A DNA stretch of 64,000 bases, taken from positions 32,269,902-32,333,901 of the forward strand of contig OU452198.1 of the NCBI GenBank assembly GCA_911728435.2. Direction: 5' to 3'. The notes under the pieces are model-generated. The model was not told the DNA's origin. It did no database searches and saw nothing but the letters and a program-made list of their open reading frames with translations. Positions 1 through 64,000 of the stretch are shown here, in pieces; the stretch's first letter is position 1; each line of letters opens with the position of its first letter. Position numbers and translations under genes: made by a program. The DNA is from Apoderus coryli. Taxonomy: Eukaryota; Arthropoda; Insecta; Coleoptera; Attelabidae.

Positions 1-115
1 ATTTTGTGTTTAACGTTTTCACAACGCTTTATGATATACTTACATAGTGTTTCTCTTAATTGTTATTGTAAAATGGCTGTTTGAGAATAAAGTTATTATT
101 ATTATTGCAGAGGTG
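1..115 (+). mobile_element. LINE 3' end (tail only)
   Basis: The sequence GAGAATAAAG followed by repeated ATT closes an AT-rich stretch. This is the usual 3' terminus of insect Jockey/CR1-type LINEs, and the better preserved LINE near 51.8 kb ends in the same way. The rest of the element lies outside the window. No coding sequence is visible here. Confidence 0.5.
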
Positions 116-1763
116 AAAGAAGCTCAATTATCTGACCGAAACGAAATTTTGTGGATAACTGGCAGCCGTACGGTTCTTTAAATTCAGGAATTAGGAAAAC
201 GGAGGACAGGTATGTATGACAAATACAGTGGAGGCACGAAATAATTCCAACCTATTAAAAACTAAGTGTAACGACCAATGACATTGAAAATTCCATCAAT
301 ATGGTTCTAAAAAATAAGGAACTGGAAGATTTAGACATAGAAACCTGATACCAAAAGATTAGGCAGCGTGTAGATATAATTTATGCGTTTAAAGATGATA
401 GAATATTCATCCAAAAACGTTACGTACTGCGGCCTTTGGGAAAAATAATAATGTGATTGTGTGGTCTGATTTCTTGGTTGCTTTGAAATGATCAATTTTC
501 TGTTTAGAAAATGAGTGGCAAAGAGCTCATCATTCCAGGATCTGCAATAGCAAATTTAGAACTTTTGGCAAGACATTCCAGGATTGGTAGATTTGAAGAA
601 ATTGAGCAGATAAATGCAGATGACACGAGTGGTTGTAAAGAAATTGCCTTATAAAAATATGGATGTCAAAGCGAACGGTCTCTCAGATCGCACTAACACT
701 GAAAACATTTTTGCATAACGAACCACCAAAAATGTAATTCAACAAGTTTCAGAACAAGAGGCTGGAAGCACATCTCGGGTAAAAATTTGACAGACTTCTT
801 AAGTATGGTATCACCTTGATTACCTCTAAGAATATTTAATGTATTCCAATGAACACTCTGTATAAAATTAATGTATAAAGGCCTTGATTTTTCAGAGGCA
901 TAAATACAAAAAAAAAAGAAGAAAAAGAAAAAGTACGTGTAAGTGAAGATCAATGGATCAAGACAAAAGGTGGACTAAAAAAAAAGGTGGTACGAAAATT
1001 AGATCACGTAATCACTTTTCAATAACAGAGCAAAGATGTGCTGATGTATGTACGGATTAAATTGGCTACTTTAGAGAATAAAACCAACACCGTGGTTGAA
1101 AATCAATCTTGTTAATGGCTAAAAATTACATTTTATGCATTTGCATTAATAATTTTGTTGTATTTCTTTTAGTTGTTAAAACGTTTAGTTTCGTAATAAT
1201 GATAGATACTCATTGTTTCAAATGTAATTTTCAAAATATTACCATTGTTGGTGGTACATAGCAATTAGAATGTAATGGAGTATTAAAATTAAAATACAGT
1301 GGATTATCTATCGGCTAAGTATACTGCTTACATTTTCAATGACCTGATTTTTATCCTCTGAAATTGACGATGTCACTTTATAGGTCAACTATGTTTAAGC
1401 AAAGTTTTACCTAAAATGCCGTCCTAAATAATATCATGGCATGAAGCTTAAATTGTTAAGGGAAAATCACTTTAAATCCCGCCTCAAGCAGCATCTACTC
1501 CCGCAGCAGCAAATTCAAATCATCTATTATTATCTAAATTAACTTTTTTTTATCGAACCATACAGGGTTTTACATAATATATGCGCAGGACCTTAGGATG
1601 TGATAGCTTGTCCAAAAATATGAAAAAAAATTTCTATGAACTTACTCTCTAAAAAGCACCATTTTCGAGAGGAGATTAAAAAAATCCGTTTTTTGCGAAT
1701 GTCTCCGGAACCATTTATCGTACAGAAAACAGCTTTTGGAAGAATTTTCTACTGATAATAAGC
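116..1763. other. AT-rich region without a supported gene
   Basis: No recognisable gene. A short stretch near 510-640 is less AT-rich and reads as open protein on the plus strand, but I could not assign it to a family. A purine-rich A/G run lies near 908-935. From about 1,560 to 1,760 the sequence resembles flanks of mariner-type repeats (an ACAGGG motif and a phrase like GTCTCCGGAACC). Confidence 0.4.
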
Positions 1764-2614
1764 TACACGCAGAAAAATTTGTCGATTAATAGTCAATTAT
1801 AAATATTTTGAGCACAAATTGGTCCCAAAATAGTTACAGAACCGATTTTGTGTTGAAATTCTCTATCCCATTGTGTATTTCAGTTTTTATATCTTTTCTA
1901 CTCAAATTTTAAATATTTTAACGGACTTTAGGGTTTATAATATGCTTAATATGTTTAATTAATTAGTTTTTGTGTAGAAATTGTGTAGTAGTAGTAATAA
2001 TCCATAAATTGTGTATTGTTTGCAATGCAATTATAATCTAAAATATTGTATATTTTTTCTCTACGACATTGCATAGGTTAATAAATATTACTGTCAATAC
2101 TATGTCTACAATTTCTTAACTTATTGGTGCCAAATTATGTATATAAACTACAAATGTAGAAGAACTATACAAAACGCGTCCCCCCGGCCCCTACCGTCCT
2201 CTTCTTTTTAGGGTTGGCATTTAACCGCCTCTTTCAATACCTAATAATTGTTGTAGGTATCAGTCCGCAATGATATATTATCAATTATCACTAATTAACC
2301 TATTTAATAGTAGTCTTAGCAAAAAGAAAAAAATATAAAATTTTTAGTATTTTTTGACGTACAAAATAATACGCTTTCATAAAAAACCGACAAAGTGACT
2401 AAAGGCCATTTTGTCATAGATTGGTTCCTTTTTTTTGGGCATTGGAATTTACCTTAATGTTAAAGGTATTTTTTAAGCTTAAAAATTTTAACTTTTTTCG
2501 AAAAACGTATTCCAATGTTGTTTGCCAGTAATTATTCACTGTATATATCCTATATACACAAGCTTAAATGTAAAATATGTGATTTATAAAACTTAGCAAA
2601 AACTGACCAATATA

Positions 2615-3335
2615 CGAGGCATGTTTCTTAAGTAAGTACCGTTTTGGAATTAAAAAAAGGCGTGCAAAGATATCGCAATAATTTTATTTTTACATGAAAG
2701 CCTGTACCTTAATCTACTTTTCTACATAATTTCCGTGAATATTGAGGCACTTGTCATAACGTGGCACCAGTTTTTGAATACCCTCCTCATAAAATCCTGC
2801 CGCCTGACTTGTTAACCACTGTGCAGTGCATTGACTTTCCTTGAGCGGTACCACAATGAAGGTGAAGATTTTTTAGACCAAATTGTTACTGGTGACGAAA
2901 CATGGGTGGCCTACGTCACACCAGAATCGAAACAACATTCCATGGAATGGCCACATTCATCATCACCCAAAAGAGCGAAGTTTAAGCAAACAATTTCTGC
3001 CCGGAAAATCATGTGCACAGTTTTTTGGGACAGAAAAGGAGTATTGCTAGTGGAGTTTCTGCCTCGTAATGAGACAATCAATGCAGCGTCTTATTGTGAG
3101 ACATTGAACAATCTGCGTCGTGCAATCCAGAACAAAAGACGTGGCAGGCGGCAGAATTTTATGAAGAGGGTATTCAAAAACTGATGCCACGTTATGACAA
3201 GTGCCTCAATATTCAGGGAAATTATGTAGAAAAGTAGATTAAGGTACAGGCTTTCATGTAAAAATAAAATTATTGCGATATCTTTGCACGTCTTTTTTTT
3301 AATTCAAACGGTACTTACTTAAAAAACATGCCTCG
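2615..3335. mobile_element. Fold-back, internally deleted mariner element
   Basis: TA dinucleotides flank the element at 2613-2614 and 3336-3337. The terminal arms are about 195 bp each (2615-2808 and 3143-3335) and near-perfect inverted repeats starting CGAGGCATGTTT. The 3' arm encodes the C-terminal end of a mariner transposase and the 5' arm is an inverted copy of it. The 5' end therefore looks replaced by an inverted duplicate of the 3' end. The N-terminal DNA-binding region and two of the three catalytic acidic positions are missing, so the copy cannot be autonomous. Confidence 0.85.
2831..3242 (+). pseudogene. Mariner transposase, internally deleted fragment
   Basis: The 117-residue frame contains the mariner motif TGDETW (residues 20-25, first catalytic Asp at 22), then FWDRKG and LLVEFLPRN, ending at NKRRG. 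In full-length mariner transposases that point is followed by the HDNA and SPDL blocks carrying the other two catalytic Asp residues. Here it jumps directly to the C-terminal tail, readable in another frame from about 3139 (WQAAEFYEEG, then PRYDKCLN, ending NYVEK and a stop near 3237). The deletion also shifted the frame. An in vivo enzyme is not expected. The family call is secure; the exact mariner subfamily is not determined. Confidence 0.85.
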
Positions 3336-3865
3336 TACTTTCAATTTCGTACATAATTTGTATTTAAATTTTGCACAATATTTGTTTAGTGAAATCATCT
3401 TATTGTTGTTATATAAATTGTATAATGCGACTGTTCAAAATATATCCAAAATTTATACACAAAATAAAAAATAAATTTTAAACAGTAATGCGTCCTTACA
3501 TACATAACACAATTTTATATATATTGTACACATTTTTTCGTACACAAGGAAATGTGAAAATGTACACAGGGATTTTTCTGCGTGTATGTTTTATGCAAGA
3601 TTTTTTTTTTTAATTCGCATAATTGGTGAGGATTTTGAAATAAATTGGATTTTTTCTACTAATTAAACGAAATTTATTTAAACGTTAGAACAACTAACAA
3701 AACCAAACGATAACTTCATAATTTTTAATTAGGACATTTTCCTTGAAATGGTGAGGTTCACTTTAATTACCTATAACATCATTAAATACATACAATTTGT
3801 ATATCCTGTTTCAGACTTCAATACATTTCATGCATAGCGTAGTTTGTCTCTAACATTTACACTTG

Positions 3866-3899
3866 ACCACTGTTGGTGAAGCTTCGAAACATGTTTGGT
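3866..3899 (+). ncRNA. Decayed hammerhead ribozyme motif
   Basis: Stem I ACCA/TGGT encloses a self-complementary stem II GAAGCTTC, then GAAA and a palindromic stem III ACATGT with T at the cleavage position. The first core strand, expected CTGANGA, reads CTGTTGG, so two conserved bases are lost and cleavage is unlikely. The layout matches the intact motifs at 35.7 and 42.2 kb. Confidence 0.45.
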
Positions 3900-3949
3900 T
3901 TTTATCTTAGTAACATTGATTTCGACTCCCATTCACTTCAAATAATTAT

Positions 3950-4185
3950 GATAGGATGTGGTGATCGAATACTCAAAATAAGGTTTGCGAAAAAATGTTT
4001 CATAATAAATACCGTGTCACCAGGATATCTTACTCTACGGTAAGCAGAATTGAAAAATTTAGAGAAGTAGGACACGTATGAGATCTTCCTAGAACGGATT
4101 AACCTCCAATTTACCAGAAAAGGCATTTGTACGGTTTGTTCATTGAAGAAAATCGTCATAAACCGACTCAAGAAATAGAACTCAT
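3950..4185 (+). pseudogene. Relic of mariner-like transposase N-terminus (helix-turn-helix)
   Basis: Plus-strand pieces read STVSRIEKFREVGHV, then DLPRT and PPIYQKRH, with a stop codon between blocks. This matches the N-terminal helix-turn-helix domain (DUF4817-like) of a mariner-related transposase family common in insects, where a serine-rich recognition helix is followed by a conserved GHV..LPR..RPP linker. No catalytic part follows; a LINE in the opposite direction begins at 4189. The assignment rests on motif resemblance only. Confidence 0.45.
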
Positions 4186-4188
4186 TGT

Positions 4189-4575
4189 GAATGAATGAAT
4201 GAATTTCGATGGCACTTTAATAGGTCAACGTTATTTGGAACTTTTAGGAAATGAATTGATGATTGATTGATGGTGACTTCTTATAGAATTCAAATTTGGG
4301 ACGCGGTAAGTACAACATATCTCTTCCTCTGGTTGAATAATCATGACTACGCAGGGGCGAGCTAGATGTTTGGTTTTAAAGATATCAGACAACAACCTAT
4401 ACAAGTAAATGCCAAAAATACACCGGATTGCCCGTTTTTGCAGAATAAAAACTTTCAGAGCTTCAGTGCACCTACCCCAGACCATTATATTATATGCAAT
4501 TGTCGAATAAATCATGGCATAGTATACTGAGAGCAACGACTTCACGCACATAAACCTCTTCAAGGAATGTAACAC
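4189..4575 (-). pseudogene. LINE reverse transcriptase C-terminal fragment
   Basis: The minus-strand frame at 4231-4575 contains YYAMIYSTIAYNIMVWG followed by LQKRAIRCIFG, the typical region after the reverse-transcriptase domain of Jockey/CR1-type LINEs (thumb to C-terminal domain). Downstream on the minus strand the element ends in a tandem ATTC tail at about 4189-4204, a common LINE 3' terminus. The catalytic domain and everything upstream is missing, as expected for 5'-truncated insertion. It has no function by itself. Confidence 0.7.
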
Positions 4576-4579
4576 AAAT

Positions 4580-5275
4580 AAGTTTTAATTTAATTTGCCA
4601 CATAATCTCTCAACAACAACAGATATTCAGCAAATATGACAAGAAATGTGATAAAAGCATTGGAATTAACTGCACATTGAATAAGTAATTGTGTTCCTGC
4701 TTTCATTATTTGAAGACAGTTTTGGGATCCAAACTACTGACTAAACGCCCCTGATATTGAACTGGCTCTAAATAAATCAAGTTGTTTGTTATTATTTTAA
4801 CGTTAAATTTAGAAAACCCCGTAAAAGATAAATGAACAGCATCTGTATGATTTGCAATTGATTACTAAGTACTCGACTAAAAAGCATGTAAATCTTAATG
4901 CCTCTACAAAATAAAATGACATTTATATCTCTATTCACAGTTGGGCTAAAAACAAGATATTCAATAATATGTTATAAAAGTTTTTCAAAATATTTTTAAC
5001 AGATATTTTTACCTTACATAAGAACTACTAATACGTGCCCAGCGGTCTCAATTACTATACCAACTTATAATTATTCTATAAGCATGTCAGCATGAAATCA
5101 ACAATTTTTATTAAGATTTAGTAAAAACATGAATTATTTCCTTTAATGTACTGACTTGGAATCGATTAGTTCTTCTCTTTAAAGCAGTTTTTGTGTTTTG
5201 TTGATGTTTATGTTATTAATATTAATTTCTGTTAGAGAATCAACTGGTTTTCAACTGTAATCTGATTTAGTGTAG
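4580..5275. other. No feature seen
   Basis: AT-rich sequence without a recognisable reading frame, repeat or structure. Confidence 0.4.
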
Positions 5276-5379
5276 ATATGTACAGGGTGATCAGGTGTAT
5301 TTTACTCCAGGGGCGTAGTGACCAGTGTTCCACGGAACACGGGCCTGGTATCCTCAAGGGGCCCGGTATTGTATCGTCT

Positions 5380-5665
5380 CAACTTGTTTCATTTATGAAT
5401 TGTTTTAAGGGTGTTTTATGTAAGATAAAATCAATTAAAGACCTAATGGAATTTATATTAATTGAAAATTTCAGTTCCTGTAGTAGCTTCAGTGAAATTT
5501 TGACGGCTTGCTACATTTTCCTGACTCTGTAGCCGAACGTTCATTTTCAAAGTTGAAATTGATAAAAAGTTTTCTTAGAAACACCATGGGACAGGAAAGG
5601 CAGTCGGGGTTGTAAATTCTGTCAATTGAGAACCGGATTGCACGAGAAATAGACGTGTCTTCCGC
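5380..5665 (+). pseudogene. hAT transposase C-terminal (dimerisation) relic
   Basis: Across two frames the plus strand reads ERSFSKLKLIKSFLRNTMGQ and then RIAREI (about 5531-5660). This is the hallmark hAT C-terminal dimerisation motif (A/S-E-R-x-FS-x-L-K-x-I-K), as seen in the TTF/ZMYM-type hAT transposases of insects. Upstream, the frame 5278-5532 ends GILTACYIFLTL-like and is broken by a stop just before the motif. No catalytic DDE region is present. Domesticated use is unlikely given the stops. Confidence 0.7.
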
Positions 5666-5699
5666 ATAGTATCAACTTTTGCGAATATTAAGGCGATAA

Positions 5700-6115
5700 T
5701 TTTTTTTTAATTGACACTGAAATACGAGTATACAGGGTGGATTGTGTAGGTTCTTACAGAGTTTGGAAGAGGAAAAACTTTTTTATTTGTCGATTCTTTA
5801 TAAAAACGTCTGCTTGTGTCGAAACTACAATTTCAAATGCCAAATTTACGATTACTATACAGGGTATATCAAAAATAACATTTCTAATGATTTTGATTTT
5901 TTTGTTTTTTTTTAATTTTATATATATTTAAAAAAAAAAACCTTTGTAAAATATTTTTTATTAAAAAACTAACCATGTGTCTCGATTACAACGAAATATG
6001 AACACCCTGTACGTTACACAAGCGCTGGATGCTTGGCTCAACCTCCAAAACGTAAATTACTATTAATTTATTGTACTTTTGATAGTATTAATGAGTTTTT
6101 GGAATGTGAAAAATG
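5700..6115. repeat. Mariner-type repeat debris with TACAGGGTG ends
   Basis: TACAGGGTG occurs at about 5281 and 5731, TACAGGGTA at about 5858, and the reverse form CACCCTGTAC near 6003. Such motifs are frequent at ends of mariner-related elements in insects and recur across this window. No coding capacity is visible here. Confidence 0.4.
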
Positions 6116-6119
6116 TATA

Positions 6120-6265
6120 ATTGATGGATTGGCCTGTTCCTTGGCCACCAAGGTCCCCAGACCTAAACCCTCTTAGTTAAACATGAAACAGAAACCTTAT
6201 ATTGTTCCCACAGATACAAAAGAACAGCTTCTAAAACGAATTATTAAAGGCGCTGTCTCCATCAT
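6120..6265 (+). pseudogene. Mariner-like transposase relic (catalytic core piece)
   Basis: The plus strand reads DWPVPWPPRSPDLNPL, the conserved block around the third catalytic acid in DUF4817-linked mariner-like transposases, followed by a broken stretch equivalent to the downstream helix (QLLKRIIKGAV-like). A stop follows the block directly. The related relics at 31.1 kb and 43.2 kb show the same family. It is only about 45 codons long and cannot be functional. Confidence 0.6.
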
Positions 6266-6269
6266 AAAA

Positions 6270-7530
6270 TAATCTTGTATAAAACATGTTTAATAAAATA
6301 GAGTTTCGTACAGATGTGCATCATATTAACGTTCGATCTCGTGGTCTCATAACTCCTCCAATCCATAGGCAGTTCTATTTCAGAGGGGATTCTCATATGA
6401 TGTTTCAAAACAATATAATTCCTTACTGGCAAATCTGAAGTTGATGAAATTGGCTGAGTTTCGATGCTCTGTTTGTCATATATGAACAGCAGAATATGTA
6501 ACTTTGACTTGTTGTGGTGCTCATAGCTCATTTGCTATTTATTTTGTCTTTTTTTATGTTTCTTAAATTTATTTGGTTTATTTCAAGGAGCACATTTAGT
6601 GCATAAAATTTATGAATTTGGTGTAATGCTTGAAATTGTGTTAAGTTATGTCAGGGTTAAGTGGTAGAGCACCTTGTGGTGAACACCCTATATATTTAAT
6701 ATAACACTATTATCCAAAAAAATATATTACAAATTTATTTTATTACACATTATTTCCTTACTTTCACTTAAGACCATTTCCTGTCCCCCTAAAGAAGACA
6801 TGCCCGCTTCCTTGTAGCAATAAGTGAAACACATCAAGTGTACCCCTAGTTTTCCTCCTTCGTTTCTCCTTCTGATGACAACAGGGCTTACCTAATGATC
6901 CTTTTTGGAAATTAACGTGGCATCGCTCTAGTCCTCCTCATCTCAGCTGGCTATGTCTTTCTCTTTTGATAAATTAGAACAGATAATGAATTGGCTGATG
7001 ACGACGATGGTTTTGTGAAAATAAGTGAGAGAGAAAAGTTCACCCATTTACAACACAATCATCATTTAGCCGGCCTCAGTTTTCATCCCCCTATATAATA
7101 TAAGATGAGGAAAAAAAAAACAGGCAAAACATAAACCAATCAATTTCTAAATCAATTTGCACATACATTGGCAGTTAATTGGTGTTGCGTAAAGCATCAT
7201 ATTTATGATGTATAGCAAAGCTTAAAGCTCATTAGATTCGCGTCTAAGTTAGTTACAAAACTAATTAAATTATGAAAATGTATACGAACAATTCCAAAAA
7301 AAAGTTTGTAAATTTCCTTCTATTTACTTTGTTATCGGTTTCAGTTCAAAAACCGTCGTGAGGAAAATAACCAAAATTAGTTGCTAAAAATTATGATTTT
7401 TTTGGTTGTAAAAATTTCAAAAAATGTCGCCAACATGACACAACAAACCCAGGGTTTTATACAAATTTTTGATCTCAAATATTTGTAATCCTAATTAATA
7501 ATAATAATTAATATGCTGTCCAATATTTTT
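6270..7530. other. No gene recognised
   Basis: A minus-strand frame of 89 codons (6262-6531) matches nothing I know. From 6,770 to 7,110 the sequence is less AT-rich but has no coherent reading frame. The remainder is AT-rich. Confidence 0.35.
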
Positions 7531-8094
7531 ACTTTCCCGCGCAGGGAAAGGATTGTGAACGCGCTAAAAAACATTTTGAGATAAAGACGAATATAAGCAT
7601 TTTGAAGTTCCAGATGGCAGTCTGTCTCTGTGTGTGTGTATGTATTCTACCAGGATAGCGCCCAAACGCTTTAACCAATTAAGCTAAATTTTGGTGTGTG
7701 AGTTTGGGGTCGTCCTAGGATGAAGCCATTAGATTTTGGTTGAAATCCTTTTAGCCCTGTGATAGAGGTGGACACAACCGCTAAATTTTCATATATCAGT
7801 AGGGGTCGAATGATACACCACTTTAAAGCATTTTTTATCTGCTTTACAGCTATAGGTCACTTTTCATATTTGCCCCATAATTCTCGAGAAAATAGTTAAA
7901 ATGTCAGCAGTTGGAACGTATATAATATGTATAATAAATAAAATATACTATTTATTACCAGGTTTCTGTTGGGTCATTGGTAAAGCGCTTTGCATGCGGA
8001 GGTTACTGGTTCGAGTCCTAGCTCTGGCAATAATTTATTTTCTAATTTTTGAATGAAGTAGTTAGTTTGTTACGTTAGTTTATTAGAAATAATG
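7531..8094 (+). mobile_element. Composite repeat with tRNA-Ala-like module, copy 1 (uninterrupted)
   Basis: The unit begins TTTCCCGCGC, carries a GTCTCTGTGTG microsatellite segment, an ACCAATTAAGCTAAATTTTG phrase, and near its 3' end a tRNA-like block at about 7966-8030. The block has a D-arm-like GGTCATTGGTAAAGCGC, an anticodon-loop-like TTTGCAT as in tRNA-Ala, and a perfect RNA polymerase III B box GGTTCGAGTCC at 8008-8018. The following tail contains GAATGAAGTAGTTAGTTTG. Copies at 39.2-40.9 kb (minus) and 59.2-60.4 kb share the same order. The tRNA-like part makes it SINE-like, but it lies downstream of a 400-bp body, not at the 5' end. Confidence 0.75.
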
Positions 8095-8310
8095 AAAATA
8101 ATACAACGTGAAGAAGTGAAGAACAACTGGGAGCAAATCGCGAATGACCGACCGATATGAAGGCGTACCATTTACGAGGGCCATCAAGTTTTTGAAGAGC
8201 AGCGTCGACGCCATGACGATGCAAAGAGACAGCATCGAAAGGAGAGACAACGCATCGATGGGGCAGCGCACCTGCAACAGCCGGTAAATGGTGTCAATTT
8301 TTGTACGATA
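8095..8310 (+). pseudogene. RTE-type LINE C-terminal fragment
   Basis: The plus strand reads VKNNWEQIAN, then a frameshift to FEEQRRRH and a K/R-rich RQRID, matching the better piece at 21.75-21.95 kb. This corresponds to the basic tail after the reverse-transcriptase domain of an RTE-like LINE whose ORF usually ends with a C2H2 zinc finger. The zinc finger itself is not preserved here. It directly abuts composite repeat copy 1. Confidence 0.6.
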
Positions 8311-8379
8311 ATAATTTTGTGCTGATATGGTCGCAATTATCCTACTCAATTTCGGCTTTATGTTGGTCCCAAATTTCGT

Positions 8380-8960
8380 ACCGTATGATTGCACGTTTTC
8401 ATTAAGGTTATACTTGTAGATATTCTCTACCACATACGTAATAAAATGGAGCCAAAACACACAAGGCACCGTCAAAATACCAAGCCTATTTCTGTAACTG
8501 TGCTTACAATCTCGGTATCTAAGATTATCATCAATAATGCGAAAGGTGTGAATCCCCAATTTATAATAGAATATAAATTAAAAGAACCCTCTGCGAAACT
8601 GAGTTAGCCAAGCTGCGTAATATGTATATTTTTCTATTTATTTTCTGCGAACACCAGGACAACTTCGTATCCAGAAATTTTGCCGAATCGATGTTATCAA
8701 GCATGTCCTGTCTTCTAATGGAGAAGCACACAGCTTGGCTCTTCTCCACGTTCAAACATAATCGCTTGGCAGCAAACCAATTTGATATGCCAGTCATTAT
8801 TTCAACATTGCTTGAGTTGTTCGAACCACAAACAAGCTCTACAAGGTCATTTACATACAAAAGGAAAAGTATTGAACCCAAAACTGAGCCCTGTGAGACA
8901 CCCCAAGCGTGCCGGTCTTTCTCCTTTAAGTTGAACAAGTTGCAGTCGACACCTCAAATA
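8380..8960 (-). pseudogene. CR1/Jockey-type LINE reverse transcriptase relic
   Basis: On the minus strand the 8561-8938 frame reads GVSQGSVLGSILFLLYVNDL, reverse-transcriptase motif 4, then jumps to ISNWFAAKRLCLNVEKSQ. The YADD catalytic motif that should lie between them is deleted. The reading continues, shifted, into 8389-8560 with YRTRN-like C-terminal segments (ENIYKYNLNENV). A related copy is at 28.1-29.9 kb. Loss of the catalytic loop and frameshifts mark it as dead. Confidence 0.75.
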
Positions 8961-8989
8961 TTATTTCAGAAACTTCATTATTATTATTA

Positions 8990-10320
8990 TCGTTTTATTT
9001 ATTTCATATTGTTCAAAAACTTGTAAGCATTTTTCTAAGGATAAAAAATTAATTTCCTCCTGTTTGACCAAAATATGTCGGCACAAAATCACCCTGTAGA
9101 TATGCTACACTTAAGCCATTTTCAAAATGGCTGCAACAGCAAGTCACGTGACACAATCAATTGTACCCATCTTCCACATATCACATAATACCTTCACTCC
9201 TACCTTTCAAAATGCGTGTATTTCTTTTCTTCCATTTTCTTCGCCGATTGTTCTTTTTATTTTTTTCCTGACTCTCCCTTTTTGTTTGTTTATTTTTTTT
9301 TTCTTTTTTCGTTTGTAGTTTGCACAAACCATTTACGAATTTGATATTATTATTCACGCTGTGCCCCGCCAAATAAGGGCAATTCGCGATTGTAAATCGC
9401 TTGACAGTGGAGCGTCTCGTCTTTTTATTGGTGCAACAATCGTATCTACCTTTATATTATGATTGTTGGAGTATTTTTCTTTTTTCTCTATGGTACATTC
9501 GTACATAAAAATGTTGATTCTGTTCGCCTTCTTATCGTACTTTTTGCCATTTTTGTTTTACGGCATCTAGAACGCATGTTGGTAATTCAACAAATATGTT
9601 TTTCTGGATTTAGTGATTTCAGTACCAGGGGGAATTCAGAAGAGTAGATAGTAATAGTAGTATTTATTTCAATCATTTTAATATTTACAATAATGATGTT
9701 TCAAAGGACGCTGAAGTTTAACACAAACTTCTGTGCGTCTAATCGACAGCATCAGACAATGAACATAATTGCAAATCTATCATCTAGATAATATTGTATT
9801 TTATCAGTTACATATTATTTCATTTACGTTATCATTTTAATTAAACAAAAATCAGTGTTCTAAATTATTTCCACAATTGAGATTATAAACATATTCACTA
9901 CCATTGGTTATTTAATTCATATTACTAAAGGTTTTATTTTATTTCTCCAAAATGTTGATTGTCTTATTTAAATTCAAATGAAGATATCGTACTTGAAAAC
10001 CACTGTATATTCAATATCATTTAAATTTTAAATGTATCTATGCAATGCAAAATAGTAGCATCATCTGTCTCTTTCTATCCCCATAAATAATTATCTGACG
10101 TCTTTGTCAGGTTCCAAATTCTACCCTATAAATAAATTGTTACTATTTTAACAATTATTAATGCGCAGGTACATTATTTACATAGACCCTCTAATTTAAT
10201 TATTTAATTATGATAAATATGTAACTTATATCTTTATTAAGACTTCATTGTTGGATGAAAACCTTTTCCTGGATTTAATACATGAGGGATTTTGATTGAA
10301 AATTGGCGATTATTCGTTAT
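8990..10320. other. No gene; possible LINE 3' tail
   Basis: AT-rich with poly-T runs (9240-9315). Around 9647-9690 a series ATAGTAATAGTAGTATTTATTTCAATC, read on the minus strand, resembles the 3' end of a LINE. A CACCCTGTAG motif lies at 9091. Nothing else can be supported. Confidence 0.3.
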
Positions 10321-10328
10321 TTATTTTT

Positions 10329-12185
10329 TAGCTCTCCATATCATATAATATGTAATATATGTATATATGGAGACTATTAGTTTCATGAAAAAAAAATTTT
10401 TTTTAATTTCACCGGAAATACTTGTTTTTGGTCATTTTATACATAAATAAGTAGTTTTAAAAAAATGTCTGTCTGTCTGTCAGTCTGTCTGTCTGTCTGT
10501 ATGCACGAAAACGCAAAAACCACTTAACAGATTTTAACCAAATTTGGTACAAAAATACTATTGGACATGGCAAGGAGCTGATTAGATTTTGGGAAACATT
10601 GAGCGTAGGCAAGGTGTTTAAAAGAGGGTTCAAAAATTTAAAAAATTCATAGTTCTTAAACTTATCCGAAATACTGCATAATTTTTTACGCATTTAATTG
10701 AATATAACCTAAAATATTTAACATAAAATATTAGACCACATTGGCGTTCGAAAATAGTGTAAAATGGGGTAAAAAATATTTTAAAAAAACTTACTTCTTA
10801 AACATAGCAGAAATATTAACTAATTATTTATAGCTTTAATAGAATATAACCTATAAAATGTGTCATAAATAACTTACTTTCATAGGCGTTCGTAAATAGT
10901 GGAAAAGGGGTCAAAATATAAAAAATACATATTTCCTAAACTTATTCGAAATATGGAATAATTTTTTATAGTTGTGATAGAATATAACCTAAAAAATGTT
11001 ACATAAAAGAATTAGTTCACACAGGCGTTCGAAAATAGTCTTAAAAAAGGGTCAAAAACGAAAAAAAAAATGTTTTTCAAATACACCAGAAAAATTGACT
11101 AATTATATATAGCTTTGATAGAAGATAACCTAAAATATGCAGCATAAAATTTTTAATTACATAGGCGTTCGTAAATAGTAAAAAAAGGGGTAAAATAAAA
11201 AAAAATTAAAATGTAAAAAAATTTATATTTAACTAGTTGAATTGGTGTTAAAAATACACGACAAAAATTAATGTTCCATAGGCGTCCGTGAAAATTCTAT
11301 AAAAGGGTCAGAATTTGTATCCGTGATAACTCAAAAACCACTTAACGGATTTTAACCACATTTGGTACGAAAATACTACAGTATATTTATAGGTGGTGAT
11401 TAACATTGAGCGTAGGCAAGGGGTTTAAAAGAGGGTTCAAAAATTTAAAAAATCATAGTTCTTAAACTTATCCGAAATATTGAATAATTTTTTATAGTTG
11501 TGATAGAATATAACCTAAAAAATGTTACATAAAAGAATTAGTTCACACAGGCGTTCGAAAATAGTCTTAAAAAAGGGTCAAAAACTGAAAAAAAATGTTT
11601 TCCAAATACACCAGAAAAATTGTTTAATTATATATAGCTTTGATAGAAGATAACCTAAAAAATGCAGCATAAAATTTTTAGTTACATAGGCGTTCGTAAA
11701 TAGTAAAAAAAAGGGGTTAAAAAAAAATTAAAAAACTAGTTGAATTGGTGTTAAAAATACACGACAAAAATTAATGTTCCATAGGCGTCCGTGAAAATTC
11801 TATAAAAGGGTCAGAAAAAATTTGTATCCGTGATAACTCAAAAACCACTTAACAGATAACCTACAACATGCAGCATAACAATTATGTTTACATCGGCGTT
11901 CGTAAATAGTAGAAAAGGGGGCAAAATAAATTTTATAATAAAATTAAAAAAAATCAATTAATTTGCGTTCAAAAACTTGGCCTAGATCTGAAATATAAAA
12001 TATCTGCGTATAAATAGTGCCTCCAAAGAGAAGAAAAAGGCACAAAACCCGATACTGAAAAAAAAAATAGCTGATGTCTAAAACAAAACAAAAATTTATT
12101 AAATTTAGATAAATGACAAAAAGGTTATAAAATTATTACTTTTACACTTAAATATGGAGAGCTATTCGTGCCTCGTGGGCAACAT
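10329..12185 (+). mobile_element. HINE/Helentron-like non-coding element, copy A
   Basis: The 5' end TAGCTCTCCATAT (10329) and the subterminal ATATGGAGAGCTA (from 12152) are 13-bp inverted repeats. The 3' end finishes with a small hairpin, TGCC..GGCA, at 12169-12181. A TCTG microsatellite sits at 10466-10500. The body is built of roughly 120-160 bp tandem repeats marked by GGCGTTCGTAAATAG or its GAAAATAG variant (about 10743, 10886, 11022, 11163, 11548, 11688, 11893). No coding region. Short subterminal inverted repeats, internal tandem repeats and a terminal hairpin are the architecture of Helentron-associated elements. The class assignment is inference. Confidence 0.6.
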
Positions 12186-13410
12186 TTTTTTATTATTAAG
12201 TTGAGTGATATTTGTCACTGTTTGGCTCTTTAAAAAACGTCATAGTAAACAAATTTTGCTATTAGTCGGTGCGTTCTTGGTCCCGTTGTACTTTAGCGTA
12301 CTACTGGCATTCTGTTCTTGGCTACTGGTGTGGTTTCGCAACAATTTTGGGAAGTTTCGGATTGGGATTTAGTTGTGCCATACCGCGTAAATTTATGGTT
12401 TTATCTGTTGAACAATTTGTATATTGTTGAAATAGTGGATATAAAATCATCGGATTGTTTATTCCGGATAGAATACACCGAGAACGTAAGAATCAGAAAT
12501 TCTCTCACGAAATTCATCGGAGTTTTCGTCAAAGGCTCTTTGTTTGCTCTCTGTATCCTCATTTCCCGTGCAATTATTTTCATCATTTCGCCATAAGCAG
12601 GTGTAAAATTTGGACATTGGCTACGTTGAGGAGACACGGGTGAGAAGCTTAGCCTTCATCTGGTGCTGGCTTTGAACGTACATGTGCCCGAGGTTACAGG
12701 TTTGATTAAGAAATACCTTAACTAGCGGTAATATCATTGGTGTATTTATCTCTGATCCCATATTAAGATAACGCATTAGTATTCTTTGTTTATAAAAAAA
12801 TTAGGTAAAGGTAAAGCTTGTGCTACATAGAGTGTACCAAATATGTAAAAGTGTGCGCCGTAATGTGATCACATATGGTAGTATATTTGGTAGTAACCTT
12901 ATTGTGATTTTCTTTTTTTGTTATATGAAATTTTCTAGTGAAAAGTTAATTAATAATCTATTTTGATACTACTGGGGATTCATAGTTATTTTTTTTATTG
13001 ATTTTTAGCACCTAAAGATATTCTTTATCCTATTATTATTAAATCTTAGATAATTATTTGATCTCGGAGTTTTCTTTTGATTCTTAATTATTTGTTTGAG
13101 CAACATACCCGGTAAATTACCTGGTAATAATTATCTTACAAAGGGGTATACCATATATCAGTAGGTTTCTGGCTTTTGCCCGCGCTTCTAAGCCAGTGCC
13201 GCTTTGAGATCTGCTGAATCTCGAATTATTTATTACGAATTTATTGTCTAATGAGCCTACCACCCTCAGATGAGTTTCAGCTGATTTCTTTATATAGTTA
13301 TTTTCCTGAGGTAGTTGGCAACTTTGCTACGCATTGCGCTACCCCTCGTAAGTATATATTTTTTTATATAATATTTTCTTCTATTTTTCTTGTGACTCAG
13401 ACGCGTAGCA
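12186..13410. other. No gene recognised
   Basis: Overlapping short frames at 12318-12643 occur on both strands and match no family. The rest is AT-rich with TTATTA runs. Confidence 0.35.
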
Positions 13411-13609
13411 AGTACTTGATAATAATTAAAAACAATCATATAATTGTATTATCCTTAACAAAACTATTAATGGCGAAAATCGAAAGAACGATTAACATAG
13501 AGAAAAACATTTCCACATAGTCTTTTTTTTTAATCTTTCTATTTTCGCCATTAATAGTTTTGTTAAGGATAATACAATTATATGATTGTTTTAATTATTA
13601 TAGAGTACT
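13411..13609. repeat. Fold-back (inverted repeat) element
   Basis: Arms of about 76 bp (13411-13486 and 13533-13609) are near-perfect complements around a 46-bp centre. The outer end is AGTACT. This looks like a small MITE-type fold-back. No hammerhead core is present. Confidence 0.7.
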
Positions 13610-13860
13610 ATTTATTACTTATTTTTTGTTGTGGAAATAGTGTTATTATATAAAAACAATACGAAATTACTTCATTAATTTATTTATGTTTCGATGAATC
13701 CAGGTAAACGCATATTTTTTTAATGAATTACTCGTTTAATCTTTTGTGTTTTGGGGCAATAAGTTGTACAAACGTGGGGCTATGTAATTGTAAAATCTTT
13801 GTCCTATTGTCTTTTTAGCTCGAGATTCTTTGAAATTTGATTTTATTCATATTAATATAA

Positions 13861-14344
13861 TTAGCGGTGTAGGATTTTAGCATGTTGTGCTCGACTGTTA
13901 TGAAATTTGCATAAGGTAATATGAGACCACAACTGTCTAATACTAAAAAATTTTTCTCTCCTTATATAAGAGATCTGTTGCGTAGAGAAAGGTTTTTTAA
14001 ATATAATTTTTACTATGCGATTTTGTAAGCCCTGAGGCAGAGATATCACAGTTTTTGACATACCACCCCAACTTATCAACCCGTATTGATTCCACAAGAG
14101 CCTTATAAATTATTATTAATTCTTTTTCTTTTAAGATATATTTTAATTGTCTGACTTTAAGTATCAGAAATCTTAGTTTTTTGTGTACATTTTGTACTTG
14201 TATCTCCCATCGTAAATGATTATCTATATACAAAATAAGAAATGAACCGTAGTTGTGTTTGATTAAATGGAATGCCCTATATATGAATATATTTTTAGAT
14301 TCCCCGTTCAAAATAAACCTAACTTTCATTAAAGTAGATCTCAC
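13861..14344 (-). pseudogene. LINE reverse transcriptase C-terminal relic
   Basis: The minus strand reads IDNHLRWEIQVQNVHKKL and, after a frameshift near 14,090, QYGLISWGGM followed by LQNRIVKIIF. These are the segments downstream of the catalytic motif in Jockey/CR1-type LINEs (KYLGxxxDxxLxW..H and YGxxxWG). No catalytic Asp motif is retained. Two frames are needed to read it, so it is a pseudogene. Confidence 0.7.
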
Positions 14345-14429
14345 CTAAACCTGAAATATTTTAATTTTTATAAAAATATAGACATGATTTGAATGAAAAA
14401 ATTCACACATATTCGTTTGTTCTTTTTAA

Positions 14430-15055
14430 GCCAGTCTAGGCTGATACCCACTCATCACTTGTTATGCCAAATATACAACCGTAATTATGGTTAACGGAGT
14501 CAAATGCCTTGACAAGGTCTATAAAACCCATGAATATTTTGTTCCCGTGGGAGAAGATGATTGGACAAAATTCTTGCAAGAACCGTTCCGGCGATGGAGA
14601 GGAGAGAGATACCACGATAGTTTCCGCATAAGGACCTATCCCATTTCTTAAATATAGGGACAATATTTTGGTTATTAGAACATGAGAATGTTCCAATATC
14701 GCTGGTTCTCCTTCTTTAAAAAGCTCAGGAGATATGCCATCAATGTTGTTGGGTTGGTCTATATATGGACCGATCGAGTGCTGTATTATCGACATTCGTG
14801 TCCCTCTGGTGTTATTGCTGTCGGCTAGTTGTTGCATTTCAATCGCTTTAGCGGTCCACCCCTAATTCTTCAGATATCGAGTTCCTCGTTGTGCTTGAGA
14901 CTTCGCCATTTGAAAGAGACGCTTTTTTGAGGTGATGAATGCTTTACGCTTAGTGTCTATTATAGTCTTTGTATCTCTTCATCAGTTTCGTCGAACCAAT
15001 CCTGATGTTTTCGTCGCGCACATAGCCTAGCGTCTCCTCCTCTGCAAATATGTAA
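14430..15055 (-). pseudogene. RTE-type LINE reverse transcriptase relic
   Basis: The minus strand contains FMGFIDLVKAFDSVN, reverse-transcriptase motif 3 with the first catalytic Asp, preceded by IDGISPELFKEGEPAI. Further upstream (about 14,950-15,030) pieces read RKHQDWFDETDEEIQRL. DWFDE.DEEI is typical of the linker between endonuclease and reverse transcriptase in RTE-clade LINEs. Internal deletions bring motifs unusually close and the YADD motif is not found. It lies beside, but belongs to a different clade from, the relic at 13.9-14.3 kb. Confidence 0.65.
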
Positions 15056-15059
15056 GGCA

Positions 15060-16210
15060 GCACTAGACAGATACTGCTGAATTTGAATATATTTAAGATA
15101 ACTCAATATATCATTAATAAACCGTTTAAGAAAAATTGCATTTTTAATTATTTTTATAGAATTTCTACCCTTAGCTTTATTTTACTTATTTCGTATCATA
15201 CAATAACGCCAAAGCGATAGAGAACAACTTTATACCCAGCACTACATCATTAATTATGTTGTCCCGTGCCGATTATATAGTTATATATTAAGTAAAATAT
15301 AATGAACCATTGTTAACTAAGTCATTGTGTCTTGCCACTTCTAAAATCAGAAGTGGGATACGATAATTAATATTATCGCCTACTAGACAGGACCGTTAAA
15401 AAGCAAAATGTCATCGTTATATTATGAAAGGCGATTTATATAGGTATAATACAATGTAGCGTTACAGTTACTGCTAATAGCAAAGAAGAATTGTTTGGTA
15501 ATTTGTGGCCGAGAAGTATAGTGATGATTACTCCTGCAGATCATCGAGCAGAAATTCTACAAGACAACAGTCCAACAGCTTGAGAAAGGACACTTGCGTA
15601 AGTTTTGTTTTCTTATTAAGTTCCTTTTAAAAAATTGTCGTCGATTATATGAAGTCTCATTAAATTGACTGATTCGAAGGGATGTTACTGATATCGTAAA
15701 ATTTACAGGGTTATGCGCAATACTTTACTCAATAGCTATCTCCATTAATTTTGATCACTTGTTTATTAATCAGAACAGAGTAGTATAATCCTATGAAAAT
15801 TCATTAGTAAGGAAATATTCAATTAAATTTATTTGCTTATGAAAATTTACAATATTCAATTCAATTTATTTGCTTATGAAAATTTACAGCAAAATGTTTG
15901 TGTACAACGTAAAATTTAGAAGAACAAAAATATCTATTATAAATATAATCCCTAACAACTATAACTATAACCACCAAACATTACCCAATGCATATAAAAT
16001 AGGTGTTATTACATACCGTGCTATTACCCTGAAAATTTTTTGACAGTTCTAACAACTAATCAAATTTTGTCATTTTGTGGCATATGAAACAATTTCACCC
16101 AATCATGTCAACATTATCCTGATAATTGCATTCAGTGCAATTATCAATCACTATGACATCACTATTAAGTTTGACAATTTCATTCCAAATAAATTTCGAA
16201 ATTTTGGCAA
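15060..16210. other. AT-rich; possible LTR primer-site remnant
   Basis: At 15345-15358 the motif TCAGAAGTGGGATA repeats the primer-site sequence of the LTR element at 23.7 kb. It also forms a hairpin with CCACTTCT just upstream. No LTR boundaries can be drawn. A 30-bp direct duplication (CAATTCAATTTATTTGCTTATGAAAA-like) lies near 15,830-15,890. Nothing else is recognised. Confidence 0.3.
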
Positions 16211-16214
16211 TGCG

Positions 16215-18055
16215 ATTTTTTAATTTCACCGGAAATACTTGTTTTTGGTAATTTTATACATAAATAACTAGTTTTAAAACAATGTTTGTCTGTCTGTCTG
16301 TATCCACGAAAAACGCAAAAACCATTTAACAAATTTTAATCAAATTTGATACAAAAATACTATTGGACATGGCAAGGAACTGATTAGATTTTGGGAAACA
16401 TTGAGCGTAGGCAAGAGGTTTAAAAGAGAGTTCAAAAATTAAAAAAATTCATAGTTCTTAAATTTATCCGAAATTCTGCATAATTTATTACGCATTTAGT
16501 TGAATATAACCTAAAATATTGAACGCAAAATATTAGGCCACATTGGCGTTCGAAAATAGTGTAAAATGGGGTAAAAAAGATTTAAAAAAATCGTATTTCT
16601 TAAACATAGCAGAAATATTAACTAGTTATTTATAGCTTTGATAGAATATAACCTGTAAAATGTGTCATAAATAACTTACCTTCATAGGCGTCGGTAAATA
16701 GTGGAAAAGAGGTCAAAATATAAAAAATATATATTTCCTAAACTTATTCGAAGTATGGATAATTTTTCATAGTTGTGATACAATATAAGCTACAAAATAT
16801 TCCATAAAAGAATTGGTTCACACAGGCGTTTGAAAATACTCTAAAAAAAGGGTCCAAAACGACAAAAAAACGATTCCCAAATATACCAGAAAAATTGGCT
16901 AATTATATATAGCTTTGATATAAAATAACCTACAAAAAGCAGCATAAAATTTTTATTTACATAGGCGTTCGTAAATAGTAGAAAAGGGGGAACAATAAAA
17001 CAAATATTTAAAATGTAATTTTTTTTTATTTAACTAGTTCAATTGGTGTTAAAAATACACGACAAAAATTAATGTATCACAGGCGTCCGTGAAAATTCTA
17101 TAAAAGGGTCAGAAAAAATTTTTATCCGTGATAACTCAAAAACCACTTAACCACATTTGATACGAAAACACTACAGGATTTTTATAGGTGGCGCTTAACA
17201 TTGAGCGTAGGCAAGGGTTTTAAAAGAGGGTTCGAATATTTAAAAAATCATAGTTCTTAAACATATCCGAAATATTGAATAATTTCTTGTGCGTTTAATT
17301 AAATATAACCTAAAATATTTAACTTAAACCATTAGACCCCATTGACATTCGAAAAAACTGTAAAATGCGTTCGTAAATAGAGTAAAAGGGGTCAAAATAA
17401 AAAAATGTATTCTTCCTAAACTTATTCGAAATACGAATAATTTTTCATAGTTGTGATAGAATATAACCTAAAAAATGTTACATAAATGAACTGGTTCACA
17501 CAGGCGTTCGAAAATAGTGTCAAAAACGAAAAAAAAATCCCAAATATAACAGAAATATTGGCTAATTATATATGTATAGCTTTGATATAAGATAACCTAC
17601 AACATGCAGCATAACAATTTTGTTTACATAGGCGTTCGTAATGGTAGAAAAGGAGGCAAAATAAATTTTATAATAAAACTAAAAAATATAACAACTATTT
17701 TGCGTACAAGAACAGTGGTCGCCAACCCGTCGATCGCGAGCCCATAGAGATTTCTGGTACGTAGGTCCCAACATATTTCAAAATAGAAAAATAGAAAATA
17801 ATCACTGAACGAAAGAAAAGGCGGTTTTCATGGTAGCTGAAGCGCAGACTACGTCCAAAAAAAAAAGGTAGCTCACTGTACATTCTTCTACAATTGCAGA
17901 AGGTGCTCAATACATTCAGAAGGTTGGCGTACAAGATCTGAAATATAAAATATGTACGTATAAATAGTGAGAAAAAAAAGGAACAAAATCCGATACTTAA
18001 AAAAAATAGCTAAATAGCTTAAATATGGAGAGCTATTCGTGCCTCGAAGGCAACA
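16215..18055 (+). mobile_element. HINE/Helentron-like non-coding element, copy B
   Basis: Homologous to copy A across its length: TTTCACCGGAAATACTTG start, TCTG microsatellite at 16287, repeated GGCGTTCG blocks (16542 to 17635), and the same 3' end ATATGGAGAGCTATTCGTGCC with hairpin TGCCTCGAAGGCA at 18040-18052. The first roughly 60 bp including TAGCTCTCC are missing. A 217-bp insertion is present at 17712-17928 that copy A lacks. Confidence 0.65.
17712..17928. mobile_element. Short hAT-like insertion within HINE copy B
   Basis: The 8-bp direct repeat GTACAAGA flanks the insertion (17704-17711 and 17929-17936). The 5' end ACAGTGGTCGCCAACC resembles hAT terminal sequences, and the 3' end reads GGTTGGC, complementary to part of it. 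HINE copy A has no such segment at the matching place, so this is a real insertion. An 8-bp duplication fits hAT. It has no coding capacity. Confidence 0.6.
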
Positions 18056-18059
18056 GTTT

Positions 18060-20090
18060 ATTTTCATCAAAAAGCAATGATTTATCAAAACTCGAAATTC
18101 ACTTTTTTCCATTTTTTTTTCAATAACAAACGTTGTTTCACACAAAATGTTATAACTCATGAATCAATAGTCAGATTGCTGTATAATTTATACACGTATC
18201 GTTTGAAAGTTAGTACTAAACAAAAATCATATGGAAAAAATTCTAGTAACGCCATCTATGTATCATCCTACGGACTTATTGAATGGACTAATATTTGATA
18301 ATCGCGAAAACAACAAATACATCTGTGTTAAACAGACTCGGTATGTTCAAGAACTACAAATTAAAATGTAAATAGGCAGATCGAAAATATTTTTCGGCAT
18401 TCAGCAGAAACGCACATAAATGTGATACATATATAGAAAGAAAGCGGTAAAAACTTGTGAAAAGTATTTCCATTCCATATTGTCTATATGGGCTTGCGGT
18501 AGAGTGTGATTGTGAAACAAACAATTGAATGCTCGGGTGCCGTAAGAACAAAAACACATCGCACATAATATATTTTCACCATCATCATCACTACTGGTAT
18601 TGTACCGCACACGGCCGCCTATGATTCAACCAATACAATAATAAATTGGGCGTATACCAATTGCCCCAGCGGAATTAATGGCAATAAGTGTGATGGTTAT
18701 TTTGATTGGTCCTTTTAGATATTTTACTTTTATTGAGAAAAAACCAAACAACATTTATAATCCTAATTTCTCATCAAAATAAATTGAAAAAATTGTGTGA
18801 AATTGAAGAAATTACATTACAAATAGCCAAAAGAAACATTCGCTACGTCATAAAATTAACAAAACACTTAAAAAAATCACACCATCATTAGACCTCAACT
18901 TTAACCTATATTTGAAGAATGCCTAACCTGTAAAAGTTTTTCTAATTTGAATATATTTTGGTACGACGTGTATCGGAAGTTTTAGAGGAAAATAGATGAA
19001 CTAATTTGATATTTCGATATTATCTAATATTAGCTCAGTAACATGCAAAAGTTTTCTTAGAAGATTCAAGATAAATAAATAGGGACCTTTGGGTAGATTA
19101 TAGGCTAATCAGGGAAAAGTTTAGAAAACATTTAAGGAAAATTTACCTTTCTAACTTTTTTTACGACAAAGGAAATTAGATTTTTAAAAGAAATTTCAGT
19201 GTTTTTACTTAAAGTTTCGATTTACATTTCGAAAACATTACCAAATATTCTTTTTCGGACAAACGTCTAACATAATTCTCCCTTATTTAGGAATATATCC
19301 TTGTCCGTGTCCTCGCTTACTCTTTACTTTGGCTACTGCAATCTTATGTTGTTGTAAAAATAAACATCGTTCTCTCAGACAACGAAGACCCGTGTTTGAA
19401 GTTCTCTCCAGATCATCGCAATACAATATATCAAAAGCACATATAACATCTCGATCAAGACAAAACTAAAATTTAGAAAATGATGAGTTACAATAGCAGA
19501 AGACTGCAAGCGAGGTAATTTTGACTTAACAAAAAAAAAATGGAGGCAAAGATCAAGCGACTATCATCCACCACTGATCATCAGGAAAAACAAGAATCTG
19601 TCCATAAGGATGCTTATACTGATTGCAGCTATTGTTTTTTATTTTTACTGAAATGGGAAATATTTTTGCTTGCTTCCGAAATTGTTGAATCCTTGTTCCA
19701 CCATATTTTAGAACAACTGTTGAAGTTTTTTTGTTAATAAAATATTAATGGTCTCCCTATATAGATAGAGAGACCATTAATATCTTGAAGATAGCTTCAA
19801 GGAATCTGATGTATCTAGTAAATTAGGCATTCTCAAATAATCAAACTTTACTGTTCTCCCATAGTGTGTGCAACGGCGAGAATGGGATCGTAAATCCACT
19901 CGTCTTTTTTGGAAGTTTTTCAGCATATTCTGTGATGTGATTTCTAAAGGGTACATTCCTGGGACTGATCTTACAGTTGTTTCGATTGCAGTTCACAATT
20001 AGTTATCTTTTCCTTGATAAAGTTAATACTACAACCGCATCTCCTACACAGATTTATTGGGTTTCTTTAGACTATTGTTGTGGCGCCATT
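18060..20090. other. No gene recognised; one perfect hairpin
   Basis: AT-rich sequence with small unassigned frames. At about 19746-19787 arms ATATTAATGGTCTC and GAGACCATTAATAT form a 14-bp perfect stem. Around 19,870-20,070 the minus strand can be read as a cysteine-containing peptide (CRRCGCS) but is too broken to name. Confidence 0.35.
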
Positions 20091-20092
20091 AG

Positions 20093-20415
20093 ATTAAAGC
20101 TCATTATTTGGGTATTTTGCAAGTATTTAAAATTCTAAATATTAACCAATCAAAATAATCGTTTTGAATGAATAATAAAAGCCACTGCGTGAATTAAAAA
20201 ATCTTCATTTGTTACGTTAAAAAAGTTGCATTAAACTTGATATAAACAAAAACGTAAATTAAAAACTAGTCTTTATGGAGTCCTAACGTTTCGGGAACTA
20301 ATCTGTTCCCATCGTCAGAGGATAAAAACCAATATTTATTCTGTATTTCAAATATTTAGTTATTATTATTTAGAATTTTAAATAGTGGCGAAATACCCAA
20401 ATAATGAGCTTCAAT
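20093..20415. mobile_element. Fold-back element carrying a hammerhead ribozyme
   Basis: Outer arms of about 45-50 bp (20093-20143 and 20366-20415, AAGCTCATTATTTGGGTATTT and its complement) bracket a 220-bp centre. The centre contains the minus-strand hammerhead at 20270-20328. No protein coding capacity. It may be a small ribozyme-bearing retroelement or a MITE that captured one. Confidence 0.6.
20270..20328 (-). ncRNA. Hammerhead ribozyme (type I, variant core)
   Basis: On the minus strand: CTGACGA, one extra T, stem II GGGAAC/GTTCCC (6 bp perfect) with a 6-nt loop, GAAA, palindromic stem III ACGT, then T as the cleavage nucleotide. Stem I pairs TCCT with AGGA, and an outer helix pairs TTTTTAT with ATAAAGA after a small asymmetric loop. 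All conserved core bases except the extra nucleotide after CTGACGA are present. Confidence 0.7.
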
Positions 20416-20419
20416 TTTG

Positions 20420-21550
20420 TTCTATTAGTTGTCTAAATCATCCTATTTTTTTAAATCTTCTCTCAGCTTCAATATTGATGTCTACTTCATCCAGAGTTTT
20501 TTGCTTCCATCTTATAGGAACAGAGTTAGAGGTATCAAAACATTTTTTCCCTCAAAGGTATTGAATATATTAGAGCCTCATTCACGCAAAGTCGTATATG
20601 TAGCGCCTCAACATTTTTCCCAAAACAGTTTTCTTCTATAACTGTGTGAGCAGCTGAGTTAGGCGCTCCCACCCGTGAATAAATAAATAAATGAAGTTTA
20701 AAAATTTCGTTTTTTCTAAAACTGCAAAATTATTTTTATTAATGATAAATAGTAACAATAAAATCAATTTTTACAATCTTAGTCACCGGGTATGGACAAT
20801 TTCCATTAATATATCACAGACATTTATTTAACGCATTTTGCAACAATAATACCACAATATGTAACTCAAGTCCTGTCTCTATCTGTTTATTTAAGAACTT
20901 GACCTTGACCAATAAACAACGTTTTGGAATGTTCATAAATATCGACACACTCCAAGATCAGACAGACGAGGGTCGCATAAAAATGTCTGTAAATTATTAA
21001 GATCGATTTCCTTTTCAAAATTTAAAGTCGAATTGGTTTTAAAGCCTTTACTTATTGCTTTACTTGAACAATAACTAATTATGTGACCACTGTTTTCACT
21101 AGATTTAGCGTTCACCCATTGGCGGCTCGCTAGTTTGGCCTTAGGGGGGTAGGCGAATCAACTACTTGGAAAAACACACGTTTGATAACTGCATGTACCC
21201 CAAGAGCAAGGTTACATCTTTACAATTTTTGAAACAGGCAACTGGTTTTTTTTAACCCCTTCATTATAAATATATATTTGATCTGCATAAGTTTTACTTT
21301 TGGAGCAAAATGCACTGCCATTCGCGATGACAAACATTGAATAGCTTGGATTCGTCCCACTGGCAACTCGTAATATCGCCGGTGGACGTTGCGTTAAACG
21401 TCCTCTCATCAAAGAAATGTTGGTTGGACTAGATATTAAGACTTTAAAGCTCGTTTAATGGAGAATATCGCCGCCAAATATTTTTTGAATCTGCCAATGT
21501 ATTTAGAAGTTAATGCACAACGAATTTTACAATCTTATCTTATCGGAGGC
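20420..21550. other. No gene recognised
   Basis: Two minus-strand frames (20933-21115, 60 codons; 21212-21412, 66 codons) look protein-like but match no family I can name. They are separated by a stop-rich gap. The rest is AT-rich. Confidence 0.35.
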
Positions 21551-21554
21551 ATTT

Positions 21555-22000
21555 TAAAACCCTAGAGAATTAAATGGCAGGACCGACGAACAAATATCAG
21601 CGTTCTGGAAGAAGCTCAAACAACTAGCATGAGGCACCAACTGCAATGTACTGGCCACGTAATCCGCATGCCAACGGAACGCCTTCATTTATTCGAAGCT
21701 TAAGGTCGGCTCACGAAATCAGGGAGGGCAGCAAATGAGTTACAAGGATGTTCTTTAGAGGTGAAGAACAACTGGGAGCAGATCGCGAACCGAGATGGAG
21801 GCGTACCATTTTCGAGGTCCATAAAGTTTTTGAAGAGCAATGTCGACGACATGGGGTTGCGAAGAGACTGCATCGAAAAGAGAGACAACGCATCGATGTG
21901 GCAGCGCACCTAAAACATGTGGTGGCGATTAGGTGTGTCCATATTGTGACAAGGTTTGCGGCTCGGGGATCGGTCTGTTTCGCCATCTTAGAGTTCACAA
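21555..22000 (+). pseudogene. RTE-type LINE C-terminus with C2H2 zinc finger
   Basis: The plus strand reads WQDRRTNISVLEEAQTTS, MRHQLQCTGHVIRMPTERL, then ELQGCSLEVKNNWEQIANR, a basic stretch KRLHRKERQRID, and finally a C2H2 finger CPYCDKVCGSGIGLFRHLRVH (about 21,937-21,999) in shifted frames. This order is the standard ORF end of an RTE/endonuclease-reverse-transcriptase LINE common in arthropods. The finger may bind template RNA or DNA in intact elements. Here stops and frameshifts abolish function. Fragments of the same family lie at 8.1, 53.1 and 55.3 kb. Confidence 0.75.
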
Positions 22001-22049
22001 CAGAAATCCCTGTTTGGAGTAATTCATACTCGTTAGCGAGTGAATTCTG

Positions 22050-22910
22050 ATGATGAATCTTTTATGAAAATAAGAAAAGAAGGAGATCACCAATCAAGAT
22101 GTTTTATTATGGCGTACAACGCTTGAATCTGCATGATCGCAGAGACCAATAAAGTGCAAACCGTCGTCAATTGTTTTTATAAATTCCTTGCGGTACGTGT
22201 ACGCATTTTATATGACGAGTTTTGCTTCCAACTTTTTTTTTCTTATTATATATTTTTCAAATTGATTTCGCGCCCGGTGCTATTTTAATTTTGACGGTTT
22301 TTTTTTGTCCTGGTTGAAAATTTGGTTTGGCTGCTATAGAGCAACTTGAATGCATAAAATTAACAGTGTTGAATATTAATTTAATTGCTTTATAAAAGAA
22401 TTGCATTAAGACGGTAGATATGTTGATTGGGATTGATGAAATGTTTTAAAAAAATATGTGTTGGTTTACGGTTGCAATTACGGGGGACAGTAATGTATTT
22501 TATAATTGTATTTCAAACATATTTATTTATTATACATTGCAGCATTCTGTTTTGCGTTTGTTTTATACTATGGAAGATGTTGGGCTGAAAAAGAAACAAA
22601 TCGCAGAAATGGTTGTATTATTCGATATTCTTATTCCAATTAGACGAAACATCGGAATTAATTGTGCATTATCTCAAAACATCCGTCTCTATAACGTCTA
22701 TCATCACTCCAAATTTGATCTCTCCACAATTTACATTTTTCGAACTATTAATTTAAATGTACAAACCTAACCTAAGGTCCTGAGACCTTAATGGGAGGAG
22801 TGGAGACCCTAACGGAAAGCTTAAAAGACACTTCATTTCATTACGAATGACATGGCACTATTAGAATTGTAAATATTTAGGAAACTTCCTAATAATCCAA
22901 CCCAACCCAA
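22050..22910. other. No gene recognised
   Basis: A plus-strand frame of 104 codons (22456-22770) matches no known family. Just before 22,912 there is a short CCCAA repeat run. Confidence 0.35.
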
Positions 22911-22911
22911 C

Positions 22912-23447
22912 TTTTTTATGCTTTGACCCATTTTCCACTATTTACGAATGCCTATGAAAATAAGTTATTTATGACACATTTTATAGGTTATATTCTATTA
23001 AAGCTATAAATAACTAGTTAATATTCCTGCTATGTTTAAGAATACGTTTTTTTTTAAATCTTTTTTACCCCATTTTACACTATTTTCGAACGCCAATGTG
23101 GTCTAATATTTTATGTTCAATATTTTAGGTTATATTCAATTAAATGCGTAAAAAATTATGCAGTATTTCGGATAAGTTTAAGAACTATGAATTTTTTTGA
23201 ATTTTTGAACCCTTTTTTAAACTCCTTGCCTACGCTCAATGTTTCCCAAAATCTAATCAGCTCCTTGCCATGTTCAATATTATTTTTGTGCCAAATCTGG
23301 TTAAAATCTGTTAAGCGGTTTTGCGTTTTCGTGCATACAGACAGACAGACATTTCTTTAAAACTACTTATTTATGTATAAAATGACCAAAAACAAGTATT
23401 TCCGGTGAAATTAAAAAAAAATTCATGCAACTAATAGTCTCCATATA
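22912..23447 (-). mobile_element. HINE-like copy D, main part (split by LTR element)
   Basis: Reverse complement of the first roughly 530 bp of copy A: TTTCACCGGAAATACTTG, a TCTG run, and GGCGTTCG-type repeats. Its own 5' end (TAGCTCTCCATAT, minus strand) lies across the LTR element at 25582-25617. The break is inside TATA, which is duplicated. Confidence 0.8.
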
Positions 23448-23701
23448 TGTTAGCAATCATCCCCTGTAAAGTACATTCCGAGGTGGTTCGCAGACAAACA
23501 GGTTTTGGTTTTCGATACAATAAGGACGGCCGAACCAGTAATGAGAAGTATTAGACGATAATAAGATGTAATAGAAGACACATGTCAATAAGAGCTGTTA
23601 GAAATACGTTTTTTTATGTGATGACAAATAATAAATGATTTTGGGTGTGGTTTTGAGAGTTTTATTAAATAATTTAAAAATAATTAAAAATACTTTTTAC
23701 A
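23448..23701 (+). repeat. 5' LTR
   Basis: 254 bp, TG...CA ends. It differs from the 3' LTR by a small deletion (the 3' LTR has CTACGTCACACC where this one has only a short CAGAC stretch) and a few substitutions. Confidence 0.9.
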
Positions 23702-23715
23702 TCAGAAGTGGGATA
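23702..23715 (+). promoter_or_regulatory. Primer-binding site, tRNA-Leu type
   Basis: TCAGAAGTGGGATA directly follows the 5' LTR. It is complementary to the 3' part of tRNA-Leu but skips the last nucleotides (CCA region), an offset known from some insect gypsy-like elements. The match is from memory of tRNA-Leu, so check by alignment. Confidence 0.65.
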
Positions 23716-23717
23716 TT

Positions 23718-23925
23718 AAACTACGTACTATAATAAACAATTATGAAATTTGAATATTGAACTACGTGTTATAATACACAATTATAAAATTTGGATATTG
23801 TGCGACGTGCTATAATAAACAATTATAAAATTTAAATATTGTGCTACATGCTTCAATAAACTATTATAAAATCTGAATAATGTGCTACGTGCTACAATAA
23901 ACAATTATAAACAATAAAATTGTAC
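23718..23925 (+). repeat. Tandem repeats of about 41 bp in the LTR element leader
   Basis: Five diverged units marked by CTACGTGCTATAATAAACAA-type sequence start near 23720, 23762, 23802, 23843 and 23883. They lie between primer site and gag in the untranslated leader. Confidence 0.8.
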
Positions 23926-23996
23926 TACGAGTGTTGTAAATAAACAATAAATTTATTTTTAGAATAAAATAATTGTTAGTTAACTAATAATTAAAA

Positions 23997-24428
23997 ATGT
24001 CGGAAGAAATTCGTGATAGTGAATTGTCGGAAGTTGATGAAGCTGATCGGGAAGCCGAGATGACTTCACGTAGTGTTAAAAAACGTAAACTAGAGTGGCA
24101 AGAAACGCTTATTAATCTTGTTGCCACCCAACAGCAACAACTTGCGGAGTTAACGCGACAGTCGCGAATTGCTGCATGTTCTACTCCAACAACGGGTTTT
24201 ACGGGGGCGGATATCTCCAATACCCAAGCTTTCTTATCGGCATCCGCGCAAATGTCATCATTTAAGTTAACTATTTATGATCCTGATAAGACTGCCTATT
24301 CTATAGAAGAATGGTTGGACGACGTAAACAAACTTAAAGCAGAATTGAATTTAAATGATTATTTAATGATAGCAAAAGCTAGTGAGGCGTTAAAAAATCA
24401 TCGTGAAACACCTGGTATGCGAGCGTAA
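23997..24428 (+). pseudogene. gag: gag, N-terminal part (deleted)
   Basis: Reads 143 codons from the ATG, the first after the leader. Residues 1-60 are charged with a glutamine run (ATQQQQ). Residues 87-133 contain FKLTIYDPDK and EEWLDDVNKL, the start of the capsid domain of Ty3/gypsy retrotransposons, where the Trp (about 106) is conserved. After about residue 134 the frame crosses a deletion junction and stops at MRA. A full gag would be two to three times longer and usually carries a CCHC zinc knuckle. The truncated product could still be made but is unlikely to assemble alone. Confidence 0.75.
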
Positions 24429-24473
24429 AAAGCCGCTACAATACATAGTCGCAATTGAAGATAGTCAGTAGGC

Positions 24474-24621
24474 CGGTGGAGGAAAACTGAAGCTAAAATA
24501 TAAAGGACCGTACACCGTTCGAAGCATGCTTCCAAATGAAAGGTATGCTCTACATAAACTAGGAGGGCGAACAACAGTGGCAGCTCATCAGCAACTTCGG
24601 CACTGGTCTTGCAAAGAGTAA
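24474..24621 (+). pseudogene. pol: pol: integrase C-terminal end only
   Basis: In frame the plus strand reads KLKLKYKGPYTVRSMLPNER, then ALHKLGG and QLRHWSCKE before a stop at 24619. K(Y/W)xGPY.V is the conserved C-terminal integrase motif of Ty3/gypsy elements, which contacts DNA ends. The preceding several kilobases of pol are deleted, joining gag to this piece. Confidence 0.8.
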
Positions 24622-24674
24622 AAAAAAATGTAAGTAAATTCATTTATGTCCTTTTGGTTAGAAATACATTAAAA

Positions 24675-25215
24675 AAAAAAAGAATGTTTGTATAGTGACG
24701 ATCTCACTGATACGTAAAGGCGAGGTGGCAATCCCACCTGCATAGAAAAAGAGAGTTTGTATAGTGGCGATTCCACTGATACGTAAAGGCGAGATGGCGA
24801 TCCCATCTGCATAAAAAAAAATATAATTGTATAGTGACGATCTCACTGATACGTAAAGGCGAGGTGGCAATCCCACCTGCTTAAAAAAAAGAGAGTTTGT
24901 ATAGTGGCGATCCCACTGATACGTAAAGGCGAGATGGCGATCCCATCTGCATAAAAAAAATATAATTGTATAGTGACGATCTCACTGATACGTAAAGGCG
25001 AGGTGGCAATCCCACTTGCATAAAAAAGAGAGTTTGTATAGTGGCAATCCCACTAATACGTAAAGGCGAGGTGGCAATCCTATCTGCATAAAAAAAAAAG
25101 TTTGTACAGTGACGATCTCACTGGTACGTAAAGGTTAGGTTGCGATCCCACCTAAGTAAAATGATTGAAAAGTGGCAGTACCACTGCATGAAAACCAAAA
25201 TTAAAAGTTTAAAGG
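24675..25215 (+). repeat. Hairpin minisatellite in LTR element 3' region
   Basis: Seven units of about 68-70 bp (GATACGTAAAGG at about 24710, 24779, 24849, 24919, 24988, 25056, 25124) of two alternating types. Each unit holds two stem-loops with a five-base loop CGATC or CAATC: AGTGA/TCACT, AGTGG/CCACT, AGGTGG/CCACCT, AGATGG/CCATCT. Paired bases change together between units. Two further hairpins follow (AGTGG/CCACT with loop CAGTA near 25,173; AAGGC/GCCTT near 25,212). It lies between the integrase stop codon and the 3' LTR, thus in the presumed 3' untranslated RNA. Confidence 0.85.
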
Positions 25216-25315
25216 CAGTTTGCCTTGTGTAATTTAAAACCAGATTTTGTTCGCTTTGTTTTATTTTGTTTAAGGATGAATGAGGTGCGAGGACGCCCCA
25301 GTTGAAGGACGGCCG

Positions 25316-25581
25316 TGTTAGCAATCATCCCCTGTAAAGTACATTCCGACGTGGTTCGCCTACGTCACACCAGACAAACAGGTGTTGGTTTTCGATACAA
25401 TAAGGACGGCCGAACCAGTAATGAGAAGTATTAGACGATAATAAGATGTAATAGAAGACAGATGTTAATAAGAGCTGTTAGAAATACGTTGTTTTATGTG
25501 ATGACAAATAATAAATGATTTTGGGTGTGGTTTTGAGAGTTGTATTAAATAATTTAAAAATGATTAAAAATACTTTTTACA
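25316..25581 (+). repeat. 3' LTR
   Basis: 266 bp, TG...CA ends, nearly identical to the 5' LTR. The preceding sequence (AAGGACGGCCG) is only weakly purine-rich, so the polypurine tract is not obvious. Confidence 0.9.
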
Positions 25582-25617
25582 TATATACATATATTACATA
25601 TATGATATGGAGAGCTA
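25582..25617 (-). mobile_element. HINE-like copy D, 5' terminal piece
   Basis: On the minus strand this reads TAGCTCTCCATATCATAT and continues, across the LTR element, into the rest of copy D. Joined, it matches copy A 10329 onward. An AT dinucleotide run and the satellite array follow at 25,618. Confidence 0.8.
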
Positions 25618-25672
25618 AACATATATATATATAAGAATTGCTTGTTACATAGAGCAACAAGACTTTAAGTTA

Positions 25673-25778
25673 TGTTGGAAATTTATTTCACACTACCATG
25701 CTTCCACCAGACGGCCGTTTCGTCGATCCACGACTCATCAGTGGTGATCGGCAGGCAGTGTGACCTAAATTTCCAACA
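25673..25778 (-). ncRNA. Hammerhead ribozyme, satellite copy 1
   Basis: Read on the minus strand. Core CTGATGA, stem II GTCG/CGAC with loop TGGAT, GAAA, palindromic stem III ACGGCCGT, cleavage triplet GTC (cut expected between plus-strand positions 25709 and 25710). Stem I: CACCA/TGGTG next to the core, then an internal loop, a 10-bp helix TCACACTGCC/GGTAGTGTGA and a 13-bp helix TGTTGGAAATTTA/TAAATTTCCAACA. The internal loop is where natural hammerheads make their activating tertiary contact with loop II. Confidence 0.92.
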
Positions 25779-26008
25779 TTTACAAAGAGCTTATACTAGC
25801 ACGAGAATTGATTGAGAAAGAGATGTTTGTGGCGACACCTAGCGTGAACAGGCAATATGCCGGGTGAAACACAGTTCACTACGATGGCCGGACAAGAAGT
25901 AACAACTCCATTATATCCTATTGCCAACACTAGATGCGCCCGAATCCCCTAGCAGGGAGGCTTTATTTAAGAATTGCTTGTTACATAGAGCAACAAGACT
26001 TTAAGTTA

Positions 26009-26114
26009 TGTTGGAAATTTATTTCACACTACCATTCTTCCACCAGACGGCCGTTTCGTCGATCCACGACTCATCAGTGGTGATCGGCAGGCAGTGTGAC
26101 CTAAATTTCCAACA
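26009..26114 (-). ncRNA. Hammerhead ribozyme, satellite copy 2
   Basis: Same structure as copy 1 with a single G-to-T difference on the plus strand (CATTCTTCC) in the stem I internal loop. Expected cut between plus-strand 26045 and 26046. Confidence 0.9.
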
Positions 26115-26430
26115 TTTACAAAGAGCTTATACTAGCACGAGAATTGATTGAGAAAGAGATGTTTGTGGCGACACCTAGCGTGAACAGGCAATATGCCGGG
26201 TGAAACACAGTCTTGTTGCTCTATGTAACAAGCAATTCTTAAATAAAGCCTCCCTGCTAGGGGATTCGGGCGCATCTAGTGTTGGCAATAGGATATAATG
26301 GAGTTGTTACTTCTTGTCCGGCCATCGTAGTGAACTGTGTTTCACCCGGCATATTGCCTGTTCACGCTAGGTGTCGCCACAAACATCTCTTTCTCAATCA
26401 ATTCTCGTGCTAGTATAAGCTCTTTGTAAA

Positions 26431-26536
26431 TGTTGGAAATTTAGGTCACACTGCCTGCCGATCACCACTGATGAGTCGTGGATCGACGAAACGGCCGTCT
26501 GGTGGAAGCATGGTAGTGTGAAATAAATTTCCAACA
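26431..26536 (+). ncRNA. Hammerhead ribozyme, satellite copy 3
   Basis: Complete type I hammerhead as in copy 1, here on the plus strand. CTGATGA at 26468-26474, GAAA at 26488-26491, expected cut after C26499. Confidence 0.93.
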
Positions 26537-26766
26537 TAACTTAAAGTCTTGTTGCTCTATGTAACAAGCAATTCTTAAATAAAGCCTCCCTGCTAGGGGA
26601 TTCGGGCGCATCTAGTGTTGGCAATAGGATATAATGGAGTTGTTACTTCTTGTCCGGCCATCGTAGTGAACTGTGTTTCACCCGGCATATTGCCTGTTCA
26701 CGCTAGGTGTCGCCACAAACATCTCTTTCTCAATCAATTCTCGTGCTAGTATAAGCTCTTTGTAAA

Positions 26767-26872
26767 TGTTGGAAATTTAGGTCACACTGCCTGCCGATCA
26801 CCACTGATGAGTCGTGGATCGACGAAACGGCCGTCTGGTGGAAGCATGGTAGTGTGAAATAAATTTCCAACA
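26767..26872 (+). ncRNA. Hammerhead ribozyme, satellite copy 4
   Basis: Identical in structure and position within the 336-bp unit; expected cut after C26835. Confidence 0.93.
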
Positions 26873-27102
26873 TAACTTAAAGTCTTGTTGCTCTATGTAA
26901 CAAGCAATTCTTAAATAAAGCCTCCCTGCTAGGGGATTCGGGCGCATCTAGTGTTGGCAATAGGATATAATGGAGTTGTTACTTCTTGTCCGGCCATCGT
27001 AGTGAACTGTGTTTCACCCGGCATATTGCCTGTTCACGCTAGGTGTCGCCACAAACATCTCTTTCTCAATCAATTCTCGTGCTAGTATAAGCTCTTTGTA
27101 AA

Positions 27103-27208
27103 TGTTGGAAATTTAGGTCACACTGCCTGCCGATCACCACTGATGAGTCGTGGATCGACGAAACGGCCGTCTGGTGGAAGCATGGTAGTGTGAAATAAAT
27201 TTCCAACA
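27103..27208 (+). ncRNA. Hammerhead ribozyme, satellite copy 5
   Basis: Identical in structure and position within the 336-bp unit; expected cut after C27171. Confidence 0.93.
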
Positions 27209-27438
27209 TAACTTAAAGTCTTGTTGCTCTATGTAACAAGCAATTCTTAAATAAAGCCTCCCTGCTAGGGGATTCGGGCGCATCTAGTGTTGGCAATAGG
27301 ATATAATGGAGTTGTTACTTCTTGTCCGGCCATCGTAGTGAACTGTGTTTCACCCGGCATATTGCCTGTTCACGCTAGGTGTCGCCACAAACATCTCTTT
27401 CTCAATCAATTCTCGTGCTAGTATAAGCTCTTTGTAAA

Positions 27439-27544
27439 TGTTGGAAATTTAGGTCACACTGCCTGCCGATCACCACTGATGAGTCGTGGATCGACGAAAC
27501 GGCCGTCTGGTGGAAGCATGGTAGTGTGAAATAAATTTCCAACA
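27439..27544 (+). ncRNA. Hammerhead ribozyme, satellite copy 6
   Basis: Identical in structure and position within the 336-bp unit; expected cut after C27507. The next unit is truncated before its ribozyme. Confidence 0.93.
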
Positions 27545-27744
27545 TAACTTAAAGTCTTGTTGCTCTATGTAACAAGCAATTCTTAAATAAAGCCTCCCTG
27601 CTAGGGGATTCGGGCGCATCTAGTGTTGGCAATAGGATATAATGGAGTTGTTACTTCTTGTCCGGCCATCGTAGTGAACTGTGTTTCACCCGGCATATTG
27701 CCTGTTCACGCTAGGTGTCGCCACAAACATCTCTTTCTCAATAT

Positions 27745-27880
27745 ATATATATTTTATTTGGAAATATAGCTTGTCACTAAGAGTTTTGCGGTAAAGCTAA
27801 AATAACAAAAAGGTCCTAAAAATATTACTTTTCAAAATAAACATGGAGAGCTATTCGTGCCTCGAGGGCATCAGTTTATT
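27745..27880 (+). mobile_element. HINE-like copy C, 3' end only
   Basis: Matches the 3' ends of copies A and B: ATAACAAAAAGG, then ATGGAGAGCTATTCGTGCC and hairpin TGCCTCGAGGGCA at 27858-27870, followed by the shared CAGTTTATT. The upstream part is replaced by the satellite array and an AT run. Confidence 0.7.
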
Positions 27881-27884
27881 TAAT

Positions 27885-28075
27885 AAAATGATTTGTGTCC
27901 GTAAATATAATAAAATGAAAAATAATTTCGTGGCATAGCGGAAAAAATTCCTATTGTTACCTACACAAGAGATTTTGTTTAATTTAGCTAAATTAATAGT
28001 AATTTTGTCCGCTATGACGCGAAATTATTTTCCAGATTATTTTTTAATGTTCATAACCACCAAATCCTCTGCTAC
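27885..28075. mobile_element. Fold-back family member (diverged)
   Basis: Contains GTCCGTAAATATAATAAAATG, AATAATTTCGTGGCATAGCGG and the inverted TCCGCTATGACGCGAAATTATT. These are the arms of the fold-back element at 35242-35498. Here the centre is short and the arms more diverged. Confidence 0.6.
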
Positions 28076-28137
28076 TTCTAAACTTTTGTTAAGGGCTGGC
28101 CGGTAACCCCTAACAAGGCACCTATATTGAAAAATAC

Positions 28138-29990
28138 TTGTCCCTTTTACAAAAAAAAAAAACTGAGAACGATACGTATATTGCAGATGGTTCTAATATT
28201 ACCAGGGCTACATGGGATATTATCAACAATAAAAGGAATAGTTCTGCTACCCAACAATCATTAACAAATCTTACTGCTGATGATTTCAATACATATTTTA
28301 CAAGTATTGCGGAAACTTTAACCCATGACTTATCCTCAAATATCGGTGCCCTGGATTTGTTGGTCATTGACATTCCTGGCAATTTTGAGTTTAATGAAAT
28401 ATCTTTTATTGAGATGAGAGATATAATAAAAGCTCGAAAGACATTTTTGATTTGAATATCGTAATCATTAAATATATTAAGGATATATTAATTATAGCAT
28501 TGACAATATTGATTAATATGGCGATCTCATCCAGTATGTTTCCGAGTTGTCTGAAATTTAGCAAAATTATACTGTTATTCAAAACAGGATCTCCAGATGA
28601 ATTGACAAACTATCGCCCTATTTCTATAGTGCCTGTTCTAGGTAAAATTTTTGAAAAGATACTCTTTAAACAATTAGCCAACTATTTTGAAAGAAATAAT
28701 TGATTTTCTCCGAAACAATTTGGATTTAGACCGAAACTTAACACCATTTCAGCTATAGAAAATTTTATAAATAGCGTTATAACCGCTTTTGCGAGTAGAA
28801 GGCTTGTGGGGGCTTCTTTTCTTGATTTAACAAAGGCGTTTAATTGCGTCTCACACGATATCTTGTTGGATAAACTGGAGCGATACGGTATGAGTGCGAA
28901 TTCGGTTCGTTTACTGAGTTCCTATCTCACTGGTAGGAATGTTGTAACGATGTTTGAGACAAAGTCTTCTCAGCCCTTCTTGAAATCTTGTGGAGTCCCA
29001 CAGGGCTCGATGCTCGGACCTCTATTGTTTTTGATTTTCATTAATGAATTACCGCTACATCTGCCATGCTCTGACCTGACATTGTTTGCAGGCGATTCAA
29101 GTATTGTCGATGTTGAACTGTCGAGTGATGTTCTGGCCTCAAGTATGACTAATTGACAGTCGAGGGCTGTTGACTGGTTTGCAGCTAACAAACTCTGTAT
29201 GAATGCCAATAAAACAGCTACTAAAATATTTACAGTACGTGAGACGGATGTTGCTGTTTCTGATGGTCTGGTAAAGTTTTTGGGTGTCACTTTGGGCCAA
29301 AAGCTAACCTGGGCGGGTTCTGTCGAGGTTACCATTGCCAAGTTGTCTAAGGTTGTGTACATGTTGCGAAGCATGAAGGGTGAAGTCTCTTTTAATGTTT
29401 TGAAATCAGCATATTATGGCTTTTTTCACAGTGTGGCTTCATATGTTTTGTCAATTTGGGGACACTCTTGTCATGCGAGTCGGGTATTATTCCCAATCCA
29501 GAGACGAGTGGGTCGAATAATGACAGATTTAAAGTTTAGAGAGGATGTCAGACCTAAATTTAAAGAATGTAAAATAATTACATTCCAGTGTCTCTATATC
29601 TAGAATTCAATTATATATGTGAAAAATAATCTGTACATAAAGCATGATGAAGTTCACAACCACAATACCAGAAACAAAAATTACATTCTTCCTGAATATA
29701 TGAGGTAGAAGCAGAAATTCTGTAAATTATTATGGTCCCACATGCATTTGCCAGATAATTTGACTGAGCCTTGAAATGTTCAAAAATAGGTTAAAGAACT
29801 ACTTAATTGACCAGACTTTTTACTCCATTGATGAATTCCTCAGCACTGACTTTCTGTTGTGATTAAGTTATATACATTTCTATGATTTTGTATTGTGTTA
29901 TGTAATATTTTAGTATTTAATATGACTTGTGTAAACCTTTTTTGGTAACGACATGTAATGAGAATAAATAAAAAAATAAATAAAAAAATT
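28138..29990 (+). pseudogene. CR1/Jockey-type LINE, reverse transcriptase part, dead
   Basis: Reads in several frames: linker (28138-28455), ELTNYRPISIVPVLGKIFEK (28452-28703), then a stop at 28701, FSPKQFGFRPK, FLDLTKAFNCVSHD (motif 3 with first Asp) and CGVPQGSMLGPLLF (motif 4). The catalytic YADD box reads FAGD, so one essential Asp is Gly. Another stop follows at 29154, then NWFAANKLCMNANKT and the C-terminal region to 29603, with a further tail to about 29,872 (FYSIDEFLSTDFLL). The 3' end is AATAAATAAAAAAATAAAT. The endonuclease is missing (5' truncation). Two stops, a frameshift and the mutated active site show it is inactive. Confidence 0.85.
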
Positions 29991-29994
29991 AAAA

Positions 29995-30800
29995 TTCACC
30001 CTTAAATCAGAAACCAAGTTTTTAATAGTACCGTGACCTTACAAGGCCATTGACTGTCACGTAAATCGACAATTTCATTAGAGAATAATTCAATTTTTTT
30101 TATTTATACATTAATTAAAATATCTGTTTATGCGAATAATGATTTTATAGTATAATAATAACAATAATTTGAAAGTAAAAATTCTTTACAATTTCACGGT
30201 ACAAACCCATATTAATAACGGTTGTATTTATAACAAGAAAATAGCATGAGTATTATAACATACAACTGTTATGTTGTTTGTTATAAACTATTTAATTAAC
30301 CCACTTCTTTCGTATCAGTGAGTTTTAGGTTCAAAAAATACTAAACACAGAGAGTTGGGTTTTTTATTTCGTTTACTAATTTTGTATATCAAGTTTTTTT
30401 TACAATTATTATTTTGGTTTTGGTTTCCATTAAAAGAGAAGCCAGTCAAGCGGTCTATGGCATGAGCCAATTGTGGTTTATTGTAATTTTTTTCAACTAG
30501 ATATACTGAAAAAATTGTATTGTAACTATCGTTATTTTGTATTATACATAAGTTATAATATCTGGTTGGCAATTGTGAATCAATATTCTCGAGAAGGACG
30601 TCTTGAAAGCCTCTATACGAAATAAAATGATCTGATGCCCGGATGATCCTTATGATTATTCAAGGGATTCTTTAATAGTATCCTGATTCATCAAAATCTG
30701 ATTTTTTGAAGGCAATTCTCTTTTGTGTCCTCGTCTATTTAGGCGGTTTCCAGGGTAGTAGGTGAGATAGTCTAGAGCATGGAGAGGAGCGAATATGTTA
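29995..30800. other. No gene recognised
   Basis: AT-rich. The minus-strand frame at 30315-30572 is asparagine-rich and matches no family. Confidence 0.35.
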
Positions 30801-30804
30801 ACCT

Positions 30805-30995
30805 TAGGTACTTTGTGTGACCTCAGCAAAGTTTTGACTGAGTATCTAAACTTCGCTTGGTGAAACTTTTGCGCTGCAGCTTAGTCGATCATGCCTAATC
30901 GGTAGAGAACAGGTGGTGGTCTGGGGAGAGGGTTTTGCACAGCCGCATGCCTCAGGGGCTGCTAGGGTCGTTGTTGTTCATCATTTATACAGAGT
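30805..30995 (+). pseudogene. LINE reverse transcriptase motif relic
   Basis: The plus strand reads LCDLSKVLTEYLNFAW-like (motif 3 region) and, about 100 bp later, RMPQGLLGSLLFIIYT, a decayed form of the GVPQGSVLGPLLF motif 4. Stops and frameshifts in between. It is immediately followed by TACAGAGTGTTTCAAAAAG, a mariner-type repeat end. Confidence 0.6.
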
Positions 30996-31089
30996 GTTTC
31001 AAAAAGACGCGGCAATTATTAAGGGGGTGATTTCTCAAGTCATTTTATGAAAAAAGTTCCCATAAACAATACATATATAAGGTTTTAAA

Positions 31090-31400
31090 CGTTTTTCAAC
31101 ATACCAGGAATATTTGAACGTTTGGATTGGAATTGTGGATGACAGCTCAATTGGGTCCGTATTTCTACCAGGAAGACTTACCGGAGGGGTATATCACGAC
31201 TTTCTGGAATACACACTTCTTGGATTTCTAAAAAACGTACCATGGGCAATAAGGAATGCAATGTGGTTTATGCACGATGGTGCACCAGCGCATTTTAGTC
31301 GGGTTGCTCTTGAGTTTTTAACAGAAACATACGGAAATCGCTGGATTGGCCGGGGTGGACCTCACTTATGGCCTGTCCGATCCCCGGATTTAAACTCACC
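31090..31400 (+). pseudogene. Mariner-like transposase, catalytic half, 5' exon of a split relic
   Basis: The plus-strand frame contains WIGIVDDSSIGSVFLPGRLT, then WFMHDGAPAHFSRVALEFL and GNRWIGRGGPHLWPVRSPDL. The HDGAPAH and RSPDLN blocks carry the second and third catalytic acids of the DUF4817-linked mariner-like family. After SPDLN (about 31,398) homology ends. The expected continuation (VEDLRNSIIAECKSIRN) is found 2.6 kb downstream at 34,010. So the gene was split by an insertion. The N-terminal helix-turn-helix is not seen. Confidence 0.75.
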
Positions 31401-31404
31401 TGAA

Positions 31405-32905
31405 CTCCCTAGTTTATACTACTCCTGTGCAAAATGTGCACTGACAAAAATCGGTCTATGCAATTTTTGTATTGGGTCCTGTTTATTACTCATAATCAAT
31501 ATAATTAACATAACAATTTTGTATTACGTAGAAATATGGTATTATTGCTACAAATGAACACTTTTTTTCTGGAAACGTGGGCATAAGGGTTATACAAATA
31601 TTGCATGGTAATAAATAATATGTTTGTATAAGGAAAAATTGTATAAACAGTAAAATATATTTGCATAAAGAACATTAATACAATTTTATAGAACAATGTT
31701 GCATAACGATTAAAATACAAATTATATGTTCCTTATTCAATCTATCCATCGGTGGCCATCCCATAGTGCGCCGTGCTCACCGCGCATTCTGCGATTACAG
31801 CGGCAGAAATGGGGAAACCCACAACAGGTTGTTTACCACATGCAAGCGCCGGTTTCTTCTAGCAAAGATTTATTTGTGAATTGTGTATAATCTTTGCTTC
31901 TAGCATTTCGAATGTTAGATATTATTTATTAATAAGTATAGCAATTTCTATTTATTTTTGTGTGGCGTGGTGTGAATTGTGAACTATGGAAAGTTTTGAC
32001 TTCACTGGTGAAGTGCTGGAGAAGTTTGCAGGTAGGTAATTATGATATTAAGCTCTTGTTTGTCCATCATTAAATACACCAATTTTTAAAAATATATCTT
32101 CGCTACAGAGGCATGCATAGGTGCCAACGTAAATTTAATTTACTGTTAGGTTAGGTTGTCCACGCATGATTTTGATGAATTATTATTGTTTTCTGATTTG
32201 TAGTTTGATTTACTATTATGTAGGTACTTGTGTAGGTGCGTTTAGGACAAATATCCTACAAAATAATTTTAGGTGTTTTTTATGATTGCTATAAATACGT
32301 AGGTAGGTACATGGTGTCCCACTGAAATTGCCAGCCCCTTAAGTTTTAATTTTTATATTTATAAAAAAACATTAAACATGAAAAATGTGGTAGGTAGATT
32401 CTCTAATTTTAGTAGTGTCGAGACCATTAAACGATAAATACAGCTTGGTTTGATTAAGATATAGCCTAAATCAATGTTTTTTTTTTGCAACACCTTATAA
32501 ATTTTTACATCGTCTCATAGAGATTTTTTTTCATTAAATACTTATCTCCAATAGTAGTTATCCCAAAATTCGTATTCAAATAATATAATTCAAATTTTGA
32601 ATTTTATGCCAATACCTGATATCCAAAATCTGTCGTTAAAATTGTCAGAATTTAGTACCTAAATGAGTATGCGACAAGTACTTATTGGCATATCAAAATA
32701 TGCATTAATTAAATACGAATTTTGTACAATAAAAATTATTAATTTTACCTGATACATGTCATAAGTAAATTTATTACTTTAATTATCTTTGTTGGTGCGG
32801 TCATTAAAAATAACTGGCCATTTTTACAAAACATTTCGTGTGAGACCATTAAAAAAAACAAAATTTTCAATTTTGGTTTTATTTATTTTTACAACATATT
32901 TAAAG
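31405..32905. other. Inserted region; weak gene-start-like sequence
   Basis: Mostly AT-rich. At 31,740-31,870 the GC content rises. At 31,986-32,031 the sequence reads ATGGAAAGTTTTGACTTCAC (start at 31986) open to CAG|GTAGGT, a strong 5' splice-site match. A 3' splice-like TCTTTCTTTTAG lies near 33,350. See findings; no family is recognised. Confidence 0.25.
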
Positions 32906-32907
32906 TG

Positions 32908-33310
32908 AAATATGAAAATCGAAGCCACCTCTTCATAACAATTTTTTATGGCCTACAAAATGCAAACCTTTTTTTTTTCAAATACGAACCTGCACATTTC
33001 ATTGTGTTTTTACATCCCACTTGTCATTCTGATTGCAACGGTAGCTAATATTTCTAGGTTTACAAAGGTTCTACCGTAACTTAATTATCATCACTTCAGA
33101 GAATATACCGCTGCAATCAGAATGACAGGTATAATCTAAAAACAGTATCAAAAGTTCTGGTCCGTATTTGAAGCAAAAATGGGTTGATATCCTCTGAGAA
33201 CGAAACGGCGCGGCGCTTCGAGAAAATCAAATAAAAAAGAACAAAAAAGTTTGCATTTTGTAGACTACAAAAAATTACTTTGAAGAAGTGGCTATTGTTT
33301 TCCTATCGCA
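32908..33310. repeat. Fold-back element, about 400 bp
   Basis: Arms at about 32,918-33,055 and 33,105-33,300 pair over long stretches, including CTACAAAATGCAAACTTTTT and CTTGTCATTCTGATTGCA with their complements. The right arm carries an extra GC-rich CGGCGCGGCGC segment. No hammerhead core is present. Confidence 0.65.
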
Positions 33311-33319
33311 AATTATTAA

Positions 33320-34004
33320 GATTTTAACCCTTTATGTCTTTCTTTTAGAAATTCGAGGATCTGGAAGAAAAGAAATAATTTAATTAATATTATTTTCCGT
33401 TGTGTGTTTCTTAAAATAATTATTGCACATGTTTATTATTTGTTTAGATATATATTTAGTCCTAGCCACTTTGGTTTAGTAGTTGATGTAGTTATATGTA
33501 TATGTTATAATATAAACAGTTTAAAAAATAAATTTGTATTTTCTATCCAAAGTTTTCTTTTTTTATCTAACACCTGTCTTACCTGTAATACATTTGCAGT
33601 TATATGCAAAGTTGTATAAAGGTTTGCAAATAATTGTATTGTGAGTAAATTAATAACTTATACCCACAATTCAAAATTATTATGTTTGGTAAAATACATT
33701 TGTATACCAACTAAAAATTTAATTTATTATTTATACAATTGAGGATGTAGCTTTATACAAAAGAGTGTATAATTACTATATAACATGAATATATCTATGA
33801 TCACCACAGGTAACTTAAATGTATATCTATAACTGTTATACAACATAATATAATGAAATTGTATATCGCGTATATAGTACTACCAATATCCCATTTCAGA
33901 AAATATGGTTGTCTAACACTAGAAAACAGTTGTTTTGTCACAAATAGTATACAACTTTTTTACACCCTTTATATATTTTTTGAATAACCGTCAGTTTTTT
34001 TTTC
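33320..34004. other. No gene recognised
   Basis: AT-rich to the end of the presumed insertion. The last bases read TTTTTTTCTCTCAGTGTGG, possibly a transposon end abutting the interrupted transposase. Confidence 0.3.
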
Positions 34005-34130
34005 TCTCAGTGTGGAGGATCTAAGGAATAGCATTATTGCTGAGTGTAAGTCGATTAGAAACGACCCTGGTATTTTTAAAAGAGTTTGCCAGTCAATGTA
34101 TCCGAGCTAGATGTGCTCACTTTCAACAGT
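34005..34130 (+). pseudogene. Mariner-like transposase C-terminal piece
   Basis: Reads VEDLRNSIIAECKSIRNDPG then IFKRVCQSMYPS before a stop. This is the C-terminal region following the DDE core in the family represented at 31,090-31,400, on the same strand. It fits as the other half of that transposase. Confidence 0.65.
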
Positions 34131-34139
34131 TTTTGTAAT

Positions 34140-34685
34140 TTGTTGTATTATTAATTTTATTTATTTATTTTTATCTTGCTTCGAAATGTTGACCCTCCGT
34201 CAGTGTGGTGGGGTCTGACAGACCCAAACGGATAGTTCTGGAAGTATATCTCATCTAAGATTGAGTAGCTGCAGTTTAATATTTTTAGACAAGACTTTGC
34301 CGGCCGGTGTGTAATTTTGAACACTCATTGTGAAATTGGACCTTCACAAACTCCCTTGGCATCTGCGAAACCCCACACCTTAAACGTGATTTTAAGTGTA
34401 CAAATTGGAAATGGTGTGTTAGTGTGTCTACCTGGAGGTATACGTAGGAACACAGCCTGAGGGGCCATATCCTATAGAGTAAGTAATGCTGCCCAAGATA
34501 TTGTGGAACAATTAGACGAACCAATAAGGGGAATAAAACGAAATGTCACCTTCGATAACTGTATCACTAGTTGAGGACGGTGTATTTTTTGTTATTTCAC
34601 ACCCATATGTGTTTTGCAGTGATATATTCTGAGGTAACTTGTCCTCGGCGATTCAAATTTTTAGAATGAAGAAAATGATTATCAA
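34140..34685. other. No gene recognised
   Basis: A 79-codon minus-strand frame (34285-34524) is protein-like but unassigned. The surrounding sequence is moderately AT-rich. Confidence 0.35.
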
Positions 34686-34689
34686 TGTA

Positions 34690-35241
34690 CTGCACTGTTA
34701 AAACAGAATAGTAAATTTACGTAAAATATAACTGTAATATTTATTCAACCATTCCCTCACGTAATTTTCCACCTTGACTGTACAACTACAATATTAATCG
34801 AAATATTACAATTTAAAATTACGCCACATTTAGTGTAAAAATACAATATTAAGGTAAAATTACAAATTAAAGTTACACTTAATTTGGTGTACAATTACAC
34901 AATATCGTAAAATTACAAATGAAAATTACGCTGCATGTCATGTAAAAATACACTTATAAGATTAAATTACAACATAAAAGTACGCTTAGTTACGTGTACT
35001 TTTACACAATCGCTGTCTAAATAATACCAATATTTTAACGTATTTTTGCGGTAAGGCCCGGAAATGTACAATGCTCGTAAAACAATAGTGGAATTTACTT
35101 AAAATTTACAGTGTTCTTACATAAAAAATGGGGAAAAAATACCATTTTTGTACAGTAAGAACGTAATTATACGTAATTTTGTTGTACTTTCATGAATATT
35201 TATGTGAATTTACAGAAACTTTATCTGAATATTTCATTATA
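34690..35241. repeat. AT-rich repeat with GTAAAATTACA-type tandem units
   Basis: Between about 34,700 and 35,030 variants of GTAAAATTACAAAT and GTGTAAAAATACAC recur every 60-75 bp. The region starts with GCACTGTTAAAA; a similar inverted TTTTTAACAGTGTGC occurs at about 37,690. It continues beyond the fold-back insertion at 35242-35498 (ACTTACCGTATTTGTAC). Confidence 0.45.
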
Positions 35242-35498
35242 AATGAAAATAATTTCGTGGCAAAGCGGACTAAAATGTTGGCTTTACCTACACAAGGAAT
35301 TTTTGTTTAATTTAGCAGGGCCCCAGTCTAATTCGATAGAAACCAGACCGAGGCATGGGTCGGTCTGGTTTCTATCGAATTAGACTGGGGCCCTGCTAAA
35401 TTAAACAAAAATTCCTTGTGTAGGTAAAGCCAACATTTTAGTCCGCTTTGCCACGAAATTATTTTCATTTATTATATTTACGGACATGAAATCCTCTT
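35242..35498. mobile_element. Long-hairpin element with 14-bp target duplication
   Basis: AATATTTCATTATA is duplicated on both sides (35228-35241, 35499-35512). Arms 35243-35351 and 35360-35469 are almost perfect inverted repeats of about 109 bp around GGCATGGG. A 29-nt unpaired tail (35470-35498) ends AAATCCTCTT. The long variable duplication plus a one-sided tail fits RNA-mediated insertion better than a cut-and-paste MITE. Confidence 0.75.
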
Positions 35499-35662
35499 AA
35501 TATTTCATTATACTTACCGTATTTGTACATTTTTAGATGATCTATGTACCCAGATAGTTTCTGTAGACGTGAAAAATTGTCCATACTGAAATGGAGTCAG
35601 ATCTTTTGTGTGTGAAATGAAAGTCAACACCACCAAATAAATTTAATAATCGCTCTATGCGT

Positions 35663-35722
35663 CAATAGTAAAACCAGACATGTTTCAAGACTCCAAGCCT
35701 CATCATCAGTGGTTATTACAAC
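35663..35722 (-). ncRNA. Hammerhead ribozyme-like motif (variant core)
   Basis: On the minus strand: stem I AACCA/TGGTT, CTGATGA, one extra T, stem II GAGGCT/AGTCTT (with G-T pairs) and loop TGG, GAAA, palindromic stem III ACATGT, cleavage triplet GTC. Stem I extends outward through GTAA/TTAC-type pairing. All core bases are present except for the extra nucleotide after the first core strand. Confidence 0.65.
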
Positions 35723-36068
35723 ATCAATTATTATATGACAAAGAGGAATATGTTAAAGTCTAGAAACAAGAAAGCACTGATATACCAAACTATATACTTA
35801 GTATAACTCACCATTTCATGTAAAAAAAAAAATGCATTAAAATATTAAAGTTTAAAATTACATAATTAAAGTTGAAAACTTATTATTTATTTTGTATTTC
35901 TTTTATAAATCATTTTATATTGAAAATTTAGAAAAACCACCAATGATTCAAACGGCTGCCAATTCGGTAAATTAAAATGGCGAACATCTTTACCGAAGGG
36001 CACTCTGTACTTCTCGTGGAAAAATTGAGTGGAAAATCTGGAAGTTTGTTGTGGCGGAAGATGATTAA

Positions 36069-36291
36069 CGTCCATTTATTGGATTTTTCACCACTTTTTA
36101 AACCAAATGTAAACTGGAAAAAGTAAAGAAAAATTAAAAACAACTTTTTAAGTTTTATATAAAAACCACTGCAGCCTAAAAAATATTTCTCCTTTTAGGT
36201 TAAAGTGGTTTTCACAACTTAAAAATTTTTTTTTTACTTTCCCAGTTTATATTTGGTTTAAAGAGTGCCGAAAAACTCAATAAATGCATGT
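36069..36291. repeat. Fold-back element
   Basis: Arms 36069-36181 and 36194-36291 pair across AAACTGG, AAAGTAAA and AACCACT blocks with mismatches. Apparent frames on the minus strand here are products of the repeat. Confidence 0.6.
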
Positions 36292-36404
36292 TAATTCTTT
36301 ACCCTATATGTTGAATATAAACACAGAATTACTAGTTTTCCCGATTTTTAATATTTAACGAAAATATAAATGCTATAAACATGCTAAACTAAAAACTAAA
36401 ATTT

Positions 36405-36985
36405 CTTGCCATATTTTCCTAATAATAGGTACCACATACTTAACAAACAAACACGTAAATTCAGTCTTAGATGTTTCGTATATTAGGCTGGAAAACATAT
36501 CAAATGCGAATTTTAACAAATATACTAGAAACGTTATACAAAAAAATGCAATTAAAAATTAAGGAAGAAATGCTTTACATAATTTTTGAACTTTCCCAAG
36601 TTTTAGGCAGTTACAATTTAAAATTTGTTGATTTTGAGCTGCCATATTTTCCTAATGTTATGTATCTACTATATTATACTTTGCAAACAAAAACATAAAT
36701 ATTCAGTCTTAGAAGTTTCTTACATTAGGCACGAAAACACATACAATGCGAATTTTAACAAATGTACTAGAAATGTCATACAAAAAAAATTAAATTTAAA
36801 ATTAAGGAAGAAATTATTTAACATAATTTTTTAACATTTTCCAGATATAGGTTAGAATTTAAAATTTGTTCATTTTGAGCTGCCATATTTAGCTAATAAT
36901 AGGTACCTACTATACTATACTTAACAAACAAAAAGAAGTTTCTTAAATTACAAAAAAAAAATCAATTAAAAATTAAGGAACAAAT
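36405..36985 (+). repeat. Tandem repeat, period about 237 bp, 2.4 copies
   Basis: Units recur with TGCCATATTTTCCTAAT near 36,408, 36,641 and 36,881, and ATTCAGTCTTAGATGTTTC near 36,460 and 36,698. Copies are about 80 percent alike by eye. No family recognised. Confidence 0.7.
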
Positions 36986-36989
36986 GCCT

Positions 36990-37860
36990 AAAACACTAAC
37001 CTGGTAAATGCAGTTTGGCCGGGCGCACATAAAAATCTATCTGGGTGTATTGCTATGTAGATATTGATGGTACCTAATCATATTTTTTTAACAGTATTAC
37101 ACTTTATCCTACAACATGAACAAATCATTTTTACTTAGCTCGTGACTATAAGCACAGCTAATGTATGTAGAGGCGCTTATTATTAGAACCTCAAAAGAAA
37201 GCCATTCACTATTTCTCTGCAACCGTACACACCGCTAATATTTTGTTAACTTTTTGGGCACAGCTTATTGTATTTAATTTGTGTTTTAGGTTTATTAAAT
37301 CAGTTGTTAAATAATAAATGTGGATTGTTTGTTTGATAACGCTGAATTGTAAAGGGTAAATAGCTGCTGTATATACTCGCATGCCTGATGCGCTTGGGCT
37401 GTAAGGATGTTTTTACGAAAGTGTCGCAAAATTACTAGGAGCCACGGAATAGTAGTAAAAGTAATGTATAGATTTGCAGGACAAACGAAAATTTTCGATA
37501 CGATTTGAATACACACAAATTATATTGTGAAAACACATTTCGGTAATGCGTTTTTACGATATTACTAAGGAAAAATACGTGATCTGGGTAAATTATCGGC
37601 AATATTCGCGAATATTTAAGATTTACCTAATATTACATAAAAAAACATGTATGTTTACTACAAATCTTACGTATTTCTCACCCAATTTTTAACAGTGTGC
37701 GCAATTTAGAACACTGTAAGCCAATTTTCAATAACTCTTTAAATATAATGCCTTTACCTTCTTTGTATTCCTAAATCCAAAGTGTCCCTATTATAAAATT
37801 AAATAGATACTTTCAAAAATATGTAAAAAGGTCCATATTAAAGTGGAGTATTTCCCTTTA
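36990..37860. other. No gene recognised
   Basis: AT-rich, with TTTTTAACAGTGTGC near 37,690 echoing the start of the repeat at 34.69 kb. Confidence 0.35.
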
Positions 37861-38330
37861 ATATAGGCAATGGTTTTAAGTGGTTTTGAGTTGTTGATTG
37901 CCGGGTAGTTTTTGATTTTAAATGACGACTGAATTTTGAATAATATTGAATTAAAATAATTCTTGACTAAGACTTTAATTTTGTTATTCGAAATGATGAC
38001 AAACCTGCTCGTCAGAAATCCCCAAAGAAAAAATATTTAGAAAGGCGCAAGAATCAAAGCCGGCAATGACGGGCATGACAAGTATGACTTGATAGAAAAA
38101 AAATAAACGATCTAAAGTGACAGTAACTGCCCAAAAATAATTAAAAATCTCCAGGTCTTGCCATGAACGGAAAATAAACTATAAAACTTTTAAAATTTCG
38201 CGATTCATTGAAGGATCCCTTAGTTTAAAAGGAACGAACATCAGTCAACCGTGACTAAAATATGCGACTAACCCTGTATATATTGATGTTTATCCTTTAA
38301 CAAGAAATTACACACACCACACAAAACACG
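37861..38330 (+). repeat. Dispersed repeat of about 465 bp, copy 1
   Basis: Begins ATATAGGCAATGG and ends near ACACACACCAC. It matches 39997-40449 in the same orientation, at about 90 percent by eye. Non-coding; contains GCCGGCAATGACGGGCATGA and AACCCTGTATATATTG. Confidence 0.8.
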
Positions 38331-38339
38331 TAATATTTT

Positions 38340-39155
38340 TTTTGCTTCCCTTCAGGGTTTAAGATCAATTTCAAAACTGCCCTCTTAATACACAACATCA
38401 CACTGTGCCTGAGGGTGGCAGTAAGGGGATGGACACGGGTCAACCATAATTAACGCCTTCTCGTTAATCATATGAAATTTGGCGTCGTGAAATGGCTTTT
38501 GTTGAAAAGATCCCCGCTGAAGCGATAGCTCGAAGCTCCACTTTCTGGTTTATATAAAGATGTTATTAATAATATTATAAATTCTCCAGAGCCAAGTGCG
38601 CTGGGGAGAAACAACGGGAATAGAAAGGACACTTTTAAGTAATTAATGCAAGATGATTTTGATAATTTCTGGAATGGATGACGATGCAGTATATACGGTT
38701 GGATCAGTGGCGTGCGTCAATTTAAAAAACAAATAATTTAAAGCAAAATTATTGATTAATATAAAATAATAATAATTTTTTTGAATTCATTACAAAATAT
38801 GGACATTCTAGGGGCGTTTTGACGCCAAAAAACCTGTTATTTCAGAACTTAAAGTTCGTACGGCAAATACTTTATATTAAAATTGTTATTATTCCCGATT
38901 TCCATCTCCCATGCCCCAAATTGTCGCGGAGGATTGGCGAACACAATATATTCCCCAGGATTTGATAAATTTAAATATTTGACAACAATTTGAGGCATTT
39001 TACCAACCTTATGAATTCCTACCACTTGTTTGCAGCGTTTTCCGTTTTGGCATTTAAAGAAAAAAATCGCTTGTGTCGCCCCAAAAGTTCCCCGACACGA
39101 CATAATATATAATCAAAAATATATGACATGTGTAACGAAACAAAATTTCAATAAT
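38340..39155. other. No gene recognised; one unassigned frame
   Basis: A minus-strand frame at 38849-39103 (84 codons: MSCRGTFGATQAIFFFKCQN at the start, then FANPPRQFGAWEM) has a plausible protein composition but I cannot name it. No neighbours support it. Confidence 0.3.
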
Positions 39156-39159
39156 TATT

Positions 39160-39322
39160 ATTATTGTATTATTTTCATTATTTTCAATAAACTAACGTAA
39201 CAAACTAACTACTTTATTCAAAAATTAGAAAAAAAAAGTATTTTCAGAGCTGGCATTCAAACTCAGAACCTTCCACATGCGAATCGCACGTTCTATCAAT
39301 CACGCTACAAAACTCTTTTAAT
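39160..39322 (-). mobile_element. Composite repeat copy 3: tRNA-like 3' part
   Basis: On the minus strand: GATAGAACGTGCGATTCGCA, a degenerate B box (AGTTTGAATGCC), CAGCTCTG and the GAATAAAGTAGTTAGTTTG tail, ending in ATT repeats. The 5' body of the same copy lies at 40470-40884; a LINE and a 465-bp repeat separate them. Confidence 0.7.
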
Positions 39323-39324
39323 AT

Positions 39325-39975
39325 AATAATAATTTTATTGAAACAATTTACAAACTCCACATAGGTTCATCCTTTACATTTCCATATCAATTTTACTTTT
39401 TTTTTACTTATAACTAACCCTTAATTATGATAAACTAACTACACCATAATTATAATTATAAAGATAAATATAATGAGAGAGAAAAAACAAAACACTAGTC
39501 ATGAAATACAAAATGAAATTAAAACGAGAAAAGGAAAAGGAAACAGTCATATGCGATTAAGTAGAACTCTTTAAAAGTACAAATTTTTTTATCTCTATTC
39601 TGAAGAACTCTAAGTGGGCTAAGGAGTCTTTCAAATGTAGAGTACCATGCGATTGCCAAGTATTGCAAACGACTATGAATCAACGAAAAATATATTGCTC
39701 TTCGAAGATATGTCGGTACACAGTAGTTCAAACGCCGCAGAATACCGATAGATGGTGAAATCTTTTTAATTATTTGATTGATGTGAATTTCCCAAGAGAG
39801 AATCTCATCACAGTACAAACCCAAAAACTTAATAACCAACTGTCGTGGTTTGCTCTTTGCAATAAACATAAAACTAGATTTTTCTACATTTAATGTTAAT
39901 TTATGAGATATTAACCATTTATTTATAAGATTTAAATCATTTTTATATTGTTCAACAGTTCAACCTCAGAACTGC
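39325..39975 (-). pseudogene. CR1-type LINE reverse transcriptase C-terminal fragment
   Basis: The minus-strand frame 39519-39869 reads IKFLGLYCDEILSWEIHINQ, IGILRRLNYCVPTYLRRAIY and SRLQYLAIAWYSTF, the post-catalytic region of CR1/Jockey LINEs. Upstream, INKWLISHKLTLNVEKS is readable to about 39,960. The element ends in an AATAAAATTATTATTATATT tail at about 39,325, inside the composite repeat copy 3. 5' truncated and without the catalytic motif. Confidence 0.75.
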
Positions 39976-39996
39976 CAGAGTATGTATTTGACTTTT

Positions 39997-40449
39997 ATAT
40001 AGGCAATGGTTTTAAGTGGTTATGAGTTGTTGATTGCCGAGTAGTTTTTGATTTTAAATAACGACTGAATTTTTAATCATTTTGAATTAAAATAATTATT
40101 GATTGATAAGTATTTAAATCTGTAAATGATGACAAACCTGCTCGTCAGAAATCCCAAAGAAAAAGTATTTGGAAAGGTGCAAGAATCAAAGCCGGCAATG
40201 ACGGGCATGACAATTATGACTTGATAGAAAAAAATTAAACGATCCAAGACAGTAACTGCCCAAAAATAATAAAAAATCTCGAGGCCTTGTCATGAACGGA
40301 AAATAAACTATAGAACTTTTAAAATTTCGCGATTCACTGGAGAATCCGTTAGTTTAAAACGAACGAACATCAGTCAACCGCGACTAACCCTGTATATATT
40401 GATGTTTATCCTTTAACAAGAAATTACACACACCGCACACAAAACACTT
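39997..40449 (+). repeat. Dispersed repeat of about 465 bp, copy 2
   Basis: Same sequence as 37861-38330 with small indels (for example ACTAAAATATGCG present in copy 1 only). It sits between the two halves of composite repeat copy 3. Confidence 0.8.
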
Positions 40450-40469
40450 TTTCAAATTATTGTATTATA

Positions 40470-40884
40470 ATTCTAATAAGATAGGGTCCAACTACTGTCA
40501 TTTTAAACGCAATTTTCTCGAGAATTGTGGGGGCAAACATCAACTGTAAAGCAGATATAAAATGCTTTAAAATGATGTATCACTTGACCTCTACTGATAT
40601 TTTAAAATTTGAAGGTTGTGACCACCCCTATCACAGGGCTAAAGCGATTCCAACCAAAAACTAATGGGTTCATCCTAGACTCCCCCAAACTCATACACCA
40701 AAATTTAGCTCAATTGGTTACAGCGTTTAGGTGCTATCGTGGAAGAATACATACACACACACAGACAGACAGACTTCCATCTGGAAATGGTCTTAATCGT
40801 CTCAGGGAACTTCAAAATGGATATATTTGTCTTTATCTAAAATTTTGTTTTAGTGCGTCACAATACTATCCATATGCGGGAAAG
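40470..40884 (-). mobile_element. Composite repeat copy 3: 5' body
   Basis: Minus strand starts TTTCCCGCATATGG, then GTCTGTCTGTGTGTGTG, AACCAATTGAGCTAAATTTT and TTCTCGAGAAAATTGCG. It matches 7531-7945. Orientation and order relative to the tRNA-like part (39160-39322) are the same as in copy 1. Confidence 0.8.
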
Positions 40885-40889
40885 TAAAA

Positions 40890-41675
40890 AGAGAATTTTG
40901 GAAATGTTTTGGCCTTAATGCAGAATATTTCCTATAAAGTGTTCCATGTACTCTCATCTATCACAAATGATTTCGGCTTTTTAGTTTTATTGTCTGAATT
41001 CCTCAGTGATACCAAATATTAAAGCAATCTCTAAGTAAGAACAAAAAAAATATACTCATATTTGTTCACGTTTTACTTTAAAATTACTTTAGTTTTCAAA
41101 TACGAGTAGATGTCATACCATATGCTTCAGTAATAAACTGCTGTATCTGCTCCCGTTCGCTTTATAGCCGTCTGACTGTCACCTTAGGAAAGCTAGTAAT
41201 GTTTAGTATTTTGAATGAACTTTGATCACTTACATTAAGAGCATCAAATAACCTGACCACTGTAACCAGATCATATTATATGTATATACCTATTCTCGAT
41301 ATACATATTTTACCGCTTACGAACTTGCCCTAGTGCAACACCACTGGCATCATTTAGTGTGAAACTTGTTGTTCACTATCTTTTACTTTACTCCTATCTA
41401 TATATTTTTGGTGTACACCTGAATAGATTTTATGAATCGAATAATCATAACGATAGATTTGTATTACTTAGAAGAAAACAATATTTAGCAGCCACATAGG
41501 CAATTTAATATTAAAAATTTAATTGCTAACTTAAAATTCTTGGTGTTAGGTAAGATGGATGTTTGTAACAGAATGGGAACTTTTATTTATGTTGTATGAT
41601 TTAATTTTAGATATTGTTTCCACGTACAGCAGTTTAGTTGATAAAATAAATATTTCATCGAAATTAGAGCATTTT
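40890..41675. other. No gene recognised
   Basis: AT-rich, no family or structure seen. Short open frames on both strands near 41.55-41.7 kb reach into the satellite relic. Confidence 0.35.
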
Positions 41676-41677
41676 GA

Positions 41678-41949
41678 CAAGATGTTTTTGGCGATATCTA
41701 GTGTGAGCATCAGGCAATATCCGGTAACAACTCCATTAAATCCTATTACCAACAATAGATGCGCCCGAATTCCCTGACGGGAGGCTCTATTTATGAATTG
41801 CTTGTTACATAAAGTAACAAGACTTTTAGTTATGTTGGAAATTTGTTTCACGCTACCATGCTTTAACCAGACGGGCTGTTTCATTGATCCACAACTCATC
41901 AGTGGTGATCGGCAGGCAGTGTGACCCATATTTCCAACATTTACGAAGA
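41678..41949 (-). repeat. Diverged dispersed copy of the 336-bp satellite, part 1
   Basis: Matches the inverted-block orientation of the array from GATGTTTTTGGCGA through CCAACATTTACGAAG, with a roughly 40-bp internal deletion near 41,722. Continues at 42373-42393 and 44628-44765 after two insertions. Together they span more than one unit length, i.e. parts of two adjacent units. Confidence 0.85.
41833..41939 (-). ncRNA. Hammerhead ribozyme, diverged satellite copy
   Basis: Minus strand: CTGATGA, stem II GTTG/CAAT, GAAA, GTC. Relative to the array copies a C-G pair of stem II has become T-A and the closing pair G-T, so pairing is kept. Stem I next to the core is CACCA/TGGTT (one mismatch); stem III is damaged (CAGCCCG). 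The outer stem I helices are still recognisable. Activity is doubtful. Confidence 0.75.
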
Positions 41950-42013
41950 ATCATCAATAAAACTGCGTCTGCTCCACAAAACAAACACAAATATATTGCT
42001 GATTTGTCAATTA

Positions 42014-42052
42014 GTCATACATGTTTCGAGGTACTACCTCATCATCAGTGAC
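42014..42052 (-). ncRNA. Hammerhead ribozyme-like motif (left arm)
   Basis: Minus strand: stem I GTCA/TGAC, CTGATGA plus extra T, stem II GAGG/CCTC with loop TAGTA, GAAA, palindromic stem III ACATGT, A at the cleavage site (GTA). Core bases conserved. Confidence 0.65.
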
Positions 42053-42229
42053 ATTAAGTTTGTGAATGTTATCCGTTATTAAAAAATTTTAAATGTTAAA
42101 TTATGTGCTAGAGATAAGAAGTTCTTATTCTTAGAATACCCTAGATGTCTAGAAATAAGAAGTTCTTATTTCTAGAACACAATTAACATTGTAAATTTTT
42201 TAATAACGGATAACATTCACAAACTTAAT

Positions 42230-42268
42230 GTCACTGATGATGAGGTAGTACCTCGAAACATGTATGAC
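42230..42268 (+). ncRNA. Hammerhead ribozyme-like motif (right arm)
   Basis: Inverted duplicate of the left-arm motif with the same stems: GTCA/TGAC (42230-42233, 42265-42268), stem II GAGG/CCTC, ACATGT stem III. Expected cut after A42264. Confidence 0.65.
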
Positions 42269-42393
42269 TAATTGACAAATGAGCAATATATTTGTGTTTG
42301 TTTTGTGGAGCAGACGCAGTTTTATTGATGATTAATCATCGCTCCTCTTTGAAATGGATTACTTTACTAAATATTTACGAAGAGCTTATACTA

Positions 42394-44627
42394 TACCGGA
42401 TGTCCCACCGGGAAGGGATTCGATCGATTATGGAGAAACTACACTGGAAAACAATCTGAAAATCTGGTGTAGTACTTAGGTCGATGGGACCAATTCGGCT
42501 AAAATGTTTTCAAAAATCTAGCACTTCCGGTTATAGCTTATTTCAATATATAAATTATATATTTTTTTTGGATTCTCCTTGTAAGTCTAAACATATTTCA
42601 TGTATAATAAATATGTTATACCTATCGCCAGCCGTTTTCGAAATATTTGAAATTTTATGTCAAAAAGGACGTTTTTACCATAAAGAATAATAACAATTTT
42701 CTATTATATGGAAGCTCTAATAATTTAATTTGTTAGAATATCCTAGGAGATATAGATCTACTTTAGGCGCGTACGTATATTAAATATTAATACAGGGTAT
42801 TTGAAAAAAAGGGTAAAAGATCAAATTGAAAAAAGTGTCAAAATTCAAAATTTTTAAATGGAAACCTATTTTATATATTTTTTATTTTTTTGCATCAAAA
42901 ATAAGGGCAAGTTTATGAAAAGATGTCTATCCCAAAAACTGATAGTTTTCAAAATATTGGCAATTTTACATTTTTCTATTACAATAGTGATATGAATTTG
43001 AAATTTAATTGAATTTAGTTGGCCATGATGGCTTTAGATAGCAAATAAATATGACACTTGCCAAAAATAATCAACAATTATGACAAATTGTAGACATTAA
43101 TTAGTAGTAATAATCATGGCGGGCGTATAAATTATACTAACGCATACTATCTAAATTTGTCTATTATTTATGGATAATGGGACAGAGTGATGTCACAGAC
43201 GTGTGATACATTCGCTGCCAGGTACGCAGAAAAACACAGGCCATCACCAAAAGTTGTTAAACGGATAATAGATAATTTCAAAAATTTCGGGTCAATAAAG
43301 ACAAAACTAAAACGAAGGAAACCTATTTGTGACGATGAAGCTGAAGAAATAGCTATACTGAGGTACTTCACGGCATATCCTACGACATCTCTGAGAAAAT
43401 TTGCAGTGGAGTCTGGATTTTCTAAAAGCGATCGATTATTATATCTGGGGGACGATCAAAAATGAAGTGTATAGCATCAGACATTTGACCACTAAAGAGG
43501 ACTGTATGCAAAGAGTTCGGAATGCATTTGCCAATTTGAGTCAACTATCTATTCGGCGGGCAACACATGAACAATTAATTTTGGGATGTGAAATGTGTTT
43601 AGAAGTTCAAGGTCAAAATTTTGAATATTTGTTAAAGTAATTTTTCTTATGAGTTGACCTTAGATAAGTTTGTATCATACGTTCACGTTATTAGTTAATC
43701 AAATTCTTCACAGACTCGAAAATTTCGAAATTATGTATTATTAGTTTAACAACTTTTGGTGATGGTTTATGTTTTTCTGGGTATTTGGTAGCAAATGTTA
43801 TCACACGTTCTTGATATCACTCTGTTACATTATCCATAAATCATAAAAAAATTTATATAGTATTCGTTAGTATAATTTATACGCCCGCCATGATTATTAC
43901 TAGTACAATTTGTCATAATTGTTGATTATTTTTGTCAAGTGTCATATTTATTTGCTATCTAAAGCCATCATGGCCAACTAAAATCAATTAAATTTCAAAT
44001 TCATATCACTATTGTAATAGAAAGATGTAAGATTGCCAATATTTTGAAAACTATCAGTGTTTGGGATAGACATCCTTTCATAAACTTGCCCTTATTTTTG
44101 ATGCAAAAAAATATAAAATAGGGGATTTCCATTTAAAAATTTTGAATTTTGACACTTTTTTCAATTTGATTTTTTACCCTTTTTTTCAAATACCCTGTAT
44201 TAATATTTACTAAAAAAATATACGTAGGCGCCTAAAGTAGGACTATATCTCCTAGGATATTCTAACAAATTATATTATTAAAGCTTCCATATAATAAAAA
44301 ATTGTTATTATTCTTTATTCTGAAAACGTCATTTTTGACATAAAATTTCAAATATTTCGAAAACGGCTGGCGATAGGTACAACGTAGTATGCATGAAATA
44401 TGTTAAGAATTATAAGGAGAATCCAAAAAAAATATAATTAATATAGAGTAGTATTTGAAATAAGGAAGTTGACACCTATTTCCGGTATAACCGGAAGTGC
44501 TAGATTCTTAAAAACATTTTAGCCGAATTGGTCCCGTCGACCTAAGTACTACACCAGATTTTCAGATTGTTCTACCGTGAATTTTCTCCATAATCGATCG
44601 GTTCCCTTCCCGGTGGGACACCCGGTA
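42394..44627. mobile_element. Giant fold-back mariner-like transposon
   Basis: TA duplications at 42392-42393 and 44628-44629 are confirmed by the uninterrupted satellite sequence (CTTATACTAGCACGAG), so the boundaries are exact. Arms of roughly 900 bp (42394-43301 and about 43690-44627) are inverted repeats starting TACCGGATGTCCCACCGGG. The right arm includes a reversed copy of the 5' end of the transposase gene, while the loop keeps its C-terminus. Centre about 390 bp. This resembles the smaller mariner at 2.6 kb in architecture but with the opposite end duplicated. Confidence 0.85.
43187..43640 (+). pseudogene. Mariner-like transposase with the catalytic core deleted
   Basis: Frame 43187-43465 gives the helix-turn-helix domain (DTFAARYAEKHRPSPKVVKR, NFKNFGSIKTK, DDEAEEIAIL). 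After FAVESGF a deletion shifts the frame and joins to AIDYYIWGTIKNEVYSIRHL and FANLSQLSIRRATHEQLILG, the C-terminal end after the DDE core, stopping at 43640. All catalytic acids except the region adjacent to the last are missing. The DNA-binding domain could still be made in principle, but a function is not indicated. Family as at 4.0, 6.1 and 31.1 kb. Confidence 0.75.
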
Positions 44628-44765
44628 TAGCACGAGAGATAACTGACAACAAGATGTTATTGGCGACATCTAGTGTGAGCAGACAATATGCCCGGTGAAA
44701 CATAGTTCACAAACGGTCGGACGAGAAGCAACAACTCTATTAAATCCTATTGCCAACATTTTGTA
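44628..44765 (-). repeat. Diverged 336-bp satellite copy, part 2
   Basis: Continues the satellite from TAGCACGAGA through GGCGACATCTAGTGTGAGCA and GTGAAACATAGTTCAC to TTGCCAACA, after the fold-back transposon. Ends abruptly at about 44,765. Confidence 0.8.
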
Positions 44766-44769
44766 TCCC

Positions 44770-45395
44770 GATTTGTTTACTCTCCCTCCCTGGGATTTAT
44801 GTTACACCTCAAAGTAGATGCTTTCTTTCATCTTCGTAACTAATACGGCAAAATACGCAAATACAAAAAGTGTTTCTCTAATTCTTTTTAACCGTTTATT
44901 TTTGACATCCACAAAGACTTCGAACAATAAATTATTATGTTTTGGTAAAGCAAAGTAAAGGGCGGTTATAGCGTCCCACCCAAAATTTCACCCCTATTTC
45001 CATTCATTATAGTTACATGTGTATAGAGGGCAAGAACGTTTTAATTAATAATACGCTATCTGGAGTAGCATTTCAGAATGTTCCGTGGTCGCGGCAGGAG
45101 CATAAGAAATGGTCGCAAAATTTATGACCACTACCAGTCGTAGTTTTAGTAGTCTTGCCCAGTTTACTATTAGTTTAAGCAGCACACGCTTGACCGTTTG
45201 TGTTTTCCCATTCATTTTCCTTATTTTTATTCGAATTGTGTATACGATTTGATTGTGGTTACACAAATTCCAGGGTTGGTGTTTAGACGTTTCACATGGC
45301 AAACGGGTTTTCCTAAACGGTTCGGGAACACACAAAGAGAAAATTCTGAAACTTGGTACCTGTGAGAATTGACATTTACGGGGGCAAATTCTTTT
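44770..45395. other. No gene recognised
   Basis: A 96-codon minus-strand frame at 45045-45335 has no recognisable family. Otherwise unremarkable sequence. Confidence 0.35.
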
Positions 45396-45399
45396 TTAT

Positions 45400-47290
45400 A
45401 ATTTTATTTATTTATTTAAGATACACTGCCCAGACAGATAAATAATCCAATTAAAGGGCAGGAAAAATTACAATAAATTCTTAATATCTAACACTAAATT
45501 TATATTCTAAGAAATATATTTTTATACAAGACACAGTTGAATTAAAAATATCAATTTGCTCGGACACAGAGTTACAAGTATGGCACATAAAATATAAACG
45601 GGAACGCAACAACAAATTAGTACGCGGGGCCGGAAAGTAAAATACGATTCCGTTATTACGTGTACGTAGATTTGGGACATAAAGAGGAATCTGGCTTAAA
45701 AACTCTGGACAGTCAAGAAGTCCATTAATAATCTTAAAGAGCAATACTAGAGCGGAATATTCTCTCCGAGTATTTAATGATACTAGATTAAAACGTTTTA
45801 ACAGAATATCATGAGGAAACCCAATGGATGGATAAACCCCATCAACCCGAAACCACAGCAACTTGGCAAAACGATGCTGGATGCGTTCAATATTATTCAT
45901 ATGTATGGCATACATAGGATTCCATACTACAGATGCATATTCCAGTTTAGATCTGACAAATGCGTTGAAAAGAACAATGAGAGTTTGAGGTGTCACAAAC
46001 TCTTTCGAATTGCGCACAATAAAACCCAGAGATCTATAGGATGCTGAAACTATATTATTGTAATGATTAGTAAAGCTCAGTTTACCATCAAACCAAACAC
46101 CTAAATCTTTAAACTCATCACAAGTTGTTAATGGACTATTATTTATACAATACGAAAATTTGACAGGGTTTATTTTCCGTGTATAGGAAACACTAAAACA
46201 TTTATCAAAATTCAGATAAAGATTATTACGGACACACCACTCATATACAACATTTAAATCGTCCTGAAGATGAGAACAATCTTCAGTACTATTAATGACA
46301 GAATATACTTTGAAGTCATCAGCATATAATAACGAACTATTTGTCAAGCCACTAGAAATATCATCGATAAAACACAGGAACAACAATGGTCCTAGGACAG
46401 AGCCCTGAGGAACGCCAGATGACACTTTAAAATTTGCGGAACAAAATCCTCGACTTTCCACATACTGAAATCTATCCTTCAGATGCGACTTCAAAAGCAG
46501 CAGTAAATTATAAGATAGTCCATAACGACACAGTTTACGCAGTAGAATACCATGATCAAGTCTATCAAAGGCTTTAGAAAAATCAGTGTAGATTACATCT
46601 ACCTGACCCCTGTTATCAAGTCGCTCAGTTAAAAACTGTGTTAAAACCAATAAATTAGTTGACGTAGAACGACCGGGAAAAAAGCCATGTTGTACCGATG
46701 AAATCTGACGCCTAACATGGCTCATAATAATATCATGGAGCACAAATTCAAAAACTTTAGAAAAACACGACTGTATGGAAATTGGTCTATAATTTGAAAT
46801 ATCCTGTTTATCTCCCTTCTTATGAACCGGCGTTACTCTAGAAGATTTCCAATCAGAGGGGAAACTACACGATCGCCAAGAAACATTGAATATTGTACAT
46901 AATGGTTTAGCAAACACAGTGGCACAATCCCTAATTACAAAGATGGTATACCAAGCTCCATAGACCTCCGTCTCAGTAATCACACGATCCGGTAAATGAG
47001 ACACATTCGATATCAAATGCCTGAGATGCAACGTATGATGTGTTGAAAAATTCCGCAAATTTATTGACAAGCTCCTGCGGATCATCAATATTATTACCAT
47101 TGTAAGTCATACTACCAGGCAATCGCCCAGATTTGCTTCTGGAATTGACAAAAGATCAAAACTTGTTGGGATCACTACTCAATCTACGCTCAGCATCACG
47201 CAAGTACACCCTGTAAGAGGAACTCACCTCAGTTTTTATATTGTGACGCAGAACTCTAAAATCATTGAAAAATTGAGGATTTGAGGATTT
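45400..47290 (-). mobile_element. Jockey/CR1-type LINE, 5' truncated
   Basis: Minus-strand element from about 47,290 to a TTAAATAAATAAATAAAATT tail at 45,400-45,420. It carries the end of the linker region, the whole reverse-transcriptase domain and the C-terminus. The endonuclease is absent. The coding part is described separately. The upstream linker reads VLRHNIKTEVSSSYRVYLRD, SSDPNKF, a TGA stop where Trp is expected, then SRSKSGRLPGSMTYNG. Confidence 0.85.
45481..47100 (-). pseudogene. LINE reverse transcriptase, 539-codon open frame
   Basis: The longest open frame in the window. Motifs in order: PVHKKGDKQDISNYRPISI (91-109), YTDFSKAFD (171-179, first catalytic Asp 173), SGVPQGSVLGPLLF (228-241), YADD (259-262, catalytic pair), then the LGVWFDGKLSF and YASVVWNP blocks of the thumb/C-terminal region. 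These cover the complete catalytic domain of a Jockey/CR1-type RNA-dependent DNA polymerase. The first 35 residues are out of frame relative to the family: the correct linker (ELVNKFAEFF) is in another frame, and a UGA stop lies at about 47,150. A short deletion near residue 50 removes the conserved PDGIP block. The protein is almost intact but probably inactive. Confidence 0.85.
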
Positions 47291-47299
47291 TCATCATAA

Positions 47300-48325
47300 G
47301 CATCCCAAATGAGGGGTCAAGGGTTTAAATATACCACAACATTTTTGTGAGTATAAAATCTTAGGGTATTCTATGAAAAAAAGGTGCTCTTGTTAAACGA
47401 CGATAGCAAGCACCCTTTTTGCCTAAAATCGTTTAGAATTTTTATTGCAGTGCCACAAAAATTAATAATAGTAGTGATTGCAAAAAAAGGAGTCATAGGT
47501 TTACCACTTTATGTCCGTAGCTGTACCTTGACAAATTTTATGATATGAATATTCACTTTGCGAAGGGAAACATCTAATAAAATAATTCCATCCACCATCC
47601 ACTTAGGATAGCTTTTGTTTAATCCACCCTTTGGTCGATATCCAACACTTTGACGTTTGAGATATGCTGTCCCTTTTGGATACTCAATCTGGACATCCTC
47701 CTTAACACCAAACGTGGCAAGTAGCATTGAATATTTGCCGCAAAGAAACGGTGCTTGTATATAAACTCGAAAAATATGCCAAAATGACATGCTGGTTAAT
47801 TTTCTTCCATGCATCCAGTTTGTGAATACGAGATACTCTTTTCCATAACGTTAATTTTTCTTGAAACAGCTTCCTTTGTGTCATTTATTCCATCAATAAA
47901 CGAACAGCGCGCAGTCCTTGGGAATAAAGTGCCGTTTCCTCACTTGGATTGCAAATAACTAGTTTTTTTCAACATCCTTCTACTAACACACACTTTACCG
48001 AAACAGAAGACTATGCAGACCCATTTACAACATCGATCTGTCTTACACACTATCGAATCGCCTACCAGAAGTAAGAACTGGGATCAGCATACACCAATGT
48101 ATAAAATTAATGTATAGGAATAGCCAGCAGCGATACATTCGAAATAGCAGGAAAAGGATTTAGTAAATGAATGATGTTAAAGAAATATTTTAAATACAAC
48201 ATTCTTCAGCAACTGCAGATCGTCTTATTATGTTTTCATGTCGTCAAGTTCTTTCAAAAACCCAAAAGTTCCCTGTATTTGCAATTTTCAGTACCGTCCT
48301 TGAGCTGATGAAGTTATTATGTTTG
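47300..48325. other. No gene recognised; unassigned frames
   Basis: Two overlapping minus-strand frames (47509-47814, 101 codons; 47702-47884, 60 codons) give one shifted protein-like region. It contains EYPKGTAYLKRQSVGYRPKG and KSYPKWMVDGIILLDVS, which I cannot place. It could be a relic of a DNA transposon or a decayed gene. Confidence 0.35.
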
Positions 48326-48332
48326 CTATTTT

Positions 48333-49190
48333 TTGCTTTCAGAAAAAGTGTATGAAAAAATGTATTACATTTTATGTGAAAAAAAGTCAAAAGTGCTACA
48401 ACGCATTTGGCGAGTTCACTTCGAGGAGAAGAAAATGTTTATAAGTGGCAAAAGTTTTCCACAGAAGGCCGAGAGGATGTTAATGAATATGCTCGCCCTG
48501 GACATCCCGAGACGACAACAACCGATGAAAACGTTGAAGCAGTGAAGAAAATTGTTACGGAAAATTGTCGAATCACTATTAGAGAACTTGCTGACGATGT
48601 CGGCATATCAGTAGGTTTATGTCATACTTTGCGCTTGAAACGTGTGGCACCGAAATTTTTGCTGCAATTCCTAAATTTTGTCCAAAAGAACCTTCCCATG
48701 AGCACCGCTCTGGAGTTGTTGAATGACGTTAGTGACAATCTATATTTGCCTAATAAAACAGCCATAACTAAGTGACGAAACATGGGTATATATAGCTATG
48801 ATGTCGAAATCAAAGGCCAACCATTCCAATGCAGCCAAGACCGATAAAAGCACGCCAAGTTCGATCAAATGTGAAAGTTTTGCTCACTGCACTTCCTTCG
48901 ATTACAATGGCATGGTATATCGCGTGGTGTTCTTGCCAGAAGGTCGTATCTTGAAACTATGCTATGCCCGAATTTTTCAGCAAAATAATTCATCAATTAT
49001 CAGCGATAATGTACCTGTTCATTCAACGTTGCTTGTTGGTGATTTTTGGCCAAAAACAACATCGGCTTCATACCTCAGCCACCGGATTTCGCCCCGTTGC
49101 GACTTTTTTCTATTTCCAAAACTGAAACACCCCAAGAAAGATTGGCGTTTTACCACCATTAAGAAGATAAAGACCCCATCGCTTGAAGAG
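48333..49190 (+). pseudogene. Mariner transposase relic (SETMAR-like type)
   Basis: Pieces in shifting frames give the helix-turn-helix region (VEAVKKIVTENCRITIREL, DDVGISVGLCHTL), the first catalytic block (SDETWVYIAYDVE-like near 48,775), a middle block (NVKVLL-type, broken), then DNVPVHSTLLVGDFW and RCDFFLFPKLKHPKKDWRF, ending IKKIKTPSLEE. The third-acid region reads SPRCDFFLFPKLK, the form typical of mariner transposases with DD34D cores. It has several frameshifts and a stop, so it is dead. It runs without a stop into the adjacent LINE in frame 48798-49430. Confidence 0.8.
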
Positions 49191-51845
49191 GGCATATTAG
49201 GATTGGAAAAAGCGCTGACACAAGTAAAGGGCGATCTTAACGTGAATTTTCTCATCTTAAATAACAAAATTAGTCAATGCCTAAATTCATATAACTTGGA
49301 ACAAATTTTGAGTGAGCCTACCAGGATCACTCACTCCTCGGAGTCACTGTTGGATCCAATATTCCTCAGTATGCCTGAAAAGTGTAGAAACAGTGGTACG
49401 TTACCCGCAGATTTAATTACAGTATTATGAGTTGAATGTACAACATAAAAAGCCGTTACCTAAGCTCATAACTTTCAGGGATTTCAGGGGCTTTGATGAA
49501 GCACAGTTTAATGTTGATCTCAACAGTATTAACTGGAGTCTTTTATATAGAGGATGTTGATACTAAGATTGAAGTTATGAATGATCTCATTCTGAACTTA
49601 TTTAATACTCATGCACCACTGCGTTCCGTACATGTTACCAAGAGGCGCTGCCCGTGGGTTACCCCAGTTTTGAAGTTGATATTGAAAAAACGTGATCGTG
49701 CTTATTCGAGATACAAGAGACTCAAATCGCCTCAGGCGTGGGAACACTACAGAGGGTTAATAAATTTTGCTAAGGCATCGCTTCGTAGGGAGAAATTGGC
49801 ATATCTGGAATCCCTTTATAGGACATCAAATAAATCTGTGTTTTTAAGGCTCTCAAGAATCTAAATATTCAAAGGCCCAGTTGCAATGACTTACCTACTC
49901 AACTGTCTCATGCGGAGGACATCAATAAGTACTTTGTATCTATATTCCAGAACAGTGACAATATTTGTCTGCCTTCAATTAATTATTACAACTCTCACAA
50001 ATTGCATCCGGACGCGGAGTTTGGGTTGAGTTTTGTCAGCGTCTCAGATGTCCTGGACGCTGTCGGTAGTATAGCTTCGGAAATTGCGGGGGAAGATGGG
50101 ATATCGCTGAACCTGTTGAAGCTGTGTTTGCCCGTGATAAGTCGACATATTTGCCATATTTTATACTGCTGTTTGGAAAGGGGCATCTTTCCTGATGCAT
50201 GGAAGAACGCTCGTATAATCCCGCTCCCTAAAGTATCGGAACCCTCCTCTTTTAGTGAACTGCGTCCCATTAGCCTGCTGCCGGTTCTCTCGCAGATTTT
50301 GGAGAGGCTTGTATACCGACAAATTAATGTATATTTTCAGTCTCTCAGCCTCATCCCTCTGCATCAGTCCGGATTCAGAGCTGCTATGGTACGACGACTT
50401 CCCTTATGAATTTAACAGACAATTTGATCCGCGCGTGTGATCGAGGACAGGCGAGTGTCTTGGTACTACTGGATTTTACCAAAGCTTTTGACACCATTAA
50501 TCACAGACTGTTGGTAGCAAAGTGTCGTTATGTTGGGTTTGATCAAGTGTCGTCCAAGTTTATTACATCCTATTTGAGCGATCGCCATCAGCGGGTCGTG
50601 CTTGGTTCGCAGGTATCTTCATTGTTACCTGTACAGTCGGGAGTGCCTCAGGGCTCGGTCCTTGGCCCGCTTTTGTTCTTACTCTATACATTTGACCTGC
50701 CTGATGTCGTGAAGAACTGTGAGACACAGTTTTTTGCAGATGACACTCCGCTCTATAACCACTTCGACCCTTACCAGTATGAGATTGCCGCTGGCAGGAT
50801 TAATGGTGACTTGGAATCCATCTCCAAGTACGCTGCTTTGCACAGCTTGAGGTTGAATCCAACCAAGGCAAAATGTATGATATTTGGCCCTAAATCGAAG
50901 AGGCATTATTTGAAAGAAAACTTAACTATAGCCTTAAATCAAGTTCGTATTCCCTTCGTTGAGACAGCAAAGAATCTGGGGCTGTTCTTTGATGAAAATC
51001 TGCGCTTTCAAAGACATATTTCGTATGTGACCCAACAATGTTACATGGAGTTGAAACTATTATACGCTAATAAAAAGTTTCATTCTTCAAACATGAAGAA
51101 ACTGCTGTGTCAGTCTTTGGTGATTTCGAGGGTGCGTTATGGGTTGACATGTTATTATCCCTGCCTTGATGTTCTCACATCGGAAAGGGTCCAAAAAATC
51201 CAGAACTCATGTTGTCGTTCGGTGTGTGGCTTGAGGAGATATGATCATGTGTCTACCTCAATTAGGTCACTCGGTTGGCTGAAGATTGCTAATATTTTTA
51301 AATATATGTTTGTCTCCTGTTTAAAGCGAATTCTACTAACATCTGTCCCAGTATATCTTAAGGTTAAACTCGTGACAGACTGCCCGTACCCTCAATTTAC
51401 GTAATCATGATACCCTTACGGTACCTATGTATCGCACAGCCATGTTTCGAAGATCATTTACATACAATTTTGCTAATTTGTTTAATTGTTATCAACCGCA
51501 TTTAGATCTGGCCACAGTAACTCTGTATCAACTTAAGCTCTGGCTGAGACGACGTTTACTTTCAGTTCAGTCATAGTGTATTATGGTTTGTATCATATAT
51601 TATATTGTATTATATTATGGTTAATCTACTATCGCTGTAAATAATCGTTTAATTTATGAAAAATTATTGTGCTTAGTTTTAAGTCATCCACACTTGTTTT
51701 GTTCTTCTTTTGTGTGTATGTGTATTGTATATATTTTTTTTTTTTTGTATAACGGGTTGAGTGAGAATGGCCTTAGGCTAGACTTCGCCCATTTAAAAAT
51801 AAAGTCTATTATTATAATTATTACAATAGATATTAACAAACCTCA
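49190..51845 (+). mobile_element. Jockey-superfamily LINE, nearly complete 3' two thirds
   Basis: Starts within the endonuclease C-terminus (GDLNVNFL, EPTRITHSSESLLDPIFLS, NSGTLPADLIT at 49,230-49,420), continues with the linker (49,470-49,860: FDEAQFNVDLNSINW, RCPWVTPVLKLILKKRDRAY), the reverse transcriptase and the C-terminus. The 3' UTR ends with GGCCTTAGGCTAGACTTCGC and AATAAAGTCTATTATTATAA at about 51,770-51,820, a standard LINE tail. At least four frameshifts break the ORF. The beginning of the element was replaced by, or inserted into, the mariner at 49,190. Confidence 0.88.
50002..51577 (+). pseudogene. LINE reverse transcriptase (frameshifted)
   Basis: Frame 50002-50409 gives EIAGEDGISLNLLKLCLPVI, WKNARIIPLPKV and SELRPISLLPVLSQILERLV (motifs 1-2). 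Frame 50406-51404 gives LLDFTKAFDTINH (20-32, first Asp 23), SGVPQGSVLGPLLFLLY (78-94) and FADD (110-113), the non-canonical form of YADD that is seen in many LINEs, then LGLFFDENLRFQRHI and ISRVRYGL. The C-terminus continues in another frame to 51,577 (MYRTAMFRRSFTYNFANLF). The frames join near 50,405 with a -1/+1 shift. The catalytic residues survive, but no continuous ORF does. Confidence 0.85.
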
Positions 51846-51849
51846 TAAA

Positions 51850-52890
51850 AAAAAAGAAAAATTCTACATAGCAATAAACGACATTAAAATACATTTTTAA
51901 AAGATGATAATCACAGAGCAGTAGTAGCAGATTTAAATTACTCCAATGAGATCGTCAGGTTCTGACAATAATTCTCTTTTTCAGGCTGACCAAATCGGTC
52001 TTAAGAATTTTGTTTAAGTGGTCAAACTAGATAGTCCACTGCTAGAAATGACATCCACCCCTGTATGCAAAATGTTTTAGATTAAATTGTCCTGGTTCCT
52101 AGCACGGAAGGAAGATATATGTTTGTCTGTATAAATAGTGGATTAATCTGCTTTGATTTGATATTATGCTAAGATTGTGTCAAAGAAACAGGAATATATA
52201 CATTTTATGGATATACGGTAGTACGGGAGGGTGTTCCGGCCGCTGTGTCACACACACACACACACCGTGTTACGTGATTTATTTGTTTATCCTTTTTCCT
52301 GATGCCCTCTTAGATATATGGACGTAAATTGGAAACAGAATGCGGACTGAAGAGATATTTATTAATCTGTTTGCTATTATAACAATATTCTGCTTTCAGT
52401 ATCAATTCTATAGTGATCACAGCTGAGTTGAATTGATTATACCAAACAAACATCATCGCTTTAAAGTTAACATGTACGAAGAGTACTAGAAACTTCTTGA
52501 TCTTGATTAGCATGAGGATTTTCCTCCTTCCAAGTACGGATTGATGGTAAGTACATTAGACATTTTCCGAAAACTGCAGCTCATGAGCATATGATTGTTT
52601 TGAAAATGTAAGTGGTTACTCACGTGAATTCAATCTATCACTCTATAATATTGTGATATTTGTGCCACTTCCGGTTATACTAACTTTGTTAATTCAAATA
52701 GAACACCCTGTACATAATTAAATTGTTGGATTCCTTATCTGTTTTAGAGTATTTTGTCTTAAGACTTCTCTTTATCTATCTTCAAGGGTTCATTTATTTT
52801 GAGGTTTTTGGTGCAAAACGAAAAATATTCGCCACTGTACCACCTGAATCGGCAGACTCTTAGGAATTTTGACGGTAGTTGAGAATATCT
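51850..52890. other. No gene recognised
   Basis: A CA microsatellite lies at 52,249-52,265. GAACACCCTGTACATAA at 52,702 marks a mariner-type repeat end. The minus-strand frame 52759-53040 spans the hairpins below and is not supported. Confidence 0.35.
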
Positions 52891-52893
52891 TAC

Positions 52894-52992
52894 ACAAATC
52901 CTGTGTCCATAGGGTTCCTTAACCCTATGGACACAGGATTTGTAGGGTTCTATATCCATAGAGTTCCTTAACCTTATGGATATGGATATAAT
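52894..52992. repeat. Two adjacent related hairpins, one perfect
   Basis: Arms 52894-52916 and 52921-52943 form a perfect 23-bp stem with loop CCTT. The second (about 52,951-52,990) is built on the same plan with the same CCTT loop, arms TATCCATA/TATGGATA and an internal mismatch. They look like copies of one hairpin. Confidence 0.8.
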
Positions 52993-53145
52993 ACTATTGT
53001 AGTTTCTACCCTTACGTATAGTTGTGAGTATCGGAGGCATTTAGAAACCCTAAAGAAATACCATCAACGATGTCTTAGAAGAATTTAAATTAAATGGCAG
53101 GACCGACGAACAAACATCAGCATTCTGGAGGATGGTAACAAGACA
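52985..53145 (+). pseudogene. RTE-type LINE C-terminal fragment
   Basis: Reads STLTYSCEYRRHLETLKKYH, QRCLRRI, IKWQDRRTNISILED. The same family as at 21.6 and 55.3 kb; corresponds to the region after the reverse transcriptase (YGCETWTL...HQRCLR). About 50 codons with one short deletion. Confidence 0.7.
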
Positions 53146-53149
53146 CCAC

Positions 53150-54118
53150 GCCACTGGTATTATCGATACTAGTTGGGATTTTTATATAGATATTTTCTCT
53201 TAGTTTGGGAGATATAATATTTTTGTGAATATTATTTTAAATAGATTGGTAACAAATGTTCCTAAACTGTCCTTTTAGTCATAAAATTTAAGGGTCTGTT
53301 TTCTATCTATCTTATCGTTTATTGATATGGGTTTTACGAAAAGCAATAAACACATCTACAAGTGGGTACATGAATAACAAAAATATATAATTTTTGTCTC
53401 TTTTCTTTGTTCAACTTTTAGAGTGTTTTCTTGTTCGAAGAATGACATGTTTTAGTTACAGAGTGGTCTCACTTTTGAACATCGAAATACCTTCATGTAA
53501 ATTAAATGTCAGACTTTTATCATTATATACAGAAGCAAATTCACGGTTTCCCATATCAAATAATATATATAAAGGGCGAATAAAAAAAGAATGGGTTTTT
53601 GTCCAGTCGCTGATTCGGGAAACTGAGAAGTCATTATAAAATCGTATTGTTTCTTGCTTTACAAATGGTAGTGACTGGTTAATCTTTTGAACGAACTCCA
53701 ACATAAGATACCTAAGTATCAACAATCATTATTACCGTCGACATAAAAAGGTATTTTATTTCTAAGACGTAAACTACTATTCACCCTGTAGCTGTATTTG
53801 TATAAGAATATATTTAAAAAATGCTCTTTTCTTATTGGTCATTTTTCATTCTGTAGTACGTACTTGTCATTTTTATGAGGCAATTTTGGAAAGGCGATAG
53901 GTCTTTCAAGTTAGATTCGTTTTAGCCTTGGTAGAGTCTAGATGTGATTGCTAATTGTATAAAGTTTCTTAATAATAATCGAAGTTCAAGTTCAGTAAGT
54001 TCTTTGTTAATTCTTTTAATTGAAGGCCTTTTTGTTTCCAATCAATTTTTATACAGATTAAGTTGTTTCTTTTAGTAATTGAAATAAATTCAGTTTTCAA
54101 TTATAATTAAAGTTTCGT
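53150..54118. other. No gene recognised
   Basis: AT-rich. An 89-codon minus-strand frame (53456-53725) with QKINQSLPFVKQETIRFYND looks protein-like but is unassigned. CACCCTGTAGCTG at 53,782 is another mariner-type end motif. Confidence 0.35.
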
Positions 54119-54128
54119 ATAGGAATTA

Positions 54129-54959
54129 CCTGAGGGGGTAAACATTGGAGGGACATTGGTTAACAACCTAAGGTTCGCCGATGATACTGCCATAATGACG
54201 GAGAGTGCAGAAGATCTTCAAACCCTGTTGGAAAGAGTCAATCGAGAGTGTGAAGAGGTGGGACTCCCTATAAACACGCAGAAAACTAAAATGATGGTCA
54301 TAAGCAAAAACCAAAATATTAACCCTATTCTCACAGTAAATGGAAACCGAATAGAGCAGGTCCAAAAATACAAATATCTCGGCTCTGTCATAAATTCTGA
54401 AATGGACCCTGATCAGGAAATTAAGATCAGAATTGAAATGGCTCGAAAGGCATTTATGAAATATTCCACAATGCTTACAAACAGAGATCTAAATCTTGGC
54501 ATCAGATTGAGATTCGTGGAGTGTTATGTGTGGTTAGTGTTAATGTACGGAGTGGAAACTTGGACGCTAAAGACTCAAATGATTAAAAAGCTCGAAGCAT
54601 TTGAGATGTGGCTCTATAGGCGCATTCTGAAGATACCTTGGACTGATAGGATAACCAACGACGAATTGTTGAGACGCATCGGCCGAAAACGAAAACTGCT
54701 CACAATCATTAAGACAAGAAAACCATCGTACATAGGACACATATTACGCAATGACAAATATCTACTGTTACAAAATATTATGCAGGGCAGAATTGAGGGG
54801 AAGAAGGGTATCGACAGAAAGAGAAAATCCTGGCTCCGAAATCTTAGAGAGTGGACAAATCTCAGCGTTGGAGAACTGTTCCATGTTGCAAAAGACAGAG
54901 AAGAATTTATAAAAGTGGTCGCCAACCTTCTGTGAGAAGACGGCATGAAAAGAAGAAGA
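54129..54959 (+). mobile_element. RTE-type LINE, recent 5'-truncated insertion
   Basis: A 10-bp target duplication ATAGGAATTA flanks it (54119-54128 and 54960-54969). The insert holds only the last third of the ORF and a short 3' end AAAAGAAGAAG. Intact duplication and an uninterrupted frame point to a relatively young copy. Confidence 0.88.
54137..54935 (+). pseudogene. RTE-type LINE reverse transcriptase, C-terminal third (open)
   Basis: The frame is open from GVNIGG before the ATG at 54156 to the stop at 54,933. It starts with NNLRFADDTAIM, the catalytic motif 5 in its FADD form, followed by KYKYLGSVINSE, LMYGVETWTLKTQMIKKLEA, FEMWLYRRILKIPWTDRITN, YIGHILRNDK and RKRKSWLRNLREWT. The order is that of RTE-clade elements (BovB-like endonuclease-reverse transcriptases). 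Motifs 1-4 and the endonuclease are absent due to 5' truncation, so it cannot be active, although no stop or frameshift occurs in 259 codons. No C2H2 finger is present, unlike the other RTE-like family in this window. Confidence 0.88.
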
Positions 54960-55261
54960 TAGGAATTAATATAATTATTCGTAATTATATTAATTTTCCT
55001 ATTTTAAGTTGTACAAGTAATGACTAAGATTTTCTTCTAAATTTTCATTATCGTTTAATTGATTTATCCTTTTAGGAACATTTGTTAAAGGCACCAAACA
55101 TAATAAATTTATTACTTACAGATGTTGTATGATATTTACAAAAATATTAGACTTTCAGACATGTTAGGTATAAAACTGAGAGAAAATATCGAAAACTATC
55201 CAAATATATATACCGGGTAGGACAAAAGTAAATTCTATTGCCAGTGTGTCTTTGTTTTGTT

Positions 55262-55436
55262 ACAGGAGTACCATCAACGATGTCTTAGAAGAATTCTTAG
55301 AATTAAATGGCAGGACCGACGAACAAACATCAGCTTTCTGGAGGAAGCTGAAAGAACTAGCATTGAGACGATGATTGTCAGGCACCAGCTACGATGAACT
55401 GGCCACGTAATCCGCATGCCAACGGAACGCCTTCCG
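55262..55436 (+). pseudogene. RTE-type LINE C-terminal fragment
   Basis: Reads YHQRCLRRILRIKWQDRRTN, ISFLEEAERTSIETMIVRHQ, then a stop for Trp and TGHVIRMPTERLP. Same family as the pieces at 21.6 and 53.0 kb, here about 58 codons. Ends abruptly near 55,436. Confidence 0.75.
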
Positions 55437-55439
55437 AAG

Positions 55440-56465
55440 TTTTTGTTCTAATATCAAATTATTATTCATTCCTTTTTAATTAAAAATTTCCTATTATTAG
55501 TTATTTCAGTAACAACTATTTAATCTCATACAATAAAGTACAAATGGTATAATAATACTCTTGTGCATGCTGCAGGTCAACCGGTATAAATCAGAACCAA
55601 GCGCGCCTCCCAACTGCCTCCAGAAAAGAGTGGCGACCGATAGACAATATTTCGGGTAGATTTCATAGTGATTTTACTGTCTATGTTTAAATATACTAAC
55701 GTTAGATATGCCACATGGAGCTTAAAAGAGAACGAAAATGACTTATAACAGCCTGCTCCATTGAAATTCTTATTCAAATTTATGCAAAACTGAAAATGCT
55801 AACTAACATCAGTAGTAATAAAAATATGATATCGCGGTATGAACGTAACGAGGCTGAATGGACGCTCTATGTTTAGGGGCTGCACGAGTGGCGTTAATGA
55901 CGTAACAATAATGGTTGTTTGCCAATTAATATCCCATTAAAAACGTTTAGACGCCAACCATATTTATTATGCGTAAATAAACACCCTCCTACTCCCTGAA
56001 AATATCCTATATATATACATATCATTATTCGTTCGTTTCACGTTTTTGTTTTTTAACTAATGGACGATTCATTTACATAAAATCAACATATTGTTCATTA
56101 ACATAAAATGCTTCTGAGTATTTATTCACACATAATGAGGAACCAATGAAAATATAAAGGGTGTCGAAAATAAAAAAATAAACTGGTGCCCTGTCACCTC
56201 ATAATACTGCACAGGAATAGCACCGGCATCTATACGAGCAAAATACTTTCTTAGGTTGACTACATACAAGAGATCTTGGTCAACCCGTTGAAATGTCTCC
56301 GCTTTCGAAGAGTACGATTAGAATATCTTTCATGGCTTCCAAAGCATTGCAACATGCAAGACCATACACCAGATCCATATCTGCATACTCAATATGTCTG
56401 TATGCTATGTTTCAAATTAATTTACTATTAAATTAATCCAAAAATTGTAAGTTAATGTCGAATTA
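55440..56465. other. No gene recognised
   Basis: AT-rich, no recognisable element. Small frames on both strands only. Confidence 0.35.
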
Positions 56466-56471
56466 AAGGAC

Positions 56472-56992
56472 ATTTGCCTTCTCTATCAAGACAGTCTGCC
56501 TTTGCCAGATCCTTATAGAAGATCCTGCTTATTTTCCCATGAACAGAGGGTGCTTGAAATTTCCAATTCGACGTATTTCAGAATTTGTGGGGTCCTTGTT
56601 GAATCAACCTATATGAAGTTTTAATTGTTTTGAATCAGCATCTTTAAGTTCAAATGTTGCAAGAACTACTGTTTTAGATGCAAACAATAAAACTACATGT
56701 TGAGATTTTCCTAATTTAAGAAGTCTCCATTCTTAGGAAATTTCATTCCATAGTTCTTCGCAGTTATCAGGTTGTTTTCCCTCTCTATACTCTACACAGT
56801 CTGCCTTTGCGACATTCTTATAGAAGGTCCTGCTAATTTTCCCATGAACAGATCATACCTGAGATTTCCAATTGCAATTCATGGTGCGCGCGTGTGTGTC
56901 AGAATTTGCGAGGTCCTAGTTGAACCAACGACCTATGAAGGTTCAATTGTTTCGAATCCGCGTCTTTAAGTTCAAATGTTGCAAGGACTAGT
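56472..56992 (-). repeat. Tandem duplication of about 305 bp with coding-like minus strand
   Basis: Two copies (56472-56690 and 56777-56992) share CAGTCTGCCTTTGC, TTTTCCCATGAACAGA and TTTAAGTTCAAATGTTGCAA. On the minus strand both read VLATFELKDADSKQL followed by (N/K)LH. The upstream copy continues from ELWNEIS and EWRLLKLGKSQHVVLLFAS. Unit 2 also carries a CGCGCGTGTGTGTC insertion. No family recognised. It could be a decayed, duplicated exon or a piece of an unknown element. Confidence 0.55.
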
Positions 56993-56999
56993 GAGTTTA

Positions 57000-57690
57000 G
57001 ATAATATAAATATATTCATTTTTTTTTTTACAAAATTTAGAATGAATTTAATTTCGTATTTTAAACTCTATAGTCAGAGCTGCATTTAGAGGCCTTAAGC
57101 TGTATTCTTTGTTAAAGATATTAAGCGTTATTGAATAAACACTTGGTGGCAATAGACCTTAAGTTTCGAGCGTACTTCATTTATAATTGATAAGAGTGTC
57201 TTATTCTTTGTAGGTAGGTACTATAACAAAATCAATTAAGTACATAAGTCTGCCGCCATTTGTGTCCTCTAAGATTATTTGTAGAGACAATTAAAAAAAA
57301 ACTGTTCCCTCCTTCTCCTCGCTTTACAAAACGAGTCTTTTAAGACATCACTGATGAGTCGTCGATCAAGGAAACGACCATCTGATGAAAGTACAGTATT
57401 TAACAGACAAACAACTCTCAAGTATAAATACTTGATTGGATACTTGGATTCAGATGAATTTTCGTTTTTCCTGATCGATTTTGAGGATTGCAATATAACA
57501 ATTATTTCATGATTTTGACATTCAAATTTCTCAAAAACTAAACGTTTGGGCTGGAATGAATGTTGCTTTTTTTCTACCAGTTAATCTTAAAGGAGAAATA
57601 TCCTTGCAACTGTTATAAAAGTCGATCCGGTATTGACATACATTCTTCAACATAATGACAAGCAGAATGAGTAGATATTTCAACAATATG
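57000..57690. other. No gene recognised
   Basis: AT-rich. It contains the decayed hammerhead at 57346-57387. Nothing else is recognised. Confidence 0.35.
57346..57387 (+). ncRNA. Decayed satellite-type hammerhead
   Basis: CTGATGA, GTCG and GAAA are retained and the flanking bases resemble the 336-bp satellite. Stem I is CATCA/TGATG where the satellite has CACCA/TGGTG, a compensatory change. Stem II (GTCG/CAAG) and stem III (ACGACCAT) no longer pair well, so it is probably inactive. Confidence 0.5.
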
Positions 57691-57692
57691 TA

Positions 57693-58596
57693 GAATCTGC
57701 TTACTGTCAACTTTCTCTTCGTCAGTATTAAATGGAACTGATTTCAATTTTCATGTCCTCAGGAATATAACTATTATTCAATTCGTCGGATTTAAGACAA
57801 AAACCATTAAAACGACTGAAACTATGTGGTCGTTTTGACTTTTTTCAAGCCTTCAGCAGTGCGACAACTAAATGGACGCCTTTGATCTCGTTATACGTCG
57901 CACCAGAGGGCCTTAATCCCATGCCCTTGAGCTTTGTCTAGGATGCTAACCCACCATCTTACTCACGCATCCATTGACACCCCAGCAACCGATTGCAGCA
58001 GTGCTGGAGTCTCCAATCGTCGTAGACAATATTCCATGGGGTCGGACTTCAGTTTCAGGGGTCTTGTGATTGCTGATGTGCGGCAGCATTACCACGTTAA
58101 AAATCTCACGCACAGGCGTATTCCAACGAAGGAGCAATCCAAACGTCACCCTCAAAAGCCCTGCGGCGGTCGAAGAGTCGCGACGGGCAGCAGGATTGTG
58201 TGATCTGGAAGCTCTTAGGCGGCGAGTATGTGATGACTGTTCAGCTTCAGGATTTGGGACAGTGGAGCTGCTCGTGTCCTGCATTTGTGACTGAGCAGTC
58301 CTTTTTACAGTCCACTCTGCTCACCCCACATGGGGAGGGGGCTATAGAAGGTGCCCTAAACATAGTCAGTCCACCCATCCGCCTGTCTGGAAAAGCGTGT
58401 CCAGCTGCTAACTGCTTTAAACGCAAAATGCTTAAAAATGATGAACCTGCTTACTATCAACTTTCTCTTCGTCAGTATTAAATGGAACCGATTTCAATTT
58501 TCGTGTCCTCAGGAATATAACTCTTTATCAATTCGTCGAATTTAAGACAAAAACCAATAAAACGACTGAAACTATGTGGTCGTTTTGACTTTTTGA
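57693..58596 (+). repeat. Region enclosed by direct repeats of about 155 bp
   Basis: The repeats at 57693-57848 and 58442-58596 share CTGCTTACT, GTCAGTATTAAATGGAAC and ACTATGTGGTCGTTTTGAC. They enclose about 590 bp of notably higher GC content with overlapping open frames on both strands, none of which I recognise. The repeats lack TG..CA ends and there is no primer site, so an LTR interpretation is not supported. It may be a small unknown element or a duplication. Confidence 0.6.
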
Positions 58597-58601
58597 GCGA
58601 A

Positions 58602-58853
58602 AGTTACATTTCGCTTGTCTAACTTTATTATGCTATTCTACGACTACGTTTCGACGATGGTTTATCGCGAAAAAGAATGACATGAAGAAGGCGCTATAAT
58701 GTTAATTTATATTTAAATTTTAATAACAAACTGCATTAGAAAGAAACACAAAAGCGAAAAAGAATGACCTGAAGAAGACGATAAACCATCGTCGAAACGT
58801 AGTCGTAGAATAGCATAATAAAGTTAGACAAGTGAAATGTAACTTTCGCTAAA
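58602..58853. mobile_element. Fold-back element carrying a hammerhead ribozyme
   Basis: Arms 58602-58672 and 58782-58853 are inverted repeats (GCGAAAGTTACATTTC outer end, CTACGACTACGTTTCGACGA inside). Between them GCGAAAAAGAATGAC occurs twice directly. The right side carries a complete hammerhead; the left-side counterpart (minus strand) has lost its first core strand. Confidence 0.7.
58765..58805 (+). ncRNA. Hammerhead ribozyme-like motif (variant core)
   Basis: Stem I GAC/GTC (extendable by a T-G pair), CTGAAGA (58769-58775), an extra A, perfect stem II GACGAT/ATCGTC with loop AAACC, GAAA, palindromic stem III ACGT, and A58801 at the cleavage site. The core is intact except for the extra nucleotide. 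Confidence 0.65.
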
Positions 58854-58859
58854 AATTCA

Positions 58860-59225
58860 AAAAAAAAAATTAAAAGGAAAAATGGTTCAAGAACATAAAA
58901 AAGAAAGAAATTTTTTTATTTTATATGATTTCGTTTAGTTTTTTTCTATTAAAAAACCTCCCCTGGTATCACTGCATATTTTATTTTTTCTTCTCAAAAA
59001 TGGTGCATTTGATCGACAGTAAGCCAGCAAAGACTTTTTTTTTGTTAGTCGAAGTTTCAGGCTACTCAGATTTATTTAATTTGTTTTTTGTCTTTCTTAT
59101 ACAGGGTGTTAAAAATTTAAGCATTAACGTCTAATACTTAGAGTCCGCCCCTGGTAAAATAAAAAAGTCAAATTAGTTTCAAGAACATTATTCCTCTCTT
59201 ATGTACATCATAACAAAAATTTTGC
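58860..59225. other. No gene recognised
   Basis: AT-rich; TACAGGGTGTTAAAAATT at 59,101 is a mariner-type end motif. Confidence 0.35.
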
Positions 59226-59549
59226 TTTCCCGCATAGGGAATTATTGTGAACGCGCTAAAAAAAATTTGAGAGAAAAACGGATATAACCATTTTCAAATT
59301 CCTTGAGACGATTCAGACCATTTCCAGATGGAAGTCTATCTGTCTGTGTGTCTCTGTGTATGTTTTTTCCAGGATGGCGCCTAATCGGTTGGTTTAACCA
59401 AGTGAGCTAAATTTTGGGGTATGAGTTTGGGGGTCCTAGGATGAACCCATTAGTTTGTGATTGAAACCGCCAAATTTTCAAATATCAGTAGGGGTCGTTT
59501 TAAATCATTTTTTTTCTGCTTTACAGCGCTAAGTCACTTTTGATATTGT
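59226..59549 (+). mobile_element. Composite repeat copy 2: 5' body
   Basis: TTTCCCGCATAGGG, GTCTGTGTGTCTCTGTG, GTGAGCTAAATTTTGG and TTTACAGC match copy 1. A deletion removed the part around CCCTGTGATAGAGG. Interrupted at 59,550 by a 640-bp insertion and resumes at about 60,190. Confidence 0.8.
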
Positions 59550-60189
59550 CACACCCTGTATATTGTAATAAAAAATATTGCATCCGGTCGAACTAGGTAT
59601 TTAAGCTGATTAACAATGAATAATAACATAACATTGGTATTGTATCTACAAAATACACAAATTGCTGATTCAACAAAAAACGGTACGACCGACGCTAAGA
59701 ATAAACAATTTCATTGGTCTCTATTCGAAAGAGTGGAAAAAAGTAAAGTTATAAATATTGTTGTAACAGGAAGTTACAGGGGATTTAGATTTGCACTTCG
59801 GTGTAACAAAGTTTGAAGAGAGTGGTTGGAAATTTGTCGGCTCGGACCATGAAGTCTCTACGCGTTGGAGCACATATGTGTCCGAATGCTCCTCCAGGTT
59901 CTCTATCCTCTCTAATAAAACCAAAAAAAACATAATCAATAAAATTCAACCCCTTCTCGATATTCAATATTTATTTTAACAAAGTGAGCCCCCTTACTTG
60001 AATTTTCTAGTACAATCTGTGACATGGTGCAGGCGCCGGATCCAATAAATTGAGTTTTTCGTATACTTTCTAATCTTATTGTGATATGGTCGAGGCGCTG
60101 GGATTTATCTAACTTTCCATTTTATTTCAACCTATGTTTTCTAATTATATTTCCTTTAAATTAATTATTCTTAAAAATTTATTTTTTTT
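59550..60189. mobile_element. Insertion in composite repeat copy 2
   Basis: Begins GTCACACCCTGTATATT and ends TTTTTGTGAC, so short GTCACA/TGTGAC inverted ends are visible, next to an ATATT sequence on both sides. Internal frames (59616-59816 and neighbours) are not recognised. A DNA transposon with a TACAGGGTG-type end is the best guess. Confidence 0.45.
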
Positions 60190-60415
60190 GTGACAATATT
60201 TGCCCCCCTAATTCGCAAGAAGTTTGCGTTTAAAAGTTCACTAGTTGGATAGTATAACTCTTATTAGAATATAATAAAGTAATTTGAAAAGGCTTTTTGG
60301 CGTCATTGATACAGCGTGCGATTCGCATGAGGAAGGTTCAGGTTCGAATCCCAGCTCTGGCAATATTTTTTTTTCTACTTTTTGAATAAAGTAGTTAGTT
60401 TTTTACGTTGTTAAA
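60190..60415 (+). mobile_element. Composite repeat copy 2: tRNA-like 3' part
   Basis: TTGCCCCCCTAATTCGC joins the body, then GATACAGCGTGCGATTCGCA, a perfect B box GGTTCGAATCC and CAGCTCTGG, ending in GAATAAAGTAGTTAGTTT. Anticodon-loop-like TTCGCAT is again tRNA-Ala-like. Confidence 0.8.
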
Positions 60416-60419
60416 AAGT

Positions 60420-61620
60420 TTTGGGGGGACACAACCGATTTTCTATGTTCTACAGAGTACTTTAAAGCTTATTCAAGAAAAACGGATTTTGGTGCCGATA
60501 TCTACGGGAAGGAAATAATTATAAAAACTTGTCACCCGTTTTTCTTTTCATTTTCCTGCTGCATCTGTGAGATTTCCCACATTTTCCGCGACATCCTGTA
60601 TATAAACATTAAAATATATATACAGAGTGTTCCATAATATATGGGACGCATTTACAGACGTGATAGGGCATCTCAAAAAAATTAAAAAAAGGATAAACCG
60701 ATGTCCAAAGCCCCTATTTGTATCCGAGATACAGGGTGTCAAAGTTCTATTTGTGTTATAAATCTTTGTCCAAGAATTTGTTAATCAGTAAATTGAACAA
60801 TTAATTTTTGACATTTTCAACTGTAATAATAAAATTCTGTTTTGTTGGCCTACTTGTGAAAAAAAAAAAAAAAAGTACTTGGGATTGTAAAAGTAGTCAT
60901 CGGCAGTAAATCCTAGAGAAAAACTATTTTTGTCGGAAAACGAGCATTTTTCAACACAAAAAGCAGAAGACATAAAAGTTTCTTAATTGAATTGGAAATA
61001 TTACTTTATTATTCTTTAACATCAGAGGCGTTCCAGGAAAAAGCTTGGGGGGAATGAAAACATTTAACCGCTGCAAATGTGTCACCCTGATTACTTAACA
61101 TTAAATTGCTTTTAATATTGAGTTTTTGACGTGTAATGAGCGTACCAAATTTAAATTTACCAGACGAAAATAAATTAGAACTTTGACACCCTGTATCTCG
61201 GACACAGTTGCCCTCTCCTACCCCTCCTTGATGGTACAACCGGTACCTAATACCTAACAAATGATTGACATAGTCACATACATACACGCGTTGAAGACAA
61301 AATAAGAAAAAGGAATACCAACTTAGACACTGTCCATTAAATCTTGAAAATGCGATGATAATCATTATAAAACTGGTTTTTGATAGCTGCTACTATAATA
61401 TACACTGGATGGAACCGACCGGACTCTATATGCATCGTCTTTGCCCTTCTTGAGATGATGCATGATGGCTTTTGTCGACTCTTTGGCTACTGTATAACGC
61501 GCTTGATTATTATTAGGTATTTTTTCTTTAGGTAACGTCTTTTTTGCGGTGATGTCGATATTATCAGTATTTTTATGGAATTTAGTAAATAGTATTTGAG
61601 CATTATTCGTGATCAAATTT
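60420..61620. other. Mariner-type inverted repeat debris; no gene
   Basis: TATCCGAGATACAGGGTG with TCAAAGTTCTA (about 60,720-60,750) and the inverted TAGAACTTTGACACCCTGTA (about 61,180-61,200) form imperfect ends of a roughly 500-bp element. TACAGAGTGTTCCATAAT precedes at 60,621. Minus-strand frames (61009-61365, 61365-61616) are not recognised. Confidence 0.4.
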
Positions 61621-61624
61621 AGGA

Positions 61625-61835
61625 ATATTAAGTAAATAATAATAATAATAATTGGCCTTTATTGAAAGAAAACAAAAAAAATATACAAATACAATTGAAT
61701 TTTCAAAACTCAAGTAGGTATCAATAAACAACAAATAAAATTGCAAAATTTTGTGTGCAGCTACAACCTGGCAAAATCTAGCTCGCTTGGCTATTCTACT
61801 TAACCAGACCATAGACAGAAGATAAAAAAGAATAC
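61625..61835 (-). mobile_element. LINE 3' end, minus strand
   Basis: On the minus strand coding-like NQTMVWLSRIAKRARFCQVV is followed by an AT-rich 3' region ending CAATAAAGGCC and ATT repeats at about 61,640, the usual LINE terminus. Confidence 0.55.
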
Positions 61836-61914
61836 ATTAACAATCAGGCAAATCACGCTCAACATTCTTAGTTACAATCAGCATTAAGTATAGTGGATCA
61901 GACAGGTAATTATA

Positions 61915-62490
61915 CTATAATAATAATAATAATAGCTTTATTGCCCAACAGATTTACAAAATCCTTTTACAGGACAATTCCTAGATACAAAAACTTTATT
62001 ACATTCATATCTTAAATTCTAGATTAAATTAAAAAAAAAAAGAACATCAAAATTCCAAAACAGCTTGAACAACACGTTCAAATTTACTAACACTATCAAA
62101 AAATATATCAAAACAGTGACTTAATTCATTAAATTTAACAGTCATTACATAGAGTAGGGATCTCAAGAGAACATTAGTCCTAGCACGCTCACATCTAAAC
62201 AAACAATCGTGTCTAGTGGAAATTCTGGGAATATTAAAGTTTAGTTATGAAATAATATAAGAACAATCACCTTGTTATGGAGAATATTATACAAAAACAT
62301 TAAAGATTACAAAACACGACGAAGTTCAAGACTTTGCATTGAAAATCGAGCTAAAAGAAGTCCCTGATCGTATCCTCGAGTTGGAGAAGCGCCATCCTGC
62401 TTCCAGACCAAATATTTCAAAAATCTACGTTGTATTTTTTCTAATGACTGCTTATGATATGAATAAAATGGGGATCAAATGATAGATCCA
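61915..62490 (-). pseudogene. CR1/Jockey-type LINE C-terminal relic
   Basis: The minus strand reads in shifting frames SSHKKYNVDF, WSGSRMALLQLEDTIRDFF, LNFNIPRISTRHDCLFRCE, RARTNVLLRSLLYVMTVKFN and ELSHCFDIFFDSVSKFERVV. This is the end of the ORF in CR1/Jockey-like LINEs. The 3' UTR ends in AATAAAGC followed by TATTATTATTATTATAG at about 61,920. Multiple stops; reverse-transcriptase domain absent. Confidence 0.7.
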
Positions 62491-62494
62491 TACA

Positions 62495-64000
62495 CAGAGA
62501 AAAATCTATCATATCATGAACCATATGCACATTCAATCAACGATAGCATATATTCCGTATTCCACAATCAAAGCTACATTTCTTTCAATTATACTTATAT
62601 GATTAATTGCGAAATATATGACTTTATTGCTTTAAGTATAAGAATTAATTGACTTCCAATCAAATGCCTCAATTATAAGAATATATTGAAATTAAATAAA
62701 AAGTATTGATTGGACTAAGTGTCACTATCGTTGATAGAACATTTATTGCTTTTTAAGGGGAATATAGAAATTATAGACAGAATATATTTTGGTATTGAAA
62801 TAATTGTTTTGTCATTTTAAATCAATTTTATATATAATCCTGGAGAGAAATTAATTACTTAATTTAATAAAACTATCACGTTAACTAATTGTATGAAATA
62901 AAAGAAAGTTTTTATTCAAAAATAGTTTTATTAATTCTATAATACATTGTATTGTAATAAAAAAATATTACTCTATAGTCACAGTACAAAAAATAAACAA
63001 TACATTAAAAGATGTATGTCATTCTAATACATGAACATTGAACATGTACGACTAACAAAATATTAAACCAAATATCGTATTTGTGCTTTTTTACCATATC
63101 TTCATAGTGTCCCACTCCCACTCGGTACTTTGTATACTGTATACCTACATCGTGTTAAAACAGGATATTTTGAATTTTGAGGTTATCTGAGGTTGCAAAA
63201 ATGTATTCCATGCTGCCATACTATACTGGTTAATGTGAAATAAAAAGCTTAATATTCATAACTTTTGAATGGAACACCCTGAATAGTTTTGTTAAAACGT
63301 TTCTATTATGCATTAAAGGTACCTCTTAAATCATTTGTTGGCTAGACCGATCTTTAATAGTATTGTTCGAAAAGCTTACACAAAATAATTTATAGTAAAA
63401 AACTTATGATTAGATATACTTAGTTAGGAGTAAAACTTACCGGAGAATATTGGAATTAGTTTGTCCAATCTGAGGCGTTTAAGAAGTCTTCCATAATATA
63501 TTATTGCAGATTATAGAACTTAACTATATAGACACGCGCTACCGGCACACAAATAGAATAAATATATAAATGTAACATAACCTATTGCTTTAAGCTTTGC
63601 TAGTGACTAGGGAGTTCCGAAATTTCCCGATACATCAGCCCGAAATCTACGTTTTTATATCAATGGTTTTGAAGTCGTTTTATTATGATATCGGCGTATG
63701 AAAGCATTTTTTTTTAAGTCAAAAACTAATATTTACGAAGTGGGGTAGGTAGTACGAAAATCCAGTTTTTATTTAATTTATATACTTAAATTCGATACAT
63801 GCATGAGTGCAAAATGTTGGATACTCGACGTTTTGTGTTTCGATATATCGATGAATTTAGCCCGGCCCAATAATAAGTTAAGGTTGTCCCAACAATAAGA
63901 AGTATTGAATTAATATTATTTAGTTTATTTAAATAGTAGAATATGATAGCGAGTAACATTTGATTTTGTTAATTCAATGATATATATCTAATAATCCGAA
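62495..64000. other. No gene recognised
   Basis: AT-rich. ACACAGAGAAAAATCTATC at 62,494 resembles the ends of the element at 1.76 kb. GAACACCCTGAATAG at 63,270 is a mariner-type end motif. No reading frame or structure supports a gene. Confidence 0.35.

Follow-up and report, generated by a model that had tools for sequence, protein, structure and literature searches.

The window, that is, the whole stretch of 64,000 nucleotides of Apoderus coryli DNA that was analysed, holds a small mobile element in a young copy, a double array of a 336-bp unit in which 1.74 minus-strand units stand head to head with 4.57 plus-strand units, enclosed by a target-site duplication (TSD). Its parts are listed below, with positions within the unit preceded by u:

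25633–27740, no single strand: retrozyme insertion, head-to-head double array (unit match including microhomology, 25628–27742)
25621–25632: left copy of the TSD, 12-bp (AT)6, ATATATATATAT
27741–27752: right copy of the TSD, 12-bp (AT)6, ATATATATATAT
25628–26211, minus strand: minus arm, 1.74 units, outer end at site A (u149)
26209–27742, plus strand: plus arm, 4.57 units, 100% identical, outer end at site B (u302)
26209–26211: inverted junction of both arms, 3-nt microhomology AGT

The unit match runs beyond the insert at both ends because of microhomology. A first-pass annotation of this DNA had claimed a 336-bp unit, and this period was recovered with 100% matches over 26209–27742. No difference separates the three complete plus units, which start at 26433, 26769 and 27105; the two minus copies show one difference (99%). 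The unit has a GC content of 44% and is non-coding, with a longest stop-free run of 50 codons in a four-unit array. An open reading frame (ORF) for reverse transcriptase (RT) and a GIY-YIG endonuclease is absent from it; the autonomous Penelope-like element (PLE) of this genome is a separate element. The same annotation had described the array as a satellite, a label that has to be given up. Its inverted two-arm structure, the most informative feature, had been overlooked: the first two ribozyme cores lie on the minus strand, so that the array consists of a pair of arms set head to head and is not a single tandem satellite. A satellite would form large local arrays that evolve in place, whereas the unit was found as small, dispersed, TSD-flanked insertions at the 40 loci examined.

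All six copies in the array carry a full type I hammerhead core, as had been noticed from the sequence, and each core matches the Rfam model RF00163 (Hammerhead_1) over its full length with 32.3 bits and an E-value of 1.6e-5 in a 2.5-kb search:

25704–25747, minus strand: type I hammerhead core, RF00163
26040–26083, minus strand: type I hammerhead core, RF00163
26462–26505, plus strand: type I hammerhead core, expected cut 26499/26500
26798–26841, plus strand: type I hammerhead core, expected cut after 26835
27134–27177, plus strand: type I hammerhead core, expected cut after 27171
27470–27513, plus strand: type I hammerhead core, expected cut after 27507

The covariance-model check that the annotation had proposed gave a divided answer. 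The E-value supports every core, but 32.3 bits is just under the gathering score of the model (34 bits), so a default Rfam search at gathering thresholds reports none of them and only a search by E-value reveals them. The core reads CTGATGA-GTCG-TGGAT-CGAC-GAA-ACGGCCGT-C, and the predicted details agree with the earlier description of a 4-bp stem II (GTCG/CGAC) and a stem I of more than 25 pairs with an internal loop: the extended stem I comprises 6 + 3 + 10 + 14 = 33 predicted pairs, interrupted by internal loops. The motif CTGATGA..GAAA has 16 matches in the window, against 1.14 expected from shuffling, and six of the 16 lie in the array. Because its stem III is a palindrome, the ribozyme might form a dimer from two copies, as PMC7229834 describes for axolotl hammerheads whose stem III is weak; these have a short palindromic stem III loop and work better as dimers. 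In nearest-neighbour folding, which leaves tertiary contacts aside, a rival hairpin beats the hammerhead core by 7.9 kcal/mol; activity is thus not assured: on its own a monomer may cleave weakly, or the ribozyme may work in dimeric form. For the predicted circle the folding energy is −110.6 kcal/mol, compared with −80.1 ± 5.7 kcal/mol for 100 shuffles. Judged by its sequence, the RNA of the element is probably capable of self-cleavage and of circularisation, and the expectation of self-cut, circularisable RNAs of 336 nt fits both the sequence and the published retrozyme class. Scans for the hammerhead core in viral contigs and in prokaryote contigs returned 0 matches. The whole-genome search with RF00163 listed four matches from 73 scored of 52,198 candidates, from which no count follows.

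The unit itself was searched for in the 428-Mb genome, giving 232 matches from 40 scored places, of 1394 candidates. These 40 loci, the best matching of the 1394 and including that of the window, were analysed by mapping the unit onto each; they are mostly young, since the best-matching candidates were scored. Counting only groups of at least 200 bp, the loci hold 45 groups: 32 have a minus arm followed by a plus arm, as in the window, none has the opposite order, 11 are on the minus strand only and two on the plus strand only. In the double insertions the 3' ends of the arms point outward, and the outer ends fall at two fixed positions of the unit, site A near u147 (mostly u144–152) and site B near u302 (mostly u296–306). 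Site windows drawn once the data had been inspected take in 69 of the 77 outer ends (37 at u139–155 and 32 at u295–310), compared with only 7 of 77 inner ends, for which about 7.6 would be expected if they were uniform. A single common start site for both sides had also been considered, and was dropped when the mapping showed two.

The two sites are distributed one per side. One A end and one B end are found in 26 of the 32 double groups, among them the insertion of the window (A left, B right), while A/A occurs once and B/B never; if the sites were independent at 50:50, the probability of at most one same-type pair among 27 would be 2e-7. Six double groups depart from the rule based on the site windows (L015, L023a, L026, L027, L039 and L047). 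In all but L015 an end lies outside the windows, and L026 can be brought into line by treating its GGATTT repeat as the duplication. In L015 both ends are of type A and the host flanks mirror each other; this locus could be an inverted duplication or an assembly artefact.

A flank string of at least 8 nt is shared by the two sides in 28 of the 32 double groups, compared with 8.4% of mismatched flank pairs. The duplications measure 12–14 nt in 22 of the 26 A/B insertions, a length to which microhomology with the ends of the unit contributes. On the outer side of both duplications the sequence is biased to G/T-T-T. When the three of 26 insertions with duplications shorter than 12 nt (L012, L042 and L046) are left out, 15 of 46 ends carry GTT immediately outside the duplication, where flank composition predicts about 1%, and T occupies the third outward place at 39 of 46. 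The target context is thus roughly symmetric, AAC, 12 or 13 AT-rich base pairs and GTT, as it would be for an endonuclease acting on both strands.

The relationship between the two arms of an insertion was analysed through their sequence variants, pooling all units of at least 94% identity per locus; L014, L019 and L044 hold more than one insertion, so their variants are mixed. Divergence per site is 0.23% within a locus, 0.27% between opposite arms and 1.03% between loci. Several variants that are found at a single locus occur in both arms there: C250A at L020 (5/6 minus and 5/5 plus units), G174A at L029 (1/1 and 2/2), G122A at L030 (2/2 and 5/5), C161T at L034 (3/3 and 3/3), and, at L040, A199G and A213G (4/4 and 3/3 each) together with A332G (3/3 and 3/3). 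Others are present in both arms and shared with some further loci (A11G at L020, T109C at L032, G220A at L041 and A194G at L040), and variants limited to one unit or one arm also exist (L035, L046 and A59G at L042). On the sense strand of the RNA, every one of the four both-arm variants of L040 is an A-to-G change, which is suggestive of ADAR editing of an RNA template as their source; A194G, however, is found also in one unit of L036.

The arms reach 2667 nt (about eight units), and 49 of 64 exceed one unit. They meet at scattered positions of the unit, and the 32 inner junctions comprise 22 with an overlap of 1–8 nt, three that are flush and seven with 1–44 extra bases. At the ribozyme cut there is no clear excess of inner ends from run-off (4 of 77 within 4 nt, against 2.1 expected), as would be the case for an endless template. 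Two plus arms, those of L037 and L045, start exactly at u68, where the 5' end made by the ribozyme is expected. We read both arms of an insertion as probable copies of one RNA circle; a homogeneous linear multimer, for which the same variant pattern is expected, is the main alternative.

The PLEs of the same genome show a comparable arrangement. Among 150 scored of 1260 candidates, close pairs of GIY-YIG matches (within 6 kb) are in the minus-plus order in 18 cases and in the plus-minus order in none. A 22-nt PLE end occurs exactly 393 times, against 0 for its reversed control; among the first 100 occurrences listed, neighbours within 8 kb comprise 35 in minus-plus order, none in plus-minus order and three both on the plus strand. 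In 15 of these 35 head-to-head pairs the 22-nt ends are only 175–188 bp apart, a remarkably uniform spacing, and appear to be solo inverted ends. The PLE at L049 encodes RT and GIY-YIG domains, and the best named relatives of its protein, among 120 listed, include beetle proteins from Aromia, Molorchus and Tribolium.

In five of eight PLE pairs one end is short and the other 30–37 nt longer, each value being ambiguous by a few bases:

L049: longer-end excess 33 nt, duplication 13 bp
L050: longer-end excess 33 nt, duplication 13 bp
L052/53: longer-end excess 30 nt, duplication 11 bp
L054/55: longer-end excess 37 nt, duplication 12 bp
L060/61: longer-end excess 35 nt, duplication 9 bp

The pair at L051, where the shared string is 11 nt long, breaks the rule: one of its ends is short and the other lies at neither site. 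Two of the eight (L056/57 and L058/59) could not be delimited. Exactly one end of 12 of 13 family-1 pairs, and never both, is among the tail-bearing ends listed, a list made of 40 scored of 1385 candidates, so that absence from it does not prove a short end. Two loci from that list (C13:7974504–7974762 and C11:15981246–15981504) have one long and one short end each; their equal layout suggests that a single event may have given rise to both. The features of PLE-type integration, namely head-to-head arms, two sites with one per side and a TSD of about 9–14 bp, are thus displayed by the retrozyme and also by the PLEs of this genome, L051 and the undelimited pairs excepted. Both retrozyme start sites are unpaired in the predicted circle and flank a hairpin at u173–282. 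TGCTAG lies 12–14 nt downstream of each, a weak signal that was looked for after the fact (shuffle P 0.018).

Most traits of the element are those of an established class. The metazoan non-LTR retrozymes (Cervera & de la Peña 2020, PMC7229834) have a type I hammerhead, tandem units of about 170–400 bp, a GC content below 50%, a TSD longer than 4 bp and PLEs in the same genome, all as found here. This class, and the proposal that PLEs act as its helper, are already known. The differences from the elements described there are the mirror double arrays, the two fixed start sites with one per side, and the symmetric target; the main text of PMC7229834 nowhere uses the words 'inverted', 'orientation' or 'head-to-head'. 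Hammerheads in tandem repeats of animal genomes are also represented by Dolichopoda pDo500 (PMC2837043) and by newt and axolotl repeats (PMC7229834). They have been described as satellite DNA or as retrozymes, and inverted two-ended insertions were not found in the available portions of these two papers. Among the open-licence papers searched, no description of mirror-array retrozymes with two fixed start sites was found.

The closest likeness in structure is to the PLEs with GIY-YIG. PMC3846280 describes head-to-head inverted ends, a TSD of 8–10 bp and a 31-bp 'tail' on one end. According to PMC11167929, a PLE assayed in vitro cleaves AT-rich targets on both strands and extends them from two adjacent internal sites of the RNA. 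Unlike the PLEs, the retrozyme has no stop-free run longer than 50 codons, its start sites are about 153 nt apart in the unit, and its template appears endless. Sequence in common with three PLE loci was not detected (best BLAST E-value 0.41).

With a probability of roughly three in four, and reasoning from genomic sequence, we interpret the element as a metazoan non-LTR retrozyme whose integration would rely on PLE-type priming, with both strands of the target extended on a single circular RNA. Transcripts would be cut by the hammerhead and then ligated into circles. The PLE RT/GIY-YIG endonuclease, perhaps as a dimer, would nick both strands of an AT-rich target with a 3' stagger of 12–13 nt. 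The two exposed 3' ends would then serve as primers for reverse transcription of a single shared RNA circle, starting at site A on one side and at site B on the other, and both cDNAs would roll round the circle for up to about eight turns. Finally, the joining of the cDNA 3' ends by microhomology would produce the mirror array and the target duplication. A more far-reaching form of the proposal, whose chances we hold to be evenly poised, is that one small circle has two separate initiation sites and that the halves of a PLE RT-endonuclease dimer each load one of them. The symmetric staggered break would be extended from its two ends simultaneously, round this one circle, giving a mirror array of up to about eight units per arm in a single event, by a pathway common to retrozymes and PLEs.

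If this is true, two-ended rolling target-primed reverse transcription is a distinct integration pathway, for retrozymes and PLEs alike. In PMC7229834, the enzyme that spreads animal retrozymes and the role of the circles as the real transposition template are only proposals in the discussion, and the integration mode of PLEs is also unsettled in PMC11167929 and PMC3846280. With many near-identical insertions and two fixed ends (69/77 outer ends, 40 loci), both questions can be tested with one 336-nt RNA and one protein. Moreover, the fixed ends provide a criterion for spotting such insertions in other genomes.

The explanation nearest to this one keeps the same element and enzyme and replaces the circle by a linear multimeric transcript of an older array. 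We consider it unlikely, though it has real points in its favour: multimeric retrozyme RNAs are described for axolotl in PMC7229834, a homogeneous source array would put the same variants into both arms, and the plus arms of L037 and L045 begin precisely at u68. However, templates that had been cut should leave a pile-up of inner ends at u68, where no clear excess is seen, and arms of about eight units occur although every complete unit carries a hammerhead. A quite improbable alternative is LINE machinery with occasional twin priming. Twin priming likewise yields inverted 5' parts with microhomology, and five of ten scanned ORFs of the window match RVT_1 above the cut-off, so remnants of LINE-type RT are at hand; the Pfam scan of these ten ORFs gave RT fragments and no GIY-YIG domain at an E-value of 0.001. 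This mechanism sits badly with inversion in as many as 32 of 45 groups and with two fixed internal ends, one per side, and the PLEs of the same genome show the same pattern.

Head-to-head repeats would also result if an antisense transcript primed itself, a mechanism proposed for bdelloid PLEs (PMC3846280), but we regard this as very improbable here. A fold-back palindrome has one centre, whereas the arms here mostly break at unrelated unit positions, L019 (u64/u64) being an exception, and every outer end begins at a start site of its own adjoining a target duplication. Hardly credible at all is an ordinary tandem satellite, formed by unequal crossing-over or from circular DNA that was reinserted, and inverted in part by chance, or else an assembly artefact. 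The tandem 336-bp units are what a satellite would show, and the mirror-image flanks of L015 could be artefactual; against both stand the dispersal of the insertions, their fixed ends and duplications, and the motif at the target. Furthermore, the other double groups have unequal arms and unlike flanks, which fold-back assembly errors do not resemble.

Beyond the double array, the window contains further hammerhead-related sequences. An older relative of the element was delimited as follows:

41677–44756, minus strand only: older relative, pieces 82–89% identical, about 1.4 units, outer end near site B (read by eye)
41670–41676 and 44757–44763: TSD CATTTTG of the older relative (found by eye, strings checked)

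It is interrupted by two later insertions, at about 41949–42370 and about 42394–44627. The former is a hairpin element whose halves are 93% complementary, and the latter an inverted-repeat transposon with TACCGG..CCGGTA ends and a TA duplication, which we take from its ends to be Tc1/mariner-like. A composite element with terminal inverted repeats containing the hammerhead (42394–44630) had been considered for this region and was dropped, the transposon with its TA duplication being separate.

A second hammerhead repeat is present at L030:582–1356 and L050:4422–4758, with a CTGACGA/CTGAGGA core, the stem III ACGAATTCGT and a spacing of 511 bp. In the one case available (L030), this family has two unlike ends, a short opposite-strand arm and a 14-bp TSD, AATTGTAACAATTG. 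Pieces related to it lie in the window at 27884–27988 and 35236–35511. Finally, an isolated hammerhead-like core is found at 57346–57391 (82.6% identical over 46 bp), in which, by eye, stem I is changed on both sides (CACCA/TGGTG to CATCA/TGATG) and stem II is broken.
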